Below are positions 1 through 64,000 of a stretch of 64,000 nucleotides of DNA, one piece after another. The stretch comes from Spiroplasma chinense (GTDB lineage: Bacteria > Bacillota_I > Bacilli_A > Mycoplasmatales > Mycoplasmataceae). A model generated the notes under the pieces. It was given only the letters and a program-made list of their open reading frames with translations. It was not told the origin of the DNA and searched no databases. The stretch spans positions 682,001 to 746,000 of the forward strand of contig NZ_CP043026.1 of assembly GCF_008086545.1 (NCBI RefSeq), read 5' to 3'. Each line of letters starts with the position of its first letter. Within the stretch, counting starts at the first letter, position 1. Position numbers and translations under genes: made by a program.

Positions 1-354
1 ATTTGGATTTGATGAATCTTTATAAATTCACTCTATTTCAGTTTCACCAATTACTGGCAGAAAGTAATCTTTGTTACCGGTGATTTTTACAACTCCTTTA
101 TCAGAAGTAAAATCAATATTATCTTCTAAAAGAAATTGGTCTGCACTCATTACCTTTAAATCTACAATAGATTTGATAAGTGTTTCTTTATTTTTTTGAT
201 TAATAATAACTTGTTTATAATTTGTTAGTAATTCGCTAATGTCAGAATTTGCTGGTGCAAAAACTGTAGCTTCCCCAGGATCACAAGATACAACACTAAT
301 AGCCGTTGGCGTTGTAACTGAAATCCCTCCAATAAATGCAAGTAATTTTTTCAT
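1..354 (-). CDS. Surface lipoprotein, 3' part beyond the window
   Basis: Minus-strand gene that runs off the left edge with its frame still open, so the C-terminus is missing. The start at 354 is preceded by a GGGGGTG ribosome binding site; a Met five codons earlier would overlap it. The N-terminus is a lipoprotein signal: Lys-Lys, a hydrophobic stretch, and a lipobox ending Val-Val-Ser-Cys24. The mature part shares a domain with the neighbouring lipoprotein (414-2339) and the pseudogene at 7016-7723: the common pattern is a Leu-x-x-x-Ile helix, then Gly-Val-Val-Lys-Ile and an aromatic Trp-x-Tyr. A TGA codon at 28-30 is read as that Trp. It is a membrane-anchored surface protein of unknown role. 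Confidence 0.8.
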
Positions 355-394
355 AACATGCACCCCCAATTAATATTTTTTTTGTTATTTTAGT

Positions 395-408
395 CCCCCT
401 TAAGGGGG
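395..408. repeat. Perfect GC palindrome with C/G homopolymer between two lipoprotein genes
   Basis: CCCCCTTAAGGGGG is a perfect 14-base palindrome that can form a 5-bp GC stem with a TTAA loop. The G run extends to seven (404-410). It lies between the stop of the 414-2339 lipoprotein and the start of the next, in very AT-rich surroundings. On the minus strand it is followed by an A-rich, not T-rich, stretch, so it is not an ordinary terminator for those genes. Its function is unknown. Confidence 0.6.
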
Positions 409-413
409 GGTGA

Positions 414-2339
414 TTAAACCCATTTAACTGTAATTTCTGCGGAATTTTTAATTCAAGAATCTTTTGTTCCTGAAACTACAATTGTTAAATCTTCTAAATC
501 TGGTGGAACAGAACCTGTAAAGTCGCTATATTCGAACTTAACATCTTTTGTTATTTCTTCATAATTTGTTGTGTAATCAACATTACGTCTAATAAAGTCT
601 CCTAAACTTGCTTCTTGTCCAACATCAATATTTAAAATTAATCCTAAAGTACCAACAAATGTACTTGCAACGTTTCCTTCAATTATATTTCAAGCAATTT
701 CATCAATAGTTTTGTCTGGATTGTTTTTTTGATCTGCTTTTGCAGAAGAAAGTGTTGATTTATATTGAACACTAATTGGTCTGACATTTAATTGATCTTG
801 AAGGTTTTCTAAATCAATTTCTTCTTCTTTAAAATCTGAAGAAACTGTTCATGTAACATCAACTTGACCAATAAATTTACTTCCAGCAACAGCTGAAATA
901 TGTGCTCCTGTTTTAGAAATATTTGAAATTGTTACATCTTTTAAAGATAATGCACCAATTGTTTCAACATTTTCTTTTTTAACTAATTCTCAAACATAAA
1001 CTGGAATAAATTGTAACTCTTTAATATTTTCTCCCAAGTTTCTATTAACAATAAGTTCTGGAATTGATGTTTTTCCATTGTCTACTGCAAATGATATTTT
1101 GATTGAATTTTTAACTTTTGTAGAGTTAGCTATAATTACAGCTGAATTTACAGTTTTATCAATAACTTTTACGTCAGCTGTTTTAATTCCAGCAGTTCCT
1201 AATTCTCAATTTTTATTAAAGAATTCATTTAAAATAGAAATGTCGCTATCACTTGTTAACGCTCCAAGTGCAATTCCTTTTAAACTAGATAGGTCAAATG
1301 CATCAGGGTCTGGAGTTTCAGTTTCTTTTAAACTATATTTAACTGAAACATTTCCAGTATATTTAGTTGAGTTTGAAATTGATTTAATAGTTGCACCAGT
1401 ATCACTAATGTTTGCAACTTCAATTTGACTAGTATCTAAATCACTATTTAAACTTTTTACTTTTGAAATAATTGTGCTTGAAGAGTTATTTTCAAGTTCA
1501 CCTAAAGTAGTTGATTTAATGATTGTTGATAATTCAACTAATTTATCTCCAGGTTCTGGTTCTGGTTGAGTTTCTTTTATTGTAAAAGTAACGTTTACTG
1601 AACCTTTGTATTTTGCAGAATTTAATTTTGGAGTAACTTTTGCTCCAGTATTTGTTATGTTTGTAATTTGAATCTCTGATTTATCTAAACTACTATTTAA
1701 AGCAGCTATTTTTGAAATAATTGTAGATTCGTCATTTTTATCTAATTCACCAAGTGAATTTGAGGTAATAACTGTTGCAAGATCTATTCTTGTGTCTGGA
1801 ACCCCAGCTTTTGAGTATTGAATATTTTGCTTACCATAGTAATAATTAGAATCTTTTATTGAGTTTACTACAGCACCGTTATTTCCAATTTTAGAAATTG
1901 TAAAATCACTTTCTTTTAGATTTGAGTTTTTAGCTAAAAGTACTTCTTTAATATTTTGTTCGTTAATTTCTTTAATTTCTCCCAAATCACTTTGAGGTAT
2001 ATAGTTTCCAATTGGTTCTATGTAGTATCATTTAACTACAACAGAACCTGAAATCATATCTTTAAAGTCTTCGTTTGGGGTTAAAGTTATTTCTCCATTT
2101 GATAGGGTAGGGTCAAAGCCACCAATATCAACTTGGATATTCATAAGTTTTTGAGTATCGTCAATAGCTTGTCTTAAATCATTTTCTGTACGATTTTTGA
2201 TTCTAAGAACACCATCAACTAAAATTTTATCTAAAGGTCCTTCCCCAAGGACCCCTATGTTACCTACACAAGATACTGTTGTTGCCGCAACAGATGCAAA
2301 TAAACTTGAACTTAATATAAATGATAGGAGTTTTTTCAT
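414..2339 (-). CDS. Large lipoprotein with repeated surface domains
   Basis: 641-residue product, read through several TGA (Trp) codons. The signal peptide ends with the lipobox Thr-Val-Ser-Cys24. After an N-terminal domain shared with the 1-354 gene come related units of about 70 residues: a degenerate copy near 118-178 and clear copies near 186-256 and 269-338. Each starts with a Leu-Gly-Glu-Leu element, continues with Thr-Ile-Ile-Ser-Lys, and ends with Lys-Tyr-x-Gly-x-Val. Acidic Pro-Glu linkers separate the two clear copies, and further divergent units follow. This looks like a modular surface adhesin-type lipoprotein, but no ligand can be inferred. Its promoter region at 2340-2400 is shared with the divergent pepF gene. 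Confidence 0.85.
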
Positions 2340-2455
2340 AAAAATACACCTCTTTTCGTGAATATATTAGTATAATTTTATATATATAAATGCAAATTTA
2401 CAACACTAACACTAATAAAGTGTAGTATTTAAGATAATAGATATGGGGACTTTTA

Positions 2456-4255
2456 ATGAAAAGACAAGAAGTTTTAAATAATTTTAAATGAAATGTATCA
2501 GATATTTACACTGATGAAAAATCATTTAAAAAAGATTTAAAGGCAGTAATAGAGGGTAATTTAGCTTTGCTAAAGTACAAAGGTAAGTTAAATGACTTTG
2601 AAGTTTTCAAAGATTTTTTCATTGAAAACGAAAAAATCAATGAAATTGAAGAGAAAATTGGTCATTATTTTAAAATTTTAGAAGTTGAACAAAATAATAA
2701 ATTAGCACAAAGACTAGAATCAATTTATCAACAAGAATTGTCAGAACTTGATGGTAAGTTCACATGAATAAATGAAGAAATAAAGCATTTCGACCAAGAA
2801 AAATTCTTAAATTTTATAAAAAATGACAATACTTTAAAAAGTTATTTACAAGGTTATAAAGAATTTTTCAAAAATCTAAAATATTTATTACCTTATGATG
2901 AAAGAGAACTATTATCACTTACAAGTTCTTCAAGTTGTGCAATGAGTGAAATGTATAATACTTTATTAGTAAAAGATAATATTGCAAAAGAAGTAGAAAT
3001 ACTTGGTCAAAATTATAAATTAGATAATACAACTTATAGTCAAATAATGTCTAAAACAGATCCAATTAAAGATCAGTTTTTAAGAGCTCAATTTGCAAAA
3101 CTATATAGAGAAAGAATTAAAGAAAATAAATATACTTTTACAAAGATTTATGATGCTTTAATTCGTGAAAATATAGAATACTCAAATATGATTGGAATGG
3201 ACAACTACTTTGATTATTACTTTGATGATGAGGATTTTTATAAAACTGAACTTGAAGTTTTAACTCAAGCAGTTAAAGAAAATCAACATCTATTTAAAAG
3301 ATATTTAAAGTTATATAAAACTCACTTTAACTTTAAAGAAAAATTTTATAACACTGACACTTCTCTTAGATTTGCAAAAGAGAAAAATGAAACTTATAGT
3401 GTTGAACAAGCAAAAGAAATTATAAGAGAATCTTTAAAGGTATTAGGACCAGAATATCTTGAAAAATTAGAAAATAGTTGAAGTGATTATAAAGTTGATT
3501 ATTATGAAGATGAAAACAAAAGTGAAGGGGCATTTACTATAAATTCTTATAACTTTGATACATTAGTATCAATGAATTGAACTGATGATATGGAATCAGT
3601 TTACACTTTAACTCATGAAATAGGCCATGCAGTTCACTTTGATTTTGCAAGACAGTATCAACCAAAACCACTTCATTCATTTGGAAATATCATAGCTGAA
3701 GTTGCTTCAACTTTAAATGAGCACTTATTAAGTGATCATTTATTAAAAAATGAAGATATTGATGGACAAATAAATATCTTACAAAATAAGATAGACTTTT
3801 TAGTTTTAAATATATTTAGTTCAGTAAGGTTTACTAAGTTTGAAATGCTTTGTCATCAATTAATCCAAGAGGGCAAAAGCGTAACACAAGAAACTTTAAA
3901 AGAAGTATTTGAGCAAGTAAAATATGGAATTGATTTTATGGACGAATTTGAAAAAGATGTAGAACTATATTCTTGAATAGATATTTCACATCTTTTTGAA
4001 CAACCATTTTACTTGCATAAATATGCAGTTTCAGTTTCTGTTGCTTTTAAAATCTATACAGATTTTAAAGAAAAACAAGATCCAAACATTATCTTAGATT
4101 ACTTAAAAATGGGTGGTAGTTTAGAACCTATGAAATTATTTGAAAAAGTAGGGTTTGATTGTAAATCAATTGATTCTTACAAACCAATAATGTCTTTAAT
4201 TGAAGAAAGCATAGATAAATTAGAAGAATTATTAAATAAAAAAACTAGTGTTTAA
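2456..4255 (+). CDS. pepF: Oligoendopeptidase F (M3 family metallopeptidase)
   Basis: 599 residues, the usual length for PepF, with TGA read as Trp at several positions. The zinc-binding HExxH motif (His-Glu-Ile-Gly-His) is at residues 387-391, the position typical of PepF. Members of this family are cytoplasmic zinc peptidases that cleave short peptides taken up by oligopeptide transporters, supplying amino acids to these auxotrophic bacteria. The start at 2456 is the first Met in frame, with a modest GGGGA element upstream. The C-terminal codons form one arm of a hairpin shared with the convergent gene at 4252-4947, and the two stop codons overlap. Confidence 0.95.
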
Positions 4256-4267
4256 TAAACACTAGTT
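4243..4267 (-). terminator. Hairpin terminator at overlapping convergent gene ends
   Basis: Two perfect 12-base arms (AACTAGTGTTTA and its complement) around one base. On the minus strand it is followed by a run of seven T, so it terminates the 4252-4947 gene. On the plus strand the T tract is poor. The hairpin lies inside the last codons of both genes. Confidence 0.8.
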
Positions 4268-4947
4268 GAAAACGTAGAACAAATAGTAAACATTCCTGCA
4301 ATGAAACTATATAATTCTACAGTTATAGAACTTAAATCGATGAACATTGTTTCATCGATTTTTTTTCTTTTTGCTAAAGCTTTTCAATATCTCATCATAC
4401 TTGAAACTATTAAATCCATTGAAATGATTGTAGTTTCTGGTCTTATGATATTGTCAAAACATAATTTAACATAATCATCACCAGGTAATTGGGCTAAAAT
4501 GTCTTTTTTGTATAACTCTAAATAATTGATAACTTCATCATTTACGATGTTTACAAATAATTTATTTTTTTCACCAATATCTTGTTTGTTTATTTCATTT
4601 AAATAAACACAAATTAGTTCAATAGCTTTGATTTCACCTAAAGTTTTACTATAAGTTTGAACAAATTTGAAGAACTTTCTGTAAATTCTTGGACTTTCTT
4701 TAATAAATTTGTATTTTTGATTAAAGAAATTTGAATAATTATTGATATCTTGGAATAAAGTAGGATATTCTTCATAATTTGTTGTAAATCTTAGAGGAAA
4801 ATTTATTGGATCCTTTTGAAACTTTCTTAATCATAAAGTTAGCTTTTTTAAATCTTTTTCAAGTTCTTTACTTCAAAAAGGAGTGATATTTTTCAAGTTC
4901 TTTATATCGTTTTCTGTAATTTTATATGCTTTAAATCTATTTAACAT
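4252..4947 (-). CDS. Hypothetical protein, helical
   Basis: 231-residue protein of unknown function, invisible unless TGA is read as Trp. It is rich in Lys, Ile, Phe and Tyr, looks mostly alpha-helical and has no signal peptide. The C-terminal third (about 175-231) is more hydrophobic and might include a membrane-associated segment. An ATG at 4947 follows a GGAAGTTG element. The gene converges on pepF, with overlapping stop codons, and is separated from the divergent 5021 gene by about 70 bases carrying both promoters. I recognise no family. Confidence 0.75.
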
Positions 4948-5020
4948 GTTATTTCAACTTCCTTAAATTAAATGTCTTTTATTATTATATATTATTAATA
5001 GTTATAGAGGTGAAAAACAA

Positions 5021-6208
5021 ATGTTAGGTAAATATGATTTTCCAAAAAAACACATAGAAGGTGTTTTACATTATTTTGAATCCTTAATTTCACCAGTATT
5101 TGTTTGAATAGATTTAGTTATTCAAAGACTTGAAAAAATAAAAGTTGACACGTCTGGTTTTGAAGAAATAAAAAATGATCTAATAAACATGGAGTTTTTA
5201 GACCAGTTTCAAGAAGTTAGAGATAAGTTTTTCCCAATATATGAAGAAACTCTATTAAAACTTTTAAAACTTGAAAGAGAAAATTTCAAGTATGATAAAA
5301 GTTTTTTACAACCAAGAATTATCGCTATAAAAGAAGTATTTTTAACAACAGACAATATAATGAGGTTTTGTTATGATTTTATCTCTCAAAAAGATTGAAT
5401 ACCAACACTTCAAATTGTTAAAGAAAAAATGATTGAAAGATTAATAACTTATTCTAATGCAATTCTTGAATATAACACCATAAATGATGTAATGCTTACA
5501 CCTCAACAAAGAGAAATATTGATAAATTTAAAAACTCAAAAAGAAATAATAGAGTGAGAACTTGGTATTGATTTAATAATAGGTATTTATGATGATAAGT
5601 ATTCAAATGTTGAAGAAATAGAAAACTCTTTTGAAAGTGGAAATGATAACTATTGAAGAATTATGAACAAATTAATTCAAATGCAAACTTTATGTGAAAT
5701 AGCCAACAATATTGAGTTTAACTTCAAAGAAAATAACATTATCTTTGAAGAAATGAAATTAGTTGATGAACTTGCAAATAAAATAGACAAAATTAATATT
5801 ACAGACACACTTACTTTAAAAGAACCGCTTGAAGAGATAAAAATTGACCAAGAAGTTGATTTAACAGTTGAAACTGAACCAGAAATCAAAGTAGAGGAAG
5901 AAAAACTTGATGAAACAAAAGAAGTTATTGAAACTGAAGTTAATGTAATTGAACAAGAAATAGAAGAAAAACCTGTGATTGTAAAAAAACCAACCTCAAA
6001 ACTAAAAGTCTTTAATGAAGATGGTTATGATTTAGCATTATTAGATGGTGAAATAGAAAAAAACAATACAGAAACTGATGATAACTTAGATATTTCTTTA
6101 AACATGGAATATGAAAATGACTTAGATCTTGATAAAGAAGAAAAACAAGAAGAAGAAATCAAAATTTTAAATGAGATTAATGACAAGGAATCAACAAAAA
6201 AGAGTTAA
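5021..6208 (+). CDS. Hypothetical protein with acidic C-terminal tail
   Basis: 395 residues, unknown family. Residues 1 to about 235 are a helical, aromatic-rich domain that begins with Met-Leu-Gly-Lys-Tyr-Asp-Phe. From about 255 onward the sequence is dominated by Glu, Asp, Ile and Val in low-complexity runs, similar in style to the repeat tail of the 32195-34672 protein but less regular. No signal peptide or membrane segment is seen, so it is probably cytoplasmic. The ribosome site AGAGGTG sits just before ATG 5021. Only 43 bases separate it from the nitroreductase gene, so the two are probably co-transcribed. Confidence 0.75.
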
Positions 6209-6251
6209 AATAAAAATGTTGAGTTTTTTTAAATATAAAAGGAGAAATAAT

Positions 6252-6899
6252 ATGTCAAAAACAGTTGAATATTTAAAAACAAGAAGGTCACCTAAAAAAT
6301 ATGTTGAATCTTATAAATTAAGTGATCAAGAAAAAGAAGTTATTTTAGAAGCTTCAAGATGAGCACCTTCATCAGTTGGTCTTGAACCTTATAGAATCCT
6401 ATTTATTGAAAATAAAGAAATTAGAGAAGAAATGAAAGAATTTTGTTGAAATCAACCAGGTACTGCAACTTCAAGTGCAATGCAAATTTGAATTGGTTAC
6501 AAAGAAGAAATTATGAAAAACAAAATTATTCCTTCTCAAAACGAAAGAAATGTACCTGAAGGTTTTGAAAAAGCAAGAGAATATAGAGTATTGGCTTATG
6601 AAAATGTAAAAAGTGGATTTGAAATTGATAATGACCAATTTTGTGCAAGACAAGCGTACATTTCATTGGGATGTGCATTAGTTGCAGCAGAAGAAATTGG
6701 AATTGATTTTTGTCCAATTGAAGGTATGTTACCAAGAAAAATTGAAAAAATATTAGAAAAACATAACTTAATAGATTTAGAAAATGAATTTATCTGTGTG
6801 GCAGCTTTTATGGGAAAAGTTGACAAAGAATCAAGAAATTATCATGCATTTGATAAATTAAGACGTGAAAAAAATGAAGTTTACAAAATTGTAGAATAA
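6252..6899 (+). CDS. Nitroreductase family protein, NAD(P)H/FMN oxidoreductase
   Basis: 215 residues, a normal size for the family. The N-terminus has the classic Arg-Arg-Ser-x-Lys-x-Tyr segment that binds the FMN phosphate, followed by Ala-Pro-Ser-Ser-Val-Gly-Leu-Glu-Pro, the usual flavin/substrate loop. A later Gly-Ile-Asp-Phe-Cys-Pro-Ile-Glu-Gly segment matches the conserved Pro-x-x-Gly region. These enzymes are cytoplasmic flavoproteins that use NAD(P)H to reduce nitro compounds or quinones; the real substrate is unknown. The start at 6252 follows a GGAGAAA ribosome site, and an in-frame upstream extension was not used. A strong terminator follows. Confidence 0.9.
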
Positions 6900-6907
6900 C
6901 TTTTAAT

Positions 6908-6950
6908 AAGCCAATTAACATTTAATGTGTGCTAATTGGCTTATTTTTTC
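6908..6950 (+). terminator. Terminator after nitroreductase gene
   Basis: Arms AAGCCAATTA (6908-6917) and TAATTGGCTT (6933-6942), then ATTTTTTC. Confidence 0.9.
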
Positions 6951-7015
6951 TTTATAAATATTATAATTATAAAAATGCAAAGACATTTTTAAATATCGAA
7001 ACGGGGAAATTTGAT

Positions 7016-7723
7016 ATGAGAAAATTACTTACCATTCTATCAATTGCAACATTTTCAACACCAATGGTTGGAGTTGTTGTGACTGTGAGCCTGGACACCT
7101 GTTGTTATTGCTCCTAAAGACTAAAATATAGGTAAATATTAAAAGATATTGAAAAAGTAACAGTTAAAGAAAAAACACATGAATCTCTTGTTAAAGAAAT
7201 AGTAAATTTAAAAGTGATGCATAAAGATCGATTTAAATTTGAAAGTGAAGTTAATTTTCAAAAGGATTTTGGAGTTGTTAAAATTATTCCAAATACAGAA
7301 CATTTTGCACCAATTAAAGGAAGTTATGATCTTGATTGAGTTTATCTAAATCAAGATGTTTCAGAAGGTGAAAGACCCGATAAAGACACAATTTCAGGTA
7401 AATTTGAAATTGTAATTAACAAGTATTTTGCAAATAAACAAGTAAAAGAAGAAGATGTTTTATATACAGAATACTTAGCAGTAGAAGAAGTTAGAGATGA
7501 AGGAAATAAATTCATGCAAAATGCTACAGGAAATGAAATACCAGAATCTTTAAATACTTTGGCAATTGTAAAAAGAGAAGTTATTGCAGATGATGATAAC
7601 AATACATTAGATACTTTAAGATATACTTACAGAGAATCTAAATATGCAAATGAAGCTCAAAACAAATTTGAGTGAGGAAATGACATTGTTTTTACTGTAA
7701 ATTTCTATTTAATTAAAAAATAA
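7016..7723 (+). pseudogene. Frameshifted lipoprotein pseudogene
   Basis: Starts like a lipoprotein (Met-Arg-Lys-Leu-Leu and a hydrophobic run) after a GGGGAAA ribosome site, but the reading frame leaves the lipobox. Cys-Glu-Pro-Gly appears in a shifted frame at 7084, and stops follow at 7115 and 7133. A third frame then gives a short lipoprotein-like stretch. From 7142 the original frame is open again to the TAA at 7721, and that part aligns with the 1-354 lipoprotein, for example Asn-Leu-Lys-Val-Met and Gly-Val-Val-Lys-Ile followed by Asp-Trp-Val-Tyr. At least two compensating small indels in about 60 bases therefore break the gene. It could be a dead copy, a silent sequence reservoir or a switch. 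Confidence 0.75.
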
Positions 7724-7881
7724 ATGGTTTTAAAATCATTTTATTTGAACAAAATAACTCACATTTTATGTTGTATTTAATAAAAAAAATATATATAATT
7801 TTTTTTAGGATTGTTAGTAAACAATTCCAATATCGAAGAAAAAAATATCAATCAAAAAATACTATGGAGGATAATTAGTAT

Positions 7882-8712
7882 ATGAAAAAATTATTAAGTT
7901 TATTAGCAGCTACTGGATTAGTTGCAACAACTAGTGCTACAGTTGTAGCATGTGGTGACAAACCAGCAGCTGGTGAAGACAATGGACCAGTTGATACAAC
8001 TACTTTAACTGGAAAATTTACAGCATTAGTAAATGAAAAAATCAAAGATAAAAAAATCAAAGCTGTTGATGCTAAAACAACAGTTGATGAAGTTATTGCT
8101 GAATTTTCAACAAGCAATGAAGGTGCTGTAATAGCAGAAGGAACTGATCCAACTGCTGAAGGACAAATCAAAATTTCATTTGAAATTAAAGGAACAGAAG
8201 GAAAATCTGTTGAAAATGATGCAACAGTAACTTTCACATTAACTGAATCAAAAGTTAAAGAAGCTACAACATTTGCTGAAGGTGATGAAAATGAAACACC
8301 AGGAACTGATGGAGAAGATACAACACCTGCTTTTGAATGAGCAGAATCTACTGCATTAGAAGTTACATTTATTTCAATTAGAGAAACTCTTGAAGTTTCT
8401 GGGACTGAATTTGAAGCAAGTTTAACTTCAATTATAGACAATAAAGGTTTGCCAGAAATTAGTATTTTAACTGAAGGAGTTACATTAGCTGTATCAGGTG
8501 AAGTGTCATTAATTTCAATAAATGGCAAAACTCCAACAGAAGTAGAAGAAGGTTATATTAAATTATCAGTTTTATCTGATGGAAAAACTTTAGATTTCAA
8601 CGGTGGAGATGCTAGAGCTGAAGCAGGAGTTTATGTTTGAGAAATTAACCACGGTGATTTTGCAACATTAACAATTACTTTAACAGTTGTTGATGATTCA
8701 AAAGGTGAATAA
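7882..8712 (+). CDS. Lipoprotein, spiralin-like composition
   Basis: 276 residues with a textbook mollicute lipoprotein signal ending Val-Val-Ala-Cys24. The mature protein is rich in Thr, Val, Ala and Glu and poor in aromatics, like abundant spiralin-type surface proteins. It has an acidic Thr-rich linker around residues 130-152, followed by a second domain with two TGA-encoded Trp. A strong GGAGG ribosome site precedes ATG 7882, and the codon choice looks like that of a well expressed gene. No homology-based function is claimed. The gene stands alone, with a pseudogene upstream and a terminator downstream. Confidence 0.85.
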
Positions 8713-8735
8713 TATAATTTTATAAAAAAAATACT

Positions 8736-8766
8736 GCAACCCACACGCTGGGTTGCTTTTATTTTG
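8736..8766 (+). terminator. Terminator after lipoprotein gene
   Basis: GC-rich arms GCAACCCA (8736-8743) and TGGGTTGC (8749-8756) with a five-base loop, followed by TTTTATTTT. Confidence 0.92.
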
Positions 8767-8779
8767 TGCCATTTTTTGG

Positions 8780-8785
8780 TATAAT
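8780..8785 (+). promoter_or_regulatory. Extended -10 promoter element
   Basis: TGGTATAAT after a T run, 31 bases before the start at 8816. The same TTTTTTGGTATAAT arrangement recurs before the gene at 32195. Confidence 0.6.
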
Positions 8786-8815
8786 AAGTGAAATGTTTAA
8801 AAAGGAGAACCAAAT

Positions 8816-10240
8816 ATGTACGTTAAAAAAATAGTTGCAAAAAACTTCATCATTCCTGGAAAACAAAAATTTGTTTTTGATGATGATCAAAATCTAATTA
8901 GTGGAGATTTCTATAACATTAAAGAACTTCCATTAATTAATGAAATTCTAAATGGTAAATGACAAGAACATACAAATAGTTTTGAACTATTTTATCCAAA
9001 ATTTGCAAGAAAAACTGAAGATATGGATCTTCAAATTGACACACTTATAGAGATAAGTGAAGAAGAGTTAGAAGCTTTAAATGTATTTTCTCTAAAGCTT
9101 TATGGTATTCCTCAAACTTCTCGTGCATGATATTATTCAATTAAATGTGTTTATCCTTTTATTTTTCCAGTTGTTTCTTTAGTACCAGCTGAAAACCCAA
9201 AAGATAGAACTTTTGGAGTAGGGAGTCACTATGATAAATTCATAAAAGCAAATTCTTCAAAAAGAGAATTATTAACAGTTGCTGGTATGAATGCTGTAGG
9301 TCTTTTAAGAGAAAAATACTTTGAATACAGAAAAATGGCTGTAAGAACTGATGAAGTTTTATTACATAAAAGATATTTAGATGTTATTAAATCTACTTTT
9401 AGATATGATGAACAATTCATTAAAAGAATTGGTCAAGCATTATATGCAATGGATGATGGAGATATTATTAGTTTTGGAGACCAAGCTGATTTCTTCTTTA
9501 GAAATAAATTATTCATTGATTTCATTAATGCAATTCCATTAATGAGAGAAAATCCAAAAATTAAATACGATTTCCAAGATATGATATATGAATGTTATTT
9601 AAGAGACTTACAATGAGTTTATTCTGTAAAAACTTCAAATGATATTTTAGAAATAAGAAAAATCATCCACAATGCTTGTGGAGAAAAACCTATTTCTTTA
9701 AGAGAATTCCAATCAATGTTTAAATTTAACTTAAGTTATGATAAAAAACTTGATATTTCAAAAATGCAAAAAGAATGAATTGATGATCCAAACAATCAAA
9801 TTCTTCAAAAAGAAAAAGTTGAACCACTAAACATGTTTGAAAAAGAAATTTCAAATGTTAATTTAGAAGATTACGACAATAACGAAGAAATTGAAAACTT
9901 AAACATTATCAAGTCTTCAATTAAAGAAGAAAAAATGAAAGTTAAATTAGAACAAGCAGAAAAAATTGCTCAAGCAAAAAGAGAAATTGAATTTGCAAAA
10001 CAAAAAGAAAAACGATTAAAACTTGAAGAAAAAGAAAAAATCAAAGAAAAAGAATTAAAACTAAAAGAAAAAGAAGCAAAAATTAAAGCAAAAGCTGCTA
10101 AAGAAAAGAAATTATTCAACGAACAAATGAAGAAAAAAGAAAAACTTCAAAAAGCTAAAAAAGTTGAAGCTAAAAAACAATTAGATCAAAAATCAAATGC
10201 TAAACCAGCAGCCGAAAAAAAACAAAAAGAAAAAAAATAA
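8816..10240 (+). CDS. Hypothetical protein with Lys/Glu coiled-coil tail
   Basis: 474 residues, family not recognised. Residues 1 to about 330 form a globular, aromatic-rich part with no signal peptide or obvious membrane segment. From about 340 to the end the chain is almost entirely Lys, Glu, Ala and Gln in heptad-like runs, which predicts a long charged coiled coil with a basic, Pro/Ala-containing end. The ATG at 8816 follows an AGGAGAA ribosome site. It is the first of three unknown genes in a row (with 10329 and 11679), each followed by a hairpin. A scaffold or nucleic-acid-binding role is possible but not shown. Confidence 0.8.
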
Positions 10241-10246
10241 TTTATT

Positions 10247-10275
10247 AAAAGTCCTAATTGGACTTTTTTCTTTTT
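10247..10275 (+). terminator. Terminator
   Basis: Arms AAAAGTCC and GGACTTTT around TAATT, then TTCTTTTTT. Confidence 0.9.
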
Positions 10276-10328
10276 TGCTATATAAAAAGGTAGCAAAATT
10301 CTTTATAATTATATTGAGGTAAAAAAAT

Positions 10329-11636
10329 ATGGATAAATTAAACGAAAACAATGAAACTTTAGATATTCTTGATAGAAGTGAATTGTATAAGGCAAATAGA
10401 AATAATAAAATTTCTGATACTGATGCTCAAAAATTTGTTGACAAAATTTTTGAGAATTATTTTTTAGACAATGACAATATTAATTTCTTACAAATGAATG
10501 GTTTTAATTTTTTTGTATTTAATGACAATGAATTATGTTTTTGTTTAAGCGCAAAAAAATATTCTGAATGTTGTAAAGCAAACTTAAAAAAAGAAGTTAA
10601 TGAAAATTATATTCCTTATGAAAGTTCTTTGACAAATAAAAAAACTTATTTAAGTTATATGGAATATTCAAATGCTTTATTTGAAAAACATTACAAAGTT
10701 CTTTCTAAATTAGAAGCTTGTAATTGACCAGAATGTAAAAGTTCAAGTGTAGAAAATAAATTATATAATATTGATTTTTCTAAAAAGAATTTTTTAACAA
10801 CTAATACTATAAATCCAATGGATAACAATTATAAAATGGGAGAAGTGTTTTTCAAACCTGCTACAAATAAAAATTTCAAATTCTTTGGTTTATGTAAAGA
10901 ACATAATGAAATGATAGATTCAATTGTTATTTCAAAAACTTCATCAGATGATGAATTATTAAAACTTCATTTTAAACCAATTTTGTATAAAGCATTTTTA
11001 TTAAAAGTTCAATTAGAAATGTTAAAAGAAGAATTTAGAAATAATTTTAATTCTATTAAAGAAGAAGGATTTAAATCACTTTTTATTTACAGATTAAGAA
11101 AAGTTTCTAATCAAACTTCATCATTATTAAACTTATTAAATGATTACAAAAAAAATGTTTTAAAAAATGAAAGTTATGAAATCATTAGAATGTTGTTACC
11201 TTCATCAGAAACAATTAAAGTATATGATCTAATTTATCCACAAATTTGTCCTGATGACTTTAGATTAGTAAATTCAGTTAATAATGTTTTTGTACAAGAA
11301 AACGCAGCAACTTTGATTGTTGTAAATGATAAATCAAATTCATACATTTCGTTTGTTTATGACACAAAAAACAAAGCATTAAATGAGTTTTTCAAACAAT
11401 ACTTAAAAATAATAAAAAATAAAGCTAAATCAGAAGCTGCATTTGTATCAAACTGTTCGTTGTTATTTGCAGACAACGTGTTATTTAATGAAGATTTCTT
11501 CAAAAAAATAACAGATGAAGATAAAGCATTATTTTCTGCTTTAAATAAATTTAGATATGAAAACCCTAACATGGGTCAAGAATATTTAAAAATGAAATTC
11601 TTTGCAGGCTTTAATAAAGGAAACAATTTCTTCTAG
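10329..11636 (+). CDS. Zinc-binding protein with SEC-C-like motif, unknown role
   Basis: 435 residues. Residues 70-82 read Cys-x-Cys-Leu-Ser-Ala-Lys-Lys-Tyr-x-x-Cys-Cys, closely resembling the SEC-C zinc motif (Cys-x-Cys-x8-Cys-Cys/His), which binds zinc at the SecA C-terminus and in many other proteins. A second candidate site is Cys131-x4-Cys136 with Cys189-x-x-His192. The remainder is helical and unrecognised; no signal peptide or membrane segment. It lies between the coiled-coil gene and the KAP-like NTPase gene. A hairpin made of its last codons overlaps the stop. The metal site is inferred from spacing only; the biological role is unknown. Confidence 0.75.
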
Positions 11637-11648
11637 AAATTGTTTTTT
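11621..11648 (+). terminator. Terminator or attenuator overlapping the stop codon
   Basis: Arms AAACAATTTC and GAAATTGTTT around TTCTA, followed by TTT. The stop TAG of the 10329 gene sits in the loop/arm. The next gene starts only 31 bases on with no clear promoter between, so partial read-through is likely. Confidence 0.75.
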
Positions 11649-11678
11649 AAGGGCGAAGTAAAACTTAGGGAGATAAAT

Positions 11679-13049
11679 ATGACAAAAAATAGATATTTTG
11701 ATATGGTTAATGGAGAAAAGTTATTAAGAAAAATGCTTAATTACATTTTTACAGACTATAAAGGAATGATTGGGATCGACGGACCAAAGTCTTCTGGTAA
11801 AAGTTCAATAGTAGAAGAACTATCTTTAAGATTATCAGAAGAGGGGTTTGTGTTAATTAACTTTAACCTTGAACACTTTGTTCAAAGTGAAAACATGTTA
11901 CTAGATTTTATTGGTATTTTGACAAAAGAAATTAGTAATGTTGTTGGGAAAAAGTATATAAATCGTTTCTTAAAAGAAAGAAAGATTAAAAAAATAATTA
12001 AGAAAAACTTAGAAAATCAAAGAAGAGCTGCTAAGTTTAAAAAACAAAAAAAATTAAAAGAAGAGTTATTAGATAAAAACTTAATGATAATTTCAGGAAT
12101 TTTAAAAGATCTAAATGCAATTATTGTAGAATTTGGAATCAGAATGTTATTAACTTTTGATAACTTAACAAATCTTGAATTACACAGTATCTTTAAAGCG
12201 CAATCTTTATTTGAAATTATTGCAGTAGAGTTAAGAAATGTTGTTGTAGTAACAACAATTGACAGTCAATATTTAACTGCAAATGACATTAAAGATATTG
12301 AAATTAGAAAAGTATTTGGAGTTTTGTATGACATTAGAAAAGAATTTGATTCATACAATCACCATGTACCACAAGTAAAAGAGTGAATTAAACAAAACAA
12401 AATTTATGATATTTCATTAATTAGAAGTATTGATTTTGAGCTTGATTTAATTGAAAAATTATTAAGACGTTCTTATGATTTTCACTTAAATGAAAATGAT
12501 AAAGAAAGATATTTTGATGAATTATGCTTTATGTTTTGAATCTTAAAATATATGAAAATGCATGATAATGAATCATTTGTTAGAACGGTCTCTTATATGG
12601 AACAATATGCAGATATTAAGAGGGGGAAAAGAATTTATGATATAAATGATTTTCCAAACCTATCTTTAATTGCAAATGCATTAAAAAGAGAAGGATATAC
12701 TTTTGGAACTAAAAACATGGTTTATGAAATATTGAAATTATTAGAGGTTCCTTTAAAAAATGAAATACCTGTATTTATTGTTTTTGCAAACAAAAAGTAT
12801 TTCAATATAGTAAATGAACTATTGATGTTTTACATCTTTAGTTCAGGTTTAATTGGTATTGATTCAATCTATGATGAAAGAAAAAGTCTAACATTTATGT
12901 TAGACCAAAATAATATAAATCCTTATATTAATAAAGGATTTGCCTTATTAAAACCAAGAACTCTTGAGGAATTACAAAATTCAAGAAATAAATCTATTTT
13001 TGATAATGAATTATTTTCAATAATTCAAACATTCTTTGATTTACTATAA
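11679..13049 (+). CDS. KAP-like P-loop NTPase
   Basis: 456 residues. Walker A is Gly35-Pro-Lys-Ser-Ser-Gly-Lys41-Ser42. It is followed by a Phe-Asn-x-x-x-Phe segment and a Leu-Leu helix that resemble the KAP family pattern after Walker A. Walker B is near 157-163 (Leu-Leu-Thr-Phe-Asp161-Asn-Leu), followed about 25 residues later by Val-Val-Val-Val-Thr-Thr, as expected for sensor 1. Between the Walker motifs sits a Lys-rich charged stretch (about 91-131) where many KAP proteins carry membrane segments. KAP NTPases are linked to membrane-bound complexes and include the phage-exclusion protein PifA. The start at 11679 has a GGGAGA ribosome site; a longer frame from 11640 is unlikely. Family assignment is by motif pattern only. 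Confidence 0.7.
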
Positions 13050-13052
13050 AAA

Positions 13053-13085
13053 AACCACCAATATATAAATATATTGGTGGTTTTT
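13053..13085. terminator. Bidirectional terminator
   Basis: Perfect 13-base arms starting AACCACCAATATA around TAAA, with T tracts on both strands. It serves the KAP-like gene and the convergent small zinc protein gene. Confidence 0.92.
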
Positions 13086-13094
13086 ATTTACTCA

Positions 13095-13280
13095 TTATTC
13101 ATCTCCGTCAACAGAGTGAGATCAATCAATATCGTTATCCGCTTGTTTTTCAGCATCATAGCAAGAATCGCAAACTATAACAGGAATTTCATCCTCAATT
13201 AATTCATCATAAATATATAATCTTTTAGGATCAAGACTATTTACATCTTTACCACAATTGTTTAATTGACATTTTTCCAT
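13095..13280 (-). CDS. Small zinc-ribbon-like protein
   Basis: 61 residues, readable only with TGA as Trp. It has two Cys pairs, Cys4-x4-Cys9 and Cys37-x2-Cys40, spaced as in small treble-clef or ribbon zinc domains, with an acidic C-terminus. The ATG at 13280 is preceded by GAGGAG at good distance. Only 39 bases separate it from the guaC stop, and no terminator lies between, so it is probably co-transcribed with guaC. The function is unknown. Length, ribosome site and Cys spacing support a real gene. Confidence 0.75.
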
Positions 13281-13319
13281 GTTTTTTAGCTCCTCTTTAT
13301 TATTTTATAACATTTGATA

Positions 13320-14282
13320 CTAGAAATTACTTGTTTTTAAAATTACATAGTCAACTTTTTTGATATCTTTAAGTTTATTACCTCCAGAATAAGATATTGA
13401 AGATTGTAGATCTTCTTGCATTTCTTTATAAGTTTCTGAAAGTTTTCCTCTAACTTTTATAATTTCTTTTTTACCTTCAACGTAACGTTTTTCACCTTTA
13501 TTGTATTCGCTGGCACTACCATAATATTCTTTATACATAACACCATCAACTTCAACGTTTTTTCCAGGTGATTCTTCGTGAGCTGCAAATAAACTTCCTA
13601 TCATACACATTCTTGCTCCAAATCTAATTGATTTGGCAATGTCACCATTAACTCTGATTCCTCCATCAGCAATTATAGGTTTTTTAGCAGCTTTACTACA
13701 TCATTTAACAGCTCCAAGCTGTCATCCACCAGTTCCAAAACCTGTTTTAAGTTTAGTTATACAAACTTTTCCAGGTCCTACACCAACTTTTGTAGCATCA
13801 GCACCTCAAGATTCAAGATCTCTTACAGCATGAGGAGTTCCTACATTTCCTGCAATTATAAAAGTTTTATCTGACATATGTTTTCTTATGTGCTCAATCA
13901 TTTCTTTTACACTAAATGAGTGACCGTGAGCAATATCGATTGTTATATATTCAGGAATAACATTTTCCTTAGCCATTTTCTCTATTAATTGATAGTCTTC
14001 TTGTTTTACGCCAACAGAAATTGATGCAATTAAGTTTTGTTCTTGCATTTTCTTTGTAAATGCAAAACTATCAACATTAAATCTGTGCATTACATAAAAT
14101 TGGTTTTCTTTTGCAAGTCTTTCACATAATTCTTCATTTATAACTGATGCCATGTTTGCAGGCATTACAGGCATTGCAAAAGTGTGATTTCCTAATTTAA
14201 CTGAAGTGTCACACTCACTTCTTGACTTTACCACACATAAGTTTGGTACTAATTGTATATCATCGTAATCAAATGCGTACAT
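13320..14282 (-). CDS. guaC: GMP reductase
   Basis: 320 residues, the size of the short bacterial GMP reductases, much shorter than IMP dehydrogenase because the CBS insert is absent. The N-terminus [10 protein letters not shown] is typical. The active-site loop Gly-Pro-Gly-Lys-Val-Cys-Ile-Thr contains the catalytic Cys, followed by Thr-Gly-Phe-Gly-Thr-Gly-Gly-Trp. Ala-Asp-Gly-Gly-Ile-Arg is the phosphate-binding strand. The enzyme uses NADPH to deaminate GMP to IMP in the cytoplasm, letting guanine nucleotides feed adenine nucleotide pools. An AAAGGAG ribosome site precedes the ATG. Two TGA codons encode Trp in the active-site region. Confidence 0.95.
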
Positions 14283-14320
14283 ATTTATATTCTCCTTTAA
14301 TATTTTTATATCATAATTTT

Positions 14321-14350
14321 AAAAAATAAAAAAATGAGTAAAACTCATTT
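14321..14350 (-). terminator. Terminator for the azoreductase gene
   Basis: On the minus strand, AAATGAGT and ACTCATTT arms around three bases, then a T-rich tail. The last base of the azoreductase stop lies in the stem. Confidence 0.85.
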
Positions 14351-14952
14351 TAAAAACATTGAGCAGCGTTAACCACTACATCTTCAATTGATTTTGCAGC
14401 TTCAATTGGTGTTTGACCACTTAATGGAGCAACTTTAGTACCAGCTAATAAAATTGGTTCTTTTACATCAGCTCCAACAAATTCAAAAGTTCCTTTTAAA
14501 AAGGCGCTGTGGTCACCAAAAGGATATCATCCTTTAGGAGCACCTTGAGTTGTGATAATTTGAACTTTCAAATTATCTAATAACCCAATTGCATCTCCTT
14601 TTTTAGAATATTTATAACTAAAAGTTTGATCCGCTAATAAAACGTGATCTAAGTAATTTTTAATTAATCCTGAAACTGCAAAATTATTCATAGGACTTGA
14701 AATAATTACTTTATCTACACTTTTAAGTTGTTTAATATACTCTAAAGAATCTTTTTCATTGAAAAATGTAGAAAAATTATCTCTTGTTAGAGTTTTTTGC
14801 GCCATAGGCTCATTGTTTAAATCTAAATGTATTATTTCGTCATTTGGATTAAGTTTTGTATAGTGTTCTAAAAATAAATTTACAACACCGATTGAGTATG
14901 ATTTTTCTGGAGCAGTTACTGTTCCAGAAATTACTAAAACTTTATTTGACAT
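14350..14952 (-). CDS. azoR: FMN-dependent NADH-azoreductase (flavodoxin-like fold)
   Basis: 200 residues, the normal azoreductase length. The Val-Leu-Val-Ile-Ser-Gly-Thr start forms the first strand and phosphate loop of the flavodoxin-like fold. Ser-Ser-Pro-Met-Asn-Asn-Phe-Ala-Val-Ser-Gly-Leu-Ile-Lys-Asn-Tyr-Leu-Asp matches the FMN-binding motif of this family, and Thr-Thr-Gln-Gly-Ala-Pro corresponds to the later flavin loop. The enzyme uses NADH to reduce azo compounds or quinones; the physiological substrate is probably a quinone. The start at 14952 follows GGAGG; a Met six codons upstream would overlap it. It is divergent from udk. Confidence 0.92.
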
Positions 14953-15056
14953 ATCTTTTTCCTCCAACATTATTTTAACAACTTATTATGAAAATAATTT
15001 TTTTAAAAAATAAAAAACCATTTTTTTGTTAAAATAATTTCAATGGAGACAAATTT

Positions 15057-15683
15057 ATGAAAAAAGTGACAATTATAATCATAGCAGGGGGAAGTGCAAG
15101 TGGTAAAACCACTGTAGCTACAAAAATTGCAAATGAAATATTAAAAGACGAGTCAGTTTCACATATATCAATGGATAGTTATTATAAAAACTTTGCAAAT
15201 CTTAATTTTGAAGAAAAACAAAAACTAAATTTTGATCATCCTAATTCAATGGACATTGATTTAATTTGTGAACACTTAGACAAATTAAAACAAAGAGAAA
15301 GCGTTGAAATGCCAATTTATGACTTTACAAAGCATGAACAATCAGGAAAAACAATCCACATTGAAGCAAGTGATGTAATAATATTGGATGGAATTTTATC
15401 TCTTCATGTTGAAGAGATAAGAAAACGTGCAGATATCAAAATCTTTATAAGAACAGATGATGATATTAGATTTATCAGAAGGTTAATGAGAGATACAAAT
15501 GAACGTGGCAGAAAATTAGAAGACATTGTAGATCAATATTTAACAACAGTAAGACCTATGTATAAATATTTTGTAGAACCTTCAATTGATTATGCAGATA
15601 TAATAGTGCCTTATTATGAAGGAAATAATATAGCAATCGACTTGATAGCAACTAAAATTAAAAGTTTGGTTAATAAAGACTAA
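15057..15683 (+). CDS. udk: Uridine kinase
   Basis: 208 residues, as expected. The P-loop is Gly-Gly-Ser-Ala-Ser-Gly-Lys-Thr-Thr (about residues 11-19), followed by Asp-Ser-Tyr-Tyr-Lys, the uridine/phosphate acceptor region, and Asn-Phe-Asp-His-Pro, a hallmark of uridine/cytidine kinases. Tyr-Asp-Phe and Arg-Arg-Leu-Met-Arg-Asp with Arg-Gly-Arg form the lid. It phosphorylates uridine or cytidine with ATP or GTP, the entry step of pyrimidine salvage. A GGAGA ribosome site precedes ATG 15057. The terminator stem starts within the stop codon. Confidence 0.96.
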   Translation: MKKVTIIIIAGGSASGKTTVATKIANEILKDESVSHISMDSYYKNFANLNFEEKQKLNFDHPNSMDIDLICEHLDKLKQRESVEMPIYDFTKHEQSGKTIHIEASDVIILDGILSLHVEEIRKRADIKIFIRTDDDIRFIRRLMRDTNERGRKLEDIVDQYLTTVRPMYKYFVEPSIDYADIIVPYYEGNNIAIDLIATKIKSLVNKD

Positions 15684-15710
15684 GAAAAAGTTATTACTTT
15701 TTCTTTTTTT
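15682..15710 (+). terminator. Terminator after udk
   Basis: Arms AAGAAAAAGT and ACTTTTTCTT around TATT, then TTTTT. It overlaps the stop codon. Confidence 0.88.
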
Positions 15711-15790
15711 GTTTCAAATTTATAAGTGTTATAATTATTGATATAAATATCAATTACCAATTATCAATCAAGAAAATAAGAGGTATGAAT

Positions 15791-16702
15791 ATGAAAAGAA
15801 TATTAACTTTAATGTCATCAATTTTAATAGTCACACCAACAACTTCAAGTGTTGTTGCTTGTAATTTAGGCGGTGGACCTTCAAGTAACTTAATTCCAAA
15901 TTATAAAGCTGATCTTGCAGATTTAAAAGGTACTGAAGTAAAACCTGGTTTAAGTTATTCAAAAGTTACTACTTTATTTAGTCAAACACTTTTCAGTGAA
16001 TACACTAGTGCATCAACTTTCTCTTTATTAATGAAAATCAATAATTTAACAGACAATACTGCTACAGTTCTGGGACAAATTGAGTGAAACAAAGAATATA
16101 AAGTTGTTCCATATGATTTTCTAATGGACTCACTATTTAAAGGTGAATATGAATTTAATACTAAAGATTTGACTTTACAAACTGCATTTAATGGTAGTTT
16201 TGCAACAAATCAACTTATTGGTTCTAAAGTATATTCTAATTTAAGTTACTTAACTATTAAAAAATTATTTGGTTGAGCATATGAAGATACTGGAGATAAG
16301 GCTTACTTTAATATTAAATGAACTGGTCTAGATGAAACAAGTTCAACTAAACTTATAAAAGAAGGAACTAAAGTTGAAATTGAAGCATCAGAAGATCATG
16401 AAGAATCAGGATTAAAAAAAGGAGATTCTTTTGAACACACTTTTAAAAAATTAAAACTTTCAGAAATGATTCAAGATAATGCTAAATATTATGGTTATTA
16501 CAATAGTTCAGTAGATATGTTCAATTTAGTTTGTTGAACTATGATGGATACAGATCTTTATAATGATGTTAAATTTAAAGAAATAGTTAGCTTTGAAAAT
16601 TTAAGTAAGAAAAATGAAATCCAACCTGGAACTATTATGAAAATAAATACTCCTGGAATTGAAGGATTTGTAGAAGCTGAAAATGTTTCAATTACACTTT
16701 AA
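15791..16702 (+). CDS. Lipoprotein, paralogue of the 47296-48207 gene
   Basis: 303 residues with lipobox Val-Val-Ala-Cys24. It aligns over its whole length with the 303-residue lipoprotein at 47296-48207. Shared landmarks are Gly-Thr-x-Val-x-Pro-Gly, Trp-Asn-Lys-Glu-Tyr-Lys, Phe-x-Gly-Glu-Tyr-x-Phe-Asn-Thr-Lys, Lys-Leu-Phe-Gly-Trp, Asp-His-Glu, and a conserved end with Thr-Ile-x-Lys-Ile-Asn-Thr. The Met at 15791 is preferred over the Met two codons earlier, because AGAGGT abuts that one but is correctly spaced for 15791. Surface protein of unknown role. It carries many TGA-coded Trp at conserved places. Confidence 0.88.
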
Positions 16703-16704
16703 AA

Positions 16705-16730
16705 AATAAGGATATATTCCTTATTTTTTT
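16705..16730 (+). terminator. Terminator after lipoprotein gene
   Basis: Arms AATAAGGA and TCCTTATT, followed by seven T. Confidence 0.88.
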
Positions 16731-16790
16731 CATCAATATTTAGCAAAAAAACAACAATAACAACACTTATATCTTTATTTTGTGTGCTTT

Positions 16791-16810
16791 TTTGTCTAAA
16801 ATAAGACAAA
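16791..16810. repeat. Inverted repeat upstream of parE
   Basis: TTTGTCT and AGACAAA arms around AAAATA, about 90 bases before the parE start in a 198-base gene-free stretch. It may be an operator or a short RNA hairpin; nothing in the sequence decides. Confidence 0.4.
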
Positions 16811-16900
16811 TAAAGGCAATATATTTAAAAAATTTTTTATTTTTTTGCTTTTATGTTATATTAAGGTTAATAATTGTAATTAGATATAGAGGTATATGTC

Positions 16901-18838
16901 ATGGCTGAAAATATTAAAGACCTAAATTATACAGAAGATAGTATTCAAGTTTTAGAAGGACTGGATGCAGTTAGAAAAAGACCTGGAATGTATATTGGTT
17001 CAACAGATTCAAGAGGATTACATCACTTGGTATGAGAAATAGTTGATAACTCAATTGACGAGGCATTAGCTGGAGTTTGTACAGAGATTAATGTAACTTT
17101 AGAAAAAGATGGTTCTGTTACTGTTAAAGATAACGGTAGGGGAGTGCCAATTGGAATGCATAAAGGTTCAAATAAATCTACACCAGAAATAATCTTTTCA
17201 GTACTTCATGCTGGAGGTAAATTTGGTGGAGATGGATATAAAACTTCTGGAGGACTACATGGAGTTGGTTCATCAGTTGTAAATGCTTTATCTTCAAAAT
17301 TTAAGGTAACTATTCATAGAGATGGTTTAATTTCAACAATTAAATTTAATAATGGTGGTAAATTATCATCTCCTTTAAAACAAATTGGAACTTCAAAAGT
17401 AACAGGTACAATGGTTAACTTTTTACCTGATGAAACAATGTTTAGTACAACAAAATTTTCTTTCTCAACAATTTCTGAAAGATTAAAAGAATCTGCGTTA
17501 CTAAATTCTGGATTAAAAATCACTCTTAAAGATGAGAGAAGTGACAAATATGTTGAATATTTATTTGAAAATGGTCTAACAGAATTTGTAAATGAACTTA
17601 AAGGTGATCAAAAAGCTTTAAGTAATCCTGTATTAATTAAAGGTATTGATTCACAAATCGAAGTGGAAATAGCTTTAACTTATACAAATGATTTTTCAGA
17701 AAACATTATGGGATTTGCAAACAATGTTAAAACAAGTGATGGGGGAACTCACATTACAGGTTTTAAAACAGGTTTATTAAAAGCGTTAAATGAATATGGT
17801 AAGAGTCAAAATATTATTAAAGAAAAAGATAAAAAATTAGACTCGACAGATATTCGTGAAGGATTAATAGCAATTGTTACTGTAAAAGTACCTGAAAATT
17901 TAATTCAATATGAAGGTCAAACTAAAGGTAAACTTGGGACAAGCGAAGCTAGATTTGCTTGTGAAAGAATTACTGAACAAAACTTTAGTTTCTGATTACA
18001 GGAAAATAAAACTATTGCAATATTAATTATTGAAAAAGCACTTCTAGCTAGAAAAGCTAGAGATGAAGCTAGAAAAGCAAGACAAGCAGTTAGAGACCAA
18101 AAAGCAAAATCAAAAGGTAAAACTATGCTTGGAAAACTAACTCCAGCTCAAGGAAAAAACAAATTAAATAATGAATTATTCCTTGTCGAAGGAGATTCAG
18201 CGGGTGGAAGTGCTAAATCAGGAAGAGATAAAAAATTCCAAGCAATACTTCCTTTAAGAGGTAAGGTAATTAATGCTGAAAAAACTAAATTAATTGATTT
18301 ACTAAAAAATGAAGAGATCACAACAATAATCAATGCAATTGGTGCTGGAATTGGAAGTGACTTTGATATTGAAGATATCAATTATGGAAAAATAATTATC
18401 ATGACTGACGCCGATACTGACGGGGCACATATTCAAACTTTATTATTAACATTCTTTTATAGATATATGAAAGAACTTATTACAAATAAAAATGTGTATA
18501 TAGCAATGCCACCTTTATTCAAAGTAACTCAATCAAATAAAAAAGATTTCATTTACTTATGAACTGAAGATGAACTTGTAGAATACATGAAAAAATCAAA
18601 AAATAAAGTTGACATACAAAGATATAAAGGATTGGGTGAAATGAACGCAGACCAGTTGTGAGAAACAACAATGGACCCAGAGCAAAGAAAGATAATTCAA
18701 ATCACAGTAGAAGATGCGCTTGCAGCAGAAAATACCTTTAGAACACTAATGGGTGATAATGCTGAAAAACGTAAAGAGTGAATTGAAGAAAATGTTAAAT
18801 TTACCCTTGAAGATAATACCGAATTTGTAGAAATTTAA
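16901..18838 (+). CDS. parE: DNA topoisomerase IV subunit B
   Basis: 645 residues. The GHKL ATPase domain includes Arg-Lys-Arg-Pro-Gly-Met-Tyr-Ile-Gly, Glu-Ile-Val-Asp-Asn-Ser (metal/ATP site) and Gly-Gly-Leu-His-Gly-Val-Gly. The TOPRIM part has Glu-Gly-Asp-Ser-Ala-Gly-Gly and Asp-Ala-Asp-Thr-Asp-Gly-Ala-His. These motifs also occur in GyrB; ParE is chosen because the downstream partner has ParC-type motifs. The enzyme decatenates daughter chromosomes. ATG 16901 lies nine bases after AGAGG; an earlier ATG at 16896 is out of frame. The gene pair is unusual in having an extra gene (18866) between parE and parC. Confidence 0.95.
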
Positions 18839-18865
18839 TTTAAATAGTTTTAAGGAGGTGTTAAT

Positions 18866-22397
<3,532 letters not shown>

Positions 22398-22398
<1 letters not shown>

Positions 22399-22421
22399 AA
22401 TACCTGTAAAGGTATTTTTTT
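22398..22421 (+). terminator. Terminator after parC
   Basis: Arms AAATACCT and AGGTATTT around GTAA, then a T run. It begins at the last base of the stop codon. Confidence 0.9.
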
Positions 22422-22451
22422 ATTGTATAAAATATATATGAGGTGCTTATT

Positions 22452-22967
22452 GTGAAAATTCAAATTTTAGGACTGGGTTGTTCAGGTAAAACAGTATTGG
22501 CTAAATATTTATCAAAAAAACTTGGTTTAACATACATTGATGCTTCAAAGTACTTAGAAATTGAAAATGTTGGTCAAAGATTTGATAAATATGCAAAAGA
22601 CATTTTGATGTATGATTCTTGAATAGTTGATGGACATACTGGTGAATGAATGATTGGAAGTTTTTATAAATCAGATTATATTATTTGTATTGATATTAGC
22701 GATGAAGATTTAATAGCTAGGGTAAATGAATTAGAATTAAGAAATGATTTATTTTTAAATAAAAATATTAAAATAGATGATAAGTACAATGAACAATATT
22801 ACAATAAAGTAACAGATCTAGAATATTTAAAAAAACAAAGAGAAGAAATAAAAATTAGATTAGAAATTACTAAAGCAAAAATTTTATTAATTGATGGAAC
22901 TAAAAGTTTAAAACAAAATTATTATAAAATTTTAGAATTCTTAGTAAACAATGGTGAGGGTAAATAA
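22452..22967 (+). CDS. Small P-loop nucleoside/nucleotide kinase-like protein
   Basis: 171 residues, GTG start at 22452 after ATGAGGTG. The N-terminal strand leads into Gly-Leu-Gly-Cys-Ser-Gly-Lys-Thr, a Walker A motif. Ile-Val-Asp-Gly-His-Thr-Gly-Glu-Trp (two TGA Trp nearby) and Tyr-Ile-Ile-Cys-Ile-Asp resemble the second and third strands of topology-modulation/FlaR-type kinases, which belong with adenylate-kinase-like folds. The substrate is unknown. Its stop overlaps the recD2 start by one base, so the two are translationally coupled. Confidence 0.75.
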
Positions 22968-25162
22968 TGAAAACTTTAAAAGGAAAAATAAAAAACTTTT
23001 TATTTAACAACGAAGATTATGGAGTTGCAGTTTTTACTTTACTTGATAACGAAAAAAACTCAACCGTTATAACTGGAAACATTGGTGTTATGAAAGTTGG
23101 AGTTATTTATGAAGTTGAAGGAGAAAATGTAGTTGATAGAAAAAGAAATCAAACATCTTTTGTAGTTTCTTCAATTAAACAAGTAAAAGAATTTTCAAAA
23201 GATGTTTATATAAAATATTTTTCTTCCTCTTTATTTCCATCGATAGGAAAAAAACTTGCAACAAATATTGTTGAACATTATAAAAAAGATATTTTTAAAA
23301 AGATTTTAAAAAACAAAGATGAATTAAAATTAATTGAAGACATGACAGAAGTAAAAGCAAATATTGTTTATGATGTTGTTAAAGAATTTTTTAGTGAGAA
23401 TGATATTTTAGATAAATTTATAAATAATAATTTAAAACAAGAATTTTATAATTACTTGCAAAGAAATGTAGATGACTCAAATGAGATTAGATCTATTTTA
23501 GAAAACAACTTTTATGAGTTTGCTTTTGTAAATAAACTAACTCCATTTGAAGAAGTTGATAAAGTTGCACTTGCATTTGGTGTTGAAGAATTTAGTGATG
23601 AAAGAATTTCTTGATGAGCAAACTATCTAGGAAACGAATTACTTTTCAGAACTGGTGATACATATTTTGATTTGTATCAAATAAGAAAAATGTTAAGTCA
23701 AAAGTTTTTCGGATTTAATGAAAATGATTTTGATAGTAAATTATTATATGCAAAGAAAAATAATATTTTATATTTTGAAAATAAAAAAATATATACAAAA
23801 GAAAGTTATAACGATGAAAAATTTATTGCAGATAAATTAATAGCAATTGAAAACGAAAGTTATAATATAAAAGATTATGACTTTGAAAAATATTTAGAAC
23901 AAGTTGAAAAATTTGTTGGTGAAAAATTATATATTGATAATTTTAAATATAATGAAGAACAAGTTTTAGCAATAAGAAATTTTTGTGAAAATAATATAAG
24001 TATTGTAACAGGTGGTCCTGGTACTGGTAAGACAACTATTATTGCGGGAATCGTAAAAATGTATGAATTAATCTTTAGCAATTCTAATTACTCAATTGCA
24101 GCTCCAACAGGTAGAGCTGCAAGTAGAATTAAAGAGTCATCAGATTTTAATGCTCAAACAATTCATAAACTTTTGAGATATATTGGAAATGATAATTTTG
24201 AATTTTGTTTAGAAAGACCTTTATCAAAAGAATTATTAATTATTGATGAATGCTCTATGATAGATAATCATTTATTTGCATCTCTTTTAAGAGGAATAAC
24301 TGATATTAAAAAATTAGTATTAGTTGGTGACATCCATCAATTACCAAGTGTAAGTTATGGTAATCTTTATGAAGATGTAATTGAAAGTGAAAAGTTTTCA
24401 ATTACTAAACTTGTTAAAAACAATAGACAAGTTTCAAAAGAAAATAAAAATTCTATTATAGATTTATCTACTGCAATTCGTGAAGAAAAAATAAATGAAT
24501 TTAATTTTGAAGATACAAATAATGTTGAATTTATTTTTAACGATGATTCAAATGAATTGAAAAAAGAAATATTAAAAATTTATACAAAGAATAAACCATC
24601 AAATATTGAAGATGAAATAAATGATATTCAAATTATTGCACCAATGTATAAAGAACAACTTGGAATTCATTTTATAAATTCTCAAATTCAAAATGTTTTT
24701 AATCCAAGTAATGGAAAAGAATTTAAAAGAGGAGAAATTTATTTTAGACCAAATGATAAAGTAATGTATATTGAAAATGATCCTTTCTTAGAACTTTCTA
24801 ATGGGGATGTGGGTTACATAGAAAATTTAGTGATGGAAAAAAATAAACTAAAACATGCAGAAATTAATTTTAGTTCTAGAAGAAAAGAAATTACTTCATC
24901 TCAATTTTCAAAAATAAATTTAAATTATGCATGTAGTATTCACAAAACACAAGGTAGTGAATATAAAAATGTAATTTTAGTTTTAGATAATTCGAATAAT
25001 TATTCAACTTTCTTTTTAAATAAAAAAATGATTTATACAGCTGTAACAAGAGCTAAAAATAAATTATTTATTTTAACTTCTAAAGATTTATTTTTAAAAA
25101 CTTGCGGTAAAGATATGAAATTAAGAAGAACAACATTAAAAGAGAGAATTTGTAGTTTGTAA
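22967..25162 (+). CDS. recD2: RecD2-type superfamily 1 DNA helicase
   Basis: 731 residues. The N-terminal part resembles the OB and helix-hairpin-helix region of RecD2. The helicase core follows: Walker A Gly-Gly-Pro-Gly-Thr-Gly-Lys-Thr-Thr near 349-357, Ala-Ala-Pro-Thr-Gly-Arg-Ala-Ala (motif Ia), Ile-Ile-Asp-Glu-Cys-Ser-Met (Walker B), Val-Gly-Asp-x-x-Gln-Leu-Pro (motif III), His-Lys-Thr-Gln-Gly-Ser-Glu (motif V) and Ala-Val-Thr-Arg-Ala-Lys (motif VI). RecD2 is a 5'-3' helicase that works outside RecBCD, in repair and replication-fork maintenance. It follows the kinase-like gene with a TAATG overlap. Confidence 0.93.
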
Positions 25163-25200
25163 TATAAAATACTATATAATATTCTTATAGGAGTAACGAT

Positions 25201-26415
25201 ATGAAACATAAAATAGTATGAATCTTAACATCTGTTGTGGGTGTTATATTTACAACATTACTAATTACAGCGTTATGTTTAGCGCCAACTGTAAATGTTG
25301 ATAACGAATTAGAAAACCTTGTTAAGTTTAATGCTGGTTTAGCAAATTTTACTCAACAAGTTAACTCAAATATTTCAAACCGTTTTGATTTTGCTTATTT
25401 CATTTTTGGTGTAGAAGGTTTATTTACAATGATGAAAATACACTCATTCAATGTGGTTGTATTTGCAGTATTGTGATCATACCTATTACCTTTAATAGGA
25501 ATATTGTTAGGGTCATTATTAATGGTTTCAATATGTTTAATTATTGTCGAAAGAATTAAACGTGAATATAAATATAAAATTATGAAAGCTTGTGGAAAAT
25601 ATGGAATGTATTCTTCATTTGGTCTTCTAATAGTATTTTCAATAGCAACAATAGTAGTAATCTCATTACTTGAAAAAGAATTTAGAGTTTCAAATGATTT
25701 AAATGGAGTTTTGAATTTAATTAATGTAGGTACAGTTCATAATGGTATGACATATTTAGTGACTGCAAAATACTTATCAACTTCAACTTATGGAAGTTTG
25801 ATGGTTAATGGAATTGCAAGTTCTGGATTGGATATTGCAAAAAACTTTAATGTCGCTTTGCTTACAACAACCTTATCTTTATTAATGGTTGTACTACCAA
25901 TTTTATTTATAATTGTAGTTACAACTACAAGTATTTGAATATCTACATTTATTAGTAATAGAGGAAATGGATTATCTAAATTTGCAAGATGATTGGGAAA
26001 TATCAGAATTGACTCAAGAAGAGAGTTTTATGGAGCAGTATTTAAAAACAAATGATTTATTATTGCTACAACTATGTTGTTAATTTCTGCAATTTTCCCA
26101 GGAATTGTTCATGGTTATGAAAGACCAGGTCAAATATTTTTAACAGTATCTACAATTATAATTGTGCCTTTATGTTTTTTACCAACTTTAATATCATGAT
26201 TGATGATAATAAACGTTAAAAGGTTTAATTATAATAAGGTTATGTTCCTTCAAATATTAATCTTAGCTATTGCTGTATTTGTTATTCAAATCAATGTATG
26301 AGTATTATTTAGAGAAGAGATGCAAATGCCTATTTCTGTAATGACAGCTTTACCATTTGTAACTTTAACAGTAACTTCAGTTGCATTATTTGGATTTATT
26401 AAATGACAACACTAA
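25201..26415 (+). CDS. Polytopic membrane protein, unknown
   Basis: 404 residues. I count about eight hydrophobic membrane-spanning stretches, starting with an N-terminal one at about 6-28 and with pairs near 90-115, 130-160, 215-245, 290-310, 320-345, 350-370 and 385-402. Short basic loops lie between. No transporter signature is recognised. AGGAGTAACGAT precedes ATG 25201. It lies 38 bases after recD2 and may be co-transcribed with it, although functions look unrelated. Six or more Trp are coded by TGA. Confidence 0.8.
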
Positions 26416-26441
26416 ACAACTTCTATGGAAGTTGTTTTTTT
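26414..26441 (+). terminator. Terminator
   Basis: Arms AAACAACTTC and GAAGTTGTTT around TATG, then a T run. It overlaps the stop codon. Confidence 0.92.
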
Positions 26442-26503
26442 ATACAAAAATTTCAAATTTTGGTCAAAAAAGCATAAAATTACTATTAAGGAGATAAATA
26501 GAT

Positions 26504-27655
26504 ATGATTTTAAGAAATGCAAAAATAGTGTTAAAAGACAAAATTATTGAAAATGGATGACTTGAAATTGAAAATGAAACTATTAAATCTATCAATGAAG
26601 GTGATACTCAACAAGAAGGCATAGATTTAAAAGGTCAGTGATTGTTACCTGGTTTTATAGAGTGCCATGTCCATGGTGGTTATGGTGTTGACTTCGAAAC
26701 TGGAACAGTAGAAGCTTATCAAAAGTTTGGAAAAATGATTCCAAAAGAAGGTATAACTTCTTATATTCAAGCAAGTGTAACTAACTCTAAAGAAAATAAC
26801 TTAAAATATTTAAGTGCTTTTAAAGAATTTATGAAAAATCAAGATGAAAATAGTGCTAAATGTTTAGGTTTACATATGGAAGGTCCATTTATTTCACCAG
26901 CAAAAAAAGGTGCTCATGAACTTTCTTTATTAGAAGATCCAAATATTGAAGTTATGAAAGAATTTATCGAATTATCTGATGATAATGTGAGAATCATTAC
27001 TTATGCACCAGATATGCAAGATGGTTCATTTACTAAATTCTTATTAGATAACAACATTTTACCTTCAGCAGGACATACAAATACAAGTGTTCAAGACTTT
27101 TTGAAGGATTACAAGATTGGAGTAAGACATTTAACTCATTTATTTAATGGAATGAGTGGTGTAAGTCAACAAGAACCTGGTCTTGCAACTGCTGGACTTT
27201 ACTTTGATGACATATTATGTGAAGTTATAAGTGATTCAATTCATATTCAACCAGATACTTTAAGATTAATTTATAAAATAAAAGGACCTCAAGGAATTGT
27301 AATTATCACTGATGCTATGAATGCAAAAGGTGAACCTGATGGAAATTATAAACTTGGAAACTTAGATGTTATAAAAGAAGGTATGAAAGTTAGTTTAAAA
27401 GAAGGGGGAGCATTAGCTGGAGCTGGTGCAACTTACGATCATAACGTTAGAGTTATGCTAAAAGAAATACCAAACTTAAAAATGAATGAATTGATTTATA
27501 TGACATCAATTAATATCGCAAAACAATTAAATATTTTTGATTCAACAGGAGAAATTAGTGTTGGAAAAAAAGCAGATTTAACTGTTTTAGATGATAAATA
27601 TGAAGTAAATAAAACTTTTATCAATGGAAAGGTAGCTTATGAAAAATCAAATTAA
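26504..27655 (+). CDS. nagA: N-acetylglucosamine-6-phosphate deacetylase
   Basis: 383 residues, typical length. Metal-binding His55-x-His57 in Glu-Cys-His-Val-His-Gly-Gly, Met-Glu-Gly-Pro-Phe (metal Glu), Ser-Ala-Gly-His-Thr-Asn, Thr-His-Leu-Phe-Asn-Gly-Met, and the catalytic Asp in Ile-Thr-Asp-Ala-Met match NagA. It removes acetate from GlcNAc-6-P to give GlcN-6-P, feeding amino sugars to glycolysis. ATG 26504 follows AAGGAGA. It leads a tightly packed operon with a membrane protein, an oxidoreductase and deoC. No nagB lies in the window. Confidence 0.96.
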
Positions 27656-28211
27656 CCCAAAATCTTATATATTATCAAAATATTTATTAACATTTGCAAT
27701 GATGTTTTTCTACTTAGTATCATTTTGAGCAATTCTTAAGGGAATTGGTCAAAATAAAAATGATCTACATTATATTCAAGAAAACTATTATTTGTTAACA
27801 GGACTTAGTTTATTTATAGGTATTATATTTATAAGTGTATATACACTTATAAGATACAATCTACATAAAAAGTCAGGTTATAAATTTAATAAAAAAGAAA
27901 TAAATAAAATCTTTATTTCAATTGGATTAATGTGTCTAATGGTAGTTATTTCAATATTGGTAATTACATTTCCAAGTTATACATCAAAAACTGTATTGAT
28001 GAGTTTAGCAATTGTAACAACAATTATTAAAATTATTATTGGATTTGTTGTTTCAATTTTTGAAACAATGGTTAGAACTCAAGAACAAGCAATTGTTAAT
28101 AAAACTTGATTTAACAATGATGACTTGAAATCAAGAAATCAACCAAAAGATTCTGGTGAAAATACAAGTGAACTATTTAAAAATAGTAGTAATCCATTTA
28201 TGGAGGATTAA
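27639..28211 (+). CDS. Small membrane protein overlapping nagA
   Basis: 190 residues, with start ATG 27639 inside the last codons of nagA (17-base overlap), implying translational coupling. About four membrane segments are predicted (near 13-34, 50-68, 90-110 and 117-140). A polar Asn/Ser-rich C-terminal tail of about 40 residues follows, after a TGA-coded Trp. No family is recognised. Its place in a sugar-catabolic operon hints at a transport or envelope link, without direct evidence. Confidence 0.75.
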
Positions 28212-28213
28212 AG

Positions 28214-29194
28214 ATGATAAAAATTGGAACGATAGGAACAAGTAAAATCACAGAAGATTTTATTAATTCTGCTTCTAAAAACCCAAATTTAAAAGTTGTT
28301 TGTTGTTATTCGAGAGATAAACAAAAAGCAAGAGAATTAATTAACAAAAACAAACTTTATGCAATTGCAGTTGATAGTTTTGAAAAATTAGTTGATGAAA
28401 TTGATGCAGTTTATATTGCAAGTCCCAATGGATTGCATTATGAACAAGCAAAATATTTCTTACAACAACAAAAACATGTGTTGTTAGAAAAACCATTAAC
28501 TTTAGAATATCAACAAGCTTGTGAGTTATTCGAAATAGCTGCAATCAATAATGTAATTCTTATGGAAGCTTACAAAACTGCACATTTACCTCAATTTTCT
28601 AATTTATTTAAAGCTGTCAATCTATTAAATCCATTTATGGCAAGCTTTAATATGAATCAATATTCTTCTAGAATGGTAAACATCAAACAAGGAATATATG
28701 ATTCTGTATTTGATGGAAAATTAGGTAAAGGTTCTACTTATGATATGTTGATCTATCCAGTAGAACTTGCAATTGCATTATTTGGACCAATAAAAGAGGT
28801 AAAATCTATGGGTATGAAACTTCCTAATGGAAGTGGATTGAATGATATAGTTTTACTAAAACATGAAAACGAAATTTTAGTAAATATAACTTGTAGTAAA
28901 ACTAGTGTGGGAAGAATAAAAAGTGAAATTTTAGCAGACCACGCAACAATTGTTTTTGATAACTGTATTAATTTAAAAGAAATTAAAGTAATCAAGAATA
29001 AAGAGGATGAAGAATCAATATCATATATTCAAAATGAAGAACAAGACTTATTTGAATATGAAATATCAGTATTTGTAAAAATGATTTTAACAAACGATTA
29101 TAAATTAAGAGATTATCTTTTAGATATTAGTTGTGAAGCAGTTAAGGTTTTAAATTTGGTTGAAAAAAACCAAAAAGAAATAGGAGAAATTTAA
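28214..29194 (+). CDS. Gfo/Idh/MocA family oxidoreductase
   Basis: 326 residues. The N-terminal Rossmann motif is Ile-Gly-Thr-Ile-Gly-Thr-Ser-Lys-Ile. Ala-Ser-Pro-Asn-Gly-Leu-His-Tyr and Glu-Lys-Pro-Leu-Thr, with the conserved Lys, follow as in glucose-fructose oxidoreductase and related dehydrogenases. Unlike IolG (54444), it lacks the Asp-x-x-x-His-Asp inositol dehydrogenase motif; Tyr-Asp-Met-Leu-Ile-Tyr-Pro stands in the equivalent place. It is an NAD(P)-dependent sugar or polyol dehydrogenase of unknown substrate. The start lies two bases after the upstream stop, with a GGAGG site inside that gene's end. Confidence 0.9.
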
Positions 29195-29195
29195 A

Positions 29196-29858
29196 ATGGA
29201 ATTAAATAAATATATAGATCACACTTTATTGAAAGCATCAGCTACAAAAAGTGAAATTAAAACTTTATGTGAAGAAGCAAAACAATATGATTTTGCAACA
29301 GTTTGTGTTAACCCAACTCAAATTGAATATGCAAGCGAATTGCTAAAAGGAACTAATGTAGGAATTACTACAGTTATTGGTTTCCCACTTGGAGCATCAA
29401 CAAGTGAAGTTAAAGCTTTTGAAACAGCAGATGCTATTCAAAAAGGTGCAACAGAAATTGATATGGTTGTAAATATTGGAGCAATTAAAGATGGTAACTG
29501 AGATTTAGTTTTATCAGATATGAAAGCTGTAAAAGCATCAGCTCCAAATAATGTAGTTAAATGTATTATGGAAAACTGTTTACTAACAAAAGAAGAAATT
29601 GTTAAGGCTTGTGAAATGGCAGTAGAGGCAAAATTAGAATTTGTAAAAACATCAACAGGATTTTCAACTGGGGGAGCTACATTTGACGATGTTAAATTAA
29701 TGAGTGAAACAGTTAAAAGAAATGCTGAAGTTAAAGCAGCTGGTGGAGTTAGAACTTTTGAAGATGCTATGAAAATGATTGAAAATGGAGCTACTAGATT
29801 AGGAACTAGTGGTGGAGTTTCAATAGTAAATGGAAAAGATAATAACACTGCATATTAA
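29196..29858 (+). CDS. deoC: Deoxyribose-phosphate aldolase
   Basis: 220 residues, the usual DeoC size. Ile-Asp-His-Thr-Leu-Leu-Lys opens the protein, Val-Ile-Gly-Phe-Pro-Leu-Gly follows, and the Schiff-base Lys151 is in Phe-Val-Lys-Thr-Ser-Thr-Gly-Phe. Lys-Ala-Ala-Gly-Gly-Val-Arg is the phosphate-binding loop. The enzyme cleaves deoxyribose-5-P to glyceraldehyde-3-P and acetaldehyde, connecting deoxynucleoside breakdown with glycolysis. It is the last gene of the nagA operon, one base after the oxidoreductase stop, and is followed by a terminator. Confidence 0.96.
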
Positions 29859-29864
29859 TTTTTT

Positions 29865-29897
29865 AAAACAATAATGAATATATTATTGTTTTTTTTA
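29865..29897 (+). terminator. Terminator of the nagA-deoC operon
   Basis: Arms AAAACAATAAT (29865-29875) and ATTATTGTTTT (29882-29892), then a T run. Confidence 0.9.
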
Positions 29898-29929
29898 TTT
29901 ATAATATATATAGAAAAAGAGAGAAAAGT

Positions 29930-30154
29930 ATGTTGAAAGAGCAAAGTTTATTTATCATAGATTCTATAGACAAAGAATGTTCTTCTGAATTGGCAAAAAA
30001 ATTTAGTGAGGTTGGAATTTATCCAAGTCAACTGTTATATTTGGTAGCTATTTCAAAAAAACAAGCAAGAATTATTGTGAATAACGTTGAGTATGTATTA
30101 AGAAAGGATGATTTTGATCATTTAAGGTTAATTGATTGTGAAATTGAAGAATAA
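29930..30154 (+). CDS. feoA: FeoA domain protein
   Basis: 74 residues, the size of a single SH3-like FeoA domain. The pattern of a short helix ending Phe-Ser-Glu-Val-Gly-Ile-Tyr-Pro, then Leu-Val-Ala-Ile and a final strand, fits FeoA (usually Leu-Gly-Leu/Ile-x-Pro-Gly). It overlaps the feoB start, which is the standard arrangement. FeoA is a cytoplasmic accessory of the ferrous iron transporter FeoB. A GAGAGAAAAG element precedes ATG 29930. Confidence 0.85.
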   Translation: MLKEQSLFIIDSIDKECSSELAKKFSEVGIYPSQLLYLVAISKKQARIIVNNVEYVLRKDDFDHLRLIDCEIEE

Positions 30155-32111
30155 AAAAACAAACTATTTACTTGTAGGAAATCCAAATGTTGGTAAAACA
30201 ACATTTTTTAATCATCTAACAACTTCTGTTGCGAGTGTTGGTAACTTTGATAGAACAACAGTTAATTCAAAGGTTGGTAGTTTAAAGAAAGATAAAAATA
30301 CAAAAATAAATGATTTACCAGGAATATATAATTTAAATTCCTTAGGAGATGATGATAAAGTTGTTTTGAAAACTTTATTTAATTTTGACTACAATGGAAT
30401 AATAAATGTAACTAATGCAAATACTTTTTTAAGAGATATGTATTTAACATTACAACTTTTAGAATCACAACAACCTGTTGTGATTGCTTTAAACATGATT
30501 GATGAATTAAAGAATAAAGAAATTGATGTAAACAAATTAAAAGTTAAATTAAATTCACCAGTTGTTTTAACAAATGCTAAAAAAGATTTAGGATTAAATG
30601 AAGTTAAAACACAACTTAATTGTCCTTTGAATTCTTTTAAATTAAAGTATAGTGATGAAGTTGAAGAAAAAATAAATAAAATTTCTTCATTGATTGAGAA
30701 TAATAAATTACCTAAAAGATTTTATGCCATTCAAGCATTAGAAAAAAATGAATTTGCATTAAATTATATTAATGAAACTCAAGAAAATAATGAAGAAATT
30801 TTAAAAATAATAAATAGTGATGAGGGAAGTGAAAAACAAATTTATGAATCTAAATTTAATTTTATTAAGGAATTATATTTAGAAGTTTTTCAAGAAAAAT
30901 TAGGAGAAATTATAAGTAGAAAAAATAATTTTGAAAAACTTGATAAAGTTTTACTTAGAAAAATAACAGCATTACCAATATTCTTTTTGGTTCTAGCTTT
31001 AATTTATTACATTACTTTTGGTCCTTACACTGGAGGTAAGTTGAATGAACTCATTGATGAAGGATTAAATGATAAATTATTAAATATAATTTATGAAGCT
31101 TTAGAAAAAACCAAGAGTCCAGAATTTTTAAATGGTTTTATTTGTAATGCTGTACTTGGTGGAATTTTTGCTGTCATGCCTTTTTTACCTTTTATTTTAA
31201 TTCTTTTTATATTCATAGGTCTACTTCAACAAAGCGGTTACCTTTCAAGGGTAAGTGCGGTCACTGACGAAATATTATCTCCATTTGGATTAACAGGTAG
31301 AAGTGTTATTGGTTTAATTTCTGGAATGGGATGTAATGTTCCAACAATTATGATGGCAAGAGCAAGTCAATCAAAAAAAGAAAAAGTAATTTCAATTTTA
31401 ATTGCTCCTTTTATTTCTTGTTCAGCAAGAACTGTTGTGTATTCATTTGTTGCAAGTTTGATCTTTGTAAACAATGTTTGACTTGTAATTTTATTGTTAC
31501 AAATATTTTCTGGATTTACCGCTTTAATAATTGGTTTATTATTTTCGCAAACAATGTTTAGAAAAAGAAAAAATGTTTTCTTTATAGAATTACCAAAATG
31601 AAGAAGTCCTGATTTTAAAACTATTGGTAAAATGATTTGATTTGAAGTTAAAAACTTTTTAATTAGAGTAGGGAAATTTGTTTTTGTAGGTAGTGTAATT
31701 GTTTGAACTATTTCTCATATTGGACCAAAAGGTTTTTTAAATGATGAACAAATTGAAAAATCTTTTATGGGTTACATAGGTAAAGGTTTTGGTTATTTAT
31801 TATGACCGATAGGATTATCAGATTGAAGAGTAGCTGCAAGTTTACTTTTAGCATTTCCCGCAAAAGAAATTGCAGTTACAAACATGTTAATTGTTTTTAA
31901 TGGAATCGAAAACATTCATGCTTATTTCAATTTAGCAATAGCTTTATCATACTTAGTTTTCTTTGCATTATACATTCCATGTCTTTCTACAATGGCAGTT
32001 ATTAAAAGTGAATCTAATTATAAAAATTTATTTATAAGTATTGGTATTTCTTTATTAACAGCATACATATTCTCATTATTTGTTTATTGAGTGGCATTTT
32101 CACTTACTTAA
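30138..32111 (+). CDS. feoB: Ferrous iron transporter FeoB
   Basis: About 657 residues with a GTG start at 30138; a TTG at 30132 is an alternative. Either overlaps feoA, with an AAGG element upstream. The cytoplasmic G domain has G1 Gly14-Asn-Pro-Asn-Val-Gly-Lys-Thr21, G3 Asp-Leu-Pro-Gly and G4 Asn-Met-Ile-Asp. Membrane part: two gate regions, with Gly-Met-Gly-Cys-Asn-Val-Pro-Thr and later Phe-Ile-Ser-Cys-Ser-Ala-Arg, whose Cys residues are the conserved transport positions. It is a GTP-driven Fe(II) importer in the cell membrane, a little shorter than enterobacterial FeoB. Many Trp are TGA. Confidence 0.95.
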
Positions 32112-32133
32112 TTTAAGAGTGTAACAATAATTG

Positions 32134-32165
32134 ATACCAAAAAATCCTAGTTTTTTTGGTATAAT
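32134..32165 (+). promoter_or_regulatory. Extended -10 promoter embedded in a hairpin
   Basis: ATACCAAAAAA (32134-32144) and TTTTTTGGTAT (32152-32162) are perfect inverted arms. TGGTATAAT (32157-32165) is an extended -10 at the right arm, 30 bases before the start at 32195. The hairpin could also end feoB transcription, though a proper T tail is lacking. Confidence 0.6.
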
Positions 32166-32194
32166 ATATATAGTGAATTTTTGGAGGAATAATT

Positions 32195-34672
32195 ATGGCT
32201 AAAAAATACGGTTTTGAAATTGGAGATTATGGACTACCTGCTTCAATAAGAAAAAGAGTAGATGACTTAGTAGAATTAAACTTAAATCCTTCAACAATCA
32301 ATTTGCTTACAAGCGAATTTTCAAAAATGGATGATGAAACAAAAGAAAATATCGGACGTTACATTGCAAATTTACTTGAAATTGAAAATATAATGTTAGC
32401 AAGACACTTTGAAAAAATTGCATCAGAAAATGCATTCGGTAATTCAAAGCAAGAATTAATTCTTAAACAAAGACAATCAAATTTATTAAGAATTCAACAA
32501 ATTTTTGCATCTAAAGATGAAGAGATGAATAGAAAATCAAGATACAGTGTTAAAAGTTTTATGGATGACACTATTTCAAATACAGGTACAATTGATTTTA
32601 GAAAAGTTATGGTTACAAATAATTCTGATCAAAAGTCAGAAGAAGAACTTTCAAAAATTAAATTACAAGAATTAGCAAATAAAAAACGTTTAATTGAAAT
32701 AGCTATTTTAGAAGAAGAACAAAAAATTAAATTAGCCAAAAAACATTATTATGAAGCTAAACAAATGAATGATCATCAAACTCAAGTTGTTAAGTTAGAA
32801 ACTATTAAACATGCCAATGAAAAACTTACAACAATAGATAAAGCAATTAAAAAATACAAAACTATCGAAGCACTTCCTTTAGAAATTTTAATGGATGAAG
32901 ATATGACAATCGATGTTGAAAGAGACGAGAAAAATCTTAGAAATTTTTTAAAAAATAATGCAGCTGAAGGTATGGAAAAACTTCAAAGAGAAATTAACGC
33001 TATTGGTTCTGAACAAGCAGGTTTAACAACTGCTGAAATTTATGAAGACTTTTTTGATACAGAAGGTTATGAAGATATTTCAATACTTAAATCTAGTGAA
33101 GAGCTTGAAGGTGATGATGATGAATTAGATCCTTTTGAAATGTTAATGAAACAAGAACAAGCATTAATTGATGAAGAAAAAAGAAAACAAGAACAATTAC
33201 TTGAAGAAGAACGCAGAAAAGAAGAAGAAAAACAAAAAGCTAAAGAAGAGTATGATGCAAAAGTTCAATTAGCAAAAGAACTTGCAAGACAAAAAGAAGA
33301 AGCAAGAGAATTAAAAGAACGTGAAAAAGAACGTTTAAGATTTGAAAGAGATCAAAAAATTGCTGAAGAAAAAGCTGCTGAAAAAGTTCAAAATGAAAAA
33401 ATAATCAAAAAAATCAAAAAAAACTCTAAAGCAAAAGATAAAAAAATCGAAAAACTTAGAGAAGAAAAAGAACAAGCAGAAGCAGAATTAAATGAATTAA
33501 AACTAAAAGCCAAAACAGAAGAGCTAAGAAGAATTGAAATTTCAAAAAGAAAAGCTGAAGAAAACACCGAAAATATAATAAGAAAAGAAAAACAAAAAGT
33601 TGAAGCTTCTTATAATATTTTAGAACGTAAATGAAATGCTTTTAGAATTGAAACAACTTTGTTCACTAAAGACAGGGCTATTAAAGCGATCAGATCAATT
33701 AAAGAAAAAGCAGCTCTTGTAGAACAAGCAAAACAACAAGAAATCGAAGACTTAATAAGTACTCCCGAAATTGAAACTACACCTGAAATAGAAGAAACAA
33801 TTAATTTTGGTAATTTAAATGAAAATAGAGTTTCTGAAGAAAAGGTTATAGAAGTTTTAGTAGAGGAAGAACAAGCAATTGAAGAGATTATTGAAGAACC
33901 AATAATTGAAGAATCAGTTATAGAAGAACCTATAATTGAACCTGAGGTTGAAGAGATTGTAGAAGAACCAGTTGTTGAAGAACCAATAATTGAAGAACCA
34001 GTTGTTGAAGAACCAATAATTGAAGAATCAGTTATAGAAGAACCAATAATTGAAGAATCAGTTATAGAAGAACCTATAATTGAACCTGAGGTTGAAGAGA
34101 TTGTAGAAGAACCAATAATTGAAGAAACTATAATTGAAGAACCAGTTGTTGAAGAATCTATAATTGAAGAAGTTATAATTGAAGAACCAATAATTGAAGA
34201 AACTATAATTGAAGAACCATTTGTAGAAGAATCTATAATTGAAGAACCAGTTGTAGAAGAACCAATAATTAAACCTGAGGTTGGAGAGAATGTAGAAGAA
34301 CCAATAATTGAAGAAACTATAATTGAAGAACCAGTTGTAGAAGAATCTATAATTGAAGAATCAGTTATAGAAGAACTTATAATTGAACCTGAGGTTGAAG
34401 AACAAAAAAATAACAACAACTCATTAACTAATAAATTCTTAGATAAAAAAGAACAAAGAGTTCAAAAAGAATTGACATTAACTGATGAAAATGTTAAAAA
34501 TAATTCAGATGATGATAAAAAACGTGTTGATTTCTTAGAAAGAAAGAAAAAGCTAAACATAATATCAAAAGCTGAATTAGAAGAATTAAACGAAAAAAGC
34601 GCAAAAATTAAAAGTAAATCATCTAATAAAAAAGTTAATCTAAAAAAATTTACACTAGTTAGAAAAAGATAA
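32195..34672 (+). CDS. Large coiled-coil protein with acidic Val/Ile-Glu-Glu-Pro repeats
   Basis: 825 residues, one gene once the TGA at 33632-33634 is read as Trp. Residues 1-120 are a folded N-terminal domain. About 145-490 is a long charged coiled coil, dense in Glu, Lys, Arg and Ala. About 560-737 is a low-complexity tract of five-residue units such as Pro-Ile-Ile-Glu-Glu and Pro-Val-Val-Glu-Glu. A basic C-terminus follows. There is no signal peptide or membrane segment. The architecture resembles cytoskeletal or cytadherence accessory proteins of mycoplasmas, but homology is not shown. It has a strong GGAGG ribosome site and its own promoter, and the PTS gene follows after 29 bases. Confidence 0.85.
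33870..34404 (+). repeat. Degenerate 15-base coding repeat tract
   Basis: Repeats of a unit like GAAGAACCAATAATT, coding Glu-Glu-Pro-Ile-Ile. A larger block with Glu-Pro-Glu-Val-Glu-Glu occurs near 33915-33970 and again near 34060-34114, with a third divergent copy near 34365-34404, showing tandem duplication of whole segments. Confidence 0.85.
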
Positions 34673-34701
34673 AAAAACTAGCAAAAGAAAGAATTAGAAT
34701 T

Positions 34702-36546
34702 ATGAAAAATGAGATGATTAGATCAAAGGATTTTGAACTATCTTGATATACTAAGAAAAGTTCAAAATCCTTTTTAAATAAACTTGGTACAAGTTTTGGT
34801 TTTGTAATAATATTAATGCCAATTTTTGGTGTTCTTTTATCAATAGGAAATATAATTGATAACTATAGTGATAATAAAGTTGCTGTTAGTTTATTCAAAA
34901 ATATAGCAGGGGTATTGTTTTCAAATATTGGTATTTGATTCGCTCTTTCGATATGTATTGGATTTACAAAAAATAAAGGTGCTGCTGTATATGCTGCTTT
35001 GATATTTTATTTAGTATTTAATGTTTCGTTAGCAGCATTTATTAAGGTTAATGCAGATGATAGCAGTAGATTTTCAATATTATTTTGACATGATCTTAGA
35101 GTTGCAGTCTATACTACAAACCAATTTGGTGTATTAACTTTTAATACTGGAGTTATTGGTGGGATATTTTGCGGTTCAATAACTGCAATTCTATATAATA
35201 AATTTAAAGATGTAAAACTTGTTAAAGGTCTTGAATTCTTTGCAAAAGAAAAATTTGTTCTTATAATAGTGCCAATTTTTGCATTAATAAGTGCATTTCT
35301 ATTCATGATAATTTGACCAATGATAGGTTATGCTTTAACTTCAGTTGGAACAGGTGTTGCAAAGACACCAATTGGTGTGGATTCATTCATTTTTAGAACT
35401 TTCCAAAGAATGCTTATTCCTTTTGGGTCAAGTCTTCTTTGACAAGCACCAATGTGGTATACAAGTGTTGGTGGAGATTTAGTTCCATATAAAGCACAAT
35501 TATTAGCACAATACCTAGAAAGAACAACAGAAATTCCAAGTGATTTACTAACTCAAATTGCTTTAATTGATGCAAGTAAAGTTGATTTATTGGCAAGTGC
35601 AAATAAAATCATTGGTAATGATAATTTTTCATTAACTATAAGTGAGTGAATTGAAAATACTGGTGAAATTTTTGATAAAAAAGGTGATCAAATTATTTCA
35701 GCTGCAGTTTTAAATAGTAATTATATTACTGTAGCTGATTGTTGAAATGTAGGTCTTAGAATAACCAGATTTTTAACAGCAGGTTTTGTAAATTCAATGT
35801 TTATGTTACCAACAATTGGAGTGGTAATTTACTTTAGAATTGAAAAAAGCAAAAGAAAAGATTATTTTGGTAAATTTTTAGTAGCAATTCTCACTTCATT
35901 CTTACTAGGTATAACAGAACCTGTTGAGTTTATGTTTTGTTATTTAAGTCCCTTGTTCTTCTTTGTGGTTTACGCACCCCTAGTAGGGCTTGCAGGGCTA
36001 TGTACAAGCCTTTTACAAATAAAAATAGGTTCAACTTTTTCCACAGGGTTATTTGACTTTGTTTTTAATGGAATAATACCAACAGTTAATAATCAAGATA
36101 CAAGAATTTGATTATTTCCAATATTATCTATTGTTTTTATTGGAATTGGCTTTGTTGCATCTTATTATTTCTTTAAATTAACAAACTTTGATCCACTTGG
36201 AAGTACAAAAAACCCAAGAAAAGATGCAAGACTTAAAATAATTCAAATGAAAGACTTAATTGGTGGTTGAAAAAATATAGACCAAGTTTCATTTGAAGAT
36301 AATTTATTAAAAGTAAAGTTAAAAAAACAAATCATGTTAGAAAATTATCAACCTTGATTTACTTCTTATAATTCGAATGACAAAATTCTAGAGTTTACTT
36401 TAACTAAGGAAAGTTTACAATTAGCAAAACTCTTTTCTGAAGCTTTTGATGCAAAGATTAGGTTAGAAGTATTTAAAAAACAAGATAAAATTGAGTATAA
36501 AAACCTATTAAAAACTTATTTATTAGAAAAAAAACAAAATCACTAG
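34702..36546 (+). CDS. PTS EIIC, glucose/GlcNAc family, with degenerate EIIB-like tail
   Basis: 614 residues. The membrane EIIC domain (about 20-505) has Gly-Ile-Thr-Glu-Pro-Val-Glu-Phe, the sugar-binding signature of the glucose/N-acetylglucosamine family. The C-terminal portion (about 515-600) aligns with EIIB by Leu-Ile-Gly-Gly-x-x-Asn-Ile. The expected Asp-x-Cys-x-Thr-Arg-Leu-Arg phosphorylation loop is replaced by Ser-Phe-Glu-Asp-Asn-Leu-Leu-Lys, and no Cys is present. Either another EIIB phosphorylates the sugar, or this is a sensor or facilitator. It is the second gene after the coiled-coil protein; its ribosome site is weak. A bidirectional terminator overlaps the stop. Confidence 0.85.
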
Positions 36547-36560
36547 CGATTTTGTTTTTT
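36532..36560. terminator. Bidirectional terminator between PTS gene and coaBC
   Basis: Arms AAACAAAATC and GATTTTGTTT around ACTAGC, with T runs on both strands. It includes the stop codon of the PTS gene. Confidence 0.9.
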
Positions 36561-37732
36561 TAAATTTCATTATGAATTGCTTTTAAAATTTCTTTAGCAA
36601 TTTGATTTTTTAATGAAGCATTAACATCAATAACTTTATTATCTTTTGAAGTTAATATTTTTATTTCGTTATTATCTGATCCAAGTGCAGAAGTAAGGTT
36701 AAGCACTAACATATCCATGTTTTTTTCTTTCATTTTTAAAAATGCTTTATCTAGATTGAAATCATTTGCTAAACTAAAACCTACCAAGTATTGATTTGTT
36801 TTAATTTTTCCAAGTTCGTATAAAACATCAATTGCTCCAGTTAATTCAATTGAAAGATTGTCTTTGTCCATACTTCTTTTTTCTATTTTTTTATCAACTT
36901 GATTTTTAACTTCAAAATCATATAAAGCAGCTGAGCAAATTACAATATCACTTTGATTAAAGTATTTTTTCATTTCTTCTAACATTTTAGGGTTAGTATC
37001 TGCATAGTGGTTAAATTCATTTTCAACATTAATGAAATCTGTATCTCCAAATACAGTTTGAATCTCTTGAAAATGATTTTTAGAGACATCTCTAAGTGAC
37101 ATTCCCATTTTTCCAGAAGAAGCGTTTGTTATATATCTAACTTTATCGATGTAACTTCTAGTTCTTCCAAAATTTAATAATAATTTTTTATTATTAAATT
37201 TTTCAAATCCCATTAAATAATTTTCAACATAATCTACAACTTCTTCTGGTTCTAAAGCTCTTCCGATTCCAACATGTCCACTTGCCATTTTACCAACCTT
37301 TGGTTCAATTCATTCAACTTTTGAAAGTCCAAGTAACTTATCTTTATTTTGTTTTAAAATTGGATTTGCATACATGTTAAAGTTCATACTTGGAAAAAGC
37401 AAGAAAGGAGAAGGAGATGATGCAAAAATTAATGATTCAATATCATTTGCAAGACCGTTTGCAATTTTACCAATGTAATTATAAGTTGCAGGATAAACTA
37501 TTGATAAATCAGATTCCAAAGCTATTTTAATGTGATCGCCAGTTGTGTGTCTATCATAAAATTCTTGTTCAAAAATAGTGTCAAATCTATCAATTCCATC
37601 AAATTTAACAAATTTTTGAGAATTTTCTGAAAGCACTAAATTAACATTATATTTTTTTACTAATAAATCATATAGATCTTTTGATTTAGAGGCAGCTATT
37701 CCACCAGTTACTATTAAATTAATTGTTTTCAT
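36560..37732 (-). CDS. coaBC: Phosphopantothenoylcysteine decarboxylase / phosphopantothenate-cysteine ligase
   Basis: 390 residues, the size of the bifunctional enzyme, joined across a TGA at the domain border. CoaC half: Val-Thr-Gly-Gly-Ile-Ala-Ala, His-Ile-Lys-Ile-Ala, Pro-Ala-Thr-Tyr-Asn (FMN site) and Ser-Met-Asn-Phe-Asn-Met-Tyr. CoaB half: Arg-Tyr-Ile-Thr-Asn-x-Ser-Ser-Gly-Lys-Met-Gly and Ala-Ala-Leu-Tyr-Asp-Phe. It makes 4'-phosphopantetheine for coenzyme A. The usual Gly-Pro-Thr-Arg-Glu segment is Gly-Arg-Thr-Arg-Ser here, and CoaC is diverged. The start at 37732 follows GGAGGT; an earlier Met overlaps it. Confidence 0.92.
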
Positions 37733-37836
37733 AAATACCTCCATTAACAATATGATTTTATAGTTTTTTTGCTAAATAACAATAAGAATTTTTATCAAAA
37801 TAATTAACTAAAATAGAAAATGCCCATTTTAAGTTG

Positions 37837-37875
37837 TATAATTATATTGTTATAAACACGTTTATAACAATATAA
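37837..37875 (+). promoter_or_regulatory. -10 element joined to a 34-base operator-like palindrome
   Basis: TATAAT at 37837-37842 is followed directly by two 16-base perfect arms (37842-37857 and 37860-37875) with core TTATAAAC-AC-GTTTATAA. A dimeric repressor bound here would cover the transcription start. The regulator is not identified. Confidence 0.6.
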
Positions 37876-37883
37876 AGAATAAG

Positions 37884-38007
37884 TCGGGTGAATTAAAGAA
37901 AAGGATGGAGTGTCCGAAAACCTTTAAAATAGCAATTTGAAGAAATTCTTGCTATTTACAGTAAAAAAGAAATTAATATTATGTAAGTTTTACTAAAATT
38001 AATTTCT
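37884..38007 (+). ncRNA. Possible structured RNA with pseudoknot and two hairpins
   Basis: TCGG (37884-37887) can pair with CCGA (37914-37917) while AAAGG (37900-37904) pairs with CCTTT (37921-37925). The pairings cross, as in an H-type pseudoknot. Hairpins follow at 37927-37957 (AAATAGCAA with TTGCTATTT) and 37968-38007 (AGAAATTAAT with ATTAATTTCT). No T-run terminator follows. It matches none of the RNase P, tmRNA, SRP or common riboswitch signatures that I know. Confidence 0.35.
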
Positions 38008-38169
38008 CCATGTAAATACATCACATTAACTTCATGAATATAGAAAAATTAGCTTTACAAATAGTATAAATATGTATAATTTGTGTAAAAATGTAAAATA
38101 ATTTTTAAAAATTAAAAAACTTTTTATATTTTTATGTATAATTATTTTGTATTAGGAGTTGAAAATAAT

Positions 38170-38334
38170 ATGGCAAGTGTTGTTGTACGCGAAGGTGAAC
38201 CAATTGAAAAAGCATTAAAACGCTTTCAAAAAGTTGCAGCGTCTTCTAAAGCAGAAGCTAGAAAACGCGAGTATCACTTAAGTAAAAAAGAAAAACGTAT
38301 TTACAAACAAAAACAAAACAAAAAATTTGGATAA
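38170..38334 (+). CDS. rpsU: Ribosomal protein S21
   Basis: 54 residues, starting Met-Ala-Ser-Val-Val-Val-Arg-Glu-Gly-Glu-Pro-Ile-Glu-Lys-Ala-Leu-Lys-Arg-Phe, the unmistakable S21 N-terminus, with the basic C-terminal tail. S21 is a small-subunit protein near the mRNA start site. The start at 38170 is chosen over a Met twelve codons upstream because it matches the family and follows TAGGAG. Its stop lies in a terminator loop. Confidence 0.97.
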   Translation: MASVVVREGEPIEKALKRFQKVAASSKAEARKREYHLSKKEKRIYKQKQNKKFG

Positions 38335-38350
38335 TTCCAAATTTTTTTTT
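38322..38350 (+). terminator. Terminator of rpsU overlapping the stop codon
   Basis: Arms AAAATTTGGA and TCCAAATTTT around TAAT, then a long T run. Confidence 0.9.
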
Positions 38351-38445
38351 AGCAAATTTGAACAAAACACTATATAATCTTATTGTAATAACTATTTAGA
38401 AGCATTTCTTTTAAATAGTCTTAGAGCAAATGAGGAGATTACAAT

Positions 38446-38970
38446 ATGGCAAAAGCAAATGCGGCAGATTCAAAAAAATCATTAACTGGTTTGAAAAAAA
38501 GTGGATCTAAAGAAAAAATGTCTTCTGGTAAGGCATTAAAAAGACCAGAAGTTTTACCTGAAAAACACAGTAAAGTTAATTTATTAGCTCAATCAAAACA
38601 AATGTTATCAGTTAAAAAAGGTAAAGGTGATATTTCAGCTTTACCAAAAGGTGTTCAAGATTCAGTAAAAAACAAAGAAAGAATTGAATCTATCATTAAT
38701 TCAGGAGTATACGAAAATAACGTTGAAGCTCTTAAAAAAAGATATGACATTGATGGTAAACCATTAACATTAAAAAGAGCACAAGCTCTAACTGAAGAAA
38801 GAAATGTATTTTTCGCAGCAAACAGAAAAAAATCAGGTTCTTCAAGTTCATTACCACCAAAAACATCAAAAGCAAACGTTGCAACTAAAAAATCAGCTAC
38901 AGCAAAATCAACTGCTAAACCAGCTGCTAAAAAAACAGCAACAACAGCTAAAAAAACAACAAAAAAATAA
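38446..38970 (+). CDS. Basic Lys/Ala-rich protein with histone-H1-like tail
   Basis: 174 residues, extremely basic. The middle part (about 60-125) could be a small helical domain. The C-terminal 45 residues are repeats of Lys, Ala, Thr and Ser such as Ala-Lys-Lys-Thr, like histone H1-type or other nucleic-acid-binding tails in bacteria. There is no signal peptide or membrane segment. GAGGAG precedes ATG 38446. A DNA- or RNA-binding role is likely from composition only. It is monocistronic, with its own terminator, between rpsU and ruvA. Confidence 0.8.
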   Translation: MAKANAADSKKSLTGLKKSGSKEKMSSGKALKRPEVLPEKHSKVNLLAQSKQMLSVKKGKGDISALPKGVQDSVKNKERIESIINSGVYENNVEALKKRYDIDGKPLTLKRAQALTEERNVFFAANRKKSGSSSSLPPKTSKANVATKKSATAKSTAKPAAKKTATTAKKTTKK

Positions 38971-38972
38971 TT

Positions 38973-38999
38973 AATTACACAAAAGTGTAATTTTTTTTA
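38973..38999 (+). terminator. Terminator
   Basis: Arms AATTACAC and GTGTAATT around AAAA, then a T run. Confidence 0.92.
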
Positions 39000-39035
39000 T
39001 TTTTATGACGATAGTTATATTGAGGAGGTATACGT

Positions 39036-39590
39036 ATGTACTACTTAAATGCAAAAATTATCGACATAAAAAACAATCACATTTTGATTGAATGTAACAA
39101 TATAGGATATTCAGGAAGATTAATAGGGGAAATTAAAGATTTAATTGTAAATACTTCAAAGAAATTCTATTTTTATCATTTATTAAACGAATATACAGAT
39201 CAATATATTTTCTTTGATAATGAAAAAACTATGAAAATTTCAAAGACCTTATTAACAATAAAGAAATTTGGTATTAAGAGTTTATGTGAAATATTTGATA
39301 AATTTTCATATGAAGAATTTATCAAAATTCTTGAAAATAAAGAACTTTCAATATTGGTTAATAACACAAAAATTAGCGAAACCATGGCAAAACAAATACT
39401 ATTTACAATCACTAATAAACATTTAAATAATGAATATAGTAAAAAACAAATGGATGTAATAAATTCTCTTCATAATTTAGGTTATAAAATTTCAGATATT
39501 TATAAAGCAGTATCATTAATTGATAACTCTTTAAAAACAGATGTATTACTTAGAGAGGCTATTGTTAAATTAAATGAAATTAAAAATTAA
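39036..39590 (+). CDS. ruvA: Holliday junction branch migration protein RuvA (divergent)
   Basis: 184 residues, near RuvA length. Residue identity with well known RuvA is low: the N-terminal OB-type domain is recognisable (Tyr-Tyr-Leu-Asn-Ala-Lys-Ile with a later Gly-Tyr-Ser-Gly), but the helix-hairpin-helix Gly-x-Gly motifs are poorly kept. The C-terminal domain ending in Leu-Arg-Glu-Ala-Ile is typical for the RuvB-binding part. The strongest evidence is the overlap with ruvB by 17 bases. RuvA tetramers hold Holliday junctions. An AGGAGGT ribosome site precedes ATG 39036. Confidence 0.82.
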   Translation: MYYLNAKIIDIKNNHILIECNNIGYSGRLIGEIKDLIVNTSKKFYFYHLLNEYTDQYIFFDNEKTMKISKTLLTIKKFGIKSLCEIFDKFSYEEFIKILENKELSILVNNTKISETMAKQILFTITNKHLNNEYSKKQMDVINSLHNLGYKISDIYKAVSLIDNSLKTDVLLREAIVKLNEIKN

Positions 39591-40521
39591 CGAAAATAGA
39601 CCTAAAAATTTTGAAGAATTTGTTGGTCAATCAAATATAGTTGAAAATTTAAAAGTTTATATTCATTCTGCAAAGGTTCGTAAACAAAGATTAGATCACA
39701 TGTTATTTAATGGAAATAGTGGTCTTGGAAAAACAAGTCTAGCTTATTTAATAGCTAATGAAATTAAATCAAATATTTTAGTATTAAATGGCACTTCACT
39801 ACAAAGAGCAAGTGACATCATTTCACCTTTAACTAGTTTAAAAGATGGAGATATTCTTTTTATTGATGAAATACATGCAATGTCAAAAGAAGTATTCGAA
39901 GTTCTCTATCCAGTGTTAGAAGACAATAGTTTAAATGTAATTGTTGGAAAAGAATATAACTCAAAAGTTGTAAATATTAATTTAGCTAATTTTACTTTTA
40001 TTGGAGCTACAACTGAAATAAATAAACTTAGTGAACCGTTTATAAATAGATTTCCTATCAACTTTTTATTTCAAAGTTATACAAATAACGAAATAGCTAA
40101 AATATTAAAATTAAATTCTATAAAAATGAATATAGATTTAAAAGACGAAGTAATAGAATTTCTTTCAACACATTGTAAAAACAATCCAAGAATAAGTATA
40201 AATATTTTAAAAAGAATTTATGACTATATTATTTTTAACAATCCTTTGGTTATTGACATTGATTATATTAAGAGGGTATTGGTAACTTTAAATATATTTC
40301 AATTTGGATTAAACAAAAGAGATATTGAATATTTAAAGTTATTAAAAGATAACAATTTTATTGGTATAGAAACTTTGAAACAAATGCTTAATGTTTCTAT
40401 TTCTGTAATTCTAAATCATATTGAACCAACCTTATTAAATGAAAAATTGATTTTAAAAACTTTAAAAGGTAGAACTTTAACTAAAAAAGGACTTGAATAT
40501 CTATCTCAATTAACCATTTAA
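39574..40521 (+). CDS. ruvB: Holliday junction DNA helicase RuvB
   Basis: 315 residues. Arg-Pro-Lys-Asn-Phe-Glu-Glu-Phe-Val-Gly-Gln is the RuvB N-terminal signature. Walker A is Gly47-Asn-Ser-Gly-Leu-Gly-Lys53-Thr54. Walker B is Leu-Phe-Ile-Asp-Glu-Ile-His, and sensor 1 is Gly-Ala-Thr-Thr. The C-terminal winged helix includes Gly-Ile-Glu-Thr-Leu and ends with Leu-Thr-Lys-Lys-Gly. This hexameric motor drives branch migration with RuvA. No ruvC is nearby; mollicutes generally lack RuvC and use RecU. Terminal Asn/Lys richness reflects base composition. Confidence 0.95.
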   Translation: MKLKINENRPKNFEEFVGQSNIVENLKVYIHSAKVRKQRLDHMLFNGNSGLGKTSLAYLIANEIKSNILVLNGTSLQRASDIISPLTSLKDGDILFIDEIHAMSKEVFEVLYPVLEDNSLNVIVGKEYNSKVVNINLANFTFIGATTEINKLSEPFINRFPINFLFQSYTNNEIAKILKLNSIKMNIDLKDEVIEFLSTHCKNNPRISINILKRIYDYIIFNNPLVIDIDYIKRVLVTLNIFQFGLNKRDIEYLKLLKDNNFIGIETLKQMLNVSISVILNHIEPTLLNEKLILKTLKGRTLTKKGLEYLSQLTI

Positions 40522-40594
40522 AGTATTGTCACATATAAACCATTTTAATGAGCTAAATTTTGTTATATAATTATTAAATATGTGAGGTACTTTT

Positions 40595-41470
40595 ATGAAA
40601 CTTGGTTTATTTCATCCTTCTGAATTCTTAAAGGATAACAAAAAAGAATATAGAGAAGCTGTAGAATTTTTTAAACAAAAAGGTTTTAATGTAATTGAAC
40701 CTGATGAAAAAAGTAAAAAATATACAACTAATGTTGCGTTAGCATTTGAATTTAATAAAATGATCAAAAGAAATCCAGAAGTTATTTTACCAACTTACTG
40801 TTTAGAAAATACAAATTCAATATTGGAATTAATTGACTATAAAGGTATAAGAAAAACTAAAACTACGTTCTTTGGAAACTCTTATGTAACAACAATTTTA
40901 AATGCAATAGTTTCAAAAACTAATAATAGTGTATTTTATGGTCCAAATCTTATTAGACAATTTAGTTCTCCTGAAAGAGAAACTACTTATATTGATTTAG
41001 TGGACAATTTAACAAATTCTATAATTGAAAAGGGTGAGTTTGACGATGACAATAAACTTATCAATGATTGAAAATTTGAAGGTACTGGAACTGTTAAAGG
41101 AATATTATTTGGTGGTGAAATTGAATCATTGATTAAAATGTGAGATTCTCAATACATGCCAAAACTAAATTCAAATAATGTTGTATTTATTGATGGCATT
41201 CCTGATGATATTTACGAAGTAGAATCTATTTTAACTTTTTTACAACACAAACAAGTTTTTTCAAAACCTAAAGCTATAATTTTTGCAAAAGCTTTAATTG
41301 ATAATGAACTTTTAAAAGAAAAAGTTGCAGAAAAGTTAGATAAAAAATCTAAAGTTAAATTTGTATATGGAGTTGATGGAATGTTTAGTGATGAAGTTAC
41401 AATACTTAAATTAAATGCACCAATAACAATTGATTTTGAGAATAAAAAGATAACTCAAAAAAATAAATAG
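40595..41470 (+). CDS. S66-family peptidase homologue (LD-carboxypeptidase/MccF type), possibly inactive
   Basis: 291 residues. The fold is recognised from Phe-Phe-Gly-Asn-Ser-Tyr-Val-Thr, the nucleophile-elbow equivalent with Ser, and Gly-Ile-Leu-Phe-Gly-Gly-Glu, the region of the catalytic Glu. The C-terminal motif that normally carries the catalytic His (Asp-x-Gly-His) reads Val-Asp-Gly-Met-Phe-Ser-Asp here, with no His. S66 enzymes trim peptidoglycan tetrapeptides or cleave microcin-type compounds. A wall-less cell has no peptidoglycan, so a recycling role is unlikely. GTGAGGT precedes ATG 40595. Confidence 0.8.
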
Positions 41471-41480
41471 AACATATAAT

Positions 41481-41513
41481 AACACACATTTACATTAATG
41501 GGGTGTTTTTTTT
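41481..41513 (+). terminator. Terminator
   Basis: Imperfect arms AACACACATT and AATGGGGTGTT, then a run of eight T. Confidence 0.8.
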
Positions 41514-41565
41514 GTAAAAAATAGTGTATAATATAGGAAATGTTTATAAGAGAAGAGGCATAAAA

Positions 41566-42108
41566 ATGGAAAAAAAGGTTTACAATTTATCAGAAACTAG
41601 TTTAGGTAAAATTACTTTTATGGATGGTACAGTATTTATTTCTGTAACATTTGTAGCTGATAGCGGGGAAAAAATTAACGAAGTAATATTAGTTCCTTCA
41701 ATTGAAGATGGAATTAGAAAATTCCCAGGTTTCTTTATGGAACTAGGTTTCAAATATGTACAAGATAAATTAACATTCCACAACAGAATAATTGAATGAA
41801 TGGGTGAAAACTGATTTGAAAATGGTATTAAATCATTCCAAAAAGAAATGGCTGAAGTTCATGGTTTCCCAGATTTCTTAAGTATGGATCCAATGGAATG
41901 AGTTAAATCAGAACCTGAAATGGTTCCGTTGATTCTTGTTCACATTGCAAGTAGATTCACAAACGGTTACTTAAAACTACCTGGTTCAATTAGAGATTTA
42001 GAAATTTCTGTTAGATTTGTTAAAAATGTTCTTGCAATTAACTTCTGAGAAGAAGGGAACCCAGTTCCTAAAATTCAAGGAATGCATACAAACACTCCAA
42101 GAGGTTAA
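41566..42108 (+). CDS. Hypothetical protein
   Basis: 180 residues, family unknown. The N-terminal half is beta-rich (Thr-Val-Phe-Ile-Ser-Val-Thr-Phe-Val), the centre has an aromatic cluster with TGA-coded Trp, and it ends Thr-Pro-Arg-Gly. There is no signal peptide, membrane segment or catalytic motif. The start at 41566 follows AGAGG; a Met fourteen codons earlier lies at the promoter, TATAATATAG, and is unlikely. Monocistronic, with terminators on both sides, and codon use like a well expressed gene. Confidence 0.8.
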
Positions 42109-42119
42109 AAATAATTTAC

Positions 42120-42149
42120 AATACATTCTTTATAAGAATGTATTTTTTT
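42120..42149 (+). terminator. Terminator
   Basis: Arms AATACATTCTT and AAGAATGTATT around TAT, then a T run. Confidence 0.92.
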
Positions 42150-42185
42150 ATTTGTTATAATTTTATTAGTAAGTGAGGAATTTAA

Positions 42186-43244
42186 ATGAACCTAAAAGCA
42201 TTAATAAGAATTAACATGTCTATAATAGCTGTTTCACCAACTAGTTTTTTAGTGGCTTGTAATTCTAACTCAAGTACTATTGGTCACTTTGAAATGAATC
42301 ATAACTTAGCTTATGAACAAATGTTTGATAATTACAAAATAATACCAGTTTTAGAAGAAAAACAAGAAAGCAATAGTGGGAGTGAAGATGTAACTCAAAC
42401 TCACTCTAAATTATTTGTAAATAACGATAAATTACAATTAAACTGTAATAATTTTGTTTGTGATAACTTATCTATTGAATATAGCGGGAAACAATTTACA
42501 AATGATATGTATAATTTTACAAATAGTAATATTGAATTTTCTGAAATTAAAAAAGCTCAATTTGCAATGGATTATTTAGCAAGTAAATATAATTTAATTC
42601 CTGATACAACAAATCAAGAAAATATTATTTACGATCTAAAAGATAAAGGATTAATTGTTGATTATAATTCTTCACAATATTCATATCAACAAATTAACGA
42701 AGAAAAAGAACTTGTTTTAACGAGTTCTGCAAATGTTAATTATGAAGTCGATGGACTTGATTGAGATAGTTTAGACTTTTATGATATTAATAACAAGTTT
42801 TCTTTAGACATTTTAAACTTATTAGTAAATAATAATGAAGTAGATAACCAATATAAAGCAAATATTGGAGAAATTAAACAAAACAACGATATTGATAATA
42901 GTGAAAATAATGAAGCTGAAATTGAAAAGAAATATGTACTAAATATTACAGTTTCCGAAAAGAATCTTAATAATGTACAAAATATTTTAAAAGTTATTTT
43001 AAATAACGTTGATAAAAATTTAAACTTTAAAATGACAGAAATTGAAGAAGAAAATCCAGGGGTTGGAGAAGATGAAAACCAAACTTCAAATGAAGTTAAA
43101 TATGAATATATTGCAGATCTTCAAAATAAATTTATAATGGATAAATATTTATTATCTAGAATTTCAATAAGCACAGTTAAAGAAATTGAAACACCAAATC
43201 CTGATGAGGATGGTTCAAAAGGAGAAAATACAAATGATTTTTAA
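42186..43244 (+). CDS. Lipoprotein, first of an overlapping pair
   Basis: 352 residues. The signal is Met-Asn-Leu-Lys followed by a hydrophobic run and lipobox Phe-Leu-Val-Ala-Cys25. The mature part is rich in Asn, Asp, Glu, Ser and Ile, with acidic low-complexity stretches around residues 235-255 and 285-300. No known domain is recognised. A GTGAGGA ribosome site precedes ATG 42186. Its end overlaps the start of the next lipoprotein by 11 bases, and the second gene's GGAG ribosome site lies inside this gene, so the two are made together. Only one TGA Trp was noticed. Confidence 0.82.
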
Positions 43245-44052
43245 AAAGTTATTACCGTTTTTGACTAGTTTAAATGTTATTGCTTCTTCAACATCAACTT
43301 TAGTTGCTTGTGAACCAATCGAAACTTTTCCTTCTGTAAATATTTCAACATCTATTGATATCTTAAATGAACTATTTTCAAAAGATCCAATTGAAACAGC
43401 TCATTTTGAGTATTTAGAATACATTAATGGTTTTTTTGAACATGTAGGTTTTAATGATAGTTTATCTGTTAAAAAAATTACAAGTTCAAGCCCAGAATCA
43501 ATTAATGTTGATGAAAATTCATCACAATTTGAAAGAGATAGAAATAGTTATTACAATGCACTTGCAACCATTTATGGTCCTAAAGTTTATTCAAATACTT
43601 TTGACTTTACAGCTATGGGATTTATTATTGAAAATATTTTTATAGATGATTTTACATTTATACAAGAAAATAACGATTTAAAAATTAACTTAAGTTCAAC
43701 TATGGCTATTACAGTTTTAAAAGGGTGAAAAACTGTTGGAAAAGTTTTGATGGAAGTTAAAGATGATAATAATTCAAATGAATTAAAATCACTAATGTTT
43801 TTAAATAGATGAATCCAATCTATTTTCCCAAGTTTTAAAGTTTTAAAAATAGATGAAAACAATAATTTCATTGTTGATAGAGGTTTTTTAAATTTTTCAA
43901 CAGATAATTTAATCTCTACAGTTTTAAAAAACCAATCAGTTTTAAAAGGTTTAAATTTAACAAATGATAGTTTTGATTTTGAAAAATTAAGTACTGATAA
44001 TGAGTTTACAATTTTGGGTAGAAAATATTTAATAGATGATAGTGAAAATTAA
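43234..44052 (+). CDS. Lipoprotein, second of an overlapping pair
   Basis: 272 residues, lipobox Leu-Val-Ala-Cys26 after a Lys-Lys hydrophobic signal. The start at 43234 is selected by AAAGGAG ten bases upstream; in-frame Met codons further upstream belong to the overlap with the 42186 gene. The mature domain is Asn/Ser/Asp-rich with Phe-rich beta-type segments. No family is recognised. Co-expressed with its overlapping neighbour, possibly forming a surface pair. It ends in a strong bidirectional terminator. Confidence 0.85.
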
Positions 44053-44083
44053 AAGTTCGTGGATAACCACGAACTTTTAATTT
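44046..44083. terminator. Bidirectional terminator, 17-bp perfect stem
   Basis: Perfect arms containing AAAAGTTCGTGG and CCACGAACTTTT around ATAA. It overlaps the stop codons of both converging genes (44050-44052 and 44077-44079). Confidence 0.92.
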
Positions 44084-44886
44084 AATTCCTCATGTACTAA
44101 GTGAGTCAAATCTATTTTAGCTACCATTTCATCACAAATGGTAATTCCTTTATTGAATATTAAAATTATTGAATTTTCATTAATTTTATCTGGTGCTAAA
44201 TCATTTATATCTTCATCATCAATTTCATTTCCAATTATTGTTGAGAAGTAATGTTCCACAATATCACTTGCATCTTTCTTCTCTTGAATAGATGATTCTT
44301 CATCCATTAAGATTTTTAACTCATTTTCATAGTTTTCAGCTTGTTTTGGATTTTGAGTTGATCAGTTTTTTAAATTATTTACAATTTTTGCAACATCTGA
44401 ATTTAATATGTAATAAACATCTTCTTTATCAATATCTTTAAAATCTGTTGTTGAACCTAATTTCCCGTTTAAGTTGTCACATAACTTTAAAGCTTTATGA
44501 CAATTTTTTACAATTGTTGTAACTTGCATTCTTATAATTAATTCAGTAATTTTTTCGTGAATATTTGTTGGATTTTCTTTGATTGCTTCTACAAGTTCTG
44601 TTTGAATTGTACTTGGCATAGTTCCATCTTTATCGTCACTTATTGAAAAATTAGTTGAAATATATTCATTAATTTCTTCTAAAGTTTTAAAACCTTCAAT
44701 TTCAACTTTTGTGTTTGCAAATATTTTATTCAAAGTTGATAGATCGGGTTTAAAATCACCAATTATTTCTGTATTACTATCTAATAAACTATTTTTTAAT
44801 TCATCTAAACGACCTAGGAAAAAACTTTTAAATCACTTTTCTGAAACAGTGTTTATAAAATCTGAAAATTGCTTGTATTTTTCCAT
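44077..44886 (-). CDS. Hypothetical helical protein
   Basis: 269 residues, joined across two TGA codons. It is alpha-helical, rich in Asn, Asp, Glu and Lys, with no signal peptide or membrane segment. Met-Glu-Lys-Tyr-Lys-Gln-Phe-Ser begins after AAGGAGA. No family is recognised. The gene converges on the lipoprotein pair and shares its terminator; it is divergent from the gene at 44979. The product is probably cytoplasmic. Confidence 0.78.
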
Positions 44887-44978
44887 GATATTCTCCTTAA
44901 TTTTTTTTGTATATATTATAAGAATACACAAAAAAAATAGAAAATATTGTTATAATAAAAAAATAAGTAGGTATATGT

Positions 44979-45911
44979 ATGAAAAGAAATTCAATCAATG
45001 TAGTCGATAACGGATTTTTTTTATTAAATGAACACCAAAATTTTAGATTTGATAAAAATATAGCCAAAAAATCCATAGATAATATTCAGTTTCCAATAAT
45101 TGTTTTAGATACTGAATTTTTTAACCATTCTCACGATAACGGAGAATTCGAAGAAAAACTTTATAGCGAAAACCAAAAAGACTTAGTTTATGTTATTCAA
45201 TATAGTTTTGCAAAATCTTTAAAAGAAATTGCAAATAGAGATAATAGAAAAGCTATTAAATCAATAACTATTAAAAGAGCATTTAACGATTCAACATATG
45301 ATTTCCACACACAATACAAAAAAATGGTTGTAAGTTTTTTAAACATGTGTAGAAATAAAGAAATCAGAACTATAGTTTGTGCTGGGGCAAGTAATGATAT
45401 TAAAATCATTAATCAATGAATTAATGAAAATAAACAATTGTTTACAAGAAAATCTTTAAAAATGGCTTTCTATAACAAAGAAAGAAAAGAATTAAATGCA
45501 AATTATTTTGATATCTATGATATCTTGGAAAACTCTTATAGTTTTTCAAATACAACAAAAACTGGAGAAGAGTTTTACAATGCAAATAATTTGCCTACAG
45601 GAAAACAGGCAAATGATATGATTGCTTTAACAAGTAGTAAAAAGTTTTTTGATTGATTTGAAACTATTGGTGAAAATAACTTAAAAGACGATACTGATGA
45701 TATTCGTCATTTATGTTCCATAGCATATAGTTTCTTAGCAGCTCCAAATTCTAAGAAAGTTTCATTTGAACAATATAATCACATGAATAAAACTATTAAA
45801 AAGGTTATTGATCATTGTTATAATGACGTATTAAAAGTATTAATGTTTTTAGCATTTACTTATGAATTTATAGCATTACCATATGCAAAAAATAGTTATA
45901 TCAAAAAATAA
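44979..45911 (+). CDS. Possible DEDD-type exonuclease-fold protein
   Basis: 310 residues. Ile-Ile-Val-Leu-Asp-Thr-Glu-Phe-Phe (residues about 40-48) looks like Exo I of DEDD exonucleases (Asp-x-Glu). Ile-Val-Cys-Ala-Gly-Ala-Ser-Asn-Asp-Ile-Lys-Ile-Ile (about 132-144) could be Exo II, with Asp. A later Asp-Asp-Ile-Arg-His-Leu-Cys could supply Exo III residues, but the spacing is not classical. If real, it would cut single-stranded RNA or DNA ends. Otherwise it is unknown. Divergent from 44886, weak AGTAGGT ribosome site. Confidence 0.65.
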
Positions 45912-45918
45912 ATATAGC

Positions 45919-45948
45919 AATGAACTCAAAAAGTGGGTTCATTTTTTT
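45919..45948 (+). terminator. Terminator
   Basis: Arms AATGAACTC and GGGTTCATT (one G-T pair), followed by a T run. Confidence 0.88.
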
Positions 45949-46036
45949 ATAAAATATTTTTAAATTTTACATATATTTTTTATTTCATTGCTCTTGATTA
46001 AAATAAGTTATATATTAAACAAAGAGGTAAGAAAAT

Positions 46037-47194
46037 ATGAAATTTCAAAATGTAATGAATTGAATACAAAAAACTGAAGAAGAAAAGTTTTTTGCATGTA
46101 CTGGAATACAAATATCGAAAAATAAAGAATTGATTTTTGAAAGCTATACTGGTTATAGAGATATTGAAAATCAAAAACCATTAGAAAAAAATAGTTTATT
46201 TAGAATTTATTCACTTTCAAAACCTATTTCAACTTTAGCTTTTTTAATTTTTGCTAGAGAAAATTCAATAGATTTAAATGATCAAGTAAAAAAATATATA
46301 AGTTCATTTGAAAACTCAACTTTTTTGGATGGAGAAAGTATAAAAAAAGTTGAAAATTTAACAATTTTCCATTTATTAACTATGCAAAGTGGAATAACAT
46401 ACGGAATTGATGAAAGAGAATTTGGAAATATTAATGGTCAAAAAATGATTAAACTTTGAAAAGATTTTGAAAATAAAGAATTTACTTTGTTGGATTTTGT
46501 AAATGAACTTGCAAATATTCCGTTCATTTTTGAACCAGGAACCAAATGAAATTATGGATTAAATTTAGAAGTTTTAAGTGCAATAATTGAACAAAATTAT
46601 GAAGGTGGTTTTAAAACTTTTGTAAATGACAAAATTTTAAAACCATTAGGTATGAATGATACAAGTTTTTATATTCACGATAAATCTAGAAGTGTTGAAA
46701 TTAGTGAAACTAAATTAACTCAAAAGGGGAGAGAACTTTCAAAACATCCAACAGATAACTTTTTATTTCAAGATAACTATAGTGAACAAAATTGTTATTT
46801 AGCAGGTTCTTGTTTTGTAACAACTGTTGAAGATTATCAAAAATTTGCCAATTTATTATTGGATGGCAAAATAAATGACAAAAAATTAGTGGATTACGAT
46901 TTGATCGAAGATATGTCAAAAGACCAAATTTTTGAAAACAAAAGAGACTTTTATTTTGCGTATAACTCAGATTATTCTTATGGATATGGAGTAAGGGTGA
47001 GAATGGAAAACAATAAAGCACCATTAAGTAATGTTGGTGAGTGAGGGTGAGATGGTGTTTTAGGTTCACTTTGTATAATCGACAAAGAAAGTGGTGTTAC
47101 TGTTACTTTAATGCATTCGACATTGCCTGGATCTACAAGAATGATTGCAAGACAATTTATTAAAAGTTTATATTTAGATTTAGAAAAATTTTAA
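46037..47194 (+). CDS. Beta-lactamase-fold serine hydrolase
   Basis: 385 residues. The Ser59-x-x-Lys62 motif (Tyr-Ser-Leu-Ser-Lys-Pro) is preceded by Phe-Arg-Ile as in class C/esterase-type members. Leu-Leu-Thr-Met-Gln-Ser-Gly and Pro-Gly-Thr-Lys-Trp-Asn-Tyr-Gly-Leu-Asn provide the Tyr-x-Asn element, and Trp-Gly-Trp-Asp-Gly near the end stands for the third motif. The family includes esterases and D-amino-acid peptidases. As the host lacks a wall, an esterase or amidase is likelier than a penicillin-binding function. No signal peptide, so cytoplasmic. GAGGTAAG precedes ATG 46037. Several TGA Trp lie at motif positions. Confidence 0.88.
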
Positions 47195-47295
47195 TTCTAA
47201 TTATTTTTAGTTATATTTTTTTCCATTTTTACCATTAAAAGTGTTAAAATATTCTTATATCAATTTATAACACAAACAAGATGGAGGGAAAAAAT

Positions 47296-48207
47296 ATGAA
47301 AAAATTATTAAGTATTTTTACAGCATTATCAGTTACAGTTTCAACAGCATCAAGTGTAGTTGCTTGTGACAATGGTAATGAAAAATCAAATGCTCTTACA
47401 CCTTCAAAAAAAGGTAAATTAGGGAGCTTAAGTGGAACCAAAGTTCATCCTGGAATGGATTTTATTGATTTATCAACAGCATTTAGTAAAATTATTTTTA
47501 GCAAATATTCTTATGCAGGAATTTGAGGAGCTACAATAGAAATTCAAAACACAACAGATAACACTAATGATAGATTAGAAAAACTTGCTTGAAATAAAGA
47601 ATATAAAGCAATACCTTTTTCAGTAATTGGTGAAAGTTATTTTGAAGGTGAATACGTTTTTAACACAAAAAATTTAACTTTAAATGATGCATTTAACGAA
47701 AAAATAGCACCTTATGCTCTTATTGGTACAACTTATAGTTCTAGTAAGAATGCTGACCTAGTTGAAAAACTATTTGGTTGAAAAGATAAAACTGTAAATG
47801 TAGATGATTATTTCAACGTTAGTTGAGATGGTTCTGAAGATCCTTTAGTAAATTATGCCATTAAAGATGGATCAAAAGTACAAGTAAAAGCTTTACAAGA
47901 TCATGAAGCTACAGGTCTTAAAAAAGATGATTCTTTTGAATATACATTCAAAAAAATAAAAATCTCAAACTTAATAAACGACACAAATACATATAGAAGT
48001 TATATTTATGAAACTGAAAATATGTTTAAAAGTTCATCTTCATTTCCAATTGATACATTAGTCTATTTAAACACTAATTTTAAAAACTTTTTAACTCTTG
48101 AAAATCTTAGTTCAAAAGGAGAAATTCAAGGTGGAACTATTGTAAAAATTAATACAGAAGGTGTTGAAGGAATAATTGAAAAAGAAAATACTTCAGTTAA
48201 GCTTTAA
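47296..48207 (+). CDS. Lipoprotein, paralogue of the 15791-16702 gene
   Basis: 303 residues, exactly the length of its paralogue. Lipobox Val-Val-Ala-Cys24. Conserved landmarks shared with the paralogue include Trp-Asn-Lys-Glu-Tyr-Lys, Leu-Phe-Gly-Trp, Gly-Leu-Lys-Lys-x-Asp-Ser-Phe-Glu and the C-terminal Val-Lys-Ile-Asn-Thr. The start is at 47296, after GGAGGG; a Met five codons earlier overlaps that site. TATCAAT lies about 35 bases before the start, as in two other lipoprotein genes here. Surface protein, function unknown. Confidence 0.87.
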
Positions 48208-48224
48208 TCATAAAATATTTTAAA

Positions 48225-48250
48225 AAAAATCAATTTATTGATTTTTTTTA
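48225..48250 (+). terminator. Terminator after lipoprotein gene
   Basis: Arms AAAAATCAA and TTGATTTTT around TTTA, then a T run. Confidence 0.88.
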
Positions 48251-48366
48251 TGTTTAATTTCAAAAAATTTGAAAATTTTTTACATTTTTGCACTAATTTA
48301 ATTGTATTAATTTCCATTATTATATAAAATAAAAAAAGACAGCTATGAGAAAGAGGAAAAAATATT

Positions 48367-48456
48367 ATGCTTATAAAATCAACAAAAATAATTGATAAAC
48401 AAATAAAAAAACTAATCATAGTTGATGCGCGAAAACTTGGGCACAGAAACGTCTAG
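48367..48456 (+). CDS. Possible 29-residue leader peptide
   Basis: ATG 48367 is ten bases after AGAGG and 40 bases downstream of a -10-like TATAAA. The product is basic and Lys/Ile-rich, ending Ala-Arg-Lys-Leu-Gly-His-Arg-Asn-Val. The TAG stop lies within the left arm of the downstream hairpin, a layout used in translation-dependent attenuation. No homologue is known to me, and a 29-codon frame can occur by chance. Confidence 0.35.
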   Translation: MLIKSTKIIDKQIKKLIIVDARKLGHRNV

Positions 48457-48483
48457 ATAACTACTAGTAGACGTTTTGAGTGC
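48441..48483 (+). promoter_or_regulatory. Leader hairpin with competing downstream element
   Basis: GCAC and GTGC close an outer stem; AAACGTCTA (48447-48455) pairs with TAGACGTTT (48468-48476). The loop and right arm (48460-48473) can instead pair with CGTCTAGTAGT (48554-48564), just upstream of the permease ribosome site. No T run follows, so it is not a simple terminator. Confidence 0.5.
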
Positions 48484-48591
48484 GTAATTTTTGGACACAT
48501 TCTTTGTAAAAAAACAAATAATAGAATAATTAAAAATAATTAAATATACTGTCCGTCTAGTAGTGATATTAGAAAATGGAGAAATAGAATT

Positions 48592-50235
48592 ATGTCGTCA
48601 AGAGCAAAATCGTTAACGAAATTAGCAATAGTTTTTATGAGTTTTGTAACCATATTTGGTTTTAGAAACATTATAAATAATACACAATCATTTGGATTGT
48701 TTGCAGCCATCTTATTCTTAATTGGTGGGGCAATTTATGCAATACCTATGGTATTGGTAACTTCAGAATTTGGAAGTATTAAAAAATTAGAAAATCAAGA
48801 ATCTGGAATGGGAAGTTTTTGTACTTTTTCATTAGGGCAAAAACAAGGATTCTTAGCAAGTTGAGCTAGTTACTTTGGTAACTTATTCTTCTTTGCAACA
48901 ATTGCACCATTTACTGTAATGGGATTTAGTTTCCTATTTTACGGAGCAAATGGATTTGATGCAATAGCAAATTCACTTTATAAAAATAATGGATTAAGTC
49001 CAGATAATGCAGGAAGAGTTGCAACTTGTGTTCTAGCATTATTTTCAATTATGATTTTCTGAGCTGGAACATTTGTTTCAAAAATGGGCCCAAAATGACT
49101 TGGAAAAGCAACAACAATTGGTGGTATGGCAAGTTTAGGATTAGGAGTATTATTCATACTAATCGCATTATGTTATACAATTCCTGTAAAAGGAACTATA
49201 TCATGAGAATTAATTAAAGCAGGATTTAATCCTGCAACAGATTCTTCAGGAAACAAACAAGCAGATTGAGATTGATGATCATTCTTATCATCATTCCCAT
49301 GATTGATCTTTGCATACAATGGTATTGAAACTATGAGTGCATTTATTAAAGATACAAAAGGGGGAGCTAAAGGATTTAAAACAGCTTCACTTATTGGTAT
49401 GAGTATTGTTATTTGTTTAATGGTTGTTGGAGTAATTTTAGTTTCATTAACAATCGAAAAAGATACAATTGATGGTTGAGGAATACCAAATTCTTACTAC
49501 TACTCATATACAAGAATTTTAGGATTAGAAAATGATAGTGTTGCTGGAAAAGCAGTTATTAGAATAGTTGGTTTAATTACCGGTGTTAGTGGACTAGGTT
49601 CAATGTTCTTTTGAACAGCAGGACCTGCAAAAGTGTTCTTTTCAGAAGTACCTGAAAAAGCATTAGGAAAATGATTGGCAAAAACAGATAAAAATGGAAT
49701 GCCAACAAACGCATTATTAGTTCAAGGAGCAATCGTTACTTTTATTTTAATTTTAGTTGGTGTTACAACTAAAGGAAGTTTAGTTGATCCAACAGACCCA
49801 ACAAGTGATGTTACAACAACAGGAAGTTTTATTGAAAGATTATTTAACTCAGCTACAACTTTAGCTATTATCCAAATGTTCTTCTACTTCTGAGCATATG
49901 TTTGATTCAGATTAAAAAAAGATGATGAAGAAAGAGAGTATATATTCTTCAAAGGTAAACTAAAATGAATACCAATCACAATGTGTATTATAACTTTAGT
50001 GTTACTTGCAATTTCATTCTTCTTTGGAGCAATCCCAAGTCCGCAAACTTGAGAAGCAGGATGAGTTGATGCATTAATTGACTTCTTGATTATTTTTGGT
50101 GGTGCTGTATTCTTTATGGGTGCTGGTTTATTCATTTGATGATTCAACATGGAAAGACCTGAAAGATCAAAAGGAAATAATAAAAAAGTTGAACAAAAAA
50201 CAAAAGAAGCTAAAACTGAAAAAGTTAATGCTTAA
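48592..50235 (+). CDS. APC superfamily amino-acid permease, GadC-like
   Basis: 547 residues with about twelve membrane segments. The N-terminal Phe-Val-Thr-Ile-Phe-Gly-Phe-Arg-Asn and Gly-Gly-Ala-Ile-Tyr-Ala-Ile-Pro correspond to helices 1-2 of glutamate:GABA antiporter-type members. Phe-Ala-Tyr-Asn-Gly-Ile-Glu in the middle is the usual helix 6 motif (Gly-Ile-Glu). The C-terminus is a polar Lys/Glu tail. It sits in the cell membrane and imports or exchanges amino acids; the substrate is unknown. AATGGAG precedes ATG 48592. Trp is coded almost only by TGA. Confidence 0.9.
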
Positions 50236-50243
50236 ATTGATGT

Positions 50244-50273
50244 AAAACTAGTCTATATTGACTAGTTTTTTTT
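50244..50273 (+). terminator. Terminator after permease gene
   Basis: Arms AAAACTAGTC and GACTAGTTTT around TATATT, then a T run. Confidence 0.92.
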
Positions 50274-50349
50274 AATTAAAGAATATATATTAATTAAAAT
50301 TGTATACAATAATAGTGAGCAAAGGAATGAAAGGAAAAAGAGAGAAAGA

Positions 50350-51495
50350 ATGAAAGAGAACGCATTAGAATTGCACGAAAGATTAAAAGGAAAAATAAAA
50401 GTAGAATTAAAAGAAGATGTAACAAGTTACGAGGAATTAAGTATAGTTTATTCACCAGGTGTAGCTCAACCTTGTTTGGAAATTGCAAAAAATAATTCTG
50501 ACATTTATAAATATACTATGAAAGGAAATACTGTAGCTATTATTTCAAATGGTACTGCAGTATTGGGATTAGGAGATATTGGAGCTGATGCTTCATTACC
50601 AGTAATGGAAGGTAAAGCAGTTTTAGTAAAAAAATTTGCTGGAGTTAATGCTTTTCCAATCTGTATTGATGAAAAAGATCCTAAAAAATTAATAGAAATA
50701 ATAAAATCAATTGGTACTTCATTTGGAGCAATTAACTTAGAAGATATTGCAGCTCCTGATTGTTTTGAAATTGAAAGAACATTACAAGAAGAGATGAATA
50801 TCCCAGTGTTCCATGACGACCAACACGGAACTAGTGTAATTATTATTGCTGGAATTATTAATTCTGCAAGATTACTTAAAAAAGACATTAGTAAATTAAA
50901 AATTACTCTTTGTGGAACTGGAGCTGCAGGATATAACATTGCAAAAACAGTTCATAAACTTGGGGTTGAACAAATTCTTGCTTACAACAAATTTGGAGTT
51001 GTAAACTCAAGCAATAAAGATAAAAATGACCAATCTGTAAATGAATTATTAGAAAAAAATATAATCAATGATACTGATAAAAGTACATTAGCAGAAATTA
51101 TGGAAGGTGCAGATGTTTTTGTAGGTTTATCTGCGCCAAACATTGTTACAAGTGAAATGGTTTCAAAAATGAATAAAGATCCAATTTTATTTGCAATGGC
51201 AAATCCAATTCCAGAAATTACATTTGAAGAAATAAGTAAAGTAGAATATGGTGTATTTGGAACTGGTAGAAGCGACTATCCAAATCAAGTTAATAACGTT
51301 TTAGCTTTCCCAGGAATTTTAAAAGGACTACTTGAAACAGATGTAAAAGTTATGGATGAAGAAGCTAAAATTGTAATTGGTAAAGCAATAGCAAATTTAG
51401 TAACAGATGATGAGTTGAAAAAAGAATTTGTTTTACCAAATCTTTTCGATAACAGAGTTGTTGATGTCATAGTAAATGAAATGAAAAAATTATAA
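50350..51495 (+). CDS. Malic enzyme (NAD(P)-dependent malate dehydrogenase, decarboxylating)
   Basis: 381 residues, the short bacterial form without the phosphotransacetylase domain. Tyr-Ser-Pro-Gly-Val-Ala is the substrate loop with the catalytic Tyr. Gly-Asn-Thr-Val-Ala-Ile-Ile-Ser-Asn-Gly-Thr-Ala-Val-Leu-Gly-Leu-Gly is the family signature, Phe-His-Asp-Asp-Gln-His-Gly-Thr carries the metal-binding Asp residues, and Gly-Thr-Gly-Ala-Ala-Gly is the nucleotide-binding loop. It converts malate to pyruvate, CO2 and NAD(P)H in the cytoplasm. Located just before the iol operon but with its own terminator. No TGA codon interrupts it. Confidence 0.95.
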   Translation: MKENALELHERLKGKIKVELKEDVTSYEELSIVYSPGVAQPCLEIAKNNSDIYKYTMKGNTVAIISNGTAVLGLGDIGADASLPVMEGKAVLVKKFAGVNAFPICIDEKDPKKLIEIIKSIGTSFGAINLEDIAAPDCFEIERTLQEEMNIPVFHDDQHGTSVIIIAGIINSARLLKKDISKLKITLCGTGAAGYNIAKTVHKLGVEQILAYNKFGVVNSSNKDKNDQSVNELLEKNIINDTDKSTLAEIMEGADVFVGLSAPNIVTSEMVSKMNKDPILFAMANPIPEITFEEISKVEYGVFGTGRSDYPNQVNNVLAFPGILKGLLETDVKVMDEEAKIVIGKAIANLVTDDELKKEFVLPNLFDNRVVDVIVNEMKKL

Positions 51496-51500
51496 ATAAA

Positions 51501-51525
51501 AAAAATGCCTTATGGCATTTTTTTT
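51501..51525 (+). terminator. Terminator after malic enzyme gene
   Basis: Arms AAAAATGCC and GGCATTTTT around TTAT, then a T run. Confidence 0.92.
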
Positions 51526-51634
51526 ATCATTTATTTTGAAAAAAAAGTAATACTTTCATTTTTTATAATATATGACACAAAAATGAGTTAATTTTTTATA
51601 AAAAACATAGTAAAAATTCTAGTTCTAATCATTT

Positions 51635-51661
51635 TTTATAACCAAAAGAATGGGTTATAAA
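51635..51661 (+). promoter_or_regulatory. Operator-like inverted repeat over the iol promoter
   Basis: TTTATAACC (51635-51643) and GGTTATAAA (51653-51661) are perfect arms with a 9-base spacer. The right arm contains TATAAA, a likely -10. A regulator bound here would block the iol operon. The RpiR-type protein encoded at the end of the operon is the natural candidate. Confidence 0.6.
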
Positions 51662-51702
51662 ATTAAATTGTCTGGTAATGACCGACATAGAAGGAGAAGG
51701 GT

Positions 51703-52497
51703 ATGTATATAAAATCAACAAGTTTGATTGAGAAAGATGGTTTTACAGAATATTGTAATACCAAAACAAATTTTATGAATTTAGATGTAGGTTTACTAAA
51801 ACTATCTAAAGGAGAAAAATTTGAATTCAAAGCATGTGGTAGAGAAAAAGCGTTCGACCTGCTTGAAGGAGAAATTGAAATCAAAATAAATAACGATATT
51901 AATCTTAAGTTTGAAAGAGCAAGTTTATTTCATGATAAACCTTCAGTTTTATTAGCTGATAAAACTTTTAACATTGAAATAACTTGTTTGAGTGAGAAAA
52001 GTGAATTAATAGTACAAGCAACTCATAATGAAAAAGAATTTGGTTATAAAGTTTGAAATAAAGATGACTTAGAAATTAGTATTTCAGGTCAAGATCAAGC
52101 TCTAGGTACTTGCACAAGAAAAGTAATTCAATTCTTTGATTATGAAAGTTTCCCAGAATCAAATATGGTTATGGGAGAAGTTATATGTAGTCCAGGTCAA
52201 TGAGCAAGTTGACCTCCGCATAGACATTATCAACCAGAAATGTATCTTTTCAAATTTAATAAACCTGAAGGTTTTGGAGTAAGTTTTGTAGGTGATGATG
52301 CAATTAAAGTTATGAATAATGACGCAACTTGTATTCCAGGACAATTGTTACACCCAACAGTGTGTGCACCTGGTTACATAATGTGATATTGTTGAATGAT
52401 ACCTAACTTACCAAATAAACCATGAGTTGAAAGAAGTTTCGATGAAAGATATGAATGAACTTCAACTAATGATGTTGAAATTTCAAAAATGAGGTAG
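51703..52497 (+). CDS. iolB: 5-deoxy-glucuronate isomerase
   Basis: 264 residues, usual IolB length. A double cupin: the C-terminal cupin has Pro-Pro-His173-x-His175-x-x-x-Glu179-Met-Tyr, the metal-binding set, and Thr-Arg-Lys-Val sits just before it. IolB isomerises 5-deoxy-glucuronate to 2-deoxy-5-keto-gluconate in inositol breakdown. AGGAGAAGG precedes ATG 51703. It is the first gene of the iol operon, directly downstream of the operator-like repeat. Its many conserved Trp are TGA-coded. Confidence 0.95.
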
Positions 52498-52502
52498 TTA
52501 TA

Positions 52503-54425
52503 ATGAATAAAATAAAACTTTCTGTAGGGGAAGCAATTGTAAAATTTATTGATAATCAATTTTTAGAAATTGATGGAGTCAAATCAAAAATAGTTGACGG
52601 AGTATTTACAATTTATGGACATGGTAATGTAGTTGGATTGGGTGAAGCTTTAACAAACTTCAAACACAATCTAAAAGTTATGCAAGGAAAAAATGAACAA
52701 GGTATGGCCCATATTGCTATAGGTTATGCAAAACAGAATTTAAGAAGAAAAGTTTTAGCAGTAACTTCATCAGTTGGTCCTGGTTCTGCAAATTTAGTAA
52801 CAGCTGCAGGAACTGCAACTGCAAACAGAATACCTTTACTATTATTTCCTGGAGATACTTTTGCAAATAGACAACCAGATCCAGTACTTCAACAAATAGA
52901 ATTTGACAACAATAACGATAACAGTACTAATGATGCGTTAAGAGCTGTTTCAAAATTTTGAGACAGAATTTATAGACCTGAACAAATTATGTCATCGCTC
53001 ATAAATGCTTTTAGAGTTTTGACAGATCCCGAAAATACAGGTACAGTTACAATTTGTTTACCTCAAGATGTACAAGGAGAAGTTTATGATTATCCACAAG
53101 ACTTCTTCAAAGAAAGAATACATTATTTAGAAAGACCAAGACCAAGTTACAGAGCATTAGAAGATGCTACAGAATTAATTAAAAGCGCTAAAAAACCATT
53201 AATGATAATTGGTGGGGGTGCTTTATATAGTGAAGCAAGTGAAGAATTAAAAAAATTTAGTTCTACTTTTAAAATTCCTTTCGGTTTAACACAAGCTGGA
53301 AAAGGAACAATAGAACATACACATGAATTTAATCTTGGAGGGATTGGAGTTACTGGAACTATGTGTGCAAACATAGCTGCTAAACAAGCCGATCTAATTA
53401 TTGGTATTGGAACAAGATATACAGACTTTACAACAGGGTCAAAATCTTTATTTAATGATAATGCAAAATTCATAAACATAAATTTAAATAAAAAAGATGT
53501 AATGAAGTTAGATGCTCTTAGTTTAAAGGGTGATGCAAAAACTACAATTAATTATTTAACAGATCAATTAGAACAATTTGATTATGTTTCGGAATGAAAA
53601 GATGAAATATCTACTTTGAAAAGTGAATGAGAAAAAGAAGTCGAAGTTATTTCATCAGGAAAAGATATTTTAATTAAAGGTTTAGATAGTGAAAAAGTTG
53701 TAGAAGAATTTAAAAATGTATTTGATAATTACTTTCACCAAACACAATTGTTTAAAGCAATTGAAAGTGAAATTAAAAAAATGGATGATGATGCAATAGT
53801 TGTTGGTGCTGCTGGAAGTTTACCTGGAGATTTACAAAGATTATGAAATGTAAATAGTGTAAACACTTACTCAGTTGAATATGGATATTCATGTATGGGA
53901 TATGAAATCGCAGCAGCCATTGGAGTAAAAATGGCCGAACCAAATAAAGAAGTTTATGCATTTGTTGGAGATGGAAGTTTCTTAATGTTACATTCTGAAA
54001 TACTTACTGCACTACAAGAAAATGTAAAAATAAATATTATTTTATTAGATAACTCTGGATATGGTTGCATTGATAACCTTCAAACTTCAAAAGGAATTAA
54101 TTCTAATTCAACACACTTTAGAAAAAGAAAAGAAAATAATATCTTAGACGGTGAATTGTTAAATGTAAATTATTCAATGATCGCACAAGGATATGGTTGT
54201 TTTTCAAAACCTGTTAATAATTTTGAAGAATTAGAATCAGCTTTTAGAGAAGCTAGAGAACAAGAAAAAGTAACTTTACTTGAGTTCAAAGTTTTACCAA
54301 AAACTATGACAGAAGGTTATGAAACTTGATGAAGAGTTGGATTAACTGACAATGGTAAAACCAATTTAATAAAAAGTAAAAAAGAAGAAGATAAAAAAGT
54401 AATAGAAAGAATAAAAGAATATTAA
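52503..54425 (+). CDS. iolD: 3D-trihydroxycyclohexane-1,2-dione acylhydrolase
   Basis: 640 residues, a thiamine diphosphate enzyme of normal IolD size. Gly-His-Gly-Asn-Val, Lys-Asn-Glu-Gln-Gly-Met-Ala-His (catalytic Glu region) and Ser-Ser-Val-Gly-Pro-Gly-Ser-Ala-Asn lie in the PYR domain. Gly-Asp-Gly-Ser-Phe with Asp-Asn-Ser-Gly-Tyr-Gly near 485-520 binds ThDP-Mg. It hydrolyses the ring dione to 5-deoxy-glucuronate. A GAGG site is inside the iolB end, five bases between genes. Followed by iolG. Confidence 0.96.
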
Positions 54426-54443
54426 GAAAGGAATTAATATAAA

Positions 54444-55448
54444 ATGAAAAAAATGATAGCAGGAGTATTTGGTGCTGGAAGAATTGGAAAATTTCACGTT
54501 GAAAATTTATTACAATATGATAACGTTGAAGTTAAAACAATTTGTGATGTTCAACTAGACCATTTAATAGAATGAAATAAAGATAAAAACATTTTTCTTA
54601 CAAAAAACGAAGATGATATTTTTGATGATAAAGAAATAAATGCAATATTTATTTTCTCTTCAACAGATCAACATATTTCTCAGCTAATAAAAGCAACTCA
54701 AAATGTTGATTATATTTTTATGGAAAAACCAATCAGTAAATCTATTGATGCAACTTTAGAAGCTTGAGAAATTGTAAAAAGCAAATCTAAAACTATTCAA
54801 CTTGGATTTAACAGAAGGTTTGATCCAAACTTTAAAAAAGTTAAAGAAGCAAGAGTAAAAGAAACAATAGGAGTACCTCACGTTCTAAAAATTACTTCAC
54901 GTGATCCAGAGCCTCCAGGAATAGATTATGTTAAAGTTTCTGGTGGAATATTTATGGACATGGCAATACACGACTTTGATATGAGTAGATATATTGTAGG
55001 TTCTGATGTAGAAGAAGTATTTGTAATGGGAGATGCTCTGGTAAATCCAAAAATTAAAGAAGCTGGAGATATTGATACAGCCATTATTCAATTGAAATTT
55101 GCTAACAATGCATTGGGTGTAATTGATATTTCAAGAGAAGCTGTTTATGGATACGACCAAAGATTAGAATTATTTGGAAGTAAAGGAGCAATAATTGCAG
55201 ATAACAAAGTTGAAACTTCAACTAAGTTACTTACAAAAGATTGCTCTTGTGTAGATAATCCACTTCACTTCTTTATTGAAAGATATATTGATGCTTACAA
55301 AAACGAATATGAAACATTCATTGAAGCATTTATGAACAACGATAATGTTATTTGTTCATTTGAAGATGGATTAAAAGCAGAATTAATTGCAGAAGCATGT
55401 AAAAAATCATATGAAACAAAAACAGTTGTAAAGGTTAGGGGAATTTAA
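54444..55448 (+). CDS. iolG: myo-Inositol 2-dehydrogenase
   Basis: 334 residues. Gly-Val-Phe-Gly-Ala-Gly-Arg-Ile-Gly is the NAD-binding motif, Glu-Lys-Pro carries the catalytic Lys, and Asp-Met-Ala-Ile-His-Asp-Phe-Asp-Met-Ser-Arg contains the Asp and His of inositol dehydrogenases. It oxidises myo-inositol to scyllo-inosose, the first step. AGAAAGGAA lies upstream. Compare the second Gfo/Idh/MocA protein at 28214, which lacks this last motif. Confidence 0.95.
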
Positions 55449-55449
55449 T

Positions 55450-56349
55450 ATGTTTAAAAAAGAAGACATTAAAATTGGAGTTGCTCCAATTGCTTGAACA
55501 AACGATGACCTTCCAGAACTTGGCGGAGAAACTCCATTTGAAACTTGTATAAGTGAAATGGCAGAAGCCGGTTATGAAGGTTGTGAAGTTGGAAATAAAT
55601 ATCCAAAAGATCCAAAAGTTTTAAAAGAAGTATTAGCAGAAAAAGGATTACAAGTATGTAATGCATGACTAAGTACTTTCTTTACTGAAGGAAAAATACA
55701 AGAAACAATTGATGACTTTATTAAACATAGAGATTTTCTTTATGAACTTGGAGCAAAAGTTATTGGAGTATGTGAACAAGGTAAATCAATTCAAGGATTA
55801 GACAAAAAGTTATTTAAAGACAAACCATACTTTACAGAACAAGAATGAAGTTGATTGTTTGAAGGTATGAATAAAATTGCAGAACTAGCTGAAGAAAAAG
55901 GAATGAAAGTTTGTTTCCATGAACACAATGGAACAGGTGTACAAACTAACGAAGAAACAATTAAGTTAATGGAAAATACTAATGACAATGTTTACTTACT
56001 ATTAGATACAGGACATGTATTTTATAGTGAAGGAACTCAAGAAGCATTAGAATTCTTAACAAAAAAATATGCAAAAAGAATTGTACACGTTCATTTAAAA
56101 GATGTTGATATGAAAGTTAGACAAGAAGTAATTGATAACGAATTAAGTTTCCTTGATGGTGTTAAAAAAAATATGTTTGTAGTTCCAGGAAAAGGAAGTA
56201 TAGATTTCGAACCTATATTTAAAATTTTATCTGAAGCAGGTTATAAAGGTTGATTCTTAGTTGAAGCTGAAGGAGATCCTTCAATTAATAACCCACTTGA
56301 AAATGCAAAATTTGCAAGACAATTTATTAAAGAAAAAATAGGATTATAG
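55450..56349 (+). CDS. iolE: Inosose dehydratase
   Basis: 299 residues, TIM-barrel sugar isomerase/epimerase fold. Ile-Gly-Val-Ala-Pro-Ile-Ala-Trp-Thr-Asn-Asp-Asp is the typical IolE opening. Phe-His-Glu-His-Asn-Gly-Thr, Leu-Asp-Thr-Gly-His and His-Val-His-Leu-Lys-Asp supply metal-binding residues. It dehydrates scyllo-inosose. The gene starts one base after iolG; its stop codon overlaps the ribosome site of iolA. Trp codons are TGA. Confidence 0.96.
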
Positions 56350-56360
56350 AGGTAAAACTT

Positions 56361-57881
56361 TTGAAAGATAACTATTTAACTTTAGAAATAAAAAATCTTC
56401 AGGAAAAATATAAGAACGGAATCTTAAACTTTACAAACAACATGTTTATGTCAAACGATAACAAAAAAACTTTACCAGTTTACTGCCCTTTAAATGGTGA
56501 GGTGCTATCTGAAGTAACAGATAGTGATGAAAAAGACTTAGAAGAAATTGTTTTTGCAATTGAACAAAAACAAAAAATTTGAGAAGGCTATACTTTCAAA
56601 AAAAGAGCAGACATAGTTTACAAATATAGAAATATTTTAATTGATAACATTGATGAACTTTCAATGTCTATTCACTTAGAAAATGGAAAATGTTTAGCAG
56701 ATGCAAAAGCAGAAGTTTTGAAATCAATTGAAACAGTTGAGTTTGCATGTTCAATGCCAAACATTATTGCGGGAAGACTTGAAGAAGTTTCTACTAATGT
56801 GTGGGCAATGGATGAGGCAAGACCTTTAGGAATTGTTTCATCAATTACACCATTCAACTTCCCTGCAATGGTTCCACATTGAACAATTGCACAAGCAATT
56901 GTTCTTGGAAACTCAATGATTTTAAAACCATCAGAACAAACTCCAATTACTTCTCAGTTAATTGCGAAATATTGAAAACAAGCAGGGCTTCCTGATGGAG
57001 TATTCAACTTAGTAAATGGTGGAACAAAAATTGTTCAAGCCATTTGTGACAACCCAAAAATTAAAGCGGTTTCATTTGTTGGATCTACAAAAGTTGCAGA
57101 AATTGTTTATAAAAGAGCTAGTGGTAATTTAAAAAGAGCATTAACATTAGGTGGTGCTAAAAACTTTATCACTGTTCTTCCAGACAGTCCTGTAAATTCT
57201 ACTGTAAGAGATTTAATCTCTTCAGCTTATGGAATGGTTGGACAACGTTGTATGGCAGCAAGTGTAATTATTGCAGTAGATGATTTTAAAATTAAAGATA
57301 AATTAGTAGAAGAACTAAACAACATGTCTGTAAGACCAAATGCTGATTTTACAGAAGGACTTTCACCAGTTTCAAGTTTAGCTGGTGTTGAAAACATTAA
57401 AAAATATATAGACTTTGCAAAAGATAGCGGAGCAAAAATTTTAGTTAATGGTTTAGACTTCAAACCTGAAAAAGAATTTGAAAATGGTTACTACTTAGGA
57501 CCAACTTTAATTGATTGAAGAGGGTGTGAAGACAAAATGTCACCAGACGAAATCTTTGGACCTGTTTTGGAAATAGTGGGAGCAAGTAATTTAGAAGAAG
57601 CTATAAAAATTCAAAACAATTCTCCTTATGGAAATGCAGCATCAATATTTACAGGTAAAGGACTTGAAGCTTTCGAAGCTATCAAACACTTTAAAGCAGG
57701 GATGTTAGGAATAAATATTGGTGTACCAGTTCCAAGAGAACCAATGTCATTTGGTGGAATAAAACTTTCAAAATTTGGATTTGGAGATATTACAGGTCCA
57801 AGTGCAAATCAATTTTGAACCGATCTTGTAAAAGTTACAATGAAATGAAATCCAGAATCTAAAAAGGATTGACTAAGTTAG
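56361..57881 (+). CDS. iolA: Methylmalonate-semialdehyde dehydrogenase (acylating)
   Basis: 506 residues. The start is TTG 56361: AGAGG (56348-56352, overlapping the iolE stop) is eight bases upstream, while the next Met is 27 codons downstream. Pro-Phe-Asn-Phe-Pro-Ala-Met-Val-Pro, Lys-Pro-Ser-Glu-Gln and Gly-Gln-Arg-Cys297-Met-Ala (catalytic Cys) define this CoA-acylating aldehyde dehydrogenase. It converts malonate semialdehyde to acetyl-CoA and CO2 with NAD, ending the iol path. One conserved Trp is the rarer TGG. Confidence 0.95.
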
Positions 57882-57889
57882 GTGAAATT

Positions 57890-58918
57890 ATGAGTTTAAA
57901 AATTAATAAAAATAAAAAAATTGATGTATCAGTAATTGGTAGAGTCACAATAGATTTTAATCCAACAGATTATTATAATACTTTAGATAAAAATAAAAAC
58001 TTTAATATGTATCTTGGCGGAAGTGCTGGCAATATTGTTGTAGGACTTTTAAGATACAAACGAAATGTAAATTTTATTTCAAGAATTTCAAATGATCAAT
58101 TTGGAACATTTATAAAAAATTATTATATAAATGAAGGATTAGATATTGGACAACTTCAAATTGATAATGAATTAAAAACAGGTTTAACTTTTACTGAAAT
58201 GTTAAATGACAAACAATCAAACATTTTAATGTATAGAGAAGCTGTAGCAGATTTAAATATTCAATTTAATGAAATTAATTATGAAAACATAAGAGAAAGT
58301 AAACTAACTTTAATATCTGGAGTTTCACTTGCAAAAGACCCAGCAAGAAAATCTTGTTTAGAGGTTGCAAAAATTGCAAGCGACAATGATTCTGTAGTAG
58401 TATTTGATCTAGACTATAGACCTTATACTTGAAAAAACAGAGAAGAAATTCACAACACTTATAAAAAAGTTGCAAGAATTTCAAAAATTTTAATTGGTAG
58501 TGAGGAAGAATTTAATTTCCTTTTAGAACGAGATGCACAATCAGACAAAGATTATGAAAATTTATTTAGAGATCTATTCAAAAACAACAGTGCAGAAATA
58601 ATAGTTCTTAAAAAAGGTTCAAAAGGTTCTACCTTATACACAAAAGACAAAAAAATTAATATAGGTATAGCGATTGTAAAATTATTGAAAGGATTTGGTG
58701 GGGGAGATGCTTACATGAGTGCCTTTCTAAATTCTTTACTTAATGATGAGAATAATTTAAAAGAAGCGTTGCATAATGCAACATGTGCTGCATCAATGGT
58801 TGTATCACACTTGAGTTCAAGTGAAGGATTACCAACACAAGAAAATTTAGAACATTTTAAAACATCTGCAGTTATGAGTAGTGAAGCTAGTGAAATGAGT
58901 TGAGAAATAGATGAGTAA
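57890..58918 (+). CDS. iolC: 5-dehydro-2-deoxygluconokinase
   Basis: 342 residues, PfkB/ribokinase family. Gly-Arg-Val-Thr-Ile-Asp near the start and Leu-Gly-Gly-Ser-Ala-Gly-Asn are the substrate signature; Gly-Phe-Gly-Gly-Gly-Asp-Ala-Tyr is the C-terminal catalytic motif with Asp (usually Gly-Ala-Gly-Asp). It phosphorylates 2-deoxy-5-keto-gluconate. The start at 57890 follows TAGGTGA and lies eight bases after the iolA stop. Its end overlaps the ABC ATPase gene by eight bases, linking the path to the transporter. Confidence 0.94.
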
Positions 58919-60431
58919 CTTAGTCAATGAAAGAATTAAAGATACACCTATATTAGAATTAAAAAATATCTCAAAAAGTTTTGGACCAGTTAGGGCATTG
59001 AACGAAGTTAATCTTCGACTATTCCCAGGAAAAGTCACTGCTGTAATTGGTGAAAACGGTGCAGGAAAATCAACTTTAATGAATATAATTTCTGGAGTTC
59101 ATAAAAAAACAAATGGACAAATGTTTTTAAACAATTACATTTATGAACCCAAAAGCATTAAACATGCAGAAAAAATGGGAATTTCAATAATTCACCAAGA
59201 ATTATTAACAATTCCTTACATGACAGTTATGGACAATATTTTCCTAGGCAGTGAAATTTACACAATTTTTGGATCTATAAATTATTCAAAACAAGCATCT
59301 GTTATTAGAGATACTTTTAACAGATTGGGAGTTGGCATAGAACCTCACAAATTAATTGGTGAATTAACAGTTGCCGAACAACAGATGGTAGAAATTGCCA
59401 AAGCTATTATAAAAAAATCAAACGTTATTTTAATGGATGAACCAACAAGCTCTTTGAGTGAAAAAGAAACCGCTTCGTTATTCAAAACAATTCATAGATT
59501 GAAAAATGAAAATATTGCAATTGCATATATATCACATAGACTACAAGAGTTACCTGAAATCAGTGACTACTTAACTATAATTCGTGATGGACAATATATG
59601 GGTGAATATATTTTAGGAGATATCGATGAAGAAGAAATGATAAATAAAATGGTTGGTAGAGAAATTAAAGAAAGATATCCAGCAAAATTTGAATCAGAAA
59701 ATAAAGTTGAAATCTTGAAAATAAAAAATTGAGGAAATGATTATTCAAAAAATATTAATTTCTCAATTAATTCTGGAGAAATTCTTGGATTTTCAGGATT
59801 AATAGGAGCTGGAAGAAGTGAATTATTTAAATCAATTGTTGGTGAAATTAAAAAAAATTCGGGAAATATTTTTATGAATGATAAAGTTAAAAAAATTAGA
59901 AACACAAATTCAGCAATTAAAAACGGTATTTACTATGTAACAGAAGATAGAAAAGTAGAAGGTTTAATTATTGAACAGACAATTAAGTTTAATATTTCCT
60001 TATCGTCTTTGAGTGGAATTCAAAATAAACTAACAAGAAGTATTTCGACTTTAAAAGAAAATAGAAAAGTTTATGAACTATTTAAAGAGACTACAATTAA
60101 AGCACCAAACTTTAATTATAGAATTAACCAACTTTCTGGTGGTAATCAGCAAAAAGTTCTTATTGCAAAATCATTAATGTCAAATCCATCTATTTTAATA
60201 CTGGATGAACCTACTCGTGGAGTAGATGTTGGTGCTAGACGTGAAATATATGATTTAATTTCAAAAATGAAAAAAGAACATAACACAGCCATAGTAATAA
60301 TTTCATCAGACTTACCAGAAATAATTGGTTTATGTGATCGAGTTTTAGTCATGAAAGATGGACAAATCACAAAAGAAATAATAGATAAAAAAGATTTTAC
60401 GCAAGACGAAATAATCAAATATGCAATTTAA
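58911..60431 (+). CDS. Sugar-type ABC transporter, double ATP-binding subunit
   Basis: 506 residues with two ATPase domains, as in RbsA/MglA. Domain 1: Gly-Glu-Asn-Gly-Ala-Gly-Lys-Ser-Thr (Walker A) and Leu-Met-Asp-Glu-Pro-Thr. Domain 2 has the usual degenerate Walker A Gly-Leu-Ile-Gly-Ala-Gly-Arg-Ser, with Leu-Ser-Gly-Gly-Asn-Gln-Gln-Lys and Leu-Asp-Glu-Pro-Thr-Arg-Gly-Val-Asp-Val-Gly. It energises import on the cytoplasmic face. Position inside the iol operon suggests inositol as substrate. Confidence 0.94.
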
Positions 60432-60440
60432 GGAGGAAAT

Positions 60441-62186
60441 ATGAAAAACTATAATTCAAGTCAGGATATATTAAAAAAGCAAATCCAAGATAAATACATT
60501 AAAGAAGAAAATGTAATTTTATCTAACCTTGAAGAAAAAACAGAAAAATTATATGATTCAGTTTTTTTCATAGGTAGAATAAGAGACATTAAACTAAGCA
60601 AATATAACGAAAAAATAGATTTAATAGAAGCTGATTTCTTAAAATCAAAAAATAAGTTGAAGTTTAATCTTGGAGTTCAAAAAATTTCAAAACAAGAATA
60701 TGATCAAAAAATCTCTAATCTTGAAAATGAATTTAATACTGTTAAAAAAGAAAAAGAAAAAATTCTTATAGACAAAAAAGAAAAATATAAAGAAAAAATT
60801 GAAAATTTAATTAAAGAGAAATCTTTAGCTAATAAGGAAAAAATTAAAGAATTAACTTTAATTTCTGAAAAAAAAATTGAAGAATTAAAAAAATACTTTT
60901 CTGAATTAGAAGAAAAGGTTATTGAAAAAAATATTGATAAATTAGCTATTATTGACGAAAAGAAAAATACAAGTTTAGAATCTAAAGTTCAAAATTACAA
61001 TAAGACAAAGCAACTAGAGATTTTAGAAACTCAAAAAGAAAATGGTTTAATTGATGAAGATTTTTATAAAGTTTCAAAAAATAAATTATCAAATCAAATT
61101 AGTACCAAAAGAGAAAAAATAATTTCAAAAAATACAATCTTTGATTTAGCAAATTATAGAATTCAAATTAAAATGGCTAAAATGTTTGGATATCAAACAA
61201 GAAAAAATGTAGGAAATGGTCTATTGAATTTGTTAAGTAAAAGTAAATTGATAATTATAATTATGATATTTTGTGTTATTGTTGGTTTTCAAAATCCATT
61301 CTTTTTCACACAAGCAACATGAGTTAATATTATTGCTCAAAACGTTGATCTAGGTTGTTTGGCCCTTGGTATGACAATAATTATTTTAACAGGTGGAATT
61401 GATCTGTCTGTAGGTTCAACAATGGCTATTGGGGGTTCAATAATTGCAAAATTTGCAATAAACGGTACAAATATGTGGATTTCTGTAGTGGTAACCATCA
61501 TATTCTCAATGTTTATAGGGATGATTTCTGGTCTATTTGTAGGTTATGTTAAACTACAACCATTCATAATAACTTTGGTTTTAATGATTGGTTTAAGAGG
61601 ATTTGCATACATATATTTAGAAAATAAAACAATTATACTAAGTGATTCTGCACTAAGTATATTGGTAAGTCAAAAATTATTTAACTTACCAATTGCTGTG
61701 TTTGTCTTCTTTGGGCTCGCGTTAGTATCCTATATAATAATGAGATTTTATAAATATGGTAGATACATTTATTCAGTTGGAGGAAACATTAATGCAGCGA
61801 GACTTTCTGGAATTAAAACCAGAGAAGTGTTAATGTCTTCATATATATTTGCAGGATTTTGTGTTTCAATCGGAACCATATTATATATGGCAAGAACAAA
61901 CATAATAACTCCAACAACTGGAAATCAATGGGAGTTAAATGCTATTTGTGCTGTTGCTCTTGGTGGAACTGCTTTAACTGGTGGTAGAGGTGGAATTTTT
62001 CAAACATTGATTGGATGACTAGTTTTAAGTATTCTTACAACTGCACTAATCATGGTTGGAATTAGTCCAAACTATCAACTTGTTATTAAAGCATGTGTTA
62101 TCTTATTAGCTGTACTATCAGATAAAAATATTAATATCGTTCAAAAAACAAAACAATATATAAATCAAATTAGATATTCTATTTAA
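60441..62186 (+). CDS. ABC transporter permease with large N-terminal coiled-coil extension
   Basis: 581 residues, against about 320 for ordinary RbsC permeases. Residues 1 to about 265 are a soluble, highly charged Lys/Glu coiled coil. The permease begins near 270 (Leu-Ile-Ile-Ile-Ile-Met) and carries the family landmarks Leu-Thr-Gly-Gly-Ile-Asp-Leu-Ser-Val-Gly, Gly-Gly-Asn-x-x-Ala-Ala-Arg-Leu-Ser-Gly and Ala-Leu-Gly-Gly-Thr-Ala-Leu-Thr-Gly-Gly. It forms the membrane channel for the iol ABC system. AAGGAGG precedes ATG 60441, and there is no stop or start at the junction, so it is a true fusion. Confidence 0.9.
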
Positions 62187-62200
62187 AGGAGAAAATCAAA

Positions 62201-63295
62201 ATGAAAAAATTAATGAGTATACTCGGGACAATTTCGGTTGTTGGATCAACAGTAACTGCTGTAGTTGCGTGTGGTGAAAAAGGTGATTTAATCACTTTTG
62301 TAACACCCGAAACTTCAAATGAATATTTTACAACTTTGGAAAATGCAGCAAAAAAATATGTTAGAAGTAAATATAAAAACATTTATAAAGTAGGGACAGC
62401 TCGTAGTAATAACGACGTTGCTGTAGAACAAACAAATTTAGAAACAGCAATTTCTTCAGGTTCAAAAGGAATTATGTTTGTTCCAGTTAAAACAGATGGT
62501 TCAGCAGGAGCTGAAAAAGTAGCTGCAAATGGAACAATTCCATTTGCAGCAGTTGATAGATTGTTGTCACCAGAAGCAGGTGTTAAAGTTGATTCATCAT
62601 TCTATACAGATGGTGCATTAGCAAGTGAATCAATGGCGCATGAACTATATGATGTAATGGTAGATGGTAGAGCAGATATCAAATATGGAGATCAAATCGA
62701 AACTATTTACATCAAAGGAGACGAATCTGCAGATAGTACAATAAGTAGACATAAAGGATTTATGATTGATGCTGTTTTTGATGAAAAAATGGTTGAAAAA
62801 GCAAAAGAAGCTGGAAATGATACTGTTAAAGTTGGAGATAATCTATTTGTCCTTCCAGAAGGTGTAAAACAAGCTTCTTGAGTGGGAACAGAAATGGAAC
62901 CGCCAAATGGAATGGCTCTTGTAAATGCAAATCCAGGTGATGTAGCAAAAGCTAAATTAGTAATTTCAATGAATGACCCTATGGCTGGAGGAGCTATGGA
63001 AGCTATTAAAGGTAATGCAACATTAAGTCCAATGCTTCAACCTAAATCAGGAGATAAAATTGGATTAATAGTTGTTGGATTTGATGCACAAGATTCTATA
63101 CGTAAACAAATTAATGAATGAGCTGAAAATAAAGCTAATGTTTTTGCAAGCGTTGCACAAAACCCAGTATTAATGGCTGAGAAAGCTGTTCAATTTATTA
63201 TTGATGAAATTGAAAATGATAGACCAAACAAAGATTCTGATAAAAAAGAACCTATAGATACAGAAAATATCATTGCAACAAAATTAACTACTTAA
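62201..63295 (+). CDS. Sugar-binding lipoprotein of the iol ABC transporter
   Basis: 364 residues. Lipobox Val-Val-Ala-Cys24 anchors it outside the membrane, the receptor form used by Gram-positive-type cells. The periplasmic-binding-protein family 1 fold is indicated by Ile-Ser-Ser-Gly-Ser-Lys-Gly-Ile-Met-Phe-Val-Pro, Pro-Phe-Ala-Ala-Val-Asp-Arg and Val-Gly-Phe-Asp-Ala-Gln, as in ribose/inositol-binding proteins. An AAAGGAG site precedes ATG 62201. Last gene of the operon; it probably binds inositol, inferred from context. Confidence 0.92.
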
Positions 63296-63314
63296 AAAAA
63301 TATTTAAAAAAAAA

Positions 63315-63341
63315 AAAATTAGTTGTCGTACAACTAATTTT
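63315..63341. terminator. Bidirectional terminator after the iol operon
   Basis: Arms AAAATTAGTTGT and ACAACTAATTTT around CGT, with A/T runs suiting both strands. It contains the stop codon of the converging regulator gene. Confidence 0.92.
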
Positions 63342-64000
63342 TTTCATTTCAACTATTTAAATTTTTTGTAGCTTCATCTAACTTATTCATAAAATCATCT
63401 GATGAAGATATTAGTAAATTAAGAATTATGTTATTAAAAATAGCTTGGCAAAATTGAGCTGAAACTATTGGAAAAGCATAATGTTCTTTACTTGAAACAG
63501 CATATTCAAAAACACATCTTGCTTTTGATAATTCATTACTATGATAATCTGAATTTTCGTTTGTAACCAAAATAAATTCACCATTCATTTTAATAACATT
63601 TTTTGCTAAAAATACAACTTCATGCGTTTTTCCTGAATTTGTGTAAAATACAAAAATAGTATCTTTAGGATCACAAAATTCTATAAAAATTAAAACTTCT
63701 TTTGTACTACCAAATATATATGAATTAAAACCTATTTTTCTCAAAGAATCTGATAACATTTTGGCAACACTGTGTGAATTTCCAATGCCAAAAAAAATGA
63801 TTGATTTTCTTGTCATAAAAATTTCACGAATAGTTTTAAAGGTATCTACATTATTTTTCTTTCTTGTCATTATCAAACCATATAAAGATTTTGCAAAAGT
63901 GTTATTTATTACTTCCTCAACATCATCTATTAAGTGGTTATCTTCAATATTTGTTAAGCTCTCCATTTCATAATCACTATATAATTTGGCTTGCATTTCT
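63334..64000 (-). CDS. RpiR-family regulator, SIS domain part (5' end outside the window)
   Basis: The visible 222 codons cover the linker and SIS (sugar isomerase) domain: Ile-Ile-Phe-Phe-Gly-Ile-Gly-Asn-Ser-His and, later, Phe-Tyr-Thr-Asn-Ser-Gly-Lys-Thr are the phosphosugar-binding strands. Full RpiR proteins have an N-terminal helix-turn-helix of about 75 residues, which must lie beyond 64000, so the Met at 63996 is probably internal. It converges on the iol operon and could be its regulator, sensing a phosphorylated intermediate such as the IolC product. Two TGA codons are read as Trp, one near the C-terminus. Confidence 0.85.

What the first reader, a model, noticed from the sequence alone, without database searches (positions are those of the whole stretch)
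48208..48591. Possible attenuation leader before a GadC-like amino-acid permease
Seen: promoter-like elements, a 29-codon ORF with ribosome site, a GC-rich hairpin whose left arm contains that ORF's stop, and CGTCTAGTAGT at 48554-48564, which can pair with the hairpin's loop and right arm (ACTAC plus TAGACG). The segments AAAACTTGGGCACA and AATTTTTGGACACA flanking the hairpin are also similar. The two pairings are mutually exclusive, as in a riboswitch or ribosome-dependent switch. I recognise no known riboswitch consensus here. Inference: permease expression may depend on translation of the leader or on a ligand.
Basis: partly seen in the sequence, partly recalled or inferred. Interest (0 to 1): 0.62.

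Follow-up and report, generated by a model that had tools for sequence, protein, structure and literature searches.

The report
Conserved upstream-ORF RNA switch before permease
In one genus of wall-less bacteria, the mRNA of an amino-acid transporter begins with a conserved short reading frame that runs into an RNA hairpin, and in most species the hairpin's loop can pair with a site just upstream of the transporter's ribosome-binding site, so the transporter is probably controlled by how ribosomes move through the short frame.

Summary
Ten of eleven same-genus genomes that carry this permease have the same leader. It has a promoter-like TATAAT and a short ORF with a ribosome site. The ORF's end is always CGA-AAR-(Leu/Ile/Met), with a stop 0-5 codons later. 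Exactly 11 nt after that CGA begins starts a hairpin: P1 (GCAC/GUGC) plus P2, whose sequence differs between species but stays paired (99% of cells, 25 double changes). In the eight long leaders the P2 loop can pair with an element mostly 24-36 nt before the permease ATG (swap test p=0.00015); in the window this is CGTCTAGTAGT. The covariance model finds the element once per genome, only before this permease; Rfam has no such family. 'Attenuation leader' is therefore largely supported. However, the pairing fits inside the loop as a pseudoknot, so it need not exclude the hairpin; the window has no intrinsic terminator after the hairpin; and Shine-Dalgarno masking is not conserved. Best explanation: a switch set by ribosome position on the upstream ORF, acting mainly on permease translation, with slow decoding of the very rare CGA arginine codon as a likely sensor. 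Signal and direction of control are not shown.

The parts
48323..48328 (+). promoter-like -10 (TATAAA); exact TATAAT at the corresponding place in 8 of 10 relatives
   Evidence: sequence. Consensus match only, no start-site data.
48353..48357 (+). ribosome-binding site (GAGGA) of the leader ORF
   Evidence: (SD plus in-frame ATG seen in 9 of 10, 0-1.1% of shuffles)
48367..48456 (+). leader ORF, 29 codons, MLIKSTKIIDKQIKKLIIVDARKLGHRNV*
   Evidence: homologous ORFs ending R-K-(L/I/M)-(0-5 codons)-stop in 9 relatives
48430..48438 (+). conserved codons CGA AAA CTT (Arg-Lys-Leu); CGA invariant in 10/10 and always 11 nt before P1
48441..48444 (+). P1 left arm GCAC
48446..48455 (+). P2 left arm GAAACGTCTA (holds the first two bases of the leader stop codon)
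48456..48467 (+). P2 loop GATAACTACTAG; its last 8 nt pair with the downstream element
48468..48477 (+). P2 right arm TAGACGTTTT
48480..48483 (+). P1 right arm GTGC
48493..48554 (+). possible linker hairpin P3 in the window (GGACA 48493-48497 / TGTCC 48550-48554); equivalents elsewhere are terminator-like in three relatives only
   Evidence: sequence; weak
48554..48564 (+). downstream element CGTCTAGTAGT, complementary to the P2 loop (core 48557-48564) and partly to the P2 right arm
48552..48580 (+). alternative local hairpin UCCGUCUAGUA-GUGA-UAUUAGA-AAA-UGGA that would mask the permease ribosome site; window only, not conserved
48578..48581 (+). permease ribosome-binding site GGAG
48592..50235 (+). 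APC-superfamily amino-acid permease (AA_permease_2, distantly YjeM/GadC-like), 547 aa, code 4

Best explanation
This is a cis-acting mRNA leader in which the position of a ribosome on a short upstream ORF decides whether the P1/P2 hairpin forms, and so whether the P2 loop can pair with an element just upstream of the permease ribosome site. Proposed cycle: transcription starts just upstream of the leader ORF. A ribosome translates it and meets the very rare arginine codon CGA. The first base of P1 lies 11 nt downstream of the first base of CGA, at the expected leading edge of a ribosome with CGA in its A site. If it waits there, P1/P2 can form ahead of it, the loop pairs with the downstream element as a pseudoknot, and the permease is translated. 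If it runs on to the stop codon, inside or next to P1/P2, it melts the hairpin and prevents that pairing. In this model low charged Arg-tRNA(ICG), read as arginine shortage, raises permease synthesis. SHOWN by comparison: conserved translated-looking ORF, invariant CGA and spacing, covarying P1/P2, loop-element complementarity across species. INFERRED: that the ribosome's position is the switch, that CGA decoding is the sensor, that arginine is the signal, that the loop pairing activates, and that control is at translation. My probability is about 0.6 for a leader-ORF-controlled switch acting through P1/P2 and the loop pairing, about 0.3 for arginine/CGA as its signal.
For: Same layout before the permease in 10 of 10 members of one clade (support 100/99), absent from outgroup permeases L037 and L038. 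Leader ORF with ribosome site in frame with CGA in 9 of 10 (chance 0-1.1% each). Codons 2 and 3 change synonymously or conservatively (AAA/AAG; CTT/ATA/ATG = L/I/M), a coding signature. CGA is 6 of 512 Arg codons in the window and 3 of 90 in these permeases, but 10 of 10 at this site, while other Arg codons in the same leader ORFs are AGA, AGG or CGT. CGA-to-P1 distance 11 nt in 10 of 10. The genome has only tRNA-Arg ACG and TCT among the tRNAs found, so CGA must be read by the ACG (inosine) tRNA. P1/P2: 99.1% of cells paired, covariation score 0.707 against 0.216 in shuffles and at most 0.24 for slid versions. Loop x element: matched pairs -7.2 against -4.3 kcal/mol swapped, p=0.00015, element mostly 24-36 nt before the ATG. 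Precedents: CGA and other rare Arg codons stall ribosomes in the Salmonella his leader assay (PMC4046918); speF orf34 in Salmonella uses Arg codons and a hairpin next to its stop to sense arginine (PMC6386406); repZ translation depends on a pseudoknot upstream of its RBS (PMC8383071).
Against: No expression, probing or ribosome-profiling data. CGA invariance could also be an RNA-sequence constraint. Constrained folding shows no consistent change in Shine-Dalgarno access between ribosome positions or when the element is held: only the window and L032 respond. The sister species L029 and L030 have shorter leaders without the linker hairpin and without a convincing loop-pairing element. In L031 and L032 the loop pairing is no better than chance. 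arcA does not track the permease, and the substrate is unknown. Only one Arg codon is conserved, whereas classical leaders use several.
Confidence: 0.6

Rival explanations
1. Nascent-peptide arrest leader: the peptide ending R-K-(L/I/M), perhaps with a small molecule, arrests the ribosome near the stop codon (as in TnaC, SpeFL or ErmCL), and the arrested ribosome remodels P1/P2. The signal would be a ligand, not tRNA charging.
For: Amino acids R-K-(L/I/M) are conserved although the N-terminal parts of the peptides are not, and the changes at the Lys and Leu codons are synonymous or conservative. The stop is always within 5 codons, so the motif would sit in or near the peptidyl-transferase centre.
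Against: The motif is only three residues, and its distance to the stop varies from 0 to 5 codons, unusual for stop-codon arrest. The strict CGA codon is not explained by peptide identity alone.
Confidence: 0.25
2. Transcription attenuation: the P3 hairpin after P1/P2 is an intrinsic terminator, and ribosome position controls read-through.
For: Hairpin plus U-run after P1/P2 scoring better than shuffles in L032, L033 and L034, and a strong one in the outgroup leader L037.
Against: No terminator-like structure in the window, L028, L029, L030 or L031; L035 and L036 no better than shuffles. No conserved antiterminator found. The conserved loop-pairing element lies downstream of P3, so it is not yet transcribed when termination would be decided.
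Confidence: 0.15
3. Metabolite-binding riboswitch with a chance ORF.
For: Structured, conserved, genus-specific leader of a transporter with a loop pseudoknot, a layout common among riboswitches.
Against: Conserved unpaired bases are limited to the in-frame codons. The ORF with ribosome site is far above chance, and its substitutions look like coding changes. No Rfam match down to E=1 in relatives and E=10 in the window apart from unrelated sRNA families well below threshold.
Confidence: 0.1
4. Inverted repeats are operators of a DNA-binding regulator, or the whole is chance.
For: CGTCTA/TAGACG repeats in the window look like operator half-sites.
Against: P2 and loop sequences are entirely different between species while pairing is kept; a protein site would keep its sequence. 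The 11-mer occurs once exactly in the genome.
Confidence: 0.02

Closest known systems
Salmonella speF leader (orf34/SpeFL, arginine codons, downstream-of-stop hairpin; PMC6386406)
   Same: Short leader ORF with conserved Arg codon(s), a hairpin at or after its stop whose formation is proposed to depend on where the ribosome waits, control of a gene for basic amino-acid/polyamine metabolism.
   Different: No sequence relation seen; orf34 has two consecutive Arg codons, Rho and RNase G steps; here a single CGA, a loop-pairing element before the ribosome site, a permease gene, and a wall-less bacterium.
IncI-type plasmid repY-repZ leader (pseudoknot before the RBS; Asano and Mizobuchi 1998, cited through PMC8383071)
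   Same: [quoted passage not shown] from general knowledge, a leader ORF (repY) is translated first. Here too a leader ORF overlaps or abuts a hairpin whose loop can pair upstream of the RBS.
   Different: Antisense-RNA controlled replication gene; no antisense RNA known here; sequences unrelated.
ermC-type translational attenuators (own knowledge)
   Same: Ribosome position on a leader ORF selects between RNA pairings.
   Different: Conserved masking of the ribosome site, the hallmark of ermC, was tested here and not met outside the window.
Amino-acid biosynthetic attenuators such as his/trp (own knowledge; CGA stalling in the his leader, PMC4046918)
   Same: Regulatory codon(s) in a leader ORF placed before a hairpin.
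   Different: No run of regulatory codons and no conserved terminator.

Membership tests
Leader-ORF (uORF) dependent RNA switch | conserved translatable leader ORF overlapping or abutting a conserved RNA structure | tested here: met
Leader-ORF (uORF) dependent RNA switch | expression depends on leader translation | not testable with these tools
   needs reporter mutants
Transcription attenuator (trp/his type) | intrinsic terminator between leader ORF and gene | tested here: not met
   absent in the window and in most relatives; present in L032-L034
Transcription attenuator (trp/his type) | several regulatory codons for one amino acid | tested here: not met
   one conserved rare CGA followed by Lys
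ermC-type translational attenuator | ribosome site masked in the default state and freed when the ribosome stalls | tested here: not met
   window 0.29 to 0.55-0.62 and L032 respond, the others do not
Pseudoknot-dependent RBS control (repZ type) | hairpin loop complementary to a segment just upstream of the RBS | tested here: met
   swap test p=0.00015 on the 8 long leaders; not found in the two short leaders
Pseudoknot-dependent RBS control (repZ type) | pseudoknot formation activates translation | not testable with these tools
   needs compensatory mutants and probing
Known Rfam riboswitch or leader families (T-box, lysine riboswitch and others) | match to the family covariance model | tested here: not met
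   no match in the window at gathering score; only unrelated sRNA families far below threshold

The most novel reading that the evidence does not exclude
A previously undescribed class of regulatory leader in Mollicutes in which one ultra-rare CGA codon read by an inosine tRNA, placed exactly one ribosome edge before a hairpin, acts as the sensor, and the hairpin passes the signal on by a loop pseudoknot to a site just upstream of the next gene's ribosome site.
Probability: 0.3. Interest if true: 0.65.

Novelty: new variant of a known kind. Interest (0 to 1): 0.5.

Why it matters
I found no described leader-ORF attenuator of this type in wall-less bacteria in the searched papers, and the element is not in Rfam. 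These bacteria have few transcription factors, so ribosome-driven RNA switches may carry part of their nutrient control. If CGA is the sensor, it gives a use for a codon that is almost purged from these genomes, and it would suggest a substrate class for an unassigned permease. It also makes a concrete, testable case of a loop pseudoknot controlled by upstream translation.

Tried and rejected
DNA search with the leader itself: only AT-rich spurious matches; the element is too divergent in sequence. Genome-contig searches for the permease gave nothing, so organism names are missing. Weak covariance-model matches outside the genus (E 0.004-0.09) mostly lie in or beside unrelated ORFs and none precedes an amino-acid permease; rejected as chance. 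Shine-Dalgarno masking as the conserved output: holds for the window only in part, rejected as general. Terminator as the conserved output: rejected as general. Extra pairing between the A-rich CGAAAAC stretch and U-rich sequence after P1: seen by eye in some species, low complexity, not testable by covariation. Programmed frameshifting at CGA-AAA-CTT: considered; no sensible downstream frame. Link to the arginine deiminase pathway: arcA presence does not follow the permease. Note: the covariance model was built from arms picked by eye with loops trimmed; the independent folds put the same hairpin in 9 of the 10 (L033 prefers a competing fold), and RNAalifold recovers P1 and part of P2.

Full report
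What was checked. The 29-codon ORF runs from 48367 to 48456, the hairpin is P1 GCAC 48441-48444 / GTGC 48480-48483 with P2 48446-48455 / 48468-48477, and the element CGTCTAGTAGT is at 48554-48564. The leader folds better than shuffles (z -3.35). Rfam has nothing at gathering score in the window and only unrelated, far sub-threshold matches at relaxed E-values.

Where it lies. The window is part of a 1.37-Mb genome with TGA read as Trp; its lipoproteins match plasma/spiralin lipoprotein models, so it is a Spiroplasma-like mollicute (inference; organism names were not available). The gene after the leader is an APC-superfamily permease (AA_permease_2 E 2e-30; nearest named models YjeM and GadC, far below their cut-offs). 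Its substrate cannot be named.

Relatives. The permease is in 11 of 20 genomes of the genus and in 2 of another 40 of the family. Reading upstream of each showed one layout in ten of the eleven same-genus copies, window included: TATAAT-like -10; ribosome site; short ORF; in-frame CGA-AAR-(CTT/ATA/ATG); stop 0 to 5 codons later; GCAC exactly 11 nt after the first base of CGA; a second helix P2 of changing sequence; GUGC. The eleventh copy, L037, and the more distant L038 and L039 lack it. On the permease tree the ten element-bearing copies form one clade (support 100/99) with L037 and L038 outside; L039 was not in the tree.

Structure. On the ten sequences P1 and P2 are paired in 99.1% of cells with 25 double changes; shuffles give 75.7% and 7.8, and slid partners give 27-61%. 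The P2 arms were chosen by eye, which favours the structure, but independent folding of each sequence finds the hairpin in nine of ten (L033 prefers a competing fold), and RNAalifold on an untrimmed alignment recovers P1 and part of P2. A covariance model finds the element once in each of the ten genomes (E 1.5e-5 to 2.3e-9), always before this permease, and convincingly nowhere else in 198 genomes.

Leader ORF. In nine of ten loci an in-frame ATG with a ribosome site precedes CGA; shuffles give this in 0-1.1% per locus. The tenth (L028) has the ORF with a poor ribosome site. N-terminal parts of the peptides differ freely; the end is always R-K-(L/I/M). Changes at the second and third codon are synonymous or conservative. 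CGA is 1.2% of Arg codons in the window and 3 of 90 in the permeases, yet 10 of 10 here, and other Arg codons in the same ORFs are AGA, AGG or CGT. Among the tRNA genes found, arginine is served by anticodons ACG and TCT only, so CGA is read by the inosine tRNA. In the Salmonella his leader assay CGA is among the slow Arg codons (PMC4046918).

Loop pairing. The P2 loop is complementary to an element that ends mostly 24-36 nt before the permease ATG. In the eight long leaders the species' own loop and element pair better than swapped ones (-7.2 against -4.3 kcal/mol, p=0.00015). Single-locus support is good for the window, L034 and L035, moderate for L036 and L033, and absent for L028, L031 and L032 taken alone. 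The sister species L029 and L030 have short leaders and no convincing element. In the window the core pairing (CTAGTAGT with ACTACTAG) lies within the loop, so a pseudoknot is possible; extension into the right arm, which would exclude P2, is seen in the window, L033 and L036 but not everywhere.

Output. Two standard outputs were tested. An intrinsic terminator is convincing only in L032-L034 and absent in the window. Masking of the permease ribosome site is seen in the window (a 48552-48580 hairpin) but not as a shared property. The shared feature is the loop helix 10-23 nt upstream of the ribosome site. [quoted passage not shown]

Mechanism. I propose that the ribosome's position on the leader ORF sets P1/P2 and through it the loop pairing. 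A ribosome with CGA in its A site should end about where P1 begins, so P1/P2 can form; a ribosome at the stop codon must open P1 and part of P2. If the permease is to rise in shortage, the waiting state should be ON. The speF leader of Salmonella works by the same kind of logic (arginine codons, hairpin after the stop; PMC6386406). Shown: conservation, covariation, complementarity, codon bias, spacing. Inferred: switch, sensor, signal, direction, level of control.

Verdict. The finding is real and larger than stated: a genus-specific regulatory leader that the databases searched here do not contain. It is a new variant of the known kind 'leader-ORF-controlled RNA switch'. It should not be filed as a trp-type attenuator, an ermC-type attenuator or a riboswitch, because a defining feature of each was tested and not met, or because the evidence points the other way.

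Noticed in passing
window 46037-48207: A beta-lactamase-fold gene and a lipoprotein gene lie between ORF 44979-45911 and the leader; in several relatives (G010, G016, G011, G012, G014, G007) a homologue of that ORF directly precedes the leader, so the two genes look like a later insertion.
   Followed up: partly
L037:1240-1500 (G018): The outgroup permease of G018 has an unrelated leader: an ORF of about 43 codons with a GGAGG site and a strong AU terminator just before the permease ribosome site, a possible second type of attenuator.
   Followed up: partly
window 51703-57881: A myo-inositol utilisation cluster (IolB 51703-52497, IolD 52503-54425 and following genes) starts shortly after the permease and a malic-enzyme-like gene (50350-51495).
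   Followed up: no
window 48221-48250: Perfect 14-bp inverted repeat with 2-nt loop (TAAAAAAAATCAAT/ATTGATTTTTTTTA), a likely two-way terminator between the lipoprotein gene and the leader; a similar sequence sits at G000:C1:912131-912179.
   Followed up: no
G000 tRNA loci L074-L102: Besides tRNA-Trp(CCA) there is a tRNA with anticodon TCA, called SeC by ARAGORN but expected to be the Trp tRNA that reads UGA.
   Followed up: no
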